NCBI GenBank assembly: GCA_947471505.1
Contig: CANIWM010000033.1
Coordinates: 1 to 56,127 of the forward strand
Direction of reading: 5' to 3'
DNA from: Chthoniobacteraceae bacterium
Lineage (GTDB): Bacteria > Verrucomicrobiota > Verrucomicrobiia > Chthoniobacterales > Chthoniobacteraceae
DNA length: 56,127 nt
In this document: positions 1 through 56,127 of the stretch, one piece after another
How positions within the stretch are numbered: position 1 is the first letter of the stretch
How the letters are laid out: each line of letters starts with the position of its first letter
Notes under the pieces: model-generated
Told to the model about the DNA's origin: nothing
What the model saw: the letters and a program-made list of their open reading frames with translations, nothing else
Databases searched by the model: none
Program-made: the position numbers and the translations under genes

Positions 1-63
1 ATCGTCCTGGCCAATTATTGCTTTGAGTTCACTCACGGTCTTCTTATTCTTTTTATGGGTCAT
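1..63 (-). CDS. possible 5' fragment of an unidentified gene
   Basis: Read on the minus strand, an ATG at 63 opens 21 codons without a stop to the window edge. The peptide is lysine-rich (MTHKKNKKTVSELKAIIGQD, then a further D). Nothing this short can be assigned to a family, and there is no clear Shine-Dalgarno sequence. The composition is much poorer in GC than the rest of the window, which may mean an accessory gene. The call is weak because an open frame of this length could be chance. Confidence 0.3.
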   Translation of the reverse strand, partial: MTHKKNKKTVSELKAIIGQDD

Positions 64-308
64 GGTTGTTTTTTAGGTTTGGGTTGCTTGATCGCTCCCT
101 TCCTTACCATGACCCGCTTTCTTTTTGCTGAACTCTTCGCACTCTACCAGCGCCACTGCGTGTCGCGCCGGGGCCGGGACGGCCCCGCTACTTTCGCGTC
201 TTGGCTCGGCCACGCCAATTCCAGCATTCCACTTTTAATCACACCCCCATTCCTGAGTGCGCGGCAGGAGAAACTTGCGGCCTGCGCTGTGGCTGCTACA
301 CGGCGCGC
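64..308. other. non-coding stretch upstream of the acyl carrier protein
   Basis: I see no convincing gene here. The open frames that cross it have no family features. There is a 7-bp perfect hairpin at 169-187 with loop 176-180. Its 15-base core (170-184) is the reverse complement of part of the arm of the structured repeat at 46816-46917, so it may be a decayed fragment of the same repeat family. Promoters for the ACP gene and for the possible minus-strand gene at 63 should lie here but cannot be pinned down. Confidence 0.4.
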
Positions 309-569
309 ATGTCTGATTCCAATTTACGCGACGCGATCAAAGCCATGATGGTCGAAAGCCTGATGCTCAAAATCTCGAAGGAAGAAATCCGCGACGATAT
401 GCCTTTGTTCGATCCCGCCGGGCTCGGGCTCGATTCTATCGACGCGCTGGAACTCGTGGTGGGGATGGAGCGGACGTTTGGAGTGGGTGTGCCCAACTCC
501 GAAGCAGCCCGCCAAGCTCTGGCGACGGTAAACACTATCCACGACTACATCGTGGCGAATCGGAAGTAG
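309..569 (+). CDS. acyl carrier protein
   Basis: This 86-residue acidic protein is a carrier that would hold acyl chains on a 4'-phosphopantetheine arm during fatty acid or polyketide-type synthesis in the cytoplasm. The attachment motif is GLDSID, with Ser43 as the modified serine, followed by the usual helix II (ALELVVGMERTFGV). The start at 309 was chosen because it gives the normal family length. The same frame is open upstream to 201 but encodes nothing ACP-like. No ketosynthase or other synthase gene lies beside it, so it may be a dedicated carrier whose partners are outside the window. DSID instead of DSLD is a common conservative variant. Confidence 0.85.
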   Translation: MSDSNLRDAIKAMMVESLMLKISKEEIRDDMPLFDPAGLGLDSIDALELVVGMERTFGVGVPNSEAARQALATVNTIHDYIVANRK

Positions 570-619
570 CCTCGAAAACTTCGCACCGCTTGCGAGCGTG
601 CTTGCGGGGTAAACGCAAA

Positions 620-647
620 CGAGCCCGGAGTTTTCACCCCGGGCTCG
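620..647. terminator. likely bidirectional terminator hairpin
   Basis: Perfect 9-bp stem (620-628 with 639-647) and a 10-base loop. It lies between the convergent ACP gene and the lipoprotein gene. The 3' tracts are only weakly T-rich in either direction, so efficiency is uncertain. Confidence 0.55.
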
Positions 648-670
648 CTTCGGAATTTGAACGTACCGTG

Positions 671-2914
671 TTACTTCAGGTCTTCGACGAGAAGGGACAT
701 GGTCGCGTGAGTTTTCCCGCCTTCTTCACCCATCTGGATGCTGGCGGACTTGATTGCGCGAACGAGGTTAATTCCGACTTCAATCATCGGCTTTACCTTT
801 TGGAACATCTCGATTTCGTCGGTCTTCCCGGCGAAAAAGTCCGACGGGTTGGATGATGCAAGCTTTACCCAATGGTCGGCGAAGTTCGCGATGGCTCCGA
901 AGCTCATCGTCATCTCGCCATCCGCCTTCGTGGTGCCAGCAGTCGGGAGTTTCGCGAGTTCCACGCTGTAGGTGGGCGAGGTGCTCAAAATCCACTTGTC
1001 CTTCGAGATGGCGATGTGTGGGAGGAGGTCGCCCATTTTCACCGGCAGTTCGACGTAGTGAATCTCCACGTCGCCGTCTTTGCGCATCTGTGGCTCAGGA
1101 ATTGGAGGGGCGTCGGCTCCTTGCGGGATGAGCGCGATGCCCTGCTTCACGAGCTTGTCAAAGCCCTTCCATGCTTCGCTCAACGCGGCGCGGTTTTTGA
1201 TGTCCATGACGAGTGCGGCGCGCGGGATTTTGCCGCCTTCGAGTGCGGTCTTGGGCGCTCCGGGGACGGGCGGCATCGCTCCGTTCAGGTCCACGAGCAT
1301 GGCGAGATTATCGCCAAACGCGGTGCCGAGTAGGGTCATGGATTTCCAGAGGTCTTTCACCATCGGGACGGCCATGGCTTCCATCATCGCCGCTTGTTGC
1401 TTGCCGTCCTCCGGCATCATCGCGGCACCGTGCGTCTTGTACCAGCCCCAGACCATCGAGGCACCTTCCTCGATGAGCTCGCCTGTTTTTACGGACTCGC
1501 CGCTGCTGTCATTGGCGATAAGGGACATCACGGTGGTCGGCGTGGCCAGCGTGGAGAAAGCGAGCGGCTGCGATGGCTTGGCGTTTGCCGAGCGTGGGCC
1601 ACCGAAGAGGTCGGCGCGTAGGCCGCCGTCAACGTAGGAGACGCTCACTTGCGACGAGTTCACCACTTTAAACAGCGCCTGCACTTTGCCCTCAAAGCGC
1701 TTCACGTCCGCGTTCATGCTGGCGAGTGCTGCGGGAGCGATGATTCCTTTAATGGACTCGGTGATTTTCGCGAAGGGTGCGGCGAGCTCCATCGGGTGGG
1801 AGAGTTGGTCGAACAGCGCCTTGCTGTAGTATTCGATGCCGATGGGCTGCTTGCCTGCAAACATCGCAGCGCGAGCGGCGACATCGGGGATGGAGAGCGC
1901 GCTATCGGCTTCGCTGCTGGCGAGCTTCACATGGGCGTGGTCGCTGCCGAGGGAGATGACGAGGTAATCGTCCACCCAACCCCACGAGACTTCAAAGTGC
2001 TTGGCCATGAGTGCAGCCACGAGCGATTTCGCTTTCGCTTCGTCGCCGACAAGTTCCTTGAGTTGAGCGACCATGCCTTCTTCCGCGGATGGCGGCACGG
2101 CTTTGCGGACCATGATGCTGAGGGACTGGAAGCTGTATTTATCGGCGACCGTAAAGGTGCTGTTTTCCACGAATGGTGGGAGGTTGCCGGAATCGAGGCC
2201 CTGCTTAATGAAGGCATCAAACTCCGCGCGGACTTTGCCGGCCTTGAACCCCATGAGAAGTGGCGGGATTTCGAGCTTCACGGCCTTAGGCAGCAGCTCG
2301 TCGGCGTTGTCCTTGAACATCCGCATCATCGCCTTCTGCGTGTCGGCGGGATTTCCACCGAGCATTCCGCCAGTGATAGCGGCTTGGTAGTAAAGCTCGA
2401 TGAACTGCTGTCCGAACTCAACCCAAGGCCCCAGGTTTGCGCTGACGCCAGCGGTGCCAGCGGTGAAAAACTCATTCCCCAGAAATGCTTCAGCCATCTC
2501 CTTACCCTTCTGGATGCCGGGGTCGGTATTCCAGCGCTCCACCATTTGGTTGGCTTCGGGCTCTTTCTTCAAGAGATCCACGAGAGTCGCGGCCCACTTG
2601 CTTTTCGCGACGGAGGCCCACAATTCGTGGAGCCGGTAAGTATCGGAGAACATCTCCACATCCTTAGGTAGCCGGGCTGCAAAGCCGTAGGTTGCGCTCA
2701 GATTCGCCACATTGGCGGACGGCGTGCCCGCGGCGACGGTCTTCACCGGAGTCTCGGCGGGCTTCGCAGAATCAGCGGCCTTTGCAGGCTGCTCTGTCGC
2801 CGGTGCTTTGGGCGGTTCGGCTGGTTTGTCTGCGGGCTTTTCACACGCGACGAATGACCACGAAACCGCGAGCGCGGTGACGGGAATGAGTGCCTTATTA
2901 AGGTTAAGTTTCAT
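671..2914 (-). CDS. large putative lipoprotein of unknown function
   Basis: The 747-residue protein begins with a signal sequence ending in FVAC, with Cys24 as the candidate lipidation site, although Phe at -3 makes the lipobox imperfect. A Pro/Ala/Lys-rich linker of about 45 residues follows (to about residue 68). The rest is a long mixed alpha/beta region with no motif I can assign. The architecture (lipid anchor, flexible linker, large globular part) suggests an envelope protein facing the periplasm. It is convergent with the ACP gene and probably monocistronic. I do not recognise the family; similar long anonymous lipoproteins are common in Verrucomicrobiota. Confidence 0.7.
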   Translation of the reverse strand: MKLNLNKALIPVTALAVSWSFVACEKPADKPAEPPKAPATEQPAKAADSAKPAETPVKTVAAGTPSANVANLSATYGFAARLPKDVEMFSDTYRLHELWASVAKSKWAATLVDLLKKEPEANQMVERWNTDPGIQKGKEMAEAFLGNEFFTAGTAGVSANLGPWVEFGQQFIELYYQAAITGGMLGGNPADTQKAMMRMFKDNADELLPKAVKLEIPPLLMGFKAGKVRAEFDAFIKQGLDSGNLPPFVENSTFTVADKYSFQSLSIMVRKAVPPSAEEGMVAQLKELVGDEAKAKSLVAALMAKHFEVSWGWVDDYLVISLGSDHAHVKLASSEADSALSIPDVAARAAMFAGKQPIGIEYYSKALFDQLSHPMELAAPFAKITESIKGIIAPAALASMNADVKRFEGKVQALFKVVNSSQVSVSYVDGGLRADLFGGPRSANAKPSQPLAFSTLATPTTVMSLIANDSSGESVKTGELIEEGASMVWGWYKTHGAAMMPEDGKQQAAMMEAMAVPMVKDLWKSMTLLGTAFGDNLAMLVDLNGAMPPVPGAPKTALEGGKIPRAALVMDIKNRAALSEAWKGFDKLVKQGIALIPQGADAPPIPEPQMRKDGDVEIHYVELPVKMGDLLPHIAISKDKWILSTSPTYSVELAKLPTAGTTKADGEMTMSFGAIANFADHWVKLASSNPSDFFAGKTDEIEMFQKVKPMIEVGINLVRAIKSASIQMGEEGGKTHATMSLLVEDLK

Positions 2915-3042
2915 AGTTTTTCTGAATGATTTAGTGAGACAAATGGAGCACGCCCTGAGCGTTTCTTGTGCCGGTGGAACTCCATTGGACGCTCCTCCTT
3001 AGCGGCTCGTTACTAGAATGGCAGGAAAAAGAACGCTCTCGC

Positions 3043-4140
3043 TCAGCTCACCTTGCGTAGTTTCGTAATGCGGCCCGAATCTACCCACTCCGCCACGACG
3101 ATGTTCCCGGCGGCATCGAAGCACGCGTCGTGAGGGTGCAGGAATTTCCCCGCCACCCACTCTTCGCGGGTCGTGCTGCGGCGCATTTTGTTCCCGTCTT
3201 TCGTCACCTGCGCTCGCCATTCGGGGTCTTCGCCGAGGTGGACGAGCACCTCGTCGTTTTTGCCCAGCAACGTGACTCGGGCGCTGAGGTCGGGCACGAG
3301 CAGCACGTCCCCACGGCTGTCCGCGTTGGCTGGGAGGATAAAGCCGTCCAATGTCTTGAGGTGCTTCCCTTCCAGCGTGAACCACTGGAGCCGTTTGTTC
3401 GCACGGTCGGTCACAACGACAGAGGCCTCTCGGCCTGGACGATTATCAATCCACACCCCATGCGGAGTATTAAACTGCCCCGGGCCCGTGCCTCGTTCGC
3501 CAAACATCGAGAGCCAGTTCCCATCCTTGTCGTAGCGGTGGATGCGGAACGAGCCGTAGCCGTCTGCGAGAAAGAATCCGCCGTCCGGCAGGAACGCGAA
3601 GTTCGTCGGCATAAACGCATCGGCGCCCCAGCGTTTCTTCGGCGCGGTGTCCTCGCCGACGGGGTAGAGCTTGGAGTCCATCGGCGCGTGCTTTTCCCAC
3701 ACCGTCTCGCCCTTCAGCGTGAGCTTTGCGAAGCTCTTAATCATCTGATACGCAGTCACATAGAGGAACTGCTGCCCGCCCTCCGTCCGCACCTCCAGCC
3801 CGTGCCCGCCGCCTTGAAACTGATTGCCAAAAGCGCGCACGAATTTGCCCTCCGCATCGAAGACGAAAATGGACGGATGGTCCTTCATATTCTCCCGCCC
3901 TTCGTGGATGACGTAGAGCAGTCCCTCGGCATCCACTGCGACATTGTGCGTCGTCTGCCACGAATACTTATCCGGGAGTTGCGGCCAGTTGTGCAGCACT
4001 TCGTAGCGATGCTCGCCGCTGCCGATGATGAGCGGCTCGCTGCCTTTCTGGGCGGTGAGGATATGCGGCACCGCAAAGGCAGCGGCACTGGTGGTGATAA
4101 AACGACGGCGGGAAATGTATGGTGTAGTTTTCATGGTCAT
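3043..4140 (-). CDS. Tat-exported NHL-repeat beta-propeller protein
   Basis: The 365-residue protein carries a twin-arginine signal (SRRRFITTSAAAFAVP, residues about 10-25), so it should be exported folded. The remainder shows NHL-type blades: repeats of the form 'VAVDAEGLLYV', 'FVFDAEGKFVRAFG', 'FAFLPDGGFFLADGYG', 'TPHGVWIDNR' and 'HDACFDAAGNIVVAEW'. This indicates a beta-propeller of about six blades. The family includes peptidylglycine-lyase-like enzymes and binding scaffolds; no catalytic residues can be assigned here. Translation could start at 4140 or at the second Met codon at 4134. The gene is divergent from 4248. Confidence 0.8.
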   Translation of the reverse strand: MTMKTTPYISRRRFITTSAAAFAVPHILTAQKGSEPLIIGSGEHRYEVLHNWPQLPDKYSWQTTHNVAVDAEGLLYVIHEGRENMKDHPSIFVFDAEGKFVRAFGNQFQGGGHGLEVRTEGGQQFLYVTAYQMIKSFAKLTLKGETVWEKHAPMDSKLYPVGEDTAPKKRWGADAFMPTNFAFLPDGGFFLADGYGSFRIHRYDKDGNWLSMFGERGTGPGQFNTPHGVWIDNRPGREASVVVTDRANKRLQWFTLEGKHLKTLDGFILPANADSRGDVLLVPDLSARVTLLGKNDEVLVHLGEDPEWRAQVTKDGNKMRRSTTREEWVAGKFLHPHDACFDAAGNIVVAEWVDSGRITKLRKVS

Positions 4141-4247
4141 GGAAAGAACCCGCGTCTGTAGCGGGGGCGTGGGCGGAGGGCGAGGAACTTGTGGTGGCTC
4201 TTGCGTGATTGGCAGACAACCTCCACCCTGATAAACATCTCCACCGT

Positions 4248-5288
4248 ATGAATCTCCGCCGTCTCGCCATCTTCCTGTGCATCGTCATCGCCATCATCGC
4301 GTGGTCGCTGCTCTCACCGGGAACTCCGGTGCCCATCACTGAGGCCGCGCCGCCAACTGAGTCTGGAAATACCCAACCGGCAGAAAGCTCGCCCAAGAAC
4401 ACACAGCCCACGCTTTCCAAGGTCGAGTGGAAGCATATCCGCGCGTTCGAAACGGGCGTCGTGCCGCAAGCGACGCTCGCCGAATGTGAGCGCTTCCTCG
4501 CAAAGAACGGCGAGACTCCCGCGAACCTCATCGCCGTCTTCGATCAAACCGGAGATCGTAAGTGGCTAGAGCGTGCGCTCGCTGCATTCCCCGACTCTCC
4601 GATAGTCCTCTTCAGCGCCCTCACTGAAAGCCCCGACGCTCCCCCCGAGCAACTCGCCGCGTGGCTCGAAAAGTTCAAAACTGTCGATCCCAATAACCCG
4701 GTGCCGTGGCTCATCGCGGCCAACTCGCTTTTCAAACAAGACCGCCCTGCGGAAGCGATGGAGCAAGCCTCCGCCGCGCTCGACCGCCCCGCATTTTACA
4801 CCTACAGCACCGAGCGCAGCGCCGCAGCGCAGGCGCTCTATGAAGAAAGCGGGCTGCACCCGCTGGAGGCCGAATTGCTCGGCACCATGGCCCTCAGAAT
4901 GCCCCTCGTCGGCGTCGCAATGGGAATCAGCAAAGGGCTCCAATTGCTCAAAGCGCCGGAAACCGCCGAAGCCAGCACCATCGCCGAAGCCGGGCGCATC
5001 CAATACAACCTCGGACGCATGTTCCAAACCCCGGAAGCCTCGCGTCTGATCATCGGACAACTCGTGGGCGTCGCCATCGAAACGAAAGGCCTCACCTCCC
5101 GCCCGCCGGACTTCCAGACAATGCGGACTGCCCAACTCGAAGCGCAGAAAGCCGAGATCAAAACCCTCACCCAAGCAGTCCAAATCACCGACTCAAGCGA
5201 CGAGAAACAAGTCGCCGAATACCTCCGCCGCCTCCGCACCGAAGGCGAACTCTCTGCCCTCCGCTGGCTCAAGTCGCAGCAAAAGTAG
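4248..5288 (+). CDS. membrane-anchored helical-repeat (TPR-like) protein
   Basis: The 346-residue protein has an N-terminal transmembrane segment (LAIFLCIVIAIIAWSLL, about residues 5-22), then a Ser/Pro/Thr-rich linker and a helical region with alternating short helices reminiscent of TPR or SEL1 repeats. It is probably anchored in the inner membrane with a periplasmic helical domain. The start at 4248 places the basic MNLRR directly before the membrane segment; an earlier in-frame codon at 4209 adds 13 unlikely residues. It is followed 88 bp later by the E2 gene. I do not recognise the family. Confidence 0.65.
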   Translation: MNLRRLAIFLCIVIAIIAWSLLSPGTPVPITEAAPPTESGNTQPAESSPKNTQPTLSKVEWKHIRAFETGVVPQATLAECERFLAKNGETPANLIAVFDQTGDRKWLERALAAFPDSPIVLFSALTESPDAPPEQLAAWLEKFKTVDPNNPVPWLIAANSLFKQDRPAEAMEQASAALDRPAFYTYSTERSAAAQALYEESGLHPLEAELLGTMALRMPLVGVAMGISKGLQLLKAPETAEASTIAEAGRIQYNLGRMFQTPEASRLIIGQLVGVAIETKGLTSRPPDFQTMRTAQLEAQKAEIKTLTQAVQITDSSDEKQVAEYLRRLRTEGELSALRWLKSQQK

Positions 5289-5376
5289 CGCTCCCACACA
5301 ACTTCCCCTCCATTTTCCAACTTTCCATTTCCCATCCCGCCGTTTCCCGCTAAACCGCAGCCGATTTTTCACACAC

Positions 5377-6624
5377 ATGGCCAAATATATCGAAATGCCC
5401 AAACTCGCCGACACGATGACCGAAGGGACCGTCGTGAAGTGGCTCATCAAAGAAGGTGACAAGGTTTCCACTGGAGACGAAGTCGCGGAAGTCGAGACCG
5501 ACAAAGCGACGATGGGCATGGAGGCGTTTGACTCCGGCACCGTCCACAAAATCCTCGTCCCAGCCGGGCAGAAAGTCCCGTGCGGCACCGCCATCGCGCT
5601 CCTTTTGATGAAAGGCGAAGTCGCCCCTGCCGACGGCTCGCTCCCCGTAGTCGCCAGCGGGAAAGCCGCGCCGGTCGCAGCAGTTGCAGCCGCAGCGGCA
5701 GCGGCTCCAGTCGCAGCGAAAAGCTCCGGCCCAGCGGCCAGCAGCGGGCGCATCAAGGCTTCGCCGCTCGCGAAAAAAGTCGCCTCGGCAGCGGGCGTCA
5801 GCCTCGTAGGCGTCGCGGGCACCGGCCCCGGCGGACGCATCATCGCACGCGACGTTCCCGCAGCGGGCGCGGCCCCAGCAGCGGCTCCAGCAGCAGCGCC
5901 CAAGGGCATCCCGTCCACTCCAGCCGGCCCCGGCGATACCACCATCGCTCTTTCGGGGATGCGCCGCATCATCGCCGAGCGGCTGCTCGCCAGCAAGACG
6001 ACCATCCCGCATTTCTACCTCACCATCGAGGTGGATGCCGCCCCGCTCATGAGCTTCCGCGCCGCAGCGAATGCCGCCAGCGAATCCTCCGGCGGGCCGA
6101 AGCTCACCGTGAACGATTTCGTCCTCAAAGCCGTCGTCGTCGCCGCCACCAAAGTGCCCGCTGTGAACGCCAGCTTCACCGGCGACTCCATCATCCAATA
6201 CGGCAGCGTGAACCTCAGCGTCGCCATCTCCGTGGACGACGGCCTCGTCACCCCCGTCATCCGCGACGCACAGAAAAAATCCATCCGCGAAATCAGCGAA
6301 GGCGTCAAAGACCTCGCCGGACGCGCCCGCAGCAAGAAGCTCCTTCCCAACGAATTTGCCGGCGGCACCATCACCGTCTCGAACCTCGGCGCATACGGCA
6401 TCGAAGACTTCTGCGCCATCATCAACCCGCCGCAAGCCATGATCATCGCCGTCGGAGCCATCGTCAAAAAGCCCGTCTGCGGAGCGAACGACGCCATCGT
6501 CGTCGGCCAGCGGATGAAGATCACCCTGAGCGGCGACCACCGCGTCGTCGATGGAGCAGTCGCAGCCACCTACCTCGGAGAGCTAAAAAAACTCATCGAG
6601 AGCCCCGCGCTCATGCTCCTCTAG
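5377..6624 (+). CDS. pdhC: dihydrolipoamide acetyltransferase (pyruvate dehydrogenase E2)
   Basis: This 415-residue E2 subunit transfers the acetyl group from lipoamide to CoA in the cytoplasmic pyruvate dehydrogenase complex. Domains in order: a lipoyl domain (residues 1-80, lipoyl Lys43 in ETDKATM), an Ala/Pro linker, a peripheral subunit-binding domain (about 125-160), a second Ala-rich linker and the catalytic domain ending in DHRVVDG with His388 and Asp392. There is one lipoyl domain only. The genes for E1 and E3 are not next to it, so complex assembly depends on distant genes. The acyl specificity (acetyl versus branched-chain or succinyl) is inferred from the general form and is less sure than the E2 assignment. 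Confidence 0.92.
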   Translation: MAKYIEMPKLADTMTEGTVVKWLIKEGDKVSTGDEVAEVETDKATMGMEAFDSGTVHKILVPAGQKVPCGTAIALLLMKGEVAPADGSLPVVASGKAAPVAAVAAAAAAAPVAAKSSGPAASSGRIKASPLAKKVASAAGVSLVGVAGTGPGGRIIARDVPAAGAAPAAAPAAAPKGIPSTPAGPGDTTIALSGMRRIIAERLLASKTTIPHFYLTIEVDAAPLMSFRAAANAASESSGGPKLTVNDFVLKAVVVAATKVPAVNASFTGDSIIQYGSVNLSVAISVDDGLVTPVIRDAQKKSIREISEGVKDLAGRARSKKLLPNEFAGGTITVSNLGAYGIEDFCAIINPPQAMIIAVGAIVKKPVCGANDAIVVGQRMKITLSGDHRVVDGAVAATYLGELKKLIESPALMLL

Positions 6625-6630
6625 CCACCC

Positions 6631-7227
6631 ATGCGTGGCCCCAAGAAAGCCGACGCCGACCCGCTCCTGCTCACCCGGCAGAGCCTCATCGCGCGGCTCA
6701 CGAATTGGGACGACCAGCTCAAGTGGCAGGAGTTTTTCGAGACCTACTGGAAGCTCATCTACACCGTCGCCACCCGCGCCGGGCTGCGCGACCACGAGGC
6801 GCAAGAAGTCGTCCAAGAGACGTGCATCAACGTCGCCAAAAACATCGCCAGCTACGACGCAACGGTCGGCTCCTTCAAAGCGTGGCTGATGACGATGACC
6901 CGCTGGCGCATCAACGACCAACTCCGCAAACGACTCCGCGAGCGCCTCACTCCCGCCACCGCCAGCATCGAAGAATTCGCCGACCCTGAGCACAAAATGG
7001 AAGACGCTTGGGAGGAAGAATGGCAGCACAACCTCCTCGACGCCGCCATCGCCCAGCTCAAGCGCAAGGTGGACGCGAAACAGTTCCAAATCTTCGACTG
7101 CGTCGCCATCAAAGGCTGGACGGCGATGGAAACCGCCAAGCGTCTCGGCGTGAACATCGCCCAAGTCTATCTCATTAAACACCGCCTCAAATCCCTGCTC
7201 AAAAAAACAAATCCTCTCGCTCGATAA
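6631..7227 (+). CDS. ECF-type RNA polymerase sigma factor
   Basis: The 198-residue protein has a sigma-2 region (about residues 30-90, containing DHEAQEVVQETCINVAKN and FKAWLMTMTRWRINDQ) and a sigma-4 helix-turn-helix near the C-terminus (about 145-190, WTAMETAKRLGVNIAQVYLI). This is the short two-domain form of extracytoplasmic-function sigma factors, widespread in PVC genomes. It starts 6 bp after the E2 stop and ends 7 bp before a secreted protein gene, so it is probably cotranscribed with both. No anti-sigma factor gene is adjacent; control may be transcriptional or by an unlinked partner. Confidence 0.9.
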   Translation: MRGPKKADADPLLLTRQSLIARLTNWDDQLKWQEFFETYWKLIYTVATRAGLRDHEAQEVVQETCINVAKNIASYDATVGSFKAWLMTMTRWRINDQLRKRLRERLTPATASIEEFADPEHKMEDAWEEEWQHNLLDAAIAQLKRKVDAKQFQIFDCVAIKGWTAMETAKRLGVNIAQVYLIKHRLKSLLKKTNPLAR

Positions 7228-7234
7228 ATAGCCC

Positions 7235-8062
7235 ATGAACCTCAGAACCATCCTATCCCTCTTCACGCTCACCGCCGCAGCCGCCGACCCCACGCTCACC
7301 CTTTCGCGCGAGCAAAACTGGCTCATCATCCACGCACCGCACATCCCCGGCGGTGAAATCCGCATCAACTACCTAGAGGCATACTGCCGCCCTCGCTCCA
7401 CCGATGAGGAATGGGCCAAAACCGTCATCCCCCACCGCTGCGAACTCCTCTCCCTAAGCGAAGACCGCACGACGCTCAAACTCCGCGACACACTGGCAGA
7501 CGGCGTCACCGTCGATCACACCATCACCGCCAAGACCGACGAAGTAGATTTTCAACTCACCGCCCACAACCCCACAGCAAAAGCCAGCGAAGCCCACTGG
7601 GCACAACCCTGCGTCCGCCTCGGCCCATTCACCGGCTACACCGGCACCGAGCCCGCCCCAAAAGGTGCACCCGAAGATTACCTCGGCAAATGCTTCCTCT
7701 TCCTCGACGGCAAGCTCGAGCGAATGCCCACGCGCAACTGGGCCACCACCGCCCGCTACACCCCCGGCCAAGTCTGGGCTCCCGCGCACGTCCCACGCAC
7801 CGACGTAAACCCGCGCCCACTCAGCCCCCTCGTCCCCAGCAGCGGCCTCATCGGCTGCTTCAGCGCCGACGACAAATGGATCTGGGCCACCGCATGGGAG
7901 CCCTACCAAGAACTCTTCCAAGGCGTCGCCCGATGCCTCCACAGCGACTTCCGCATCGGCGGCCTCGCCCCCGGAGAAAAGAAAACCATTCACGGCAAAA
8001 TCTACATCATCCCCAACGACGAAGCCGCCCTCACCGCCCGATACCGCCGGGACTTCCCATAG
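7235..8062 (+). CDS. secreted protein of unknown function
   Basis: The 275-residue protein opens with a signal peptide (MNLRTILSLFTLTAAAA) and is otherwise soluble. The chain is rich in beta-strand patterns with many Trp and Pro residues, as in sugar-binding or beta-sandwich proteins of PVC bacteria. I cannot assign a family. It follows the sigma factor by 7 bp and is likely its operon partner, possibly a target or an effector. Confidence 0.7.
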   Translation: MNLRTILSLFTLTAAAADPTLTLSREQNWLIIHAPHIPGGEIRINYLEAYCRPRSTDEEWAKTVIPHRCELLSLSEDRTTLKLRDTLADGVTVDHTITAKTDEVDFQLTAHNPTAKASEAHWAQPCVRLGPFTGYTGTEPAPKGAPEDYLGKCFLFLDGKLERMPTRNWATTARYTPGQVWAPAHVPRTDVNPRPLSPLVPSSGLIGCFSADDKWIWATAWEPYQELFQGVARCLHSDFRIGGLAPGEKKTIHGKIYIIPNDEAALTARYRRDFP

Positions 8063-8166
8063 CGCCCCACGAAAATAACCCCTCATTTATCCAGCCATGT
8101 AGTTACGGTGAAACGCTATGCGAGCGGCAGAAACATCGGTAAACAGCGCACCGTATTCGAGCACCC

Positions 8167-8679
8167 GTGAACTCACATCACTCACAGCATCAGATCGAAA
8201 AAACTCCGCGCAAACAGCAGATGTCGCTTGCTCGTTTGGGGCTGATGTTGGCGTCTGTGGCGTATTTCTTTACCGCCCTGCAAATCGCACCGTTGGTCTT
8301 CGTATGGGTAGGCGCGGCATTGGATAGCGACCATCAAGCGCGGGTGTCGATTGTGGACGGTGGCGTTTGCGTCACGCTTGAGCACGGATCCCCCTGCAAC
8401 CACCGCAAGCATAAGCACGAGTGGCTTTCGGATGTGATTGTTGGCTCCACTGCAAACGGTCATCCCGACCATATTGCAAACTTCGCATCCGCAGGAACCG
8501 GCCTGTCCTCGGAGTCCGGCGAGGTCGATGTGAAGTGCCCCGTCGGTGAAATGTCTGCGTTCGAGTGGCTTACTCTCGCGGCAAGCAGCCATGCTCCCTC
8601 GGTTACGAATGTGGACAGATTTGAGAGTCTTGCGCCGCTGGACATTCGTCCGATGCGGCCCGTGGTGTTGTTGATTTGA
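8167..8679 (+). CDS. hypothetical membrane-anchored protein with His/Cys-rich segment
   Basis: The 170-residue frame begins with GTG at 8167; an ATG at 8221 (MSLARLG) is an alternative that puts the single membrane segment (LMLASVAYFFTALQIAPL) right at the N-terminus. After it comes a short region dense in potential metal ligands (HGSPCNHRKHKHE). The rest has no family signal. Metal sensing or binding is only a guess from composition. Neither start has a good Shine-Dalgarno sequence, and codon use is less biased than in the neighbours, so the gene itself is moderately certain. Confidence 0.5.
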   Translation: MNSHHSQHQIEKTPRKQQMSLARLGLMLASVAYFFTALQIAPLVFVWVGAALDSDHQARVSIVDGGVCVTLEHGSPCNHRKHKHEWLSDVIVGSTANGHPDHIANFASAGTGLSSESGEVDVKCPVGEMSAFEWLTLAASSHAPSVTNVDRFESLAPLDIRPMRPVVLLI

Positions 8680-8888
8680 TAGTCCCCTAGACTGCGGAGC
8701 TAAGGCGCACAGGCATTTTCGCCATGTGCGGGCTTCGCGGAAGCTCGAGCGTGTCAGGCACGTCACTGTCGGCCCGTGCCTGCATCCATCGCACCTCGCG
8801 TGGATCTTACCGTGGCCGACTTGTCTCCAAATCAATCAACAACTTCGTGAAAACTCACCCATCCATCTCCAACTCAAAATCCACAGCC

Positions 8889-11800
8889 ATGAAATCCACA
8901 AATCGACTCCATAAACTATCGCACCTTGTGCTGACGCTCGGCGCTCTGGCGTTTTGCCCGACATCCTCGGACGCAAGTGTTGCCTACGGCAGCATCAACA
9001 ACTTCGACACGGTGAACGACACCGGCGAAGAAACTCACGGCTTCGAGATCGAAGTTGAGGACTGCCATAGCACGGACGTGACCTACACGTTCGACTACAA
9101 CCATTACGGCACCTCACACATCACACAGGATGACTCGATACCGGGGCACCCGAAGACGCACGTCCGCTGGGAGAGCAAGAAGAACCCGGACGGCTCTTGG
9201 GCTGCAAAAACCATCGTTCCGACAGGGCCGATTTCGCCGACGAATGGGCATCAATTCACGAATCCGGCGGTGAATTTTGGCGGCGAGCATTTTGGCACAG
9301 GGTTCCGCGGACCCGTCGGCGCAGTGCGCTATTTCTGGCTCGTAGATCGCGGAGGTGTGCTGACGCAGGGGCCGGCGGTGCAGGTCTCGACGCCGACATT
9401 TACCTACTACCCACAGGTGGTGGGAGTCGCCGCGCCTGCGCAAGTGCAAGCCGTGATTGCGCCGCCGCCGCCGCCCGCGCCGGAGCCGAAGGAATTCGGC
9501 AAGGCGGTGTGGATGAAGGAGATCAAGACCACCACACACAACGCTGAGAAAGTGAAGCTGCGCGAGTTGCTTTCGGAAGATCCGGATCATCCGGAAAAGA
9601 AGAACTGGAAGAACGGTGAGCCCGATGAGGTGGAAGTGGAATGGCGCATCCTCCAAAAAAAGTACAGCGCGGCGGATGGCGGTCCGAACAATGAAGTGCC
9701 CGCAGCGGCGGAGGATTTGCCGGGCGGAAATGAAGTCGTCACACGGCGATACGAGTTTTTCAAATACGTCGGCCCGCTCGATGCCGAGACGGGCGAGGCG
9801 ATGGGCGACCTCGTCGGTGCAGATGGCATCCACGGTTCCGGAAGCGTCACGTATGCCGACCACATCAACCCCGCTACTGGCGATTGGGTGACAGTCACGA
9901 CCGATCTTTCGACCGTGGAAGTTGTCGGCGAATTCACCGGTTCGCAGATGGCCGCGGTGGACGTGGATGCAGCGGTGGGCCTCATCGATCATGTCAGCGA
10001 GGGCAAAGTCGGAGCGCCGTACACTGCGCGCAGATTGGTCGTAGAAGGCACGTGGGGCTTTGCGTGCGTAAAGGATGGCGCGCTTCCCGCAGGCATGACG
10101 TTCAACGAAAACACGTCGATTTTGTCGGGCACTCCGACCGTGAGCGGCGACTTCGCCTTCAAGGTGACGGCGAAGGATGGCGTGAACCCCGATGTGGCGA
10201 AAAACTACACGCTGCGAATCGCACCAGTCGTTGGTGAGCTCGGAGCAAAGAGCCTTCTGGACACGGCGGCTTCACCAATCGACGGAGGCACAACTTCGGG
10301 CGACGGGTCATTTGCATCGGGAACAAATGTCACGGTGAATGCGGTCGCAGCACCCGGATTCCACTTTGTGAATTGGACGGACAACGCCGACGTGGTCAGC
10401 ACGACCTCGGCCCATTCGTTCATCATCGACGTGAATCATTCGCTCGTCGCGCACTTCGCGATCGACGTCCCGCAATGGACCATCGCCGCAACCGCTGTAC
10501 CGGTCGCAGGGGGAACGATCACCGGCAGCGGTCTGCGCGACCAAGGCACCAGCGCGACACTCGTCGCGACGGCGAATGTCGGCTACTCGTTCACAAACTG
10601 GACGGATAGCGGCGCGGTCGTGAGCACGGCGGCGAGCTATTCGTTTAACGTGACGGGCAATCGCACGCTCGTCGCGAACTTCAGCGCCATCCCGACTTAC
10701 ACCGTAACGACTAGTGCGACGGCCGGCGGCACAGCCTCGGGCGGCGGCACTTTTTCCAGCGGCACGAGCACTACCGTCACCGCGACGCCAAACGCGGGCT
10801 ACGTGTTCATCAAATGGACCGTCGGCGGCGCGCAAGTGAGCACGTTGCCGAGCTATGCCTTCAACGTCACCGCGAACAAAGCACTCGTCGCGAACTTCGT
10901 TATCGCGGGAACGCAAGCGGTCATCACCACGAGCGCCAGCCCTCTCGCCTACGGCACGACCAGCGGCGGCGGAAACTACCTCAGCGGCGACACCGCGACC
11001 GTCGTAGCCACGGAAAATCCGTTCCGCAAATTCACCAAATGGCAGGAAGGCGGCGCGACTGTCAGCACCTCACCGAGCTACACATTCACCGTGGGCGGAA
11101 GTCGCACGCTCGTCGCGAAATTCACCGAAGCGTTCGTCATCACGGCAAACACTTCGCCAGCCATCGGCGGCACCACGGAAATGGATAGCCTGACTTACAA
11201 GACAGGCGAGAATGCAAAGGCGAAAGCATTCCCGGCAAGCGGCTACAGTTTTGCAAACTGGACGGAGAATGGCGACGTCGTGAGCACGTCCGACGTTTAC
11301 GATTTCAACGTCACCGGCAACCGCACAATCATCGCGAACTTCGTGTCGGACACCGGCGTGACGGTCACCGCCAATGCAGCTCCGGAGGCGGCGGGCTCGG
11401 TCGGCGGCGACGCCACGTTTTCCATCGGCGACAGCGTCACCGTTTCAGCAGTCGCGAATCCGGGCTTTGCGTTCGCAAGCTGGACCGCAGGCGGCACCGT
11501 CGTGAGCACCGATGCGGATTACACGTTCAACGCCTCTGCACATCGCGCACTCGTCGCGCACTTCGCTCCGGCCATCGCCATCACATCCAACGGATCACCG
11601 GCAGCGGGCGGAACTGTTTACGGTGCCGGAGAGTATCCGAGCGGACAGACCGCGACGCTCGAAGCAATGCCAAACTCGGACTTTGAGTTCCGCTATTGGA
11701 CCGAAGGCGGCACTATTGTCAGCACCTCGGAAAATTACACGTTCACCGTGAATACGCCGCGCACCGTCATCGCGAACTTCGCGCCGACCTTCCCCGTTTT

Positions 11801-12215
11801 CACCGCCGCATGGCCGACAGGTGGCGGCAGCGCAGAAGGCGGAGGCCGGTTCACCAACGGCTCGCTGGTAACAGTCTCCGCGACGCCAGCCCCCGGCTTC
11901 GCGTTCGACGGCTGGACCGCAGACGGTCTCCTCGCGAGCACCGCGCGCAACTTCAGCTTCTCCGTCGCGAATGGCGGGCGCTCAATCGTCGCTAACTTCA
12001 GCGAGATGCCGAAGGTGATTCCCGTTCCCGCTGGCGACGCCGCGCATCTCATCGTCGTCTGGCCCGAAAACGCCGTCGGCTACGTGCTGGAAGAAAGCAC
12101 CGACCTTGTCACATGGACGCCATCCAGCCGTGCAATCACGACGGCGGCGGGGCAAAAGAGCGTCTCAGTTCCGACCACCGGCGCGAACACGTACTTCCGT
12201 CTCAAACGCCCGTAG
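8889..12215 (+). CDS. large secreted repeat protein with InlB-like repeats
   Basis: This 1108-residue exported protein starts at 8889, where a typical signal peptide ends at ASDAS-like residues near 34. The N-terminal third has no assignable domain. A putative Ig-type module (PAGMTFNENTSILSGTPTVSG) follows at about residue 405-445. Then come eight divergent InlB B-type repeats (see 10233-12008), and last a domain with the pattern 'YVLEESTDLVTWTP', common at the C-terminus of verrucomicrobial secreted proteins. It is probably a cell-surface or matrix adhesin-like protein. A sigma factor gene starts 6 bp after its stop. An upstream frame to 8724 is open but lacks a signal peptide and was not used. 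Confidence 0.85.
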   Translation: MKSTNRLHKLSHLVLTLGALAFCPTSSDASVAYGSINNFDTVNDTGEETHGFEIEVEDCHSTDVTYTFDYNHYGTSHITQDDSIPGHPKTHVRWESKKNPDGSWAAKTIVPTGPISPTNGHQFTNPAVNFGGEHFGTGFRGPVGAVRYFWLVDRGGVLTQGPAVQVSTPTFTYYPQVVGVAAPAQVQAVIAPPPPPAPEPKEFGKAVWMKEIKTTTHNAEKVKLRELLSEDPDHPEKKNWKNGEPDEVEVEWRILQKKYSAADGGPNNEVPAAAEDLPGGNEVVTRRYEFFKYVGPLDAETGEAMGDLVGADGIHGSGSVTYADHINPATGDWVTVTTDLSTVEVVGEFTGSQMAAVDVDAAVGLIDHVSEGKVGAPYTARRLVVEGTWGFACVKDGALPAGMTFNENTSILSGTPTVSGDFAFKVTAKDGVNPDVAKNYTLRIAPVVGELGAKSLLDTAASPIDGGTTSGDGSFASGTNVTVNAVAAPGFHFVNWTDNADVVSTTSAHSFIIDVNHSLVAHFAIDVPQWTIAATAVPVAGGTITGSGLRDQGTSATLVATANVGYSFTNWTDSGAVVSTAASYSFNVTGNRTLVANFSAIPTYTVTTSATAGGTASGGGTFSSGTSTTVTATPNAGYVFIKWTVGGAQVSTLPSYAFNVTANKALVANFVIAGTQAVITTSASPLAYGTTSGGGNYLSGDTATVVATENPFRKFTKWQEGGATVSTSPSYTFTVGGSRTLVAKFTEAFVITANTSPAIGGTTEMDSLTYKTGENAKAKAFPASGYSFANWTENGDVVSTSDVYDFNVTGNRTIIANFVSDTGVTVTANAAPEAAGSVGGDATFSIGDSVTVSAVANPGFAFASWTAGGTVVSTDADYTFNASAHRALVAHFAPAIAITSNGSPAAGGTVYGAGEYPSGQTATLEAMPNSDFEFRYWTEGGTIVSTSENYTFTVNTPRTVIANFAPTFPVFTAAWPTGGGSAEGGGRFTNGSLVTVSATPAPGFAFDGWTADGLLASTARNFSFSVANGGRSIVANFSEMPKVIPVPAGDAAHLIVVWPENAVGYVLEESTDLVTWTPSSRAITTAAGQKSVSVPTTGANTYFRLKRP
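10233..12008 (+). repeat. eight tandem divergent InlB B-type repeats (coding)
   Basis: Eight units of about 72-78 residues, each with the order: Gly-rich strand (GGTxxGGG), 'SGxxxTVxAxxxxGYxFxxWT', 'VSTxxSYxFxV', 'RTLVANF'. The units are divergent in DNA, so this is an old protein-level repeat, not recent DNA amplification. Confidence 0.85.
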
Positions 12216-12221
12216 TGTGCT

Positions 12222-12914
12222 ATGAGAAACCTCTCACCCGATGACGCGCCGCTGGCCGGTGGAGTCGATGAACTGACTACTCTGTTCGTCCGTGCAAACG
12301 GAAACGAAGGGGCCGCCGCGCAACTCTACGCGCAGTGCCAGCCGCTTCTCGCAGCCTGGTTGCGCTGGCGGTTCCCGGCGGAAATCGCTACGGATGCTGC
12401 GCACGATGCTCTCGCCACGGCGTTCGCACAACACGCGGCGTTTCACGGCGAACGGGCGCTGCTCCCGTGGCTGAAGACGCTCGCCCTTCGCGAGGCAATC
12501 GACGCCATCCGCAGCGACACACGCCGGGCCGAGCGGGAGCGGTTGTATGTCGAAAGCGAGTCTCTTGCGGGTGAGCGTCGCGAGTCAGGCGGGTGCGAGG
12601 ATGCGCTGGCCCTAGCCCTTGCGGGATTATCGGACACACAGCGGAGCATGATCGAGCGCCGCTACGTTGCTGGCGAGTCGAGCGAAGCCATCGCTGCATC
12701 GGCGAGCCGCAATCGGAGCGCAGTAGCCGTCGAGATTCACCGCATCTGCCGCAAACTGCGGAAAGCCATCGAAGAGCCATCCCATCAAGCTCGAAGAGCA
12801 ATTCCCGACTATACAACGCCAACAGGCGGTGAGTCCGAAGTCGGCGTGATGAGAGATGCTCACGCACCAGCTTCGCTCATCGCAAACCCACTACTCCGTC
12901 CGTCAAATCACTAA
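12222..12914 (+). CDS. ECF-type RNA polymerase sigma factor
   Basis: The 230-residue protein has a sigma-2 region (about residues 20-105, ending ALREAIDAIRSDTRRAER) and a sigma-4 region (about 130-185, LSDTQRSMIERRYVAGESSE with the following HTH). A tail of roughly 45 residues after sigma-4 has no recognisable domain. It is located 6 bp after a giant secreted repeat protein and 11 bp before a second secreted repeat protein, so it appears to be part of a surface-protein operon. No anti-sigma gene is visible. It is diverged from the sigma factor at 6631. Confidence 0.85.
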   Translation: MRNLSPDDAPLAGGVDELTTLFVRANGNEGAAAQLYAQCQPLLAAWLRWRFPAEIATDAAHDALATAFAQHAAFHGERALLPWLKTLALREAIDAIRSDTRRAERERLYVESESLAGERRESGGCEDALALALAGLSDTQRSMIERRYVAGESSEAIAASASRNRSAVAVEIHRICRKLRKAIEEPSHQARRAIPDYTTPTGGESEVGVMRDAHAPASLIANPLLRPSNH

Positions 12915-12925
12915 CAAAACATCAC

Positions 12926-13741
12926 ATGAAAAACCGAAAACACACAAACATCCTGAGCGCCATCATTCCGGTGGTCGCTCTCACATTCACGCTCCTCGGA
13001 GCATCTCACTCGTATGCAGCCGTCGACTCAAATGACATCGACGGCGACGGCATCCCGAACATCGTCGATCCCGATGTGGACAACGACGGCATCCCGAACG
13101 GCCTCGACCGAAACGTGGACGGAGGCCGCGCGAAAAGCGGGCCTTTCATCGGCAAATGGGTCGGCGACCACGTTGCAAATAGCAGCCCTGCGGAGAAAGA
13201 TATCGATGCCGATGGTCTCGCCGATGATTCGCTCGCGGAAACAGACATCGACGGCGACGGTCTGGAGGACGACTCCGCCGCCGAACTCGATATCGATGGA
13301 GATGGCCGTCTGGACGACGCCGACAACGAACGCGACATCGATGGCGACGGGAAACTCGACACTGCCCGCGCGGAAACAGACATCGACGGCGACGGCAAGG
13401 ACGATGACTCAGCCGAGGAGAACGACATCGATGGCGACGGGGTAAACGACGACTCCATCGACGAAGATGATATCGACGGGGACGCAAACAATGACGACGC
13501 AAGGCGCGAAAAAGACATCGATGGCGACAGTATCAAGAACGGCATCGATGACGATGTGGACGGCGACGGGCTAGACAACATGAACGATGCGGACGACGAC
13601 GGCAATGACGTGAACGACGATACGGATACCGACGACGATCACGACGGACACCACGACAAAGAAGGCGAGAATCACGGCGGCAATCAGACCGGCGGTGGCG
13701 ATGGCCATGAGGACAGCGACGAAACGGTAGGACACGACTAA
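12926..13741 (+). CDS. secreted Asp-rich calcium-binding-type repeat protein
   Basis: The 271-residue protein has a signal peptide (residues 1-31, ending SHSYAA) and then an extremely acidic chain of DxDxDG motifs of the thrombospondin type 3 / EF-hand-like kind, which bind calcium. Eight tandem 15-residue units of DIDGDGxxDDxxxEx form the core (see 13199-13558), flanked by less regular DxDNDG motifs. The C-terminal 45 residues are Asp/His/Gly-rich. It should be extracellular and stabilised by calcium. It follows the sigma factor by 11 bp and is closed by a strong terminator, so it is the end of that transcription unit. Confidence 0.85.
   Translation: MKNRKHTNILSAIIPVVALTFTLLGASHSYAAVDSNDIDGDGIPNIVDPDVDNDGIPNGLDRNVDGGRAKSGPFIGKWVGDHVANSSPAEKDIDADGLADDSLAETDIDGDGLEDDSAAELDIDGDGRLDDADNERDIDGDGKLDTARAETDIDGDGKDDDSAEENDIDGDGVNDDSIDEDDIDGDANNDDARREKDIDGDSIKNGIDDDVDGDGLDNMNDADDDGNDVNDDTDTDDDHDGHHDKEGENHGGNQTGGGDGHEDSDETVGHD
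13199..13558 (+). repeat. eight tandem 45-bp units encoding DxDGDG repeats
   Basis: Eight in-phase units of 45 bp, each encoding 15 residues beginning DID(G/A)DG or a close variant. The units are similar enough in DNA to allow copy number change by recombination without loss of frame. Confidence 0.8.
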
Positions 13742-13764
13742 TTACCGGGCAAAAAGAGAATCCG

Positions 13765-13804
13765 AACGGGCGGTTCATCCGAGACGATGAACCGCCCGTT
13801 TTTT
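13765..13804 (+). terminator. rho-independent terminator
   Basis: Perfect 15-bp stem (13765-13779 with 13786-13800), a 6-base loop and a following T run (the stem's last two bases plus 13801-13804). It ends the transcription unit that contains the repeat proteins and the sigma factor. Confidence 0.9.
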
Positions 13805-13876
13805 CGCGGTCACACATCGTCACCGCCGTCGCCATTCTCCTTTTCGGGGGAGTCGAAGTTGAGTAAAGCGAAAGGC

Positions 13877-14953
13877 ATGAAATCGCGCCTCTTCCGAATG
13901 CTCCAGCTCTTGGCCCTCGTCGCTGCATTGTCGCTGCCATCGCCCGCCGGAGACGCGCTCGCGTGGCCCGGCGTGGAATACGCCACGGTGAAGGCGTATC
14001 TTTTTGGCGGCGACAGTTCGCACTCACAAATCCTCAACGACGGAAAGCTGAACAGTTCGGTCGAAAAAGTGGCGCGGCTTTCGGCGAAGCAGGCCGAGCA
14101 CATACTCACAGCGATTCAGCCGGAGGAGATTAGAAGCCGGATGATGTGCTACGACCCGCACCACGCATTTGTGTATTTCGACGAATTCGGCCGGCCCGTC
14201 GCATCCGTGGAGGTGTGCTACCATTGTGGAAACTACGAGTGCGATCCACCGCTGCCGAAGGGGAAGATCCTCATTCTCTCCACGCTCCTGCCGCTCTTCA
14301 AGGAACTCGGCATCCCTACTCCGGAAGACAACGAGTTTGCCAAATTGATAAAACTGGAGGAGTCCGCACAGGAGACCCCCGCGATGAAAGCACTCTACGG
14401 CTACCTCGGCGAGAAGACACCCGAGAGCGCGAAGGTCTGGCCGTGGAGGGAGATTGAAACGGTGAAAGTGCTGGAACTCACCCGAAACATCACGAGCCGC
14501 AAGCCACTGGTCCATCTCGGCGAACTCACCAAGGACGTGGCGCGCGAGGCCACGCTCACCGCCAGCCAAAAGGAGGATGCGTGGAAGTGCATCACCCGAC
14601 CCGACTGGACACCGAAAGACGCGAAGCTCGAAGCATACTACGGAGAGGGCGGAGAAATGGACGTGCGTCCAATCGGTTCCCGAAGCAGGGGATTCAAATG
14701 GAGCCAAGGCGAGCCAACGCTGCCCCGCCACGGCTTGGTGTGTTTCGACAAAGCGGGACGCCCGTTTGCGTGGCTCACCATCTCATTTTCCGACGGAACG
14801 TACACCGCCTACCCGCACGAAGGCCCGGAAAACCTCTCGAAACCCGTGTGGCACATCGCGCCGCTGCAAAAAGTCTTCGAGCAAGCCGGCGTCTTCAATC
14901 CCGCCGAATACCAAAAGCTCGTGGAGCAAACGCTCCGCGGACCACAGAAATAG
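13877..14953 (+). CDS. secreted protein with two related halves, function unknown
   Basis: The 358-residue protein starts at 13877 with a signal peptide (FRMLQLLALVAALSLPSPAGDALA). The mature part seems to consist of two related halves. Each half begins near a Trp-Pro, has an 'LS/TAxQxE' helix, then a 'CFDxxGRPxA' strand pair, and ends with 'LxxxFxxxGI/V'. The first half has an extra CYHCGNYEC segment with three cysteines, possibly a metal site or disulfides. I do not recognise a family. It is separated from the upstream operon by the terminator, so it needs its own promoter between 13805 and 13876. Confidence 0.65.
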   Translation: MKSRLFRMLQLLALVAALSLPSPAGDALAWPGVEYATVKAYLFGGDSSHSQILNDGKLNSSVEKVARLSAKQAEHILTAIQPEEIRSRMMCYDPHHAFVYFDEFGRPVASVEVCYHCGNYECDPPLPKGKILILSTLLPLFKELGIPTPEDNEFAKLIKLEESAQETPAMKALYGYLGEKTPESAKVWPWREIETVKVLELTRNITSRKPLVHLGELTKDVAREATLTASQKEDAWKCITRPDWTPKDAKLEAYYGEGGEMDVRPIGSRSRGFKWSQGEPTLPRHGLVCFDKAGRPFAWLTISFSDGTYTAYPHEGPENLSKPVWHIAPLQKVFEQAGVFNPAEYQKLVEQTLRGPQK

Positions 14954-14994
14954 CACGGATGTCGTCCGAGAATTCGCCAGCGTTTTCCAAGCCT

Positions 14995-15852
14995 CTACGA
15001 CTTGAAATCTCGCCGACTAAACACCGCGTATCCCACGATTAGAAACGTGGCATTTAACCCAAAGAGATACATGTAGTCGCCCGCGATGCGCTCCCACGGG
15101 ATCGGGTCGCGGAAGATGTTTGTCCACGTCGCCATGTGCGTGGTCATAAACCAATGTTTGTAGCTCTCAAATTGCGGCATGAACGAAAGAATCCGGTCGG
15201 CGAGGAAAAGCGTGAGCGTGATGACGGTGGCGGCGGCGGGCTTTGCGTTGAAGCATGAGAACATGAAGCCGAGCGTGGTGATGGTGAGTAGGCTGGCGGT
15301 GAGAAAGACCAACGCCGAGCAGAACCGAATGAGCCCTTCTTTTTGCGTAAAGAGCACGAGCAGATGCTCCTCCGGCACATACGCGAAGAGCCCGCCGACG
15401 CCGCGCCACGCCATGCCGGTGAGTAGCGCGCTGCCGCCGATGAAGACGACGAGCACCAGCGTATAGACGACGCACGAGAGATACTTCACGAGCAGCACGC
15501 GGAAGCGGCTGACGGGGCGGCAGAGCGTCATGCGCATCGTTCCGTCTTCGACTTCCTTGCTCACGACATCGCCGCCGACGAGCGCGAGGAAGACGCTGCC
15601 GAGCAGGAAAATGGTGAGCCCCATGACCATGAACGCCATCGTGAGCCCGCGAAAGTAATCGCCGAAGATCAGCTCCATCCCGCCGGTGTTGCGCGTGAAG
15701 TCGCGCTGGAAGAAGCGCTCGGCCTCGCTCGTCTGGAGCTTCAGCAGGATGATCAGCTCCAGCACGAAGAACGCGCCGAAGCCCATCCATGTGCGTTTGC
15801 GGGCAAACATCTTCAGCAGCTCGGCGCGGAATTGTCGGAGAAAGAGCATCAT
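14995..15852 (-). CDS. ABC-2 type transporter permease
   Basis: The 285-residue membrane protein has about six hydrophobic segments, the first at residues 18-34 (MGFGAFFVLELIILLKL). The cytoplasmic motif EVEDGTMRMTLCRPVSR is typical of ABC-2 permeases. It works with the ATPase gene just upstream. Its start codon at 15852 overlaps the ATPase stop (ATGA), so the two are translationally coupled. The substrate is unknown; ABC-2 systems of this type commonly export polysaccharide, lipids or peptides, or serve gliding-type machinery. The open frame extends far upstream inside the ATPase gene in another phase and is not real there. Confidence 0.88.
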   Translation of the reverse strand: MMLFLRQFRAELLKMFARKRTWMGFGAFFVLELIILLKLQTSEAERFFQRDFTRNTGGMELIFGDYFRGLTMAFMVMGLTIFLLGSVFLALVGGDVVSKEVEDGTMRMTLCRPVSRFRVLLVKYLSCVVYTLVLVVFIGGSALLTGMAWRGVGGLFAYVPEEHLLVLFTQKEGLIRFCSALVFLTASLLTITTLGFMFSCFNAKPAAATVITLTLFLADRILSFMPQFESYKHWFMTTHMATWTNIFRDPIPWERIAGDYMYLFGLNATFLIVGYAVFSRRDFKS

Positions 15853-16730
15853 ACGTTCAGGACTTTTTCGAGGTAGAGTTGCTCCAGCGTCTGCCGCTCG
15901 GGCTCGACGACGCGGACGCGCACACCAGCGCCGACGAGCCGCGCTACGAGGTCGGCGACATCGCTGCCGGGGGGCACTTCCACGATGCCGGGGCGGACGA
16001 GCTGCACATCGCCGAGAAGCTCCGCCGACCAAGGCTCCATCTCGATGCGGTAGCGCGTGCCCTTTGGCATAAGGTCGTGCCAGCGGCCGGTGTAGAGCAG
16101 GTTGCCTTTGTTCAAAATGGCGACGCGCTCGCAAAGCACTTCCACTTCGCTGAGGAGGTGCGAGCAGAAGAGCACGGTGAGCCCGCGCTCGCGGTGGAGC
16201 CGCTGGATGAGCACGCGCATCTCGGCGATGCCTTCCGGGTCGAGGCCGTTCGTCGGCTCGTCGAGGAAGATGACTTCCGGCGCGGGAAGCAGCGCCTGCG
16301 CGAGGCCGAGTCGCTGCCGCATTCCTTGACTGTAAGTGCCCACATCATCGCGGATGCGCGCGGTGAGGCCGACGAACTCCACCGCTTCATCCATCTCTGC
16401 GCGGGAAACGGCGGCGCTGTAGCTGGTGAAGATTTCCAGATTCCGCCAGCCGCTCAGGTAGTCGTAAAAACGCGGCTGCTCGAAGATTGCGCCGACTTTT
16501 AAAAGCGCACGCGCTCGCTCGCGCTGAACGCTGATGCCGCCGACAAACGCCTCGCCTTCGTCCGGGTACACTTGGCCGAGCAGGATGCCGAGCGCCGTGC
16601 TTTTGCCCGCACCGTTGTGTCCGAGGAGGCCGAAGATTTCCCCACGCTGGACCTCAAAGGAGACGCCGTGCAGCGCGGGTTTTCCGGCGAAGGATTTGCG
16701 GAGATTGTCGAGTCGGATAGCGGCGCTCAT
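15849..16730 (-). CDS. ABC transporter ATP-binding protein
   Basis: The 293-residue ATPase contains the Walker A motif GHNGAGKST (about residues 38-46), the signature YSQGMRQRLGLAQAL, the Walker B / D-loop region EVIFLDEPTNGLDPEG and the switch His in LFCSHLLSEVE. It would drive the ABC-2 permease encoded downstream. Its start at 16730 overlaps the stop of the pseudopilin gene (ATGA) and its stop overlaps the permease start, so the three genes are coupled. The C-terminal roughly 80 residues form the variable domain usual in this subfamily. Confidence 0.93.
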   Translation of the reverse strand: MSAAIRLDNLRKSFAGKPALHGVSFEVQRGEIFGLLGHNGAGKSTALGILLGQVYPDEGEAFVGGISVQRERARALLKVGAIFEQPRFYDYLSGWRNLEIFTSYSAAVSRAEMDEAVEFVGLTARIRDDVGTYSQGMRQRLGLAQALLPAPEVIFLDEPTNGLDPEGIAEMRVLIQRLHRERGLTVLFCSHLLSEVEVLCERVAILNKGNLLYTGRWHDLMPKGTRYRIEMEPWSAELLGDVQLVRPGIVEVPPGSDVADLVARLVGAGVRVRVVEPERQTLEQLYLEKVLNV

Positions 16731-17398
16731 TTCGTAGGTGTGTCGTCGAGGAAGGTGAGTTCGTTGGACGTGTGGCCGTCGGCATAGAGGACGTTCACGT
16801 TGTTGGTGAGGTGCGGGTGGAAGCCTTCTTTGTCGCCCATGACCATGATGCGCGAGGCTTCGTCTATGATGCCTTTTGCCACGAATGAGACGCGTAGAGC
16901 GGCGAGCTTTTGTCCGCTGAGTTTCCAGTTCCACAAGTAGCTCGTGCCGCTCGTCTGCCACAACTTGCGGTCGTCGGCGGGGCAGGCGAAGACGCGCGAG
17001 TCTGTGAGGTAGGGAGCGAGCACGGTATCGAGTGCGGGCTCCGGGTCGGTCTTCTTTTCGCGGGCGAGGGCCATCGTGGGGAAGGTGCCGTCGTTTTCGC
17101 CCACGTAATGCACCAACGCGCTGCCGAGTTGGCGGAGATTATTCATGCAGGCGGCGGCCTTCGAGGTGCGCTGCGTGCGCTGCCAGACAAGCGATGAGAG
17201 TGTCGCGAGTATGGCGATGACGGCCATGACGACGAGCAGCTCTAGCAGGGTGAAGCCGCCGTCGCACTTGCGTCGTAGCTGCGACGCCCTCGTCGCAGGT
17301 GGTGCCTGCGACGCCCCGTCGCAATCGGCGCGTAAGCGGCGAGGCGCCGCTGGCACTTCCTGCGGCGGGGCGCCGCAGCTACGACGAATTGCGCTCAT
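16727..17398 (-). CDS. prepilin-like protein with an expanded leader
   Basis: The 223-residue protein has a type IV pilin / type II secretion pseudopilin signature, GFTLLELLVVMAVIAIL, with cleavage expected after Gly48 and Glu53 at mature position 5. The rest resembles the PVC family with a C-terminal H-X(9-10)-DG motif (NVLYADGHTSNEL). The leader is 48 residues, far longer than the usual 6-25, because a 116-bp palindromic repeat (17271-17386) lies within it and is read through in frame. The start at 17398 forms an ATGA overlap with the previous gene's stop. Whether the prepilin peptidase still accepts this leader is unknown. Confidence 0.82.
   Translation of the reverse strand: MSAIRRSCGAPPQEVPAAPRRLRADCDGASQAPPATRASQLRRKCDGGFTLLELLVVMAVIAILATLSSLVWQRTQRTSKAAACMNNLRQLGSALVHYVGENDGTFPTMALAREKKTDPEPALDTVLAPYLTDSRVFACPADDRKLWQTSGTSYLWNWKLSGQKLAALRVSFVAKGIIDEASRIMVMGDKEGFHPHLTNNVNVLYADGHTSNELTFLDDTPTK
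17271..17386. repeat. 116-bp multi-hairpin (REP/MITE-like) element inside a gene
   Basis: The ends form a 16-bp inverted repeat with 15 matches (17271-17286 with 17371-17386). Inside are hairpins at 17292-17312 (8-bp stem, 5-base loop) and 17335-17351 (7-bp stem, 3-base loop). A third, 17360-17378, competes with the outer stem. No target duplication is obvious. It encodes an Arg/Ala/Pro-rich stretch of the prepilin leader. Confidence 0.75.
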
Positions 17399-17964
17399 CG
17401 CCGCCATCGGAGTGATTTCTCCATTTCCTCCAGCAGCGGGACAGCGTCCATCTTCGCCTCGATGGTTGCGTCGCTGTAAAACGCTTTTAGCCCTTCGTTC
17501 ACGAACTTCTCCGCCACGGCTGGGTCGAAGTCTTCGGGCATGTCGTCTTCGGCGTGTTCGCGGAGATTCTTGATCGCTTTCTCCACTTCGCGCTTCCGGC
17601 GGGCGGGCTCCATGAGGTTGAAGTTCTCGATCATCTGCTTCATCCCTTTCGGCACGACGAGGGCGAAATAATGCGCCTTTTCTGCGGCGGAAAGTTGCTT
17701 CCAAAACAGCTCCAGCTTTTCGTTCTTTTTCGTCGGGCGCACCTTCTGGCGCTGCTCGGCGTCGAGGCTGTTCACTTGCTTGGCGATGTCGTCTATGAGC
17801 TTGAGCCGGTCAGCCTCGGACTTGCCTTCGAGCGGGTTGCTGTCGAGGAACGCCATGATGCGCTCGGGCGTGGGACGCCGCGATTTCAGCCAGTAGATGC
17901 TGCCGCCTACGACGGCCCATACGACTGCGAGAATGAGGATGATTTTAAGCCAGTTGGGACGCAT
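17395..17964 (-). CDS. membrane-anchored helical protein, unknown function
   Basis: The 189-residue protein has one N-terminal membrane segment (IILILAVVWAVVGGSIYWL, residues 8-26) followed by a highly charged, mostly helical soluble domain. No known domain can be assigned. It overlaps the epimerase gene upstream by 20 bp and the prepilin gene downstream by an ATGA start/stop, so it is firmly within this operon. A role as an inner-membrane partner of the pseudopilin or the ABC exporter is inferred from position only. Confidence 0.75.
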   Translation of the reverse strand: MRPNWLKIILILAVVWAVVGGSIYWLKSRRPTPERIMAFLDSNPLEGKSEADRLKLIDDIAKQVNSLDAEQRQKVRPTKKNEKLELFWKQLSAAEKAHYFALVVPKGMKQMIENFNLMEPARRKREVEKAIKNLREHAEDDMPEDFDPAVAEKFVNEGLKAFYSDATIEAKMDAVPLLEEMEKSLRWRR

Positions 17965-18964
17965 ACCAGTGAACCGTTTCGGTGAGCCCTGTATCTACGC
18001 TGACGGTGGGCTCGAAGCCGAGGTCGCGCCGCGCTTTGGTGATGTCCGCCGACGCATGGCGGATGTCGCCCGCCCGCTCTGGGCCGTAGCGCGGTGGGCG
18101 GCGGGAAATGGATACGTCGAGCTTGCTGGCGATGAGGCGATGCAGCTCGTTCAGCGTCGTGCTGCCGCCAAGGCCGATGTTGTAGGCTTGGCCGGCGCAC
18201 GCGGCGTTTTCCGAGGTCGCGGCGAGGATATTGGCCTGCACGATGTTGCCGACGTGGCAGAAGTCGCGCGTCTGTTCGCCGTCGCCGTTCACCACGCATT
18301 CGTCGCCTGCGACTTGGGCGACGATCCACGCGGGGATGACGGCTGCATAGCCGCCTTTCGGGTTTTGCCGTGGGCCGAAAACATTGAAGTAGCGGAGCCC
18401 GACGCACTGCATCCCGAAGTGCATGGCGAAGAGCCCTGCGTAGTGCTCGTCCATGAGCTTCGACGCGCCATACGGCGACAGCGCGCGACCGATGCGGTCC
18501 TCGCGCATCGGCATCGTCGTCTCGTCGCCATACACCGCGCAACTGCTGGCGTATGCGAAGCGCTTCACCCCCGCATCGCGCGCGGCGGTGAGGAGGTTCA
18601 GCGTGCCGGTGACATTCGTGGAATGACACGCCAGCGGGTCTTCGAGGCTTTGCGGCACGGAGATGAACCCCGCCTGATGCGACACTGCATCCACGCCCGC
18701 ACAAGCCTCGCGACACACCGCGAGGTCCGCCACGCTGCCCTCGACAAATCGGAAGCGCGCCCACGCTTCCTCTCCCACCGCAGCTCTCACGAAATCAAGG
18801 TTGCGCGAGAAGCCCGTGGCAAAATCATCCAGCCCCACCGCGCTCTGCCCGAGCGCGAGCAGCGTCTGCAAAATATGCGAGCCAATGAAGCCCGCACAGC
18901 CCGTCACCAACCAACGCCGTGGTGTGGCGCGGAGCGTGGATAGCGTTGTTTCGTAAGTGGTCAT
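17945..18964 (-). CDS. NAD-dependent sugar epimerase (extended SDR)
   Basis: The 339-residue cytoplasmic enzyme has the Rossmann motif TGCAGFIG (residues 21-28), the substrate and catalytic region SSCAVYGDE (140-148) and the active-site pair Tyr165-xxx-Lys169. The form (HQAGFISVPQSLEDP, YFNVFGPRQNP) resembles UDP-N-acetylglucosamine or UDP-glucuronate 4-epimerases of the WbpP/TviC type, which make precursors of surface polysaccharides. The exact substrate cannot be decided. It is the first gene of a five-gene minus-strand operon. The start at 18964 was chosen because the fold begins soon after it; an upstream ATG at 19015 adds 17 residues. Confidence 0.9.
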   Translation of the reverse strand: MTTYETTLSTLRATPRRWLVTGCAGFIGSHILQTLLALGQSAVGLDDFATGFSRNLDFVRAAVGEEAWARFRFVEGSVADLAVCREACAGVDAVSHQAGFISVPQSLEDPLACHSTNVTGTLNLLTAARDAGVKRFAYASSCAVYGDETTMPMREDRIGRALSPYGASKLMDEHYAGLFAMHFGMQCVGLRYFNVFGPRQNPKGGYAAVIPAWIVAQVAGDECVVNGDGEQTRDFCHVGNIVQANILAATSENAACAGQAYNIGLGGSTTLNELHRLIASKLDVSISRRPPRYGPERAGDIRHASADITKARRDLGFEPTVSVDTGLTETVHWYASQLA

Positions 18965-19021
18965 GACCTTGAGGGCAGAGACGAGATGGCGGAAGCGGGC
19001 GGGGAGAACAAGCACGCAAAG

Positions 19022-19273
19022 CTACAACGGATACGGCTCACCGTAGAACCGCTCGTAAAACGCTACGCGCCGCGCCTTTTCATCGAGGTCCGGCGGCAGC
19101 GACGCCATCACTATCGCCCGCGCCGTGGTCATCATATCCATCCCCATCATAAAGCGTTCGGCAGGCGTCCGCTCCATCATCAGGCGGAAGAGCATCGCGT
19201 TTACTTCCGGCGACGTATCCTTCACGGAGAAACCCGTGTCAGCATATCTATCAGGCTCAATTTTACTGACCAT
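19022..19273 (-). CDS. small partner protein of the nucleotidyltransferase gene
   Basis: The 83-residue protein has the pattern 'SPEVNAMLFRLMMERTPAER' followed by a basic/Met-rich helix and 'DEKARRVAFYERFYG'. This recalls a small helical family (SPE...L...PxxR...RR...E...R) that is often encoded beside nucleotidyltransferase-like genes, though the identity is inferred from memory of the pattern. It overlaps the 3' end of the nucleotidyltransferase gene by 52 bp in another frame, which points to coupled expression. It could be the second member of a toxin-antitoxin-like pair. Confidence 0.6.
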   Translation of the reverse strand: MVSKIEPDRYADTGFSVKDTSPEVNAMLFRLMMERTPAERFMMGMDMMTTARAIVMASLPPDLDEKARRVAFYERFYGEPYPL

Positions 19274-19773
19274 TCCCGCAGGTATTCCATATCGCAGCCA
19301 GTGGCAACGAGGTTCTGCACATCGGAAAGTTGACGCTCGGAAAGCGAGTCGCGCGCCCAGTCGAGTTTGGAGAGAATCAAGTCCTCCTTGCTCACCACCC
19401 AGACCTCGAAGTCCTCCAGCCGCACCCGCACTCGCCGGCTGAACTCATGCCGCCGAAACTCCTCATTTTTCCGCACCAAGAAGTCCACCTTCATCAAGTT
19501 GCGCTGGTGAATGGCGTTGAAGCTACTTTGGTGCAGCACTGCATCCCGCGCTGCATCGGATGAGACGTAGTAGTCGGTGCCGAGCACTTGCTCGATGCGG
19601 GCCGCGTCTTTCAAAAAAAACACCGCTACGAGATCGATGTCACGAGTCATGCGGGGCTGGGCGTAGCAGTTCAGCGCGAGCGAGCCCGTCAGCATGTAGT
19701 CAATGCCCGCTGCGTCGAGCCGCATGGTGATGTCACGGAGCGTTTGGAGTTCTTCGGTCATGGTGTAGATCAT
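19222..19773 (-). CDS. nucleotidyltransferase-fold protein (AbiEii/DUF6036-like)
   Basis: The 183-residue protein has the nucleotidyltransferase signature: Gly30-Ser31 (MLTGSLALNCYAQP) followed by Asp45 and Asp47 (TRDIDLV), the expected metal ligands. A further conserved region is VVSKEDLILSKLDWARDS. Such stand-alone proteins include AbiEii-type toxins and uncharacterised enzymes in mobile two-gene modules. The start could be 19773 or 19761; the longest frame to 19857 overlaps the divergent hydrolase gene and is less likely. The downstream small gene overlaps it by 52 bp. A toxin role is inference. Confidence 0.78.
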   Translation of the reverse strand: MIYTMTEELQTLRDITMRLDAAGIDYMLTGSLALNCYAQPRMTRDIDLVAVFFLKDAARIEQVLGTDYYVSSDAARDAVLHQSSFNAIHQRNLMKVDFLVRKNEEFRRHEFSRRVRVRLEDFEVWVVSKEDLILSKLDWARDSLSERQLSDVQNLVATGCDMEYLREWSVKLSLIDMLTRVSP

Positions 19774-19824
19774 CTCGGCCACAGCGAAACGAGTAGAGCA
19801 AGGCGGAATGGACAAAAGCCCGCA

Positions 19825-19845
19825 GCCCGCCCATGAACGGCGGGC
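19825..19845 (+). promoter_or_regulatory. hairpin directly before the hydrolase start codon
   Basis: A perfect 7-bp stem (19825-19831 with 19839-19845) ends at the base before the ATG at 19846. It would hide the ribosome-binding region. Any regulatory effect is a guess. Confidence 0.35.
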
Positions 19846-21015
19846 ATGGCCCATCATCTCACTCGGCGCACATTCCTTTCCACGACGGCGTTGTCTTTAG
19901 CCTCCGCATTTTCGCGCGCGGCGGACTCGGACTTCTTGGCAGTCAGCGCGGCGGTGGAGACGCACATGGCGGCGCTGGAGATTCCCGGCGGGCAAGTCGC
20001 GGTCGGGCGCGGCGGCGCGATCCTTTTCTCGCGCGGCTTTGGGCTGGCGGACCGGGAGAAATCTATCGCCGTGCAGCCGCGCACTCTTTTCCGAATCGCC
20101 AGCATCTCGAAGCCGCTCACTGCCGTCGCGGTGCTCACGCTCGTGGAAGATGGCGCGCTTTCTCTCGATGGGAAAATGCTCGATGTGTTGAAGCCGGACA
20201 TCTTCCTCCCGACGGGGCGCGAGGTGGATGGGCGGCTGAAGGACATCACCATCCGGCACCTGCTCCAGCACACGGGCGGGTGGGACCGCGATAAGAGCGG
20301 CGACCCGATGTTTCAGAGCGGGCAAATCGCCAAGACGCTGGGCATCGCCGCGCCGCCGGCGACGCGCGATGTGATCCGCGAGGTGCTCGGGCGTCCGCTC
20401 GATTCTGCGCCGGGCGAGCGGTATGCGTATTCAAATTTCGGCTTCTGCGTGCTGGGCCGCATCATCGAGAAACTCACGGGCAAACCTTACGAGCAGTTCG
20501 TCCGCGAACGCGTGCTGCTGGGCATCGCCGGGCCACGACTCGGCGCGACGGTCACGCAAGCGGAGGGCGAGGCGCGCTATTATATGAATGGCGACGGCCA
20601 GACGGGGCGGCCTGTTTTCCCGAACCTCCCCGACCGCGTCCCGTGGCCGTATGGCGGCTTTTGTCTGGAGATGATGGACTCGCACGGCGGCTGGATTTCT
20701 AGCGCGGAAGACATCGTCCGCTTTGCCATGAGCCTCGACGACATCGGCGGGCGGTCGCCATTCAAAAAGCGCGAGACTTGGGACGCGCTCATTGCCCCGC
20801 CGCCGAGCGCGAAAGGGCAGCGTTACTACGGCTGTGGCTTCTCCGTCCGCCGCTCGGACGAGGGCGCGAGCATTTCGCACGATGGCAGTTTGCCGGGAAC
20901 GGCGACGTATCTGTGGCGACGGGCAGATGGGCTGACGTGGGCGGTGTTTTTCAATCAACGCTCCGAGGGGAAGCGCGACGGCGCAATCGTGGATGCGATG
21001 CTGAAGGCGCTATAG
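19846..21015 (+). CDS. class C beta-lactamase-family serine hydrolase
   Basis: The 389-residue exported protein starts with a Tat-like signal (TRRTFLSTTALSLASAFS). It has the serine acyl-enzyme motif Ser86-x-x-Lys89 (SISK) and the Tyr195-Ser-Asn motif (YSN). These place it among penicillin-binding-protein-like esterases, D-aminopeptidases and class C beta-lactamases. Real beta-lactam resistance should not be assumed, since most members of this environmental group are esterases or peptidases. The gene overlaps the convergent NlpC/P60 gene by 6 bp at the palindrome CTATAG. Confidence 0.88.
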   Translation: MAHHLTRRTFLSTTALSLASAFSRAADSDFLAVSAAVETHMAALEIPGGQVAVGRGGAILFSRGFGLADREKSIAVQPRTLFRIASISKPLTAVAVLTLVEDGALSLDGKMLDVLKPDIFLPTGREVDGRLKDITIRHLLQHTGGWDRDKSGDPMFQSGQIAKTLGIAAPPATRDVIREVLGRPLDSAPGERYAYSNFGFCVLGRIIEKLTGKPYEQFVRERVLLGIAGPRLGATVTQAEGEARYYMNGDGQTGRPVFPNLPDRVPWPYGGFCLEMMDSHGGWISSAEDIVRFAMSLDDIGGRSPFKKRETWDALIAPPPSAKGQRYYGCGFSVRRSDEGASISHDGSLPGTATYLWRRADGLTWAVFFNQRSEGKRDGAIVDAMLKAL

Positions 21016-21684
21016 GCCGGGCACGCGGGCGTAGCCGACGAAGACGGAGCGGCTGTCCGTTTTCGGAAGAACGAAATCGAACACGCTCACGCCGTTGCGT
21101 TTGATGCCGCGATACCGCCGCCCATCGCTCGCTCCCACCATGACGCGAGCGCCCGTCGCCTTTTCCCTACCGAGATAGATCATCACATGGGAGATGGGCG
21201 GGAAGCGGCCCACATCATAGGTGCCTTCCCAAAACAGCAGGTCGCCAGGGCGAAGTTCTTTCAGCCGCGGATCGTCCAAGCTGCCCGTCCGCACTTCGCG
21301 TAGCGTGCCGTGACTCTGCGCCCATAGATAGATGGAGCTGGCGTCGCGGGGTGGCTCTTTGATGCCCATATAGCGGAGGAGAAAATGAACCGTCCCACTG
21401 CAATCCATGCCGCCAGCAGCCGGGTCGCTAGAGCCGAATTTGTAGGAGAGGCGGCACTTCGTGAGGTGCAGCGCCCCCTTGATGAACTTCTGCGCGACGG
21501 GAGGGAGCGTGGAGAACTCGGCGAGGTCCGTGGCATCAAGCGTGGCCTGCGCGTCGGCCTGTGCGGGCTGTCCGTCGCCTTCATCGTCGTAGGTTTTCTT
21601 TGCTGGAGTTGGGGCGCTCTTTTTCGGCGCAGCCGTGGCGAGGGACGCCGTGGCGAGGATGAAAAGGAGCGTCTTGAAGTTCAC
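21010..21684 (-). CDS. secreted NlpC/P60-family peptidoglycan hydrolase
   Basis: The 224-residue protein has a signal peptide (residues 1-19), a Pro/Lys/Ala linker and an NlpC/P60 domain with catalytic Cys95 (GMDCSG) and His166 (ISHVMIYLG). Such enzymes cut the cell-wall stem peptide, usually between D-Glu and the diamino acid. The start is a GTG at 21684, which gives MNFKTLLFIL directly followed by the signal core; no ATG exists between it and 21756. It is convergent with the serine hydrolase and divergent from the PPK2 gene. Confidence 0.87.
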   Translation of the reverse strand: MNFKTLLFILATASLATAAPKKSAPTPAKKTYDDEGDGQPAQADAQATLDATDLAEFSTLPPVAQKFIKGALHLTKCRLSYKFGSSDPAAGGMDCSGTVHFLLRYMGIKEPPRDASSIYLWAQSHGTLREVRTGSLDDPRLKELRPGDLLFWEGTYDVGRFPPISHVMIYLGREKATGARVMVGASDGRRYRGIKRNGVSVFDFVLPKTDSRSVFVGYARVPGL

Positions 21685-21782
21685 AGCGACCACCTTCGCG
21701 ACGAAGTCACCGGATGCAAGGTCGCAATGTTTTTGAACGCATCTTGCGTGGCGCAAAACGGGCGTGTATGAGGCGTGCCCGA

Positions 21783-22562
21783 ATGCCCGCAGCGAATCCT
21801 AAATTCAAGTTTCAAATCCCGACAGGCTTCAGGCCGAGCCAAGGTCTGGAGAAGCTGGGCCATAGCCAGATCACAGCAGACGAATACAAAAGGACGCTGA
21901 AGGCGGCGCAGCTCGAACTGCTCGGCTGGCAGCGCAAGCTCGCCGAGACCAAGAGCAATATCATCGTCGTCCTCGAAGGCCCGGACGCAGCGGGAAAGGG
22001 CGGCGCGATCAAGCGCATCGTGGAGAAGCTCGATCCACGGCTGCTCAAAGTTCACTCCATCGTGAAGCCGACTGCGGAGGAGAATCAGCGGCACTATCTA
22101 TGGCGGTTTTGGACGAAGCTGCCGCCGAGTGGGCAGATCGTCATTTTTGACCGCTCGTGGTATGGGCGCGTGCTCGTGGAGCGCGTGGAGGGCTTTTGCC
22201 AAGAGGCCGACTGGCAGCGGGCCTATCGCGAGATCAATGAGTTCGAGCGGCAGCTCATGGACGACGGTGCGCTGCTCGTGAAGCTCTTCCTTTTCATCAC
22301 CAAAGACGAACAGCTCAAACGATTCAAAGCCCGTGAAGCCGACCCATACAAGCACTGGAAAATCTCCGACGAAGACTGGCGCAACCGCCGTCACTGGAAG
22401 GAGAACGTCACCGCCGCCGAGGAGATGCTCGTGCGCACTTCCACCGAGCGCGCACCGTGGCACGTCATCGGCGCGAATTTCAAATGGCACACCCGCGTGA
22501 AAGCTCTGGAAGCTCTCCTCTCCACCATCGCCAAAGGCCCGTTCCGAGATTCCGCGCTATGA
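21783..22562 (+). CDS. polyphosphate kinase 2 family protein
   Basis: The 259-residue enzyme has the PPK2 Walker A motif GPDAAGKGG (residues 66-74) and the Walker B / lid region IFDRSWYGRV with Asp123, as well as the family's HYLWRFW and KHWKISDEDW motifs. PPK2 enzymes move phosphate between polyphosphate and nucleotides; whether this one makes ATP/GTP from NDP or NDP from NMP cannot be read from the sequence. The start at 21783 has a GAGG 9 bases upstream; another ATG lies at 21768. Its stop overlaps the LysM gene start (ATGA). Confidence 0.92.
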   Translation: MPAANPKFKFQIPTGFRPSQGLEKLGHSQITADEYKRTLKAAQLELLGWQRKLAETKSNIIVVLEGPDAAGKGGAIKRIVEKLDPRLLKVHSIVKPTAEENQRHYLWRFWTKLPPSGQIVIFDRSWYGRVLVERVEGFCQEADWQRAYREINEFERQLMDDGALLVKLFLFITKDEQLKRFKAREADPYKHWKISDEDWRNRRHWKENVTAAEEMLVRTSTERAPWHVIGANFKWHTRVKALEALLSTIAKGPFRDSAL

Positions 22563-23257
22563 GAGTTTACTGGCTGATCCTCATCGCCGCCGTGCTATGC
22601 GTCGCTGGCTGCGAGAAGAAGGCGGACACGCAAAAAGAAACTCTCGAAAGCGCAGAGCGCAGCGCCAAGCTCGGCAAGTTCAGCGAAGCCATTCGCCTCT
22701 ACGAAGCCTCGCTCGACGGCACGGCAAAGACCGCCGACCTGCATTACCGCATCGCGATGATCTACGACGATAAACTCAAGGCCCAGCTCGACGCCATCCA
22801 CCACTACGACCGCTACATCGAGCTTGCGCCATCCGGCCCGCGCGTCGCAGATGCGAAGAAGGCCCGTGCGGAATGCAGCAAAGAACTCCAGACCAAGCTC
22901 AACCGCGATGGCTTCTTGCCGCAAAGCCAAGCCGTAGCGATGCGTCGGCAAAACGAAGAACTGCGCGCCGATGTCGTGCGCCTCGAAGGAATTTTGGGCG
23001 ACCACAAAATCCCCTTCAAAAAGATCCCGCTCCCGCCGCCAGTCTCTGCCGAGCAAGCCGCCAAAGGCGCACTCCCGCCCGGCACGAGAGAATACACCGT
23101 GAAGTCCGGCGACACCCTGGCGTCTATCGCCCGCGCCTTTTACAAAAACGCCGCACTTTCCGACCACATCAAGGACGCCAACCAAGTCCAGCTCAAGGGC
23201 ACAGACAAAATCAACATCGGCATGGTCCTCATCATCCCCGACCGTCCGGGGCGGTAA
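22559..23257 (+). CDS. lipoprotein with TPR-like and LysM domains
   Basis: The 232-residue protein has a clear lipobox, LCVAGC (Cys18), then a TPR-like helical region (about residues 25-105, AERSAKLGKFSEAIRLYEAS) and a C-terminal LysM domain (about 180-228, YTVKSGDTLASIARAFYKNA to MVLIIP). LysM binds peptidoglycan glycan strands, so the protein probably links a membrane to the cell wall. The central TPR resembles that of cell-envelope scaffold proteins such as YbgF, although homology is not claimed. Its start overlaps the PPK2 stop. Confidence 0.88.
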   Translation: MRVYWLILIAAVLCVAGCEKKADTQKETLESAERSAKLGKFSEAIRLYEASLDGTAKTADLHYRIAMIYDDKLKAQLDAIHHYDRYIELAPSGPRVADAKKARAECSKELQTKLNRDGFLPQSQAVAMRRQNEELRADVVRLEGILGDHKIPFKKIPLPPPVSAEQAAKGALPPGTREYTVKSGDTLASIARAFYKNAALSDHIKDANQVQLKGTDKINIGMVLIIPDRPGR

Positions 23258-23298
23258 AAGCGGCTTGCCGTTGTGCATTCACGCTCTAACGTCTGAGC

Positions 23299-23688
23299 AT
23301 GATTAAAAACATCATCCTCGCAGTCACCGCTCTCACTTTCACCGTCTCCGCCTTTGCCAAGGACGAGGACGACAAGCGCATCGTCATCACTAAAGACAAC
23401 TTCTCCGCCGAGGTGGAGAAAAGTAAGAAGCCCGTCCTTGTGGACTTCTGGGCACCGTGGTGCGGACCGTGCCGCGCGATCGACCCGCATCTCAAAGCGA
23501 TCTCGAACACGAACAAAGACGTGACGATTACGAAGCTGAACGTGGACGACAATAAGGAGCTGTCGGAGAAGTTTAACATCACCGGCATCCCGTGCATGAT
23601 CATCTTCAAGGACGGCAAAGAAGTCGCGCGTCTCGTCGGTGGCGCGCCAAAAGAGAAGATCGAAGAGTTCATCGCGAAGAACAAGTAA
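23299..23688 (+). CDS. exported thioredoxin
   Basis: The 129-residue protein has a signal peptide (MIKNIILAVTALTFTVSAFA) and a thioredoxin fold with the active site Trp54-Cys55-Gly-Pro-Cys58 and the cis-proline in GIPCMIIF. The active site is the classical WCGPC of reducing cytoplasmic thioredoxins, yet the leader directs it to the periplasm, where it may act in disulfide reduction, such as cytochrome c maturation. An additional Cys lies just before the cis-Pro loop phenylalanines (IPC). It lies 41 bp downstream of the LysM gene and may share its transcript. Confidence 0.92.
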   Translation: MIKNIILAVTALTFTVSAFAKDEDDKRIVITKDNFSAEVEKSKKPVLVDFWAPWCGPCRAIDPHLKAISNTNKDVTITKLNVDDNKELSEKFNITGIPCMIIFKDGKEVARLVGGAPKEKIEEFIAKNK

Positions 23689-23725
23689 TGTGCCCGGTGC
23701 CGCTCAGGCGGCAGCCCAACCAACG

Positions 23726-24613
23726 ATGACAGAGACCCCGCGCAAAGCGTTTGTTTCCAGCCCACACCACGCCACGCTCGGCCTCGCCGCGCTGGCTTCG
23801 ATGGTAGTCTGGGGGCCACTCGGAGTGGTGGGTGGCATGGTCGCTTACGTACTCGGCTGGGTGTATCTGCCGGATATGCCGTTCTTTACGCGCTGGCGGG
23901 AGAATAAGGTTGCAGCGGCTCTGGAGGCGCAGCGGCAATCGGAGCTTGGCGAGTTTGCCATGCAGCGGGATGCGATGCTTTCGCAGCTCGCCAACAGCCG
24001 TACGCAGCGGCACACCGCTTTTGTGAAAACTTGCCAGCAAGTCGCGATGGGGCAAGACCCGCGAGCCCGCAAGGTGGAGGAGATGCAGTGGACGTATCTG
24101 CGCCTGCTCACCATTGAGCAATCGCTGGAGGTTTTCCTCGAAGGCGACCGCCGAGACGGGGTGCCGCTACTCCTCCGCGAAGCCACGGAAGAAATCGCCG
24201 TGCTGGAGGAGGAACTCGCAACCCTCAAAGCACAAAACTCCCCTACCCTCGCAGCGAAGGAGCGACTACTGGAAAGTCGCAAAAGCCGCCTCGACGTGCT
24301 CCGCCAGCGCGCAGAGCGCATCCAAGAAGCACACTCCAACTACGAACTCGCCAGCGCCGAACTGGACCGACTGGACGAGCAAATCAAACTCATCCGCGCC
24401 GACGCCGTGGCCTCCCGCAACGCTGGGAACATCAGCGACCGCATAGACGCGACCTTTGAAAACCTCGCGCAAACCAACCGCTGGATTTCCGACATGGATC
24501 GCTTCCGCGACCAGCTCGGCGAAATCCCCGAAGGCGGCATGGGCGTCCGCTCACCCCTCGCCGCACAGCCATTCCAAGCGCGCAGCGCGTCGGGCAAACA
24601 GGCGCAGGGCTGA
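23726..24613 (+). CDS. membrane protein with long coiled coil, function unknown
   Basis: The 295-residue protein has an N-terminal membrane region (about residues 18-50, with LAALASMVVWGPLGVVGGMV) and then a long charged coiled coil (about 60-260) rich in Glu, Arg, Leu and Ala. The start is uncertain: ATG at 23726 or GTG at 23690, 1 base after the thioredoxin stop. No family was recognised; the build is that of a structural or scaffold protein. It lies 7 bp from the convergent M48 gene. Confidence 0.7.
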   Translation: MTETPRKAFVSSPHHATLGLAALASMVVWGPLGVVGGMVAYVLGWVYLPDMPFFTRWRENKVAAALEAQRQSELGEFAMQRDAMLSQLANSRTQRHTAFVKTCQQVAMGQDPRARKVEEMQWTYLRLLTIEQSLEVFLEGDRRDGVPLLLREATEEIAVLEEELATLKAQNSPTLAAKERLLESRKSRLDVLRQRAERIQEAHSNYELASAELDRLDEQIKLIRADAVASRNAGNISDRIDATFENLAQTNRWISDMDRFRDQLGEIPEGGMGVRSPLAAQPFQARSASGKQAQG

Positions 24614-24620
24614 AAAGGGT

Positions 24621-25907
24621 TTATGTCGCCCCCGGATAAACGCTCCGATTTCGCCAGAGGAAGAGAATGCGGCGGGACGGGCTGGGGTGCGTAGATTCAC
24701 GATCGTCTATTTCTAGGGCGGCGCGGACGAGCACAGCGGTGGGGACGTTTTCTATGGTCGTGGTGAGGCGCTCGGCTAGTTCCAGCGACCATTTTTGGCT
24801 GCCTTGCAAGAATGGCGCGTAGTCGATCGGCAGCAGCGGGAGAGACTCGATGAGGTTGAGTTTGTCTATTTCTTGCTGCGCCCATTCGTTGGCCTGTGCG
24901 GTGTCGCTTCCTTGCAGGTGGCGCAGGAATCCGCCGAGGGAAATGCCTTGCCGGGCGCGTTGCTGCTGCACGGTGAGTTTTTGAAAATCGCTCGCAAAAG
25001 CTTCGGGGTCCACTTTGCCGTAAGGAACGGCTTCGTCGTAGGCTTCAATGATGTCACTGAGGCTGACGTTAGTACCATCACGTCGGGCTTCCAGCGTGCG
25101 AAGGAGAAGGCGTTGCCGGGTTTCCTGCTCGACGGCGATTTTGAGTTCGCCGCTCAGTGCCGGAAGGAGCCCGGCTGCTTGTGCGCCGTAGTCGTCGCAC
25201 AGAAATTCGATGCCGCGCGAGAGGCGATGATGGGGAAAGGAAATCGCTAAATCGAGGAGCCAAAGGACGGCAAAAGGAACGACTAAGGCGACTCCAGGCT
25301 GCGGATACGCGGCAGCAGCAGCCATCGAGACGAGTCCCGCAAAGAGCGCGTGAACGGCGTAACAGCGCGAAAGGAGCGGGGCGTAGGGGAAGACATGCCC
25401 GAGTTCATGCCCGACGACGCCGGCGAGTTCACGTTCATCAAGGAGGTGGATGATGGAGCGGTTGAGGAAGACCCCATTGAACAAGTGCCAACCAGGCCAC
25501 AATTCGCAGCGCAGGGCGTGGGCGTTCACATCCTTTGTGCCGGTGAGGAATACCGGCGCAGCCTGGCGCCTGAGCCCGAGGCGTCGGAAGACGTCATCCA
25601 CGACTCGAACCAGCGATTCGCGACTATGATCTCCAAAGCGGGCATCGGGCCGGATGTCTTCGAGCCGCTTTTTATTTAAGAAGATGTATTGCAGGAACCT
25701 GCGGAAGACACCGAGTGAGCCAAGCCCAAATGCCAACCACGCAAGCATTCCGAGCGGACGCGACGCGACCCACGCAAGAGCCACCAAGCCCACAGCAGAC
25801 TCCACCACGAGAATGACTTTTGAGCACACCTCAGCGTTGGCGTAGTGGGCAAGGAGTGTCTCGCGCTTCGGTGTCTCCAAGCGGCGCTCTGGCGCTGCGG
25901 CAGCCAT
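24621..25907 (-). CDS. M48-type membrane metalloprotease
   Basis: The 428-residue protein has the zinc motif HELGH (His167, Glu168, His171) with the likely third ligand Glu234 in IEFLCDDYGA. Membrane segments lie at about residues 30-48 and 55-75 and around 185-225, so the active site faces the cytoplasm or sits near the membrane, as in HtpX-type proteases. The last 150 residues form a helical extension with no assigned domain. Start and stop of this gene and the AIM24 gene overlap as TAATG, showing coupling. Envelope quality control is a plausible role by family. Confidence 0.88.
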   Translation of the reverse strand: MAAAAPERRLETPKRETLLAHYANAEVCSKVILVVESAVGLVALAWVASRPLGMLAWLAFGLGSLGVFRRFLQYIFLNKKRLEDIRPDARFGDHSRESLVRVVDDVFRRLGLRRQAAPVFLTGTKDVNAHALRCELWPGWHLFNGVFLNRSIIHLLDERELAGVVGHELGHVFPYAPLLSRCYAVHALFAGLVSMAAAAAYPQPGVALVVPFAVLWLLDLAISFPHHRLSRGIEFLCDDYGAQAAGLLPALSGELKIAVEQETRQRLLLRTLEARRDGTNVSLSDIIEAYDEAVPYGKVDPEAFASDFQKLTVQQQRARQGISLGGFLRHLQGSDTAQANEWAQQEIDKLNLIESLPLLPIDYAPFLQGSQKWSLELAERLTTTIENVPTAVLVRAALEIDDRESTHPSPSRRILFLWRNRSVYPGAT

Positions 25908-26599
25908 TATGTCGCGATGTCGAGCATCGAGCGAAGGAACCCACGACTAGGCCGGGCCCGCGTCTGGTAAAGCAAAGTGCCGGGACCGGTAAAACGATTC
26001 ACCAGTCCCTCACCGGAGAAATAGGAGTGCCGGATGGACGACGTCACTTTCACCGTCTCGAAGCGCATCGTGTCAGAAAACGCCACGATGTACCGATTAT
26101 CCAAAACGAATCGCTCACCCTCCGCGAGCGTCTGCTCCACCAGCGAGCCATAGCTGGAAACGAAGACATTCCCTTCGCCCTCGGTCCGCATAAGGAAGAG
26201 CCCGCGCGTGGCCAGCCAGCCTTTCAATCCCGCATATTTGAGGCTGACTTGCACGCCGCTCGTGCATGCCAAAAATGCACCGCTTGCGATGAAGTGGTTC
26301 GTCCCCGGCTTTACCTCGATGCTGCGGATCTCCCCGGTTTCGTTCGGGGCGAGAATGAGCCGCTCGCCATCGCGCTTCGCCGTATAGACGGCGGTGAAAA
26401 AACTCTCTCCCGCAAGCCAACTCCGCGCGGCACTGCGAAACCCTGAACTCCCGCTCATGTGCGAGCCAGCGCCGGCTTTCAAATCCAGCCCGGTCGTCAT
26501 CCCCAACATGCAGCCCGGCTGAACGGCAATCGACTCCCCTTCGGAGAAGCGAAACTCCAGCGTGGTAAATGTCGGCGCGTGCGCGATGACGTGCTCCAT
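25907..26599 (-). CDS. AIM24/TIGR00266 family protein
   Basis: The 230-residue protein matches the AIM24 (TIGR00266) family: a beta-rich trimer-like fold seen here as 'EGESIAVQPGCMLGMT', 'GESFFTAVYTA', 'GLFLMRTEGEGNVFVSSYG' and 'FVLDNRYIVAFSD'. The family has no established biochemical role; the eukaryotic namesake affects mitochondrial inner membrane organisation. It lies between a small membrane protein gene and an M48 protease gene in one transcription unit, which suggests a membrane-related job. Confidence 0.88.
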   Translation of the reverse strand: MEHVIAHAPTFTTLEFRFSEGESIAVQPGCMLGMTTGLDLKAGAGSHMSGSSGFRSAARSWLAGESFFTAVYTAKRDGERLILAPNETGEIRSIEVKPGTNHFIASGAFLACTSGVQVSLKYAGLKGWLATRGLFLMRTEGEGNVFVSSYGSLVEQTLAEGERFVLDNRYIVAFSDTMRFETVKVTSSIRHSYFSGEGLVNRFTGPGTLLYQTRARPSRGFLRSMLDIAT

Positions 26600-26609
26600 T
26601 TCGCGCGGC

Positions 26610-26840
26610 TTACTGGTCCGCTGGCGGACTCATCTTTTGGCGCACGATGTATCCGACAAAGCTGATGATCATCAGGATGCCCAGAAAGATCAAACACGCC
26701 ACGATGCGCGACACTCCAAAGACGCTGGCGATCGTGCCGATGCAGATGTCGTAGATGGCGACCATGATGAACCAGCGAATCATTTCGGCGATGAATCCGC
26801 CGCCACGGCCTGCGAGTGGGAGTGAGAATTGAGCGATCAT
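26610..26840 (-). CDS. small membrane protein
   Basis: The 76-residue protein has two membrane segments (about residues 22-42 and 45-66, FIMVAIYDICIGTIASVFGV and VACLIFLGILMIISFVGYIV). Its end, RQKMSPPADQ, would lie in the cytoplasm or periplasm. It lies 10 bp upstream of the AIM24 gene and is the first gene of the operon that ends with the M48 protease. No family was recognised beyond short PVC membrane proteins of this kind. Confidence 0.75.
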   Translation of the reverse strand: MIAQFSLPLAGRGGGFIAEMIRWFIMVAIYDICIGTIASVFGVSRIVACLIFLGILMIISFVGYIVRQKMSPPADQ

Positions 26841-27023
26841 AGTATGGTTGGTTTGAGCGCCCCGATGTATTCAGGAGCGCAAGTGGTGACAAGTTTGAAA
26901 TTAGGCATCACACGCCTGAAACTTGCGTCGGGGATTGGGACATTTCTCAACGAGCAACGGAAACCGCCTCTCTCTACACCCTCAACCTCCGCCATTTCCG
27001 CTCCCTGGTTCCTGGAGACACGA

Positions 27024-28931
27024 TCATCGCGAGTCCTTAGAAGACGCGACTGCCCCCCGGATGCGCTGATTGACGAACGGGTAGCTGGTGACGACTTCTG
27101 TGATGAGCGTCTGCATGTGGTAGCCGTCTTTGGCGATGGTTTCGACGACATGATCGACGACGATTTCGTCGTAGCCTTCGAGCTGGCGGCACAGGGCGTA
27201 GGCCAGCAGTTTCTCCGTGAGGTTTCGCGCGAGGTCGGTGGCGCGGGCGGCGATGATGACTTTGAGTTCTTTGGGCGATGAGAAGCGCTTGCCGCCGGGC
27301 AGTTCGCCTGCGGCGTCAATCGCGCCGCCGGTGTCGTCGCGGTCGCGCCAGCGGCCGATGGCGTCGAAGTTCTCTAGCCCAAAGCCGATGGGGTCGAGAA
27401 TCTTGTGGCAGTTGGCGCAGACGGAATTTGTACGGTGGAGTTCGGTGCGCTGGCGGAGCGTCAAATTCTCGACCGACTTCTTGTCCTGCTTCTCCAAGGG
27501 CGGGACGTTTGGCGGTGCGGGTGGGACGTGTTCGCCGAGGACTTGTTCGAGCACCCACACTCCGCGTTTAACGGCGCTGGTGCGGTTCGGAAACGAGGTT
27601 GTGGCGAGGATGGCGGGCATTCCGAGGATGCCGCCGCGGTTGGGGTCGGCGAGTTTTACTCTACGCATCTCGGGGCCGGTGACGGTTTTTTCCATGCCGT
27701 AAAGGGCGGCGAGGGTGCCGTTGAGGAACGTGTAATCGCTATCGACAAAGCCGACGACGCTGCGGTTTTCCCGCACCATGCTGCCGAAGAAGAGGCGGGC
27801 TTCGTCGGTCATCGCCGTGCGCATTTCGCGGGTCATCTGCGGAAATTTGGCGGTATCGAATGCTTTACTCTGCAAGCTCCCGACGCCGAGCCACTGCGCG
27901 CCGAATCCATCGAATAACGCCCTCGAACGCGGGTCCGCGAGAAGTCGCCGCACCTGCGCTTTAAGAATCGCGGGCTCGTGCAATTTCCCGGCATCAGCGA
28001 GAGCCGAGAGTTCGGCATCAGGCATGGTCGCCCACAGGAGATACGACAAACGGGAGGCGAGTTGGTGGTCATCGAGCGGGGCGATATCGCGTCCCGATTC
28101 AAACTCCTTGGCGGGCGTAATGAAAAGAAACTGGGGCGAGACGAGGACGGCTTTGAGCATCAGCCGCAGGGCATCGGCGTGGGCGAGTTTGTTTCCGCGC
28201 GCGAGATCGAAGACGGAGAGCAGGACATCGAGTTCCGCTTCGGACGGCGGACGGCGATACGCTTTTCGTGCGATAGAACGGGCGATGTTTTTCGCTGCTG
28301 CGCGGGGATCGCTCCCCGGCAGAAGCGGTTCGCCGAAGAGACGCTTTTGCACGTCTTTGGATGCCAGAGCGCGATCGAGCACGTCGTTAGCAATCGCGAG
28401 ATACTGCTCCGACTGGAGCGGCGAGAGCGTGTTCAAATATCCTTCACCGAACACTTCATCCGGCAGTTCGTGTGCGATGCCCGGGTCCACGCCGAAAAGA
28501 TCACGGAGCGTGTTGCCATACTCCATTTTGCTCAGCCGTCGGATCACAAACGCACCCGGATCTTTCGAGCTGAGGAACTTCAACTTACCGATCCCGTCCA
28601 TGAACTTCTTTCGCTCCTCTTCCGTCGGCTGCTTGTCCACATCATCCGGCGGCATGTCATGGGCCTTCACGTTTGCAAGCGCCTGCTTCCACCGCTTGCC
28701 GGATGCCGACTCGCCGGGGTCCTTGAGTGCGGGTTCGAAGTTGATCCCGCCTTTCTGTTTTTTGATGCCGTGGCAGCTCGAACAGTAGTTCTTTACGAAC
28801 GGCGCGACGTCGTCACCAAACGACTTCTTGGCATCGGCGTGCAGCGCGGCAAAATCTTCACTACCCGCTTTGCACGGTGCCACGAGGGCCAAGGCAATCG
28901 CGGCAATGGCGAGAATTCCCGAAACCCTCAT
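27024..28931 (-). CDS. PVC-type cytochrome c protein with DUF1587/1592/1588/1585
   Basis: The 635-residue exported protein has a signal peptide, a first heme motif CSSCH (Cys50-His54), then the region order typical of DUF1587 ([15 protein letters not shown]), DUF1595, DUF1592, DUF1588 (with [22 protein letters not shown]-like motif) and DUF1585. A second heme motif, CANCH, lies in DUF1588. Such proteins are large in PVC bacteria and are thought to be periplasmic, tied to degradation of complex carbon, with function unproven. The usual DUF1552 partner gene is not adjacent. A longer frame to 29858 is antisense to the EI24-type gene and not real. Confidence 0.9.
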
Positions 28932-29042
28932 CCTGCGCTGCAAACTGTATTTTGATCGATCATCCTCTGCTCTAGCCAAATCAGAGCGAGGTCTTTGCAG
29001 GAATCTACTTGGCAACGCAAGGCGACCACCGATGCTCCGCGC

Positions 29043-29723
29043 ATGATCGCCGCCTTGCGCCGCACACTTGCCGACCTCTTGAGCCCGCGGCTGACGTGGA
29101 CGCTCATCAAAGCCGTACTGCTGAGTGCGCTGGCGTATGCGACTGTGTGGGGCGCCGCGTGGTGGCTCATCATGCGCTCGCAGTGGGCAAATACCGAATG
29201 GCTGAATCAATCGCTGCACGTGCTCGGTGGGCTCGGAGTGATGGTCCTTTCGCTGATCCTTTTTCCTTCCGCGTTTGGCGTCGTGCAGGCGCTCTTCATC
29301 GACGGCGTGGCGGACCGAATCGAATCGAAGCACTACCCCGAGCTCGGTGCAGCACGCGGAGCGGCGGTTTGGGATGGAATGATTGTCGCGCTGAACGTGC
29401 TGGCGCTCATGGTCGTGGTGAATTTGGTGATGCTGCCAGTTTACATCCTCGGGAGCATCTTCCTCGGCGCGGGCATGATCCTCTTTTATGCCGCGAACGG
29501 CTGGCTCTGCGGGCGCGAGTATTTCGTGCAGGTGGCATTGCGCCGGATGACCCGCGCGGAAACCAAGCTCTGGACGCGCGCAAACCGCAGCACACTCTGG
29601 CTGGCCGGCATCGCCATCACGCTGTTGGGGACCGTGCCGCTGCTGAACCTCGCGGCACCGGTCGTGGGCTGCGTCTTCATGGTGCATATCGCCCGCACCC
29701 TGCGTCCGCCGACAGCCGCGTGA
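29043..29723 (+). CDS. EI24-domain membrane protein (CysZ-like)
   Basis: The 226-residue protein has about four membrane segments, the first at residues 22-44, and the EI24/CysZ-type region '[20 protein letters not shown]' followed by '[17 protein letters not shown]'. The family includes the sulfate transporter CysZ, but many members have unknown substrates and no cysteine genes are nearby. The start at 29043 avoids a 16-residue polar extension starting at 28995. It is divergent from the cytochrome gene and convergent with recD. Confidence 0.8.
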
Positions 29724-29763
29724 CGCACGAATCCGCGGCGACGCAGTAAAGAAAGGGCTCGTC

Positions 29764-31392
29764 CTATCCCCAAAGCCGCTCGCGCAGGCCGCTGAAGCGC
29801 TGGACGGCTCTGGTGAGGCAGGGGGTGAGAGCGGCTTCGTTCCACCAAAGCTCCACATTTTCCCGCGCGCGGGTGACGGCGGTGTAGAGGAGTTCGCGGG
29901 AGAGGATGGGCACGTCGCGCGGGGGGAGGACGACGAGGATGCGGCGAAATTCGCTGCCTTGCGATTTGTGGACGGTCATGGCGAAGGCCGTCTCGTGCTC
30001 GGGGAGGCGCGTGGGGGCGAGGGCGCGGAGGGTGCCGTCTTCGCCGGTGAAGAATGCGCGGAGTGCGCCGCCGGAGTCGGGGTCGGGGAGGATGATGCCG
30101 ATGTCGCCGTTGAAGAGGCGGAGGTTGTAGTCGTTGCGGCGGATGAGGATGGGGCGGCCTGCGTAGTTGCGGTCGGTGGGGGCGATGAGGCCGGCGGCTT
30201 CGAGGGCGCGCTCGGTGAGGCGGTTGAGCTGCTCGGCGCTGCCGTCGCCGGTGCGCGTGGCGGTGAGGATGCGGTAGTGGGCGAATTGCGCGAGGGCTTC
30301 GGCGGGCGTGGGCGCGGTGAGGTAGGGGCGGAATCCTTCGACGACTCGGGAGGCGAGGGGCGTGGCGAAAGCGGATGAAATTTCCAAGGAGGTGAGGTCG
30401 GTGCGCGGGACTTTAAGGAGGGCGCGGACGGAGCCTTCGTTGCCGGTGCGGATGGCGCGGCTGAGCCGATGGATGCTGCTTTCATCGCCAAAGCGGTGGT
30501 TGCGTGTCAGCTCGGTGATGCAGTCGCGCATGGGGCCGGTGGTACCATCGTGGAGGCCCGCGCAGATGTCGCCGAGGATGTGGCCGGCTTCGACGCTGGC
30601 GAGCTGGTCTTTATCGCCGAGGAGGATGACGCGCGTGGTGGGGCGGAGGGCATCGAAGAGCCGCGCCATGAGCGGGAGGTCCACCATCGTGGCTTCATCA
30701 ATGACGACGACTTCGGCGGGGAGGGGATTGCTGGCGCTGAACTTGAACTCCGGAGAGCCGGGGCGACTGCCGAGGAGGCGATGCACGGTGCTGGCTTCCG
30801 CTGGTAAAAGGGCGCGCACTTCCGGCGGGAGTGCGAATTTTTCTAGCGTGGCCTTGAGCGATTCGCCGATGCGCGCCGCCGCTTTGCCGGTGGGCGCGGC
30901 GATGGCGATGCGTCCGCGATTTCCGCTCGCGGCAAACTGCGTGGCAAGCTGCGCCAGCGCGACGGTGGCGGTGTAGGTCTTGCCGGTTCCGGGTCCTCCG
31001 GTGATGACGCTGAAGCTGCGGGTGAGCGCATTTTGCACCGCTGCGCGCTGGAGCGGATCGGGGAGCGCGATGCTCGGCTCGCTGGCGGCGCTGGCGGGCG
31101 CGGCGCACCGGGCGAGGAGGTTGAGCGCGAGCCGGTTCTCGTGGTCCCAATACCGCTGGAGATACAGCCGCCCTGCCGCGTCGAGGATGAGCGGACGGAA
31201 ATCCCCCGGCCCGCCGACGACGCCGCACGCGCGGAGCTGCCGGATGCCGACGACTTGCTCCGGCGGGAGGCAGACGTGCCCTTGCTCCAGCGCCTCGCAG
31301 AGCGCGGTGACGCTGGCTTCCAACTCCGGGACGTTGGAGCCGTGGAGCCGCGTGAGCAGGCGGATGAGATGTGGCGCGATGGCTTTGCTCAT
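29764..31392 (-). CDS. recD: exodeoxyribonuclease V alpha subunit RecD
   Basis: The 542-residue protein is the 5'-3' helicase subunit of RecBCD. An N-terminal domain (1-110) is followed by the Walker A motif TGGPGTGKT (131-139), Walker [12 protein letters not shown] and the UvrD-C2-type motif [10 protein letters not shown] close to the end, with the arginine-containing [11 protein letters not shown]. It is slightly shorter than the enterobacterial RecD (about 600). Its start overlaps the recB stop by ATGA. Together with recC and recB it forms the enzyme that processes double-strand breaks. Confidence 0.95.
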
Positions 31393-34300
31393 GGTGTGGA
31401 AAAGAGGGCGTCGAGCCGTGCAAGCGCGGCCAAGTCCGGCTCTGCGCGATGGATGCCGAGTGCGGGCTGGAAGGGCTCCACGCCACGCAGGAACACGTAG
31501 AAGACAGTGCCGAGGTGGCGCGCCGGGTCGTATTTTTTGAGGCGCAGCCGCAAGTAGCGGTGCAGCGCGAGGAGATAGAGCTGCCACTGCAAGTCGTAGC
31601 GATGGTGGGCGATCTCCGCTTTCATCGCATCCGCCGTGTAGCTCTCGCTCGTTGGGCCGAGGCCGTTCGATTTCCAGTCGAGGATGTGGAAGCGCCCGTC
31701 GTGCTCGAAGACGAGGTCCATGAATCCTTTCAGCACGCCGCGTCGTGGCTCGAAGGAAAGCCCCGCCTCCACAAACGCCGATAGCTCCTGCGGCGTGATG
31801 AGCCCGGCGGGCAAATGAAACTCCAGCTCGCGCAAGGTGCGCTGCATGGGGATGGCGGAAAGCCGGAGCCCGCTGGCCTCCATCGGCAGTTCCAGCGCGG
31901 AGTCGTCGTGTTTGCGGGATTTCTTGGCTGGCGGCGGCGGCGGTGGGGAAATGAGCAGCGGGACTTCGAGGAGCTTGCGCACGGTCTGCACGACGGAGAG
32001 CGTGTGGTCTATCGAGTGCATCCCGTGGAGGCGCAGCTTGCTCTCCACGAGCGCGTGGATGGTGCTCGGGCGGGTAAAATCGAGATGCTCCAAGATGTCG
32101 TGCAAGCAGACGCCCGCCTTCATCCCGCCGGGGAATGCGTGGATGCCGCGCCGCTCGCCTGTGACGACGGGGCGCACGTCGCGGTCGTGATCCGCCGCAT
32201 CGGAGTCGTGGGCGGCGGTGAACGCGGTGAAGCTCGACACGCGCCACGAGCGGTCAATGCGCCCGTGAAATCTGCGCGCATCGCCGGGCGCTGCCTCGCT
32301 CGTTGTAGGCGTGTACCGCGCGTCGGCAACTTCCGGGATGTCCACCAGCGCGAACTGCTCTGGCGCGGATGTGGCGAGCGTGGCCAGCGTGTTGCGGAGC
32401 ATCTCTTTGGTGAGGCTCTCGCTGTGGGCGCGCAGTGCGGCGGGCGCGTCATTCCCGGCGCTGGCAGGCGACTCCAGCAGCCACATGAGCGCGCTATTTT
32501 CGCTCTTGTGAAACTCGCCCCACACAACGTGGCACTCGTGCTTTGCCCGCGTGAGGGCGACGTAGAGCAGGCGCATCCGCTCGGCGAGTTGCTCGTGCTC
32601 GGCGCGGGTGATGGCCTCGGCGTGCAGCGGCGATCCGAGGTCGAGGATGGCGTGGTCGTCGTCGTCGTGAAAAAGCGGGTCTTGGTTCTTAAAGAGGTCC
32701 GCTTTGGTCCACAGGAACGGGCAGAAGACAACGGGCCATTCGAGCCCTTTGCTTTTGTGGATGGTGAGGATTTTCACCGCGTCGTCGTCGCGCTCCAGTC
32801 GCAGTTCTTTGTCGTCGCCGGAGCCGGGCTCGCGCACTTGCTCGGAGAACCAGCGGAGCAATCCGCTCGGCCCAAGCTGGAACTCTTGCGCGGTGGAATG
32901 CAGCAGTTCGGCGAGGTGGAGAAGGTTCGTGAGACTGCGCTCGCCCTGCGGCTGGGTGAGGATTCGCGGGCGAAGCTGCTCCGCATGGATCAGCTCGCGG
33001 AACATCTGGATGAACCCGCCTTCGCGCCAGCGGATGTGGTAGCCGTGGAAGCGCGCCAGCACCGCCTCCCACTCGTGCGACTCCGCGCCCAAGCGATCGA
33101 GCCCCTCGGCATCGTAGCCGAAAATGCGCGTGGCAAGTGCGGCGCGGATGCCCGGTTCCCGCGAGGGAGTGGACAGCGCGGCGGCGACGATGAGCAGCTC
33201 GCGCGCTTCGTCGGAGGCGAAGACGTTCGCATTGCTCAGCACCACGGAGGGAACGCCGCGCGCGCCGAGGGCGGCCTGCATTTGCTGGCACTGCGAATTG
33301 TTCGCGCAAAGGACTGCGCAGTCTCGCGGAAGCAGCGAGCCGCCGAGCATCCGCACGATTTCGCTGGCGACGATGTGGGGCAGTTCGTCATTCGCTTTAG
33401 CGGCGGTGATGGGCTCTTCGGACTCCCAAAACCAAAAGCGCATCGGCGGGCGGGAGGAAGGCTGCTGCTTGGCTGCGAGCACGGGAGCGAAAGGAATGCG
33501 CGCATCAATGAACGGCGCGGGCGGGCGGCTGAAAAGCGTGTTCACGGACGCGACAAGCTGCGCGTCGGAGCGGTAATTCGTATCGAGCCAAAACTTCCGT
33601 CCCGCCTGCTGCGTGACGCGGAGGTAGGTGAAAAGGTCCGCGCCGCGAAAGCCGTAGATGGCCTGCTTCGGGTCGCCGATGAGGAAGAGCCGCTGCGGGC
33701 TTTCGGCGAAGAGCTGCTCGAAAATCCCCGCCTGAATCGGGTCGGTATCCTGGAACTCATCCACGAGCGCGGCGTCGAACTTCCCACGCACGGCAGCGAT
33801 CAAATGCTCCGCGCCGGGGCGATGCAGCGCGGTGTGAAAGATGGAGAGCAAGTCGCCAAACGCCACGAGCCCGAGCCGCTCCTTGCGTGCCGCCAAGTCG
33901 CCGCGCGCCCATTCCAAGAAGGCTGAGCGTGTGCTCGCCGCATACTCCGCGCAGGCCACCTCGAAGTCCTCGCACCACGTCATGAACGGGTGCGACGGCA
34001 GCAGCTTCTTTTTCCCGACGCCTTTCTTTTTCTGAATGTAGGACGGGCGAAAATACTCCAGCGCCTCATACGCGCCGAGCGGTGCGCGTTCGTCGGTGGC
34101 CAGCAAATCGGCGAGTTCGAACTGCGGCTGGATGATCTCCGGTTTCTTCCACTCGCCGATGACCCAATCCGCATCGGTGATGAAGATGCGCTCCACCGCA
34201 TCGCGCCAAGTCGGCCACGCGGCGCGGAATTCGGCGAGCATCGTTCGGATGCTTTCGGCTGCGCGTTGCGCGTCAGCGGCGGGCGGGCGGATGCTGGCGA

Positions 34301-34871
34301 GCGCGTGGTTTGCGGCGTTGGCGTAGAGCTTCGCGAGGTGCTCGGGCGTGAGCCCTTTGAGCATGGCGATGGGCGTGAGGCCGGGCTCGGGCTGGCTGTA
34401 GTGCTGCCGCCAAAAATCCTCCGCTGTCTCCCGCACGAGCGCGCTCTCATCCGGCACCAGCTCAAGCGCGGGGCGTGTGCCGCTCTCGAAGGTGCGCTCG
34501 GAAAGCATCCGGTGGCAGAAGCCGTGGATGGTGGAGATGCTGGCCTGATCAAAGTCCCGCAGCGCCGCCGCCAAGCGCGGGCGTTTGTCCGCGTGGCGGG
34601 TGAGAAACTCGGCGATAAAGGGCGTCGGTTTCGCACGAGGAGAATCTTCCAGCGCTTCGGCGAGGAGGTCGCGGATTCGGCTGCGCAATTCCGCAGTCGC
34701 GGGGATGGTGTAAGTCGTGATGACGATCCTGCCGATGGGGATGCCCTCCTCCGCGATGAGCCGCAGCACGAGAGCCGCGAGCGCGTAAGTCTTGCCCGTG
34801 CCCGCGCTGGCTTCGAGGAGCGTCACGCCCGGCGGGAGCGGTGTATCGAGTAGGAGAAAAGGCGGGTTCAT
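31389..34871 (-). CDS. recB: exodeoxyribonuclease V beta subunit RecB
   Basis: The 1160-residue protein has the N-terminal helicase domain with Walker A ASAGTGKT (21-28), the UvrD-type motif VDEFQDTDPIQ, GDPKQAIYGFRGAD, and the C-terminal nuclease domain with FMDLVFEHDG and DWKSN (about residues 1050-1069), the metal-binding nuclease core. So both 3'-5' helicase and nuclease functions look intact. Length is close to that of the E. coli protein (1180). Start at 34871 and stop at 31389 both form ATGA overlaps with recC and recD. Confidence 0.96.
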   Translation of the reverse strand: MNPPFLLLDTPLPPGVTLLEASAGTGKTYALAALVLRLIAEEGIPIGRIVITTYTIPATAELRSRIRDLLAEALEDSPRAKPTPFIAEFLTRHADKRPRLAAALRDFDQASISTIHGFCHRMLSERTFESGTRPALELVPDESALVRETAEDFWRQHYSQPEPGLTPIAMLKGLTPEHLAKLYANAANHALASIRPPAADAQRAAESIRTMLAEFRAAWPTWRDAVERIFITDADWVIGEWKKPEIIQPQFELADLLATDERAPLGAYEALEYFRPSYIQKKKGVGKKKLLPSHPFMTWCEDFEVACAEYAASTRSAFLEWARGDLAARKERLGLVAFGDLLSIFHTALHRPGAEHLIAAVRGKFDAALVDEFQDTDPIQAGIFEQLFAESPQRLFLIGDPKQAIYGFRGADLFTYLRVTQQAGRKFWLDTNYRSDAQLVASVNTLFSRPPAPFIDARIPFAPVLAAKQQPSSRPPMRFWFWESEEPITAAKANDELPHIVASEIVRMLGGSLLPRDCAVLCANNSQCQQMQAALGARGVPSVVLSNANVFASDEARELLIVAAALSTPSREPGIRAALATRIFGYDAEGLDRLGAESHEWEAVLARFHGYHIRWREGGFIQMFRELIHAEQLRPRILTQPQGERSLTNLLHLAELLHSTAQEFQLGPSGLLRWFSEQVREPGSGDDKELRLERDDDAVKILTIHKSKGLEWPVVFCPFLWTKADLFKNQDPLFHDDDDHAILDLGSPLHAEAITRAEHEQLAERMRLLYVALTRAKHECHVVWGEFHKSENSALMWLLESPASAGNDAPAALRAHSESLTKEMLRNTLATLATSAPEQFALVDIPEVADARYTPTTSEAAPGDARRFHGRIDRSWRVSSFTAFTAAHDSDAADHDRDVRPVVTGERRGIHAFPGGMKAGVCLHDILEHLDFTRPSTIHALVESKLRLHGMHSIDHTLSVVQTVRKLLEVPLLISPPPPPPAKKSRKHDDSALELPMEASGLRLSAIPMQRTLRELEFHLPAGLITPQELSAFVEAGLSFEPRRGVLKGFMDLVFEHDGRFHILDWKSNGLGPTSESYTADAMKAEIAHHRYDLQWQLYLLALHRYLRLRLKKYDPARHLGTVFYVFLRGVEPFQPALGIHRAEPDLAALARLDALFSTP

Positions 34872-37800
34872 TTCAGCGGGGTGCGGTGGTTTAAGAGCGG
34901 TGTGAATACGGCGAGCGCGAGCTTGGCGAAATCCTCGCCGAGCGGCTCCGGCGCGTCGCGCCAGATGAGGGCGTTCCACGGGTCGCGGGACTCGGGTTTG
35001 CCGGTGCTGAATTGCCCGCCGAGCCACTTCCCCTTGGCCGCATCCAGAGGGTCTGCCGTTTTCCTTCCGCCGATGTTCAGCGAGTATTCTGTGAACGCCA
35101 TCGAGCTTTCCGGGAAGAGCGGGAGCGGCTTTGCGTGTAGCGCGGCGTAGAGCGCGAGCAGGTCTTGCAGCGCGGTCGTGGCCTCGGCGGGAGTGAGCTT
35201 GCAGTAGGTGAACGCTCCCTTATCCTCGATGAGGAAAGAGCAGGGCTCTATACCCGGCGGCACGGCGACGCACAGCGCGAGGTGGGCGATCCATGCGCGG
35301 AGAAAATCGCGCCCTTTCAGCGCGGCGGGGCGGATGCTGAGCAATCCAGACGAGGTGGCGATTCGCAACGAGCCGGTGATCCGCCAGTCGCCGATACCGA
35401 TGGCCACGGGAACGGGCTCCTTTGCCGGGCTGGGCGCGAGAGCGGTGAGTCGCTCTACGTCGAGCGCGGTGTCGCGGAAGAAGCTCTCGCCCGCGTAGCC
35501 GTGTGGCAGCGCGCCGGTGCCGGTCGTCGCTGGGAGCAGGGTATCGGCGTCCACTCCGCTGAAGTGTGCGGCGGTGAGCTGGCTGGCGATGGCGTATTCA
35601 TCAAGGCGCGTCGTTTTCAGAGGCTCGACGTCTTCGGGCTGCGGATCGTCGAACGGGAGCTGGATGCCAAGTCGCTCGCGGGCGAAAAACTGCGCGGGCT
35701 TGATGAGCGCGTCCGTGAGGCGGTCGAGCGTCACGTCGTGCGAAACCTCGGCGGCGACAAGCGGGGCAGCGAATGGCAGCGGGTTGCTGCGAGCGCACGA
35801 CGATGCGGCACCGCGTGCATTTTCTGCGGAGTAGCTGAAGAGCGGACCGCCCTCGAAGTAGCGCGGGCTGAAGGGTTGCAGCCGGTGCTTCGTGATGAGC
35901 GCATCCGCCGCGACGCCGTAGTTGCGCGCCAGCACGTCGAGCAATTCGGAGACGACGACGCTCGGCGGCAGCGGGCTGTTATCCTGCGAGGACTGGCCGC
36001 ACCACGAGAGGATGAGGCGGTCGCGGGCGCTGATGATTGCTTCGAGAAAAAGGTAGCGGTCGTCGTCGCGAGTCGAGCGGTCGCCGGGGCGCGGGTGGGC
36101 GGCAGTGAGGTCGAAAGCGGGGGCGCGGTCTTGGCGAGGGAACGCGCCGTCGTTCATCCCGAGCAGACAAATCACGCGATGCGGAATCGCTCGCATGGGC
36201 CGCAGCGAGCAGAACGTCACGCCGCCGCGCAGGAAGGAGTTGGCGCGCTGTGGGCCTGCGATCAGCTCGCGCACGCAATCGCGGATGACGCTGAACGGCA
36301 CGGGTTCGCGGTGCTGTGCGAGGTCTGCGTTTGCGGCGAGGGAGGCGAGGGCTTGTGCCACGTCGCGCCATTGCTCGGCGAAGTCGTGGTCGCTCTCGCA
36401 GAGTGTGAGAAGCGCCGCGTGCAGCGAGGTGCTCCACTCGGCGGCGGGGCGCGGTTCGCGAAGCGCGGCGGTCTGCTCGAACAGCGCGTGGGTAAATGCG
36501 GCGAAGTGTCCGAGCGAGTCGGCGAGGCTCCCTTCCACGGCGGGCTCGGGCAGGATTCCCTCGAAAAGCTGCGCACCATCGCCGGGCAGCGCGAAGCCGA
36601 GAATGAGCCGATCCAGCCCGAACTGCCATGTGTGCTCGGGGGTTGGCGGGAGATGTAGCTCCGCACGGTGCGCGGCATCACGGCCCCAGCGGATGCCGCT
36701 CTCGACGACCCATTGGCGGACGAGCGGTAGGTCGGATTCGGTGAAGCCGAACTTCGTGTGAATCGCCGGGCAGTCGAGCAGCGAGAGCACGGAAGTCGCC
36801 GTGAAGCGCGAGTCGGCCAGCTCCAGCGCGGAGAGGAAGGCATCCGCCACGCCGCTCTCCGCGCGCACTTCGCGGTCGGCGATGGAGAAAGGGAAGCGCA
36901 CCGCGTCGCTCTCCGGCGCTCCGAAGACGCCCTCAATATAAGGCGCGTAGTCTTCGATGTTCGGCACGGCGACGAGCACATCGCGCGGGGTGAGCGTCGG
37001 GTCGGTGTCAAAAAGGGCGAGCAACTGATCGTGGAGAACTTCCAGCTCGCGGACGGGCGAATGGCAGTTGTGCAGGCGGATGCTGTCGTCGGGCAGCGCC
37101 TTTTCAATGTCGGGCGTAAGCTCCAAAATATCGTCCTGCACGCGAGCGAGCAGCGTGGTGCGCTCCGTGGAGATGAACGCCTCGAACTCCTCACCCGCAG
37201 ACAGTCCGACGAGCGATTCGTGAAAATCGCGCCCCACTTTCCCGAGGCTCCCGAGCAGCGGATGGCCGGGCTCGGCAAACTCCGCGCCGACGATCTTTTT
37301 GTGGCGAGCAGCCCATTGCGCGAGGCGGGCGATTTCCCGCTCGCTCATCGTGTCGCCCCAGTAGTGCCGCGTGGGTGCGAGGAGGAAGAGATGCACTTCG
37401 CGGTGCGCCGCCACCATCGTGAGAAACTCCACGTAAGTCGGCGCGAGCGAACTCAGCCCAAAGATGGCGCAGCGCGGAGCTGGCGTGCTGGCGATGCCCG
37501 CCGCCTTCGCCAAGAGCGCGGCGGGGTGTGTCGCGCCATCGGCGAGCGCCAGCCAGAGCCGCGCCTGCCAGCGTTCCTCGGGCGTAAAGCGGCCCGCATC
37601 CCACTCGCGGAGCATCTGCGGGCGGTGCGCGACGTAGCGGTCGAAAGTGGCGGCGAGTTGTTGGCAGAGCTGCCACAGTTTCGCCGGGTCTTGACCTGCA
37701 TAGCTGGCGAGCTGCGCAAACTCCGGCTCGCCGAGTAGAGAGGGCAAAACGGCGTGGATGCGCCACGGCAGCACCTCGCGCCGATACACCGCCGAGACCG

Positions 37801-38038
37801 CCGCAGACGGCAGCAGACGCGCGAGTTCCTCCTCCGCAAACTTTGCGGGAAATGGGAACTCGATATGCGCAGCGACGCCGAGACGTTGCGCCAGCGAGAG
37901 GCTCAGCCAGCGGCTCATACCGGTGCTCTGCGTCACCACCGTCTCGGCGATGAATGGCGACAGCGGGTCGCGCTGGAGCAGCGCGGCCAGCATGTCTGCG
38001 AGGGCTTCGAGGCGGTTGCTGGTGTGGAGGATCAGCAT
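34868..38038 (-). CDS. recC: exodeoxyribonuclease V gamma subunit RecC
   Basis: The 1056-residue protein begins with the RecC pattern MLILHTSNRLEALADMLAAL and continues with TQSTGMSRWLSLSLAQRLGV and, later, LLGMNDGAFPRQDRAP, all typical of RecC. RecC splits the strands and, in E. coli, reads Chi. Key helicase residues are absent, as expected for RecC. It is the first gene of recC-recB-recD; the operon order is shared by many bacteria. The upstream corA gene is only 7 bp away and could share a transcript. Confidence 0.95.
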   Translation of the reverse strand: MLILHTSNRLEALADMLAALLQRDPLSPFIAETVVTQSTGMSRWLSLSLAQRLGVAAHIEFPFPAKFAEEELARLLPSAAVSAVYRREVLPWRIHAVLPSLLGEPEFAQLASYAGQDPAKLWQLCQQLAATFDRYVAHRPQMLREWDAGRFTPEERWQARLWLALADGATHPAALLAKAAGIASTPAPRCAIFGLSSLAPTYVEFLTMVAAHREVHLFLLAPTRHYWGDTMSEREIARLAQWAARHKKIVGAEFAEPGHPLLGSLGKVGRDFHESLVGLSAGEEFEAFISTERTTLLARVQDDILELTPDIEKALPDDSIRLHNCHSPVRELEVLHDQLLALFDTDPTLTPRDVLVAVPNIEDYAPYIEGVFGAPESDAVRFPFSIADREVRAESGVADAFLSALELADSRFTATSVLSLLDCPAIHTKFGFTESDLPLVRQWVVESGIRWGRDAAHRAELHLPPTPEHTWQFGLDRLILGFALPGDGAQLFEGILPEPAVEGSLADSLGHFAAFTHALFEQTAALREPRPAAEWSTSLHAALLTLCESDHDFAEQWRDVAQALASLAANADLAQHREPVPFSVIRDCVRELIAGPQRANSFLRGGVTFCSLRPMRAIPHRVICLLGMNDGAFPRQDRAPAFDLTAAHPRPGDRSTRDDDRYLFLEAIISARDRLILSWCGQSSQDNSPLPPSVVVSELLDVLARNYGVAADALITKHRLQPFSPRYFEGGPLFSYSAENARGAASSCARSNPLPFAAPLVAAEVSHDVTLDRLTDALIKPAQFFARERLGIQLPFDDPQPEDVEPLKTTRLDEYAIASQLTAAHFSGVDADTLLPATTGTGALPHGYAGESFFRDTALDVERLTALAPSPAKEPVPVAIGIGDWRITGSLRIATSSGLLSIRPAALKGRDFLRAWIAHLALCVAVPPGIEPCSFLIEDKGAFTYCKLTPAEATTALQDLLALYAALHAKPLPLFPESSMAFTEYSLNIGGRKTADPLDAAKGKWLGGQFSTGKPESRDPWNALIWRDAPEPLGEDFAKLALAVFTPLLNHRTPLK

Positions 38039-38045
38039 TGTGGAG

Positions 38046-39131
38046 TTACAGCCATTTCTTCTTCTTAAAGAAATAGACCTGCCCCGCCGCGATGGCGGCC
38101 ATCATGCCCATCACCGAGACGTATCCGTACTTCCAGTGTATCTCCGGCATGTTCGTCGGCGCGGGCTGGTCATCGGGGGTTTTGCTCTCAAAGTTCATCC
38201 CGTAAATCCCCGCGACAAACGTCAGCGGGATAAAGATGGCGGAGATGACGGTGAGGACGCGCATTGTCTCGTTGGTGCGCATACTCACGCTGCTGAGATA
38301 CATTTCAAAGAGCCCCATCGCCACTTCGCGGTAGGCTTCGATGAGGTCCATGATCTGCACCGTGTGGTCGTAAAGGTCGCGGAGGAAGACCTTCGTTTCC
38401 TCGCGAATCAACGGGCTGTCGCTGTGCAGCATCGAGCTCACGACATCGCGCTCGGGCCATACGAAACGGCGGAGCTGCATGAGCATCCGCTTGAGGTTGT
38501 GAATCTGCGCCACGGTGTTCGGGCTGGGCTTTTCGAGCACGGAATCCTCCAGCTCTTCCAGGGCCTCGCCAATTTCCTCCAGCACGGGGAAGCAGTGATC
38601 CACGATGGCGTCTATCAGCGCGTAGGCGAGATAGTCGGAGTTCATTTTCCGAACGTAGCCGCCGCCGGTGCGGATGCGCTGGCGCACGGGCTCGAAGACA
38701 TCCGTCTCCGAGTCTTCCTGGACGCTGATGAGGAGATTCCCTGCCACGAATAGGCTGACTTGCTCGGCGCACATCGTCTGGTCCGGCTCGTTGTAAATCA
38801 TCTGGGCGACGATGAAGAGGTGGTTTTCGTAGCTCTCGAATTTTGGGCGCTGCCCGATGTTGAGCACGTCCTCCAAGGCCAGCGGGTGCAGGTTATATTT
38901 TTCGCCGAGCTGCCGCAGCGCTTCCACATCGCCGAGCCCGTTCATTTCGATCCAACGGATTTTCCCATCGTCTGCTGCCAGCGGGAGGTCGGCGACGCTT
39001 TGGACGGTCGTCTCCGTCACCCCGTCGTGATCATATTCGATGACGCGCAGCACTACCTTGCCGTGTCCGTGTGGAAACGGGTTCAGAGTTGCCGGAGGCG
39101 TGCCGGGACGTGAGTAGCGCTTTTTGAACAT
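38046..39131 (-). CDS. corA: CorA-type magnesium/cobalt transporter
   Basis: The 361-residue inner-membrane channel has a large cytoplasmic N-terminal domain (1-295) and two C-terminal membrane segments. The signature Gly-Met-Asn lies in GIYGMNF just after the first segment. The N-terminal pattern 'HPLALEDVLNIGQRPKFE' is typical of CorA. The C-terminal tail is Lys-rich (FKKKKWL). It would import Mg2+ or Co2+. The stop lies 7 bp before the recC start, so cotranscription with recCBD is possible although no functional link is known. Confidence 0.93.
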   Translation of the reverse strand: MFKKRYSRPGTPPATLNPFPHGHGKVVLRVIEYDHDGVTETTVQSVADLPLAADDGKIRWIEMNGLGDVEALRQLGEKYNLHPLALEDVLNIGQRPKFESYENHLFIVAQMIYNEPDQTMCAEQVSLFVAGNLLISVQEDSETDVFEPVRQRIRTGGGYVRKMNSDYLAYALIDAIVDHCFPVLEEIGEALEELEDSVLEKPSPNTVAQIHNLKRMLMQLRRFVWPERDVVSSMLHSDSPLIREETKVFLRDLYDHTVQIMDLIEAYREVAMGLFEMYLSSVSMRTNETMRVLTVISAIFIPLTFVAGIYGMNFESKTPDDQPAPTNMPEIHWKYGYVSVMGMMAAIAAGQVYFFKKKKWL

Positions 39132-39177
39132 GTTGGGTGAAGGTAAGTCTTTGCGGTGACGCTTGGCGACTGCGGAG

Positions 39178-40383
39178 TTAGAACCAGCCCGCAGGCGCGT
39201 CTTTCATCGTGGCCCGGAGGACGGCGCGGATGGTGCGCTTCTCCTGCACGGGCAGATAGGCGAACGCTTTGTCCGGCTGCACTTCCCCCAGCGCCAGCGC
39301 GAGTTGGCGATAGACGCGGAGCTTCATCTCGCGGGGCATCCCGGCGAAGACGGTGCTGTGGATCATGTAGCTGCACCGATTTTTGAAGAGGCGCGTCTTG
39401 AGGTCGAACTCGCGCAACGCTGGGACGCCCGCTTTCTGAAAGTCAGCCTTGAAAGCAGCGTCGCCCTCCACGCCGGGCAGCGGCACCTCGTCGGCGAAGA
39501 GGATGTAGCGGACGAGCGCGCGTGCTTTTTCATCCAGCGCGGCGCTGTCTGCGGCGGTCGGTTTCCCTCCGGCTTCGCGCGATTTGTAGGTCGCCTCCAG
39601 CACGCGGTTCACAAAGCCGGCCTGATGCTCGTGCAAGAGCTGCGGGAGGATGTCGCTGCTCGCCACGGGATAGCGCGCGTAGTCGAAGCTCTTGCCGGGC
39701 TCCAGCGGGAGCTTCTGCAAGACGCCTTCCGGTGAGTTGCGCCCGAGTGCGTTGCCCCAGTGCTCGGCGATGCCGTGCTTTCCCGTCACGTACCAGCCGC
39801 CAAACCGCTCGGCGAAAGGGATCGCGTGGCCGCTCTGCCCTTGCCGGAACGCCTGCAAACTCCCGCCCGTGGGGAGTGGCACGACCGACTTGATGAAGAG
39901 CCCCGGCACGTAAAACGTCTCCTCTTTTGCATGGCAATTCATGCAGCGGTCCGAGCGTTCTGCGCGGAAAGGGCCGCCGTCGCGCGGGATGTCGAAGATG
40001 TAGAAAATGCCGCCCGCTTCCGGGTCGAGCGAGACGATCTCGATGCGCCCGCCGGGGATGAAGCCGACATACACATCCTCATTGAAAAAGAGCGCGCGCG
40101 GATTGCGCGGAGAGATGAGCCGGAGCTGGAGGCTGGTGTTGGAAAAGACGAGCATCTGCGAGGAGACGGGCACATTCAGCGCTTTCAAAAGCGAGCGCAG
40201 ATACGGCAGCTCGCCGCTGCCATCCAGCTTCACGCGGCCCGATTCCACTTCGCCGATGAATTTCGTGAACGGGTCGTGGAGCGGGCGCTTCCAGTAGTCG
40301 TGCTGCGGCGCGGCGAGATCATAGTCCGCGGCGCGCAGCGAAGCAGCGAGGCAGACGGCGATAAGTAGAGCGAGGCGAGGCAT
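39178..40383 (-). CDS. exported mono-heme c-type protein, function unknown
   Basis: The 401-residue protein has a signal peptide (MPRLALLIAVCLAASLRA) and one heme-attachment motif, CMNCH, near residue 147. The rest has no assignable domain. A pattern such as 'RNPRALFFNEDVYVGFIPGGRIEI' before the heme site recurs in PVC proteins described only as hypothetical cytochrome-like. It is probably periplasmic and redox-active. The start at 40383 puts the signal peptide at the N-terminus; the longer frame to 40422 overlaps the divergent flavoprotein's leader region. Confidence 0.75.
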   Translation of the reverse strand: MPRLALLIAVCLAASLRAADYDLAAPQHDYWKRPLHDPFTKFIGEVESGRVKLDGSGELPYLRSLLKALNVPVSSQMLVFSNTSLQLRLISPRNPRALFFNEDVYVGFIPGGRIEIVSLDPEAGGIFYIFDIPRDGGPFRAERSDRCMNCHAKEETFYVPGLFIKSVVPLPTGGSLQAFRQGQSGHAIPFAERFGGWYVTGKHGIAEHWGNALGRNSPEGVLQKLPLEPGKSFDYARYPVASSDILPQLLHEHQAGFVNRVLEATYKSREAGGKPTAADSAALDEKARALVRYILFADEVPLPGVEGDAAFKADFQKAGVPALREFDLKTRLFKNRCSYMIHSTVFAGMPREMKLRVYRQLALALGEVQPDKAFAYLPVQEKRTIRAVLRATMKDAPAGWF

Positions 40384-40478
40384 GTCGGCTTCGCGTGTAT
40401 CCGCGTGGCGCAGGGACCGCAAGGCCGCCGCAGTTTTCGTTTCCGGTTCTGCCTCCGCTGTGTTTTCTACCGCACGAA

Positions 40479-41732
40479 ATGTCTGACCACGAATACGACG
40501 TAGCCATCATCGGCGGAGGGCCAGCCGGGGCGACTCCGGCAATCTTGCTCGCGCAAAAGGGCCGCCGCGTCGTCGTGCTAGAGCGTGAGAAATTCCCGCG
40601 CTTTCGCATTGGCGAATCATTGCTGCCGTATTCGATGGGCGCGTTTGATCGGCTGGGCGTCCGTGAGATTCTCCGGCAAAAGGCGATGCCGAAGAACGGC
40701 GCAGAAATCGCCACGGCGTGCGGCACTAGGCAGGTGAAGTTTTTCTTCAAAGACGGCTTCCGGCTGAAGCACGGCGACGCCTTCCAGATGGAGCGCGCGG
40801 CGTTTGACCAAGTGCTCCTCGACCGCGCTCGCGAGGTCGGTGCGGAAGTGCGCGAAGGCGTGCATGTCGAGCGCGCAGACTTGCGCAGCGACGGCGTGAC
40901 GCTGCACACAAACGAAGGAACCGTGCGGGCGCGCTATGTCATCGACGGCAGCGGGCGGCACTCGATTCTTGGGAGTCAGCTCGGCCTCCGCAGGCCCTAC
41001 GCGCATTTGCAGAAGTTCTCGTGCTTTGGGCACTACGAGGGTGTGCAGCGTGACGAGGGCATCGACGGCACGCTCACGCGACTCGTGCGTGGAGAGGGCT
41101 TTTGGTTTTGGCTCATCCCGCTCGACGCGCAGCGCACGAGCGTCGGCCTCGTCATGGAAGCGGCGACTTTCCGCACGCGGAAACTCTCCCCCGAAGCGAT
41201 GCTGGATGCCGCTATCGCCGCTTGCCCGCTCATGCGCGAGCGGATGCAGCACTCCACACTGCTGGGGAAGGTGCAGAGCGCGGGCGACTATTCGTTTCGC
41301 AACGAGCGTTTCACCGGTGACCGCTGGATACTCACGGGAGATGCGGCTGGCTTTATTGATCCGATTTTTTCGACCGGTGTGTTCCTCGCTATCCATAGCG
41401 GCGAACGCGCGGCGGATGCCATAGACCTCGTACTCTCGGACGCGACGAAGCAGACGAGGCTGTTCGCCGCGTATGAGAAGAACCTCGGCGGCATCATGGA
41501 CAAATATCTGCGCTTTGTGACGGCGTGGTATGAGCCGCAGTTTATCGAAGTCTTCAGCACCCCCGCAAAGCGCCTCCAGCTCGCCGCCGCCGTGAACGCT
41601 GTGCTCGCTGGGCACGTTGGTTTTTCGTGGGGCATCTGGTGGCGGATGGAGCTGTTTTACCTCGTCGTCCGCTTGCAGAAAAAGTGGCCGCTTTGTCCGC
41701 GAATCACCGAGCGTATCTCGCTGGAGGTTTAG
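40479..41732 (+). CDS. FAD-dependent oxidoreductase, flavin-halogenase-like
   Basis: The 417-residue protein has the FAD-binding motif GGGPAGAT (12-19), the family pattern FRIGESLLP (43-50), and WFWLIP (209-214), which fits the WxWxIP motif of flavin-dependent halogenases. It also has the flavin motif GDAAGFIDPIFSTGVF. The family includes tryptophan and phenolic halogenases and unrelated-function reductases, so halogenation is possible but not proven. No flavin reductase or biosynthetic genes are adjacent. It overlaps the convergent M48 gene by 4 bp. Confidence 0.82.
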   Translation: MSDHEYDVAIIGGGPAGATPAILLAQKGRRVVVLEREKFPRFRIGESLLPYSMGAFDRLGVREILRQKAMPKNGAEIATACGTRQVKFFFKDGFRLKHGDAFQMERAAFDQVLLDRAREVGAEVREGVHVERADLRSDGVTLHTNEGTVRARYVIDGSGRHSILGSQLGLRRPYAHLQKFSCFGHYEGVQRDEGIDGTLTRLVRGEGFWFWLIPLDAQRTSVGLVMEAATFRTRKLSPEAMLDAAIAACPLMRERMQHSTLLGKVQSAGDYSFRNERFTGDRWILTGDAAGFIDPIFSTGVFLAIHSGERAADAIDLVLSDATKQTRLFAAYEKNLGGIMDKYLRFVTAWYEPQFIEVFSTPAKRLQLAAAVNAVLAGHVGFSWGIWWRMELFYLVVRLQKKWPLCPRITERISLEV

Positions 41733-42544
41733 CGCCTGCTGGCTTGCTGGTAGAGCTTCAGTGCCTCGGGCATCATGTCGGTGAGTCGCTTGATTCGCGT
41801 CTCGTGGGAGGGATGCGTGCTGGTGAATTCCGGCGGGTTTTTTCCGCCGCCCACTTTGCCCATGCGCTGCCAAAACGCCAGCGCCTCGCGTGGGTCGTAT
41901 CCTGCGCGGGCCATGTAGAGAAGGCCCACGGAGTCGGCCTCGCTCTCGTGGTCACGGCCAAACGGGAGAAGGTAGCCGTATTGCGCGCCCGCGCCGATTG
42001 CGCCCATGATCGCACGACGTTGGCCGTAGCTCATGTCACCGAGAGAAAAGCTCACGCCGGAGAGCAGGGTCTGCGTCTGCTTTTGCTGAAAGACGCGCTC
42101 GCTGCCGTGGCGGAGCGTCGCGTGCGCCATCTCGTGCCCCATCACGACAGCGAGGCCCGTCTCGCTCCCGGCGACGGGGAGGATGCCGGTATAGACGCAG
42201 ATTTTCCCGCCGGGCAGGCAGAAGGCATTCACTTGCGGACTATCGATCAGCGAGACGGCCCAAGTGAACGACTTCCCTTGCTCCCCGGTCTGCTGCGCGA
42301 GGCGCTCGGCGCAACGTCGGACCATCTCATACTGGGGGCCGGAGGTGATGGTGCGGCTCTGGCTCACGACTTCGCGGTAGCTTTGCAAACCGAGTGCTGA
42401 CTCTTGCTCTGGGGATAGGCCGAGGCGTGCGGAGCGCCCGGCTTCGTTTTTGAACGTCTCCGAGGAGCATCGCTGAAAAATCATGATGACCACGGCGATG
42501 ATCACGGGAATGAAACGGATGAGTAGGCTGCTGCGTTGTTGCAC
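41729..42544 (-). CDS. M48-family metalloprotease, membrane-anchored
   Basis: The 271-residue protein has one N-terminal membrane segment (FIPVIIAVVIMIF, 11-23) and the zinc motif HEMAH (His137, Glu138, His141) with the third ligand Glu202 (ESEAD). This is the LoiP/BepA-like periplasmic type, which acts in outer-membrane quality control. A Cys26 follows the membrane segment but the lipobox (FQRC) is poor. The start is a GTG at 42544; no closer ATG gives a full membrane segment. It is divergent from tsaE by about 100 bp. Confidence 0.87.
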   Translation of the reverse strand: MQQRSSLLIRFIPVIIAVVIMIFQRCSSETFKNEAGRSARLGLSPEQESALGLQSYREVVSQSRTITSGPQYEMVRRCAERLAQQTGEQGKSFTWAVSLIDSPQVNAFCLPGGKICVYTGILPVAGSETGLAVVMGHEMAHATLRHGSERVFQQKQTQTLLSGVSFSLGDMSYGQRRAIMGAIGAGAQYGYLLPFGRDHESEADSVGLLYMARAGYDPREALAFWQRMGKVGGGKNPPEFTSTHPSHETRIKRLTDMMPEALKLYQQASRR

Positions 42545-42643
42545 GTCGCGAGGGTAGTAAAAGGTGCGGGCTTATCCAGCGCGAAGAACATCCCGGTCGT
42601 TTCACTCGACACGCCGCGCTCCTCCACCGAAGTTCCCGTCCGA

Positions 42644-43057
42644 GTGGAACCGATCATTTCAAATAGTCCTGAGCAGACCTTCGCACTAGGCCGCGACTAC
42701 GCCGCAAAGCTCCGTGCGGGCGATGTCTTGGCGCTCGATGGCGACCTTGGCGCGGGCAAGACGCAGTTTATTAAAGGGCTCGCGGCTGGACTCGGGCACA
42801 CGGGCGAAGTTACGAGCCCCACCTTCACGCTCGTCCACGAATACACAGGCGGAAAACTGCCGCTCTACCACTTCGACTTCTATCGCTTGGAAAGCGCGGA
42901 CGAAGCCCTCCGCTTCGGCCTCGACGACTACCTCGGCGAACCCGCCATCCTCGCCATCGAATGGGCCGGCAAGTTCCCCGCCCTCCTCCCGGCCAGCACC
43001 CGCTGGCTCCGCTTCCGCGCGGGCGACGGCGATCAGCGCACCATCGAACTTTCATGA
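42644..43057 (+). CDS. tsaE: tRNA threonylcarbamoyladenosine ATPase TsaE
   Basis: The 137-residue protein has the Walker A motif GDLGAGKT (33-40), the conserved [11 protein letters not shown] and the region [20 protein letters not shown] of TsaE. It works with TsaB and TsaD to make the t6A base at position 37 of ANN-decoding tRNAs. The start is a GTG at 42644, chosen because it gives the family's normal length and begins right before the conserved N-terminus; the frame is open to 42536. The stop overlaps tsaB (ATGA). Confidence 0.92.
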
Positions 43058-43659
43058 TTCTCGCCATCGACACATCCACCCCGCGCGGCAGCATCGCTCT
43101 TTTAGAAAACGACCGCCTTCTTCTCGACGAAACGTTCCCCTGCGACCGCAGCCAAAGCAGCGACCTCTACCTCCACCTCGCCCGCGCCTGCGCCCTAGCC
43201 ACGCGCCTTCGCACCATCGCCATCGGCATCGGTCCCGGCAGCTACGCAGGCGTCCGCATCAGCATCGCCACTGCGCTCGGGCTCTCCCTTGCTAATGGTG
43301 CGGAACTCATTGGCCTCGCCAGCGTCGCATCCGTGGAAACGGACGCCCGCGAATACTTCGCCATCGGCGACGCTCGGCGCGACGCCTTCTATTTCACCCA
43401 TGTCCGCGACGGACTCTGCATCGAACCACCCCAACTCCTCGATGCCACCACCCTCGCCGCGAAGCTCGCCGCGACTCCTCTCCCCGTCTTTTCCACCACT
43501 CCGCTCCTGCACGCCGCCATCGCCCTCCCGCGCGCCAGCATCCTCGCACGCCGTGCCGCCAGCGGCACCGGCATCCTCGCACGCGGCGACTTCGAGCCGC
43601 TCTACCTCCGCGATCCCTTCATCACGCAGCCCAAGAGCGTTTCCCTCTCACACGGCTAA
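43054..43659 (+). CDS. tsaB: tRNA threonylcarbamoyladenosine protein TsaB
   Basis: The 201-residue protein starts [18 protein letters not shown] and has GIGPGSYAGVRISIATALGL, both signatures of TsaB, the inactive paralogue that forms the TsaBD heterodimer for t6A synthesis. Its start overlaps the tsaE stop by ATGA, as is usual for coupled tsaE-tsaB. The C-terminal half is slightly short compared with the enterobacterial protein (231). tsaD is not in the window. The convergent hisF gene ends 6 bp away. Confidence 0.93.
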   Translation: MILAIDTSTPRGSIALLENDRLLLDETFPCDRSQSSDLYLHLARACALATRLRTIAIGIGPGSYAGVRISIATALGLSLANGAELIGLASVASVETDAREYFAIGDARRDAFYFTHVRDGLCIEPPQLLDATTLAAKLAATPLPVFSTTPLLHAAIALPRASILARRAASGTGILARGDFEPLYLRDPFITQPKSVSLSHG

Positions 43660-43665
43660 AGCGCT

Positions 43666-44442
43666 CTACACCAGCCGCACGGGCACATCCCGTTTGGCGA
43701 GGAACTGCTTTACGTCGCTCACCGTGTATTCTCCGAAGTGAAAGATGCTCGCGGCCAGCACGGCGTCGGCGCGGCCTTCGCTCAGCACTTCGGCCATGTG
43801 CTGCAAATTGCCTGCTCCGCCGCTGGCGACGACGGGGACGCCTACCGCTTCGCTCACGCGGCGGGTGATTTCTAAATCGTAGCCGGCCTTGGTCCCGTCG
43901 GCGTCTATCGAGTTCAGGACGATCTCGCCGGCCCCGCGCCGGACGGCTTCGGTGGCCCACTCGACAGCGCTCCAAGGCGTCTCTTCGCGCCCGCCTTTTA
44001 CGAAGACTTTCCACACGCCGGGCGCGGTGCGTTTGCAATCAATGGACACGACGATGCACTGACGGCCGAACTTCTCCGCGCCCGCCGTGATCAGCTCGGG
44101 CGTGGCGATGGCGCTGGAGTTGATGCTCACTTTATCCGCCCCCGCTTTGAGCATCGCACTCATGTCGTCCACCACGCGGATGCCACCGCCGACGGTCAGC
44201 GGCATGAAGCAGCAGGCTGCCGTGCGCTCGATCACTTCCACCATCGTCGCGCGTCCGTGGGCGCTGGCGGTGATGTCGAAAAAGACCATCTCATCGGCTC
44301 CCTGCGCGTTGTAGCGTTGGGCGAGTTCCACGGGGTCGCCCACGTTGCGAAGGCCGCCGCTCTCGGCACGGCCAAATTGCACGCCACGGGTGACTTTCCC
44401 GTCGTGGACATCGAGGCATGGAATAACGCGCTTTGTTAGCAT
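43666..44442 (-). CDS. hisF: imidazole glycerol phosphate synthase subunit HisF
   Basis: The 258-residue TIM-barrel enzyme makes IGP and AICAR from PRFAR and ammonia in histidine synthesis, with HisH as the glutaminase partner. The catalytic Asp11 is in [13 protein letters not shown] and the second catalytic Asp135 is in VVSIDCKR. Phosphate-binding elements VGGGIR (84-89) and ASGGAG are intact. The start at 44442 gives the standard [11 protein letters not shown] opening. No hisH or other his gene is next to it, so the gene stands alone. Confidence 0.96.
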
Positions 44443-44532
44443 CGCAGGGGCTTTAGCGGGCGCAGCGCGGCGGCGCAAGAAGGTCGTGCCGCTCCTCGAC
44501 ATCCGCGCGCCCCTCCGCTAATCCCCGCCCGC

Positions 44533-44790
44533 ATGAAGCCGCTCCTTCTTTTCCTACTCACCGCCAGCATCCACGCCGCCACGCCCGTCTCGGATATCAA
44601 AGTGCCCGCTGGGTTCAAAGTGGAGTTGCTCCACGAAGCCGGACAGCGCGAGGGCTCGTGGATCTCCATGGCGCTCGATGCCGAAGGGCGCATCTACATT
44701 TCCCCGCAAGGCAGCATCCCCGAGAGCGGCATGGCGAAGGACTCCAAATGGGGCGGGCTTTGGCGCGCTACGCTGCGCAATCGCCAATAG
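44533..44790 (+). CDS. 5' part of a PVC-type CxxCH protein gene, cut by an amber codon
   Basis: This 85-codon frame encodes a signal peptide (MKPLLLFLLTASIHAA) and the start of the beta-propeller usually found at the N-terminus of PVC heme-binding CxxCH proteins (IKVPAGFKVELL, then GGLWRATL). It ends in a TAG at 44788-44790 inside an inverted repeat. The same phase continues openly from 44791 into the large frame at 44896-48165, where the expected propeller resumes. So it looks like the 5' end of one gene broken by a single stop within a repeat. It may be a pseudogene, be suppressed by readthrough, or be a genuine short protein. Confidence 0.6.
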   Translation: MKPLLLFLLTASIHAATPVSDIKVPAGFKVELLHEAGQREGSWISMALDAEGRIYISPQGSIPESGMAKDSKWGGLWRATLRNRQ

Positions 44791-44896
44791 CCAATAGCCA
44801 ATAGCAAAGACCCCGAGAGCGGGAATCCATCTGGCAAAGAACCTTCATCAAACGATAAATCGCCCGCCAGCGCGCCTGCGTCTGCTATTGGCGATT
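44779..44896. repeat. inverted CCAATAG element inside the CxxCH gene
   Basis: Perfect 13-bp inverted ends (44779-44791 with 44884-44896). At the left end the 7-bp unit CCAATAG is repeated three times (44784-44804). The first copy supplies the in-frame TAG. Whether this was an insertion is inferred from the propeller sequence being interrupted exactly here. Confidence 0.65.
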
Positions 44897-47800
44897 TGCC
44901 ATCGGCTATTACGCAGTGGGAAAAAGTCCCCGTCCCCGTGGGCGACAGCATGGGCATGCTCTGGGCGTTCGACTCCCTCTACGTCTCCGGCAACGGCCCA
45001 GAAGGTCGCGGCATCTACCGCTGCAAAGACACCGACGGCGACGGCCTCCCCGACACCGCCGTCATGTGGAAAAAAGTCCCCGGCGGCTCCGGCGAACACG
45101 GCGCCCATGCCCTCATCTTGAGCCCCGACAAAAAGAACATCTACATCGTCCACGGCAACGCCACCGGGCTCATCGACGGCATCGCGCCCGACTCCCCGTA
45201 TCGCAACTGGGGCGAAGACGATCTCATCCCCAAACTCAAAGACCCCACCGCCACATTTTTCGACAACATCAAAGCGCCCTACGGCTACGTCGTCCGCACC
45301 GACGAGGAGGGCAAAAAGTGGGAGCTCATCGCCGGCGGCTTCCGCAACCCCTACGACATCGACTTCAATACCGACGGCGAACTCTTCACCTACGACAGCG
45401 ACATGGAATGGGACCGCGGCCTCCCGTGGTATCGCCCCACGCGGGTGCTCCACATCGTCCCCGGCGGCGAATACGGCTTCCGCGAAGGCTCCGCAAAAAT
45501 GCCCGCCTACTACCCCGACACCCTGCCCGCCGTAGTGGACATCGGCCTCGGCTGCCCCACCGGCGTGAAGTTCGGCACCACCGCCGCCGGCTGGCCATCC
45601 AAATACCGCACCGCATTCTTCGCGTGCGACTGGACCTACGGCCGCATCCTCGCCGTCCACCTGAAGGAAAAGGGCGCGAGCTACACCGCCACGAACCCGC
45701 TCAAAAGCACCACCTTCCCCAAAGACGCCGAGTCCTCCGCCGACGTAGAGCCCTTCGTCGTAGGAAAGGGAATGCCCGTCACCGATGTCGAGTTTCTCAA
45801 AGACGGCAGCATGGTCTTCACCACCGGCGGGCGCGGGACGAGCGCGGGGCTTTATCGGGTGAGCTATGGACTGCATGGACAGGATGGACGCGATGGACAA
45901 AATGGACGCGCTGAGCCGGAAAACGCCCGTCCATCCAGTCCATTGAGTCCATTGAGTCCATCGAACAACGCAGCCACGGAGAAAAAGCCGGGCGGCATCC
46001 CCTGGAACCGCCCCGAAAAGTGGGAAGGCCAAGGGCCATTCAAGGAAGACCCAAAGCAGCGCGAAGAGGCAGGCATCACCGCTGAACAGATCATGGAGGT
46101 GAGGAGCAGACTCGACGCGATTGCTGAGGAGGTGACCGAATTGAAGATAACGACCAATTACGGCGACGATGGGACGCCTGAACAGCGCACGCGACTCAAA
46201 GCATTGGAAAGGGAGTACGCCGAGATTGTTGATCCAAAAAGAGTTCGGAACATAGGTCCACTAGTCCCATTCCGAGACGGCTTCGAGATACTGAGGGACT
46301 CCGAAGCATTCGGGCGACTATCGAAAGAGGAGCAGAAACAACAGAAGCTCCGGCTTGCCCGGTGTGCTGCCCGAGGTCAATTCGTGCCCGGGATTCCTGA
46401 GAAGATCGGTCAGGAACTTATCTACGATCTAAAGTCGGTCATTGAAGACGAGAACGTGCAGCACACAACGTTCAAGCTATCCGCATACGGGCGGATTCAA
46501 ACGCAACGGAAAGACACGATCGCATGGTTCGTGTGGATCGTGTGGACTCACGGCCATCGTCCACCGCGAGAGGACTTGGGCATGTTGCTCGGAATGGCTT
46601 CAAACCCCGAGCACGCGTCAGAACAGGTGGACCTTATGGACTGCTTGAAATTGTTCCCCCTCAAAGACCTCCCCGACGACCTCAAGCTCCTCAAACTCCG
46701 CATCCTGCAACTCACCTTCGCCCGCCACGGGCGGCCTTCGGAGGAATGGCAGAAGCTCGGCCTCGAAAAGCTCCTTGCCGCCTACCCCGCGACGCCCAGC
46801 CCCAAGGAAACCCCCAAGGAGGGGGGCCGTCCCGGCCCCCTGAGCCGCGAAGCGGCTCCAGCGACGCCCTCTGGGAACCCCTCCGGGGTTCAGGGGGCCG
46901 AGACGGCCCCCCTCCTTGAAGTCTCACGCACTGCGGAGCTGAATCGCGCGCTTTCCCAGCTCCTCGTCTGGCTCTCGCAGCCGGAGCTGGGCGACTTGAC
47001 GCAAGTTGCCGCCGCCAAGCCGAAAGATGGGGGTGTCGAGCAGTCGGGTGGACCCGCAAAGTCGCCCGGTGCCGCCACGCAGCAGTCTGGTGCAGCCGTC
47101 CAGCCGTCCGGCGAGGGCGCGGAGCAGTCGGAGACGCCCGTAAAGTCGTCGGGAAAGCCCGTCGAGTCGTCGGGAGCCGCCGTGAAGTCGTCCGACGTGG
47201 CCGTGGAGTCGTCGGGAGAGGACAAAAAGGCGTCGGACGTGCCCGAAAAGTCGAAAGGCTTGCGGGGGACATACTTGGCGTCCAACGACTTACAACGCGA
47301 CCCGTCGAAACCAGTGCCGAACCCCGGTGCTGTGGAACATAAGGGCAGGAAGGGGCAATTGTTCCACGCCGAGCTCGGGCAGCAGGTGATCGAGAAGACT
47401 TTGGCGCTGATGGATGCCGCGCCTTCGCAGGAGGAACAAATTTCATACGCCCTCGTCCTCCGCTGGGCGCATGGGTGGACGCCGCAACAGCGGGAGCGGT
47501 ATTTCCGGTGGTTCCATGAGAAAGCCGCCCGCTTTCCCGGCGGGAATTCGATGCAGGGGTTTATCAGAAAAATCCACACCGAGGCGATGGTGCGTCTCAA
47601 CGACACGGAACGCGCCGCGCTCAACCAGTGGCTCATCCCTTTGACCGGCCCGGCTCCCGAACTCATCTCGCCGCGCGGCCCAGTCAAAGAGTGGACGCTC
47701 GCGGGGCTGGAAAAAGAGCTCGATGCGCTGAAGGACTACAAGCCGGACTTGGCTCGCGGTAAGGCGTTTTTCGCCGAGGCGCAGTGTTCGCGCTGCCATT

Positions 47801-48165
47801 TGTTCAAGGACACGGGCGGCAACGTCGGCCCGGATTTGACGGCGGTGGCGCAGCGGTTCCAGCGGCACGATATTTTGGAGGCGATCACGGACCCGAACAA
47901 GGTCGTGAGCGACCAATATTCGCTGACGACGCTGACGGTGATCAAGTTTGGCGGAGGCGAAGAGGCAGTGACCGGGCTGCTGCAAGAGGAGACGAGCGGG
48001 ACCATCCGCATCCTGACGGACGCACTGAGCGGGGCGACGCGGGAGTTTTACCACAACGTGGTGAAGAAGAAGGAGAAGGCGGCGGTGAGCATCATGCCGC
48101 CCGCGCTGCTGAACATCATGACGGCGGAGGAGGTGGCGGACTTGCTGGCGTTTTTAGGGAGGTGA
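44896..48165 (+). CDS. PVC-type heme-binding CxxCH protein, main part
   Basis: The frame encodes about 1089 residues; the start given is a TTG at 44896 inside the repeat, and the frame is open from 44791, so the true start is unclear (an ATG lies at 44950). The first 320 residues are the propeller of the 'membrane-bound dehydrogenase' type (LLWAFDSLYV, GEHGAHALILSPD, FGFREG-like EYGFREG). The last 140 residues are the heme-binding domain with CSRCH encoded at 47785-47799. Between them lie repeat inserts and a segment of lower GC. The family is periplasmic and presumed to be redox-active with carbohydrate substrates. Without the upstream signal peptide this part would not be exported. Confidence 0.8.
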   Translation: MPSAITQWEKVPVPVGDSMGMLWAFDSLYVSGNGPEGRGIYRCKDTDGDGLPDTAVMWKKVPGGSGEHGAHALILSPDKKNIYIVHGNATGLIDGIAPDSPYRNWGEDDLIPKLKDPTATFFDNIKAPYGYVVRTDEEGKKWELIAGGFRNPYDIDFNTDGELFTYDSDMEWDRGLPWYRPTRVLHIVPGGEYGFREGSAKMPAYYPDTLPAVVDIGLGCPTGVKFGTTAAGWPSKYRTAFFACDWTYGRILAVHLKEKGASYTATNPLKSTTFPKDAESSADVEPFVVGKGMPVTDVEFLKDGSMVFTTGGRGTSAGLYRVSYGLHGQDGRDGQNGRAEPENARPSSPLSPLSPSNNAATEKKPGGIPWNRPEKWEGQGPFKEDPKQREEAGITAEQIMEVRSRLDAIAEEVTELKITTNYGDDGTPEQRTRLKALEREYAEIVDPKRVRNIGPLVPFRDGFEILRDSEAFGRLSKEEQKQQKLRLARCAARGQFVPGIPEKIGQELIYDLKSVIEDENVQHTTFKLSAYGRIQTQRKDTIAWFVWIVWTHGHRPPREDLGMLLGMASNPEHASEQVDLMDCLKLFPLKDLPDDLKLLKLRILQLTFARHGRPSEEWQKLGLEKLLAAYPATPSPKETPKEGGRPGPLSREAAPATPSGNPSGVQGAETAPLLEVSRTAELNRALSQLLVWLSQPELGDLTQVAAAKPKDGGVEQSGGPAKSPGAATQQSGAAVQPSGEGAEQSETPVKSSGKPVESSGAAVKSSDVAVESSGEDKKASDVPEKSKGLRGTYLASNDLQRDPSKPVPNPGAVEHKGRKGQLFHAELGQQVIEKTLALMDAAPSQEEQISYALVLRWAHGWTPQQRERYFRWFHEKAARFPGGNSMQGFIRKIHTEAMVRLNDTERAALNQWLIPLTGPAPELISPRGPVKEWTLAGLEKELDALKDYKPDLARGKAFFAEAQCSRCHLFKDTGGNVGPDLTAVAQRFQRHDILEAITDPNKVVSDQYSLTTLTVIKFGGGEEAVTGLLQEETSGTIRILTDALSGATREFYHNVVKKKEKAAVSIMPPALLNIMTAEEVADLLAFLGR
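45866..45963. repeat. inverted 9-bp ATGGACNNN arrays in coding sequence
   Basis: Five copies of ATGGACNNN at 45866, 45875, 45884, 45893 and 45902 are followed, after a 21-bp spacer, by four copies of the complement, GTCCATNNN, at 45929, 45938, 45947 and 45956. The 9-bp period keeps the reading frame, giving Gly-x-x triplets, then Ser-Pro-rich peptide. Confidence 0.85.
46816..46917. repeat. 102-bp four-way (cloverleaf-like) repeat in coding sequence
   Basis: Outer arms 46816-46843 and 46890-46917 pair with 27 of 28 matches. Inside lie two 7-bp hairpins, 46842-46858 and 46875-46891, each with a 3-base loop. The length, 102 bp, is 34 codons, so the frame stays open. The build matches the element at 48181-48281. 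Confidence 0.85.
47035..47265 (+). repeat. eleven 21-bp tandem units encoding Ser-Gly heptads
   Basis: Eleven in-phase heptads of the form V-(E/K/Q)-(S/Q)-S-G-x-x, such as VESSGAA and VKSSGKP, from 47035 to 47265. The last two are degenerate. It would be a disordered linker in the protein. Confidence 0.8.
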
Positions 48166-48180
48166 AGACGGGAGCGAAAC

Positions 48181-48281
48181 GAATGGGAGCGGGGCTTTCC
48201 TAAGCCCCGTTGCCACGTCAGTGGCAATCGCGCTGGCCGCTGACGCGGCTCGCACGGGGCTTAGGAAAGCCCCGCTCCCAT
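48181..48281. repeat. 101-bp palindromic element between convergent genes
   Basis: Perfect 29-bp inverted arms (48181-48209 with 48253-48281) enclose two hairpins, 48210-48225 (6-bp stem) and 48235-48248 (5-bp stem). It lies between the CxxCH gene and larB and could end transcription both ways. The length and build match the coding element at 46816-46917, though the sequence differs. Confidence 0.88.
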
Positions 48282-48302
48282 TTGCGTCTTCCAGCGATCT
48301 CT

Positions 48303-48983
<681 letters not shown>

Positions 48984-48986
48984 CCG

Positions 48987-49478
48987 TTAGCCTTTGGGGA
49001 GGGTGGCGGCTTCTTTGGTGAGCGGGAGGCGGAGGGGGATCATTTTGGAGACGAAGAAGCCGTGTTTTTGGAAGAACTCTTGGCCTTCTGCGTTGACGCG
49101 ATCGGCGAGGAGCGTGAGGCGGAGGAAGTCTTTCTTTTTTGCGTATTCGATGGCGTGGTTGAGGAGTTGTGTGCCGACGCCGCAGCCGCGGTGGTTGTGG
49201 TGGACGATGACGTCTTCGAGGAGGACGACGAAGCCGCCTTCGGCTGTGCTGATGGTGAAGAGGAGGTTGATCATGCCGAGGATTTGGCCGTTGAGGCGAT
49301 AGACGAAGATGCGTCCACGGCTGGGCTGTTCGAGGATGAGTTCGAGGCCGCGCAGATTCTTTTGGCGGTCGGGGACAAAGTCGCCTTCGTGGGAGAATAG
49401 GTCGTAAAGGAGATCAGCCATTTGGGGCATGTCTTCCATGGTGGCTTGCTCGATGATTGCTTCGTTCATATCGCTCAT
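48987..49478 (-). CDS. GNAT-family N-acetyltransferase
   Basis: The 163-residue protein has the acetyl-CoA-binding motif HHNHRGCGVGTQLLNHAI (about residues 92-109) and the typical final beta-bulge 'EGQEFFQKHGFFVS'. Substrate unknown. The start at 49478 is supported by position right after the glycosylase stop at 49492; a second Met codon lies at 49469. It sits between a uracil-DNA glycosylase-like gene and larB in a tight minus-strand run. Confidence 0.9.
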   Translation of the reverse strand: MSDMNEAIIEQATMEDMPQMADLLYDLFSHEGDFVPDRQKNLRGLELILEQPSRGRIFVYRLNGQILGMINLLFTISTAEGGFVVLLEDVIVHHNHRGCGVGTQLLNHAIEYAKKKDFLRLTLLADRVNAEGQEFFQKHGFFVSKMIPLRLPLTKEAATLPKG

Positions 49479-49491
49479 GTGCGTGGTCTAG

Positions 49492-50325
49492 TTACTTCGC
49501 TAGAAAAAATCCACGTTGCTTTTCGGTGATCGGTTTTCCGAGGCGTTCGAGGATGGCGAGCATGTCTTCCCAAAGGGGCCGTTTCGCGTAGGGGTCGGGG
49601 TCCCGGATGAGGTCGTCCAGGAGGAGCGTGGGCATGACGGGGATGCCCTGGAATTCGCGCCATTGGCCGCGCGGTGCTCTTTCGCCGAGGAGTGAGGCGA
49701 CGGCAGCCCCGCCGAGAGCGACGATGATGCGAGGCTGGATGATTTTCACCTGCTGGATGAGATACGGTGTGCAGGCGGCGACCTCGCCGGGCGTGGGCTT
49801 TTCGAGAGGGCGGCACTTCACCACGGTGGCGCGATAGGTGTCGGCGCGGCGGAGGCCCATCGTCTCGATGATCTTCGTGAGGAGTTGCCCTGCTTTGCCG
49901 ACGAAGGGCTCGCCGACCATGTCTTCATCCGCGCCGGGAGCTTCGCCGACAAACATGATTTCCGCATCGGGATTGCCGACGCCGAAGATGACTTGCGAGC
50001 GGGAGGCGACGAGGTTCGGGCATTTTGCGCAGGCCAAAACGGGACCGCTGAGAGCGGCGAGTTGCGCGGCCTTGCCCGTGCCGCTCGGTCGCGCAGGCAG
50101 CGGTGCATACGTAGGCGCATTCCGCGGCGGCTCGGGCGTAGGCTTGGGAATTTCGACGGGCGCTGGCCTGCGGATTTCGACGGGTTTCGGAGCAGGCGCG
50201 GCTGGCTTTGTCCCAGCCGTAGCCGCCAGCCGAGCCAGCGTAGATGCAGACGCGCGGGCGGTGTCTCCGCGCAGTTGCAGGGCTTGGACGGCTTGATGGA
50301 CGATATCGAGAGCAGGATCACTCAT
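49492..50325 (-). CDS. family-4-type uracil-DNA glycosylase lacking the HP motif
   Basis: The 277-residue protein has a Pro/Ala-rich N-terminal linker (to about 85) and a family-4 uracil-DNA glycosylase core. Four cysteines (99, 102, 171 and 185) fit the iron-sulfur cluster. Motif 1 is GEAPGADED (127-135). Motif 3, normally PTxHPxxLLR, reads MPTLLLDDLIRDP at 231-243, so the catalytic-loop His-Pro is missing. It may be inactive, altered in specificity, or a DNA-binding derivative. It starts a three-gene run with the GNAT and larB genes. Confidence 0.87.
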   Translation of the reverse strand: MSDPALDIVHQAVQALQLRGDTARASASTLARLAATAGTKPAAPAPKPVEIRRPAPVEIPKPTPEPPRNAPTYAPLPARPSGTGKAAQLAALSGPVLACAKCPNLVASRSQVIFGVGNPDAEIMFVGEAPGADEDMVGEPFVGKAGQLLTKIIETMGLRRADTYRATVVKCRPLEKPTPGEVAACTPYLIQQVKIIQPRIIVALGGAAVASLLGERAPRGQWREFQGIPVMPTLLLDDLIRDPDPYAKRPLWEDMLAILERLGKPITEKQRGFFLAK

Positions 50326-50540
50326 GGCGCTCTTTGTCGTTTAGTCGCCGAGGAATTACAATCTACGAACCACAATAAAGGTGCGTAAATTCGACATGTG
50401 CCGGTATTTTCACACCAATTTCACACAGAGCCGATTGCCCCGGCGGATGAATTCCGAACTTTTCCGGCTTGACCCTTCGTTCATGTCCCCGCTTCTATGC
50501 GCCCCTCGTTTGCCCGAATAGGCTTAAACGGATATCTGCT

Positions 50541-52076
50541 ATGCCCGAAAATCTCGGAAATCTTGTTTGGACGCTGTGTTACATGGCGGTGCTTTTAGGT
50601 CTATCTTTATACGGCCTCCACCGTTACGTGATCGTGTATCTCTATCTAAAGAATAGAAAGAACATCCCCCAACCACGCAGCCAGTTCGAGCAGTTGCCTC
50701 GCGTCACCGTGCAGCTTCCGATCTTCAACGAACTTTACGTCGTCGAGCGGCTGCTCGAATCCGTCGCCAAGCTCGAATACCCCCGCGAACTCCTCGACGT
50801 GCAACTTCTCGATGACTCGACCGACGAGACTCGCGAGCTTTCCGAAAAACTCGTGCGCAACCTCCAAGCGACCGGCCTCGACATCGTCCACATCCACCGC
50901 ACCGACCGCACGGGCTTCAAAGCAGGCGCTTTAGAAAATGGACTCGCGACCGCGAAAGGCGAATACATCCTCATCCTCGACGCCGACTTCGTCCCCGCGC
51001 CCGATGTGCTGATGAAGACCGTACACCACTTCACCAGCCCGAACGTCGGCATGATCCAGACGCGCTGGGGACACTTGAACCGCACGCATTCCCTCCTCAC
51101 CCGCGTGCAGGCCATGTTCCTCGACGGCCATCTCCTGCTGGAGCAAACCGGGCGCAACCGCAGCGGACGCTTCATCAATTTCAACGGCACCGCAGGCGTC
51201 TGGCGAAAATCCTGCATCATCGATGCGGGCGGCTGGCACCACGACACGCTCACCGAAGACCTCGACCTCAGCTACCGCGCGCAGCTCAAAGGCTGGAACT
51301 TCGTCTTCCTCCCCGACCTCGTCACTCCCGCCGAACTGCCCGTGGATATGAACGGCTTCAAGAGCCAGCAGCACCGCTGGACTAAAGGAAGCATCCAAAC
51401 CTGCCGCAAACTTCTCCCCGCCGTATGGAAGTCCAGCCTCCCGCTGAAGGTGAAGATCGAAGGCACCGTCCACCTCACCTCAAACTACGCCTTTTTGCTC
51501 CTCTTCTGCATCTGCATCCTCCTGCACCCGACGACCGGCGGAATGGCCAGCGAAGCTCTGAAAGACGGCGATACGACCAGTTCGTGGCTGCGCACCATCC
51601 TCATCGACATCCCGATTTTCATCACTGGCTCCTTCCCCGCGATTGTCTTCTACATCGTCTCCCAGCGGGAACTTTACCCCCGCACTTGGCTGCGCGAAAT
51701 CCTCTACCTTCCCGCGCTGCTCGCCCTCACCATCGGCCTCGCAGTGAACAACGCATGGGCCGTAATCCAAGGCATGGCTGGGGCGACCGGCGAGTTCACC
51801 CGCACCCCGAAGTATGGCGTTCACAGCCACTCGAACAGTTGGAAGAAGGCGAAGTATTCGCCGATGAAGACAATATTGCCATTTATTGAGATTTGCTTTG
51901 CGGCCTATTTCAACTATTTCCTCGCGAACGAAATCGCCCATCGGAATTGGTTCGCCATTCCGTTCCTTGTTCTTTTCGCCGCTGGATTTACTTACGTCGC
52001 TCTTTGCTCGCTCGCGCAATGGTTTCCTGGACTACGCGCACCGTGGAAGAGCGCGGATGATTCCGTTTCGGTATAA
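50541..52076 (+). CDS. processive family 2 glycosyltransferase, cellulose-synthase-like
   Basis: The 511-residue inner-membrane enzyme has one N-terminal membrane segment (7-27) and several at the C-terminus. The catalytic domain shows DDSTD (91-95), DADF (147-150), TEDLDLSYR (238-246, with the catalytic Asp240) and QQHRW (276-280), the QxxRW motif of processive beta-glycan synthases. The pattern is close to bacterial glucomannan/cellulose-synthase-like proteins; product and sugar donor are unknown. No PilZ domain or bcs partner gene is adjacent. The start at 50541 is preceded by about 24 codons of unneeded open frame. Confidence 0.9.
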   Translation: MPENLGNLVWTLCYMAVLLGLSLYGLHRYVIVYLYLKNRKNIPQPRSQFEQLPRVTVQLPIFNELYVVERLLESVAKLEYPRELLDVQLLDDSTDETRELSEKLVRNLQATGLDIVHIHRTDRTGFKAGALENGLATAKGEYILILDADFVPAPDVLMKTVHHFTSPNVGMIQTRWGHLNRTHSLLTRVQAMFLDGHLLLEQTGRNRSGRFINFNGTAGVWRKSCIIDAGGWHHDTLTEDLDLSYRAQLKGWNFVFLPDLVTPAELPVDMNGFKSQQHRWTKGSIQTCRKLLPAVWKSSLPLKVKIEGTVHLTSNYAFLLLFCICILLHPTTGGMASEALKDGDTTSSWLRTILIDIPIFITGSFPAIVFYIVSQRELYPRTWLREILYLPALLALTIGLAVNNAWAVIQGMAGATGEFTRTPKYGVHSHSNSWKKAKYSPMKTILPFIEICFAAYFNYFLANEIAHRNWFAIPFLVLFAAGFTYVALCSLAQWFPGLRAPWKSADDSVSV

Positions 52077-52142
52077 CGTCTGAGGGAAACGGGGGATTTC
52101 GTTTCCAATCAAATGAGCAGCCCAACCAACAACCGATCCATC

Positions 52143-52150
52143 GGGAGGTG
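52143..52150 (+). promoter_or_regulatory. strong ribosome-binding site that fixes a TTG start
   Basis: GGGAGGTG lies six bases before the TTG at 52157. It is one of the clearest Shine-Dalgarno sequences in the window and supports the TTG start of the L,D-transpeptidase gene, where no ATG precedes the signal peptide. Confidence 0.75.
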
Positions 52151-52156
52151 TGACAC

Positions 52157-52756
52157 TTGAGGACATTCCTCTTTTTCACGACACTCCTCAGCACCATCAT
52201 CTCTTCGTCGGCCCGCGCCGACCAAGACATCCAGATCCGAGTCAGCGTCCCCGAGCAGCGGCTCTATCTCTTCGACGGCGACAAGAAGATCGCCACCTAC
52301 CGCGTCTCCACATCCGCCTTTGGCCTCGGCGACAGCTACGGCAGCTACGCCACACCGCTCGGGCGACTCGTCGTCGCATCCAAAGTCGGCGACGGAGCCG
52401 AAATCGGTGCCGTCTTCAAAGGGCGCTGCCGCACCGGCGAAGTCTGCGCCATTAACGCAGCCGGGCGCGACCCAATCGTCACCCGCATCCTGCACCTCCG
52501 CGGTACGGAAAAACAAAACTCCCGCGCCTACAGCCGAGGCATTTACATCCACGGAACCGCCGACGAGCGCCGCATCGGCACTCCCGCCAGCTACGGCTGT
52601 ATCCGGATGAAGAGCAGCGACATCGTGAAAGTCTTCAATACCGTCGGCGTCGGCACATCCGTAGAAATCACCGACCAACGCATCGGCTCCGGCCTCTTCA
52701 ACTTCGTCTCTCACTCGACCTCACGGACGCCGAAAGTTGCGACGAAGGTGCGATAA
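52157..52756 (+). CDS. L,D-transpeptidase (YkuD family)
   Basis: The 199-residue exported protein has a signal peptide (residues 1-21) and a YkuD catalytic domain with His132 (IHGTADERRIG), Cys148 and Arg150 (YGCIR). Such enzymes form 3-3 crosslinks in peptidoglycan or attach proteins to it. The start is a TTG with a strong ribosome-binding site. The C-terminal 30 residues are basic and Ser/Thr-rich. It lies 80 bp downstream of the glycan synthase gene and is convergent with the kinase gene, with only 2 bp between them. Confidence 0.92.
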   Translation: MRTFLFFTTLLSTIISSSARADQDIQIRVSVPEQRLYLFDGDKKIATYRVSTSAFGLGDSYGSYATPLGRLVVASKVGDGAEIGAVFKGRCRTGEVCAINAAGRDPIVTRILHLRGTEKQNSRAYSRGIYIHGTADERRIGTPASYGCIRMKSSDIVKVFNTVGVGTSVEITDQRIGSGLFNFVSHSTSRTPKVATKVR

Positions 52757-52758
52757 AA

Positions 52759-53736
52759 CTACCGCTGCACGGAGCCCCCTGATTGCCCAGCGGCAAGTGC
52801 CTCGATCTCGGCCACTGCCGCCCGGTTCCAATCGCCGGGAATCGTGTGCTTCCATGCGCCCGCCGCCGCTGCAAACTCGACGGCTTGCTGCGGAGAGTCC
52901 CCGCGCATCAGCGAAAAAATCAGCGCCCCGGTGAAGCTGTCACCCGTCCCGATACGGTCCACAATGGCGAGGTCGTATTCCCTCGAAAAGACCGTGCAGC
53001 CTCCGGTGTAAAGCATCGCCTGCCAGCCCGTCGCATGAGCATCTGAGCCGCTGCGCCGCGTCATCGCAACGTGGGAAAACGCATACTTTTGCACCAGCGA
53101 CGCGGCCTCATCCCCTGCTGAAGCTCCGAGAATTGACACCGCCTCGTCTGCCCCGCACACGCAAACATCCACCCACTCCATGAGCGGCTGGAGCGCCGCC
53201 GCCGCCTCGCTGCTCGACCACAGTTTTGAGCGAAAGTTCAGATCAAAGCTCACCGTCAAGCCGCGACGCTTTGCCTCTTTGCAGGCTTCCAGCGAGAGCT
53301 GCGCGCAACTCGCGCTCAGCGCGGGCGTAATGCCTGACCAATGGAACCACCGCGCCCCGGCGAAAACCGCATCCCAGTCAAAGTCACCCACCGCCGCCTC
53401 GCTCATCGCACTGTGCGCGCGGTCATAGAGCACCGTCGTCGCGCGCGGGCCGAAGCCCGGCGAGACAAAATACGTCCCCACCCGCGCCCCACCGCGAAGG
53501 ATGTGCCGCGTCTCCACTCCGCGCCCGCGCAACGCTTCCACACAGCGGTCGCCGAGTTCGTTTGATGGGAGCCGACTTACAAACGCCGCGCTGCGCCCGA
53601 GGCTCGCAAGTTGCACCGCGACATTCGCCTCCGCACCGCCAAAGCACAGATCGAGAAACGGCGCATCGGCGAGGCGATGGTGCAGCGGAGTGGTGAGGCG
53701 AAGCATGATTTCGCCGAGGCAGACGACGTCGGACAT
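52759..53736 (-). CDS. kdgK: PfkB-family sugar kinase, KDG-kinase-like
   Basis: The 325-residue enzyme has the PfkB fold with an N-terminal GEIMLRLTTP, the sugar-binding GGAEANVAVQLASLG and the C-terminal signature DRIGTGDSFTGAL with catalytic Asp266. The overall form is that of 2-keto-3-deoxygluconate kinases, which feed KDPG into the Entner-Doudoroff path. Substrate is inferred from pattern only. The start at 53736 gives MSDVVCLGEIMLR, the usual opening; the frame stays open to 53853 but that extension has no family features. No uronate genes are adjacent. Confidence 0.85.
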   Translation of the reverse strand: MSDVVCLGEIMLRLTTPLHHRLADAPFLDLCFGGAEANVAVQLASLGRSAAFVSRLPSNELGDRCVEALRGRGVETRHILRGGARVGTYFVSPGFGPRATTVLYDRAHSAMSEAAVGDFDWDAVFAGARWFHWSGITPALSASCAQLSLEACKEAKRRGLTVSFDLNFRSKLWSSSEAAAALQPLMEWVDVCVCGADEAVSILGASAGDEAASLVQKYAFSHVAMTRRSGSDAHATGWQAMLYTGGCTVFSREYDLAIVDRIGTGDSFTGALIFSLMRGDSPQQAVEFAAAAGAWKHTIPGDWNRAAVAEIEALAAGQSGGSVQR

Positions 53737-53836
53737 GTGGGAGAAAATGAGCGGCGGCGCGGCGGAAGGCACGCTCATTCTGGGTGATGAAGGACTTGGA
53801 CATTCCCGGCGCGTTCCGGCAATCGTGTCGGCGCAC

Positions 53837-55966
53837 ATGGCTCGCCAATACACACTTCAACGCGCTGCGCCCACGGGGCCAAAAATTGATTACGCTGCGG
53901 AGCTCAACGCCGAGCAGCTCGCCGCCGTCACCGCGCCACCCGGCCCTGCGCTGATCATCGCGGGCGCGGGCTCGGGGAAGACGCGCACGCTCACGTATCG
54001 CGTCGCCTACCTCATCGAGAATGGAATCCTCCCGCATCACATTTTGCTCCTCACTTTCACCAATAAAGCTGCACGCGAGATGCTCGACCGGGTCGCCGCG
54101 CTCGTGCCTCAGCCGCTCGACGGGCTTTGGGGCGGCACATTTCACAGCATCGGTAATCGCATCCTCCGGCGACATCCTGTGGAGGCGGGCTTCGCGGCTG
54201 GCTTTTCCATCCTCGACCGCGAGGACGCCGTGGACCTCATGGATGAAGTCGTCGTGAAGCTAGAACTCGACCCGCACGAGAAGCGCACGCCGAAGGGCGA
54301 AGTCTTCGCCGATGTGCTGAGCTACCAGCTTAACACGGGGTTCTCGCTCTCCGATGTACTCGCGGAAAAGTATCCGCATTTCCTCCAGTATCGCGACCAG
54401 TTCGCGCTCGCTCGCAGTCGCTACGAGAAGAAAAAGCAGGAGGCCAACGCGCTCGATTTCGACGATCTGCTGGAGAAAACGGTCGCGCTTTTTCGCAAGC
54501 ACCCGCACATCGCGGAGCATTACCAGCGGCAGTTTCAGTTCGTCCTCGTGGATGAGTATCAGGACACGAACCATCTCCAAAACGACTTCATCGAGCTACT
54601 CTCCGCGCGGCACCACAACGTCATGGTCGTCGGCGACGACGCGCAGAGCATCTACTCGTGGCGGGGCGCGGACTTTCACAACATCCTCGAATTTCCCAAG
54701 CGCCACGCAGGCGCGCAGGTCCACAAGATCGAGACAAACTACCGCAGCACGCCGGAGATTCTCGCCGTGGCCAACGCCGCCATCGCGCCGAATAAAAAGC
54801 AGTTCAAAAAAGCACTGCGCGCCACGCGAGCCGCGACGGACAGCCGCCCGGCGCTCATCCCGCTGCCGGATAGCGGGCAGCAGGCGGCGCTTGTAGCACA
54901 GCGCATCTTGGAGCTTCACGAGGAAGGAATGCCGCTGGAGGAAATGGCGGTGCTTTACCGAGCGCACTTTCATTCGATGGAGCTGCAAATGGAACTCACC
55001 CGGCGCGGCGTACCGTTTGAAATCACGAGCGGGCTGCGCTTCTTCGAGCAGGCGCACATCAAAGACGTGAGCGCATTTTTGAAATGGACCGTGAACCCAC
55101 GTGACGAGGTCGCCTTCAAGCGCATGGCCCGTCTCCTCCCCGGCATCGGCGCGAAATCCGCCGACACGCTATGGGCACAAGTAGGCGAGCGCTTCCGCAG
55201 CAAAACCCAGGAGCCTGCCGCGCCCGCGCCAACGGAAGGCGAAGACCCGGATTGGAGCGTGGACGACGAGCCGCCATCCGCACTCGCGCCCGCCGACCGC
55301 GCGACTCGCGAGCGGCCCGAGACAATCGCGAATCCGTGGCTAGGGATGCCGCCGATCAAAGACCTGCTCGCCGGCCTCAAAGTCCCCACCAAGACGGTAA
55401 AAGCGTGGGAGCAACTCGCCTACACGCTCGACGAACTCGCGCCCGGCGGGAAGCTCGCGCCGCCCGCGCAGATGATCGGCAGTGTGTTGGAGGCGGTGTA
55501 TGACGACTATATGCTCGCCAATTTCCCAAACTACGAAGCCCGCCGCGAAGACCTCGGCACGCTCGCCAATTTTGCGAAGCAATACGACTCGCCGCAGCCC
55601 TTCCTCGACCAGCTCGCGCTGATGACGAGCCTCGACAGCGACGCCGCGCAGCGCAAGGACGACCCGGAGCGCGTGACGCTCTCCAGCGTCCACCAAGCCA
55701 AGGGGCTGGAGTGGCGCGCGGTCTTCGTCATCTGGCTTGCAGAGGGGAAATTCCCCACAGCCCGCTCGCTCGACAATGACGCCGCCATCGAGGAGGAGCG
55801 CCGCCTTTTCTACGTCGCCGTCACCCGTGCGAAGGATGAACTGTATCTCTCCTACCCGTGCGTGAGCTACTCCGGCTACGGCGACCCACTGCAAAGGCCG
55901 TCGCGCTTCCTCGCCGAAATCCCGCGCGAACTGCTTGAGGAGTGGCAGGTCGGCGGGGTGTTTTGA
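53837..55966 (+). CDS. UvrD/PcrA-type ATP-dependent DNA helicase
   Basis: The 709-residue 3'-5' helicase has Walker A AGAGSGKT (42-49), motif II VDEYQDTN (238-245), motif III GDDAQSIYSWRGAD, and near the C-terminus the motifs SSVHQAKGLEW and VAVTRAKDELYLSYP. A Pro/Ala/Asp-rich insert (about residues 455-500) lies in the 2B or linker region and is unusual in length. A role in repair or removal of blocked complexes is expected by family. The start at 53837 is preceded by open frame to 53501 that is antisense to the sugar kinase and was not used. Confidence 0.93.
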   Translation: MARQYTLQRAAPTGPKIDYAAELNAEQLAAVTAPPGPALIIAGAGSGKTRTLTYRVAYLIENGILPHHILLLTFTNKAAREMLDRVAALVPQPLDGLWGGTFHSIGNRILRRHPVEAGFAAGFSILDREDAVDLMDEVVVKLELDPHEKRTPKGEVFADVLSYQLNTGFSLSDVLAEKYPHFLQYRDQFALARSRYEKKKQEANALDFDDLLEKTVALFRKHPHIAEHYQRQFQFVLVDEYQDTNHLQNDFIELLSARHHNVMVVGDDAQSIYSWRGADFHNILEFPKRHAGAQVHKIETNYRSTPEILAVANAAIAPNKKQFKKALRATRAATDSRPALIPLPDSGQQAALVAQRILELHEEGMPLEEMAVLYRAHFHSMELQMELTRRGVPFEITSGLRFFEQAHIKDVSAFLKWTVNPRDEVAFKRMARLLPGIGAKSADTLWAQVGERFRSKTQEPAAPAPTEGEDPDWSVDDEPPSALAPADRATRERPETIANPWLGMPPIKDLLAGLKVPTKTVKAWEQLAYTLDELAPGGKLAPPAQMIGSVLEAVYDDYMLANFPNYEARREDLGTLANFAKQYDSPQPFLDQLALMTSLDSDAAQRKDDPERVTLSSVHQAKGLEWRAVFVIWLAEGKFPTARSLDNDAAIEEERRLFYVAVTRAKDELYLSYPCVSYSGYGDPLQRPSRFLAEIPRELLEEWQVGGVF

Positions 55967-55984
55967 TCAGCGGCTCGCTTAAAC

Positions 55985-56127
55985 CTAAAAACGGCAGTTG
56001 ACCCCGTTTTTGAGGCCGAAAAATAGGGTATTTTACTCTGGAAATTGCCAACTGCGGAGCAGTTGAAAATCACTCACCCGTCCAAGGCTCATTTTTCTCT
56101 GAAAATCCGTTCAACTGCCGTTTTTAG
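55985..56127. mobile_element. MITE-like element with perfect 17-bp terminal inverted repeats
   Basis: The 17-base ends CTAAAAACGGCAGTTGA (55985-56001) and its exact complement (56111-56127) enclose a 109-bp AT-richer core with no gene. The right end is the last base of the window. It is most simply a non-autonomous transposable element. Its transposase is not in the window. Confidence 0.7.

Follow-up and report, generated by a model that had tools for sequence, protein, structure and literature searches.

Hairpin insertions in the loops and linkers of a PVC-type cytochrome gene in Chthoniobacteraceae

About eleven in-frame hairpin insertions are found across eight orthologues of a single cytochrome gene in the Chthoniobacteraceae, a bacterial family of soil and lakes. 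Probably, REPIN-like elements and arrays of inverted oligomers insert over a wide range of sites and persist where they fall in exposed loops of this cytochrome. The gene lies in a stretch of 56,127 nucleotides (contig CANIWM010000033.1, assembly GCA_947471505.1), which as a whole is called the window here. The features of the gene and its 3' flank are the following (strand in parentheses, a point where none applies):

44533..48165 (+): PVC-type CxxCH cytochrome gene, from TIGR02603/TIGR02604 profiles and translation
47785-47799, in the cytochrome gene: heme motif CSRCH
44773..44916 (.): insert 1, array element of inverted heptamers (CCAATAG/CTATTGG), from arm complementarity and orthologue gaps
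45866..45964 (.): insert 2, array of inverted nonamers (ATGGACNNN) following the last strand of the propeller, from repeat detection and orthologue comparison
46045..46654 (+): diverged low-GC segment, predicted helical and no insert, from identity to G009 and model helices
46815..46918 (.): insert 3, cloverleaf REPIN-like element of 104 bp, from its fold and dispersed copies
47026..47259 (+): linker of 21-bp (7-codon) units, hypervariable between species, from repeat analysis
48182..48282 (.): hairpin element immediately 3' of the cytochrome gene, its 29-bp arms perfect, from inverted-repeat detection

The cytochrome gene and its inserts

The window ORF after its internal stop passes the cut-off of the TIGR02603 heme domain (88.7 bits; cut-off 68.15) and does not reach that of the TIGR02604 N-terminal domain (47.2 bits; cut-off 122.2), which full-length orthologues also fail (50.4 bits in G006 and 36.4 bits in C. 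flavus). The protein layout suggests a beta-propeller like that of soluble quinoprotein glucose dehydrogenase, followed by helices and, at the C-terminus, a heme domain; a Foldseek search pointed no further than to a sugar-dehydrogenase-like propeller. From a signal-peptide-like start, judged by eye, the cytochrome is probably exported. An earlier note on this DNA had stated that the main frame is kept except for one TAG; exactly one internal stop is indeed present (TAG, codon 86, 44788-44790, within insert 1; read as X). The nearest orthologue, G006, is open at this position, and the remaining orthologue ORFs are open over the available stretches. Given the in-frame TAG, at which translation should stop, the window copy may be incompletely made.

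The same note had placed five inserts or repeats between the propeller and the heme domain, and these fared differently. The inverted CCAATAG element was recovered as insert 1 (arms 44773-44806 and 44883-44916, 82% complementary; DNA fold z = -2.8), but it sits inside the propeller, between model strands E62-66 and E111-116. The inverted 9-bp array is insert 2 (arms 45866-45890 and 45928-45952; tandem runs 45866-45910 and 45929-45964; z = -4.2). The cloverleaf, described as a 102-bp repeat, measures 104 bp and folds more strongly than any of 200 shuffles (z = -9.1; 0/200 as good). For the 21-bp tandem array, the periodicity stood (21- and 42-bp periods at 47127-47245) while its status as a discrete insert did not: the array belongs to a linker that changes fast, and of which all four genus members covering the stretch (window, G006, G009, and G003) have some version. 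All four linkers have a 21- or 42-bp period, the periods tested being multiples of 3 only, and that of G003 is by eye unrelated in sequence to the other three. The segment of different composition likewise held up as a shift in composition (GC 0.547 at 46030-46640 against 0.618 for the cytochrome gene), but was rejected as an insert: its G009 counterpart is 54% identical in amino acids and it is predicted as helices in the AlphaFold2 model. There was no blastn match to this segment in G006, and from these comparisons it is a replaced or diverged region common to the window and one relative, G009.

In the AlphaFold2 model (add 15 to the model numbering for the codon number) four of the longer segments with pLDDT below 50, namely 75-107, 433-500, 750-781, and 804-925, coincide with inserts 1, 2, and 3 and the linker. 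Other, short segments also fall below 50, and the value of the model for the reading as tolerant loops is reduced in that low pLDDT is expected wherever homologues do not align.

Empty, filled and refilled loops

We compared eight orthologues: the window, G006, G009, G003, G024 (C. flavus), G014, G028, and G004. They were accepted by identity, matches at E<=1e-100 being present in 8 of 40 family genomes. Because the neighbour genes (HisF, LarB, TsaB, GNAT, and UDG; tblastn on the stretches around the orthologues) were found beside G006 only, synteny lends no support elsewhere and orthology outside G006 rests on identity.

The alignment contains both empty and filled sites. Insert 1 has a homologue in G006 only; it is missing in five of the seven other orthologues (G009, G003, G024, G014, and G028), and G004 carries a different array in the same loop. 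Insert 2 is common to the window and G006 only, and the cloverleaf belongs to the window alone, being absent from G006 and G009. The hairpin just 3' of the gene is missing in G006. Three loops are filled twice each. Site 1 is occupied in window/G006 and again in G004, and a G014 paralogue, L182, has an element in its homologous loop; site 3 is occupied in the window and G003, and site 5 in G014 and G028. The eleven inserts gave no pairwise blastn match to each other at E<=0.01. In two of the eight orthologues, C. flavus G024 and G009 (the latter split over two contigs), our detector found no element.

In four of the five features of the earlier note, orthologues lack or replace the segment; whether each repeat maps to an alignment gap was the check that the note had proposed. 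It had also named, as evidence against insertion, the same segments conserved as domains in close orthologues; the hairpin elements are not conserved in this way, and the empty sites in close orthologues rule out conserved domains. Since inserts 1 and 2 are common to the window and G006 alone and other orthologues carry different elements, some of them at the same loops, the DNA gives good support to the suggestion of a gene that tolerates inserted repeats as linkers.

Dispersed families and RAYT-like genes

Matches elsewhere were found for eight of the eleven inserts, one of them weak: insert 1, insert 2, the cloverleaf, the G006 post-linker element, the inserts at G003 site 3, G004 site 1, and G028 site 5, and that at G003 site 4, the last through a single 25-nt match. 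The elements at G014 site 5, in the G014 linker, and before site 1 of G028 had no match in the sampled stretches. The cloverleaf family is present in 5 of 10 genus genomes. Nineteen of 20 G000 copies examined (from 26 listed places) are intergenic, and the remaining one lies in the open frame of a radical-SAM gene, in the same peptide frame. Changes on both sides that keep the pair occur at 8 of 38 predicted pairs, and the ends CAAGGAG...CTCCTTG recur in 17 of 17 aligned copies, none of which has a GTAG or CGTC tag at its ends. The family fits the REPIN pattern of two hairpins in inverted orientation, some 100 bp in all, in dispersed copies that are mostly extragenic. A design of the elements for coding was considered and rejected, there being no surplus of open frames over shuffles (3.59 of six for the cloverleaf family; 3.76 in shuffles).

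Among 19 RAYT neighbourhoods compared, cloverleaf copies stand on both sides of a RAYT-like gene in one, at G007:C85 in a sister genome, a neighbourhood picked because cloverleaf matches were already known there. The family of the downstream hairpin surrounds a RAYT-like gene at G000:C100, and that of the G006 in-gene element adjoins another at G000:C97, so that three families in or beside the cytochrome gene show such adjacency. The RAYT-like proteins pass the Pfam PF01797 cut-off, a profile also present in 5 of 14 control genomes and thus not specific to the family genomes; against NCBIfam NF047646 they reach 78.8, 75.5, and 63.7 bits, below its cut-off of 80. Dispersed inverted hairpin doublets adjoining a RAYT gene are known as REPINs ("Within-Genome Evolution of REPINs", 2011, PMC3116915); our system differs in those scores and in its intragenic copies, the REPs of that paper being overwhelmingly extragenic. 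We propose that small non-autonomous hairpin elements repeatedly entered the cytochrome gene in Chthoniobacteraceae, presumably in independent events: some would be REPIN-like doublets of families adjoining RAYT-type tyrosine transposase genes, probably moved in trans by RAYT enzymes, and others would be arrays in which units of 7 or 9 bp stand inverted.

These arrays might instead have arisen locally, through slippage and template switching, and not by insertion of dispersed elements. Inserts 1 and 2 had no match in the 19 RAYT neighbourhoods and thus no transposase link there, and periodic arms with many different units are seen in 4 of the 17 elements sampled from G000 and in 5 of the 9 from G004. 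On the other side, both arrays recur at other places in genus genomes. The CCAATAG array (at most 2 mismatches) has a single further place in G000 and three in G006, where the reversed control pattern gave 0 and 0, but 7 in G001; the 9-bp array, a dispersed family with matches in 5 of 10 genus genomes, has six further places in each of G000 and G006, and also occurs in G009, G008, and G003. Moreover, the site-1 array of G004 matches an intergenic element of G004 itself. On balance we regard formation in place as rather unlikely. Arrays of 7-bp units have been described as TAACTGA heptamer repeats (PMC4679880, 2015), which are direct and mostly intergenic, whereas ours are inverted, of other 7- or 9-bp units, and intragenic; that paper suggests that insertions might be tolerated between the subunits of modular proteins.

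Density of insertions and its possible causes

Elements were counted with an inverted-repeat detector and a gene caller (purpose-written scripts, N ignored) at a score of at least 17. There were 17 in 400 kb of the window's genome, while eight shuffle controls gave 0 and 0, then 1, then 0, 1, 1, 0, and 0, so that the elements are no product of chance. The window holds six, three within the cytochrome gene and one just 3' of it. The orthologous gene has 12 elements in 23,886 bp, or 9 in 20,253 bp without the window's own gene, which had been nominated for this feature. These 12 include the palindromic tandem linker of G003 and count insert 2 in both the window and G006, a single event among the eleven. 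Insert 1 of G006 and the site-3 insert of G003 (score 15) fall below threshold, the latter being counted among the eleven. The 17 paralogues have 4 elements in 48,366 bp (one of them, L180, lies at an ORF start and perhaps upstream of the true start codon; beyond the four, L181, span 267, was seen only with a wider span setting). Sampled coding DNA from five genomes has 1 in 640,968 bp, the G028 sample (30.6 kb, one true intergenic element) being left out of this background. In 73 distant homologues, drawn from the best 80 of 584 matches minus six family members, the genes had 1 element in 169,530 bp and their flanks 38 in 600,828 bp. The density in orthologues is thus above that in paralogues (p about 7e-4 for 12 in 23.9 kb and 4 in 48.4 kb), and that in paralogues is in turn above background (p about 1e-4). 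The latter excess, together with an element in the gene adjoining the cytochrome gene at G004:C73, means that the cytochrome gene is not unique.

We infer that tolerance lies behind this enrichment: frame-keeping insertions in exposed loops or linkers would be tolerated, presumably translated as disordered segments and exported with the protein, and insertions elsewhere would be lost to selection. The density above paralogues and the reuse of the same loops could also mean that the gene is a preferred insertion target by sequence, transcription, or replication context, beyond mere tolerance. This we consider doubtful. Being unrelated to one another in sequence, the elements presumably depend on different enzymes; no single locus seems responsible, the five window neighbour genes not being found in the stretches covered around orthologues other than G006; and selective removal of insertions elsewhere would look like the same large enrichment. 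Less probable still is that the inserts are kept for useful diversity of the exported protein's surface or linker. Inserts and linkers vary among genus members, and the linker period is held in common despite the unrelated G003 sequence, but dN/dS in the inserts (1.27 and 0.59, from very few changes) fits no constraint. Decay of the gene, with insertions piling up as in a pseudogene, is very improbable: the in-frame TAG and a C-terminal dS of 0.61 between window and G006 (0.09-0.18 in neighbouring genes) speak for it, but the other orthologue ORFs are open as described, the core is under purifying selection (dN/dS 0.06-0.26), and the window branch is without acceleration on the propeller (12 synonymous and 7 non-synonymous changes; 18 and 10 on the G006 branch; 9 ambiguous).

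In the literature within reach, outside which lie most subscription papers, we found no publication on inserts in this cytochrome gene. Intragenic REPs as such are already known, including in one verrucomicrobium. GTAG/CGTC REPs occur inside ORFs and code for amino acids, and intragenic GTAG repeats are most numerous in Opitutus terrae (Verrucomicrobia); some ORFs carry two, and in recB two Xanthomonas species have different REPs at nearly the same position (Di Nocera et al. 2013, PMC3733652). These resemble our elements as small palindromic repeats in ORFs with repeated use of one gene or site. They differ in the end tags, which the cloverleaf family lacks, and in the emphasis of that paper on DNA replication and repair genes, here replaced by one cytochrome with its approximately eleven events; inverted 7- and 9-bp arrays were not met in the part of the account available. 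By their description, the RPEs of Rickettsia (105-146 bp palindromic elements fused in frame in protein genes; PMC2229807, PMC3733652) are also alike, albeit in another phylum, and here several sequence-unrelated families share one gene. For the one RPE-bearing protein that was tested, these sources report an effect regarded as neutral or slightly harmful.

What is new is the density of insertions and the reuse of loops within one gene. Selfish repeats as a source of protein sequence have usually been argued from insertions scattered over many genes; one gene with empty, filled, and refilled sites makes tolerance, targeting, and use separable by experiment, and some of its elements are tied to a tyrosine transposase gene. 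A wider reading, put forward tentatively, is that of a lasting acceptor gene, in which unrelated mobile hairpins would make most of the loop differences between lineages, loops would be refilled independently, and the linkers may diversify an exported protein.

The CxxCH protein gene and its inserts

The gene at 44533-48165 encodes a PVC-type CxxCH protein, putatively exported judging from its N-terminus by eye, with profile matches above the cut-off for the TIGR02603 heme domain and below it for the TIGR02604 N-terminal domain. In the AlphaFold2 model (mean pLDDT 68.7) the propeller appears to resemble soluble quinoprotein glucose dehydrogenase (top Foldseek match of the propeller part 1qbi, E 6.5e-9). 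The source genome, G000, comprises 6.07 Mb in 153 contigs and shares its family with Chthoniobacter flavus (G024). All five features that the earlier note named in this gene are present, and its single TAG is indeed the only internal stop (codon 86, with TAG translated as X). Insert 1, which the note put between propeller and heme domain, lies inside the propeller, and the segment of different composition, listed there as an insert, is a diverged helical region:

44773-44916: insert 1, inverted CCAATAG/CTATTGG array
44788-44790: in-frame TAG
45866-45964: insert 2, inverted 9-bp array
46045-46654: low-GC helical segment
46815-46918: insert 3, cloverleaf element
47026-47259: linker of 21-bp units
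48182-48282: element 3' of the gene

At E<=1e-100, eight of 40 family genomes hold an orthologue: the window, G006, G009 (on two contigs, taken as one gene), G003, G024, G014, G028 and G004 (partial). Alignment and site DNA give the following occupancy. Site 1 carries the CCAATAG array in the window and G006, a different array in G004, and nothing in the other five; site 2 is occupied in the window and G006. Site 3 holds the cloverleaf element in the window; G003 has a different and weaker hairpin there, with a score of 15, and the site is empty in G006 and G009. An inverted array occupies site 4 in G003, and G014 and G028 have dissimilar hairpins at site 5. Further inserts lie ahead of site 1 (G028), within the linker (G014) and beyond it (G006). 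We count about eleven insertion events; pairwise comparison of the eleven sequences gave no match at E<=0.01. Eight of them have a counterpart at some other place in the genomes sampled or searched, in one case over 25 nt only; for those at site 5 and in the linker of G014, and ahead of site 1 in G028, no such match was found. Among paralogues, one of G014 has the loop that corresponds to site 1 filled by an insert, and one in G004 has two elements; an ORF adjoining the latter contains a hairpin element of its own (L186 4777-4929, G004:C73). The G003 linker (L037 3006-3283, G003:C81) consists of 14 units, each 21 bp long, whose cores are palindromic; by eye, it is unrelated to the linkers of other genus members.

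Density of elements in and around genes

With one inverted-repeat detector setting throughout (score >=17, span <=220), the orthologous gene contains 12 elements in 23,886 bp, spread over six of eight genomes, or 9 in 20,253 bp with the window gene left out. The 17 fetched paralogues have 4 in 48,366 bp (orthologues versus paralogues, p 7e-4) and the sampled coding DNA of five genomes 1 in 640,968 bp (paralogues versus background, p 1e-4). The conditional binomial p of 6e-17 for orthologues versus background is inflated, as insert 2 is counted twice and the window gene was selected for having inserts. The sole in-gene element of the background, a hairpin (L161 8880-8970, G000:C24), lies in an open frame of a PSCyt1/DUF1592-type planctomycete cytochrome. 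The five samples yielded 17, 1, 0, 3 and 9 elements, and their shuffles (five per sample) 0 or 1 each; of the 17 in G000, 14 are intergenic, two overlap gene ends and one is inside a gene. For 73 distant homologues among the matches listed (80 of 584), the genes hold 1 element in 169,530 bp and the flanks 38 in 600,828 bp.

The window has a further hairpin element at 17271-17386 (intergenic by our own gene caller) and, at the contig's very end (55985-56127), an inverted repeat with 26-bp arms, possibly a point of assembly break. Tandem repeats of 39, 45 and 135 bp at 13045-13528 resemble aspartate-rich protein repeats.

Element classes and RAYT-like genes

The cloverleaf element belongs to a dispersed family. 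Blast gave 48 matches in G000, many arising because one place was matched on both strands, and others in G006, G007, G005 and G001; it found none in the remaining five genus genomes. In G000, 20 copies were fetched out of 26 places, and 19 of these are intergenic; the other, shortened (L226 1446-1523, G000:C6), lies within a radical-SAM gene, in an open frame, and is read in the same peptide frame. In an alignment of 17 copies, pair-keeping changes on both sides are seen for 8 of the 38 predicted pairs, with each copy tallied as a sequence and not as an event. Open frames are no commoner in elements than in shuffles, and the elements are therefore not adapted to code. A second class comprises the inverted 7- and 9-bp arrays. 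Besides itself, insert 2 matches six places in G000, and there are six matches in G006, four in G008, two in G009 and one in G003; periodic arms characterize 4 of the 17 elements sampled from G000 and 5 of the 9 from G004. No enzyme was found for these arrays.

Three of 19 RAYT neighbourhoods read link repeats to RAYT-like genes: cloverleaf-family doublets on each side of a RAYT-like Y1-transposase gene at G007:C85 (L238), a contig picked for its prior cloverleaf matches; five copies of the element that follows the window gene on its 3' side around one at G000:C100; and the element of the G006 gene copy on either side of one at G000:C97. PF01797 is present in all ten genomes of the genus; among 14 control genomes, 5 have it.

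Selection, mechanism and known systems

Comparison of the window with G006 gives a dN/dS of 0.06 upstream of insert 1, 0.26 for the remaining propeller and 0.20 for the C-terminal part; changes in the inserts are too sparse for the values obtained there (1.27 and 0.59) to be firm. Because dS reaches 0.61 in the C-terminal part (47362-48165), against 0.09-0.18 in four neighbouring genes, the sequences suggest that this part was exchanged by recombination. The G006 frame is open at the TAG position. When G009 serves as outgroup, no acceleration is seen on the window branch beyond the stop, which is thus recent, polymorphic or an assembly error.

Most likely, RAYT-type enzymes would move REPIN-like elements in trans, and selection would spare only in-frame insertions within exposed loops. 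Repeated filling of the same loops agrees with such structural tolerance. That the gene is instead a preferred insertion site seems to us rather unlikely, and the idea keeps some weight because lost insertions cannot be seen.

Rickettsia palindromic elements are the classic case (PMC2229807). A 2013 study (PMC3733652) reports intragenic REPs, abundant in a verrucomicrobium, together with double insertions within single ORFs and different REPs at about the same site. What is new here is how strongly such insertions cluster in a single cytochrome gene, with element classes mixed and loops refilled.
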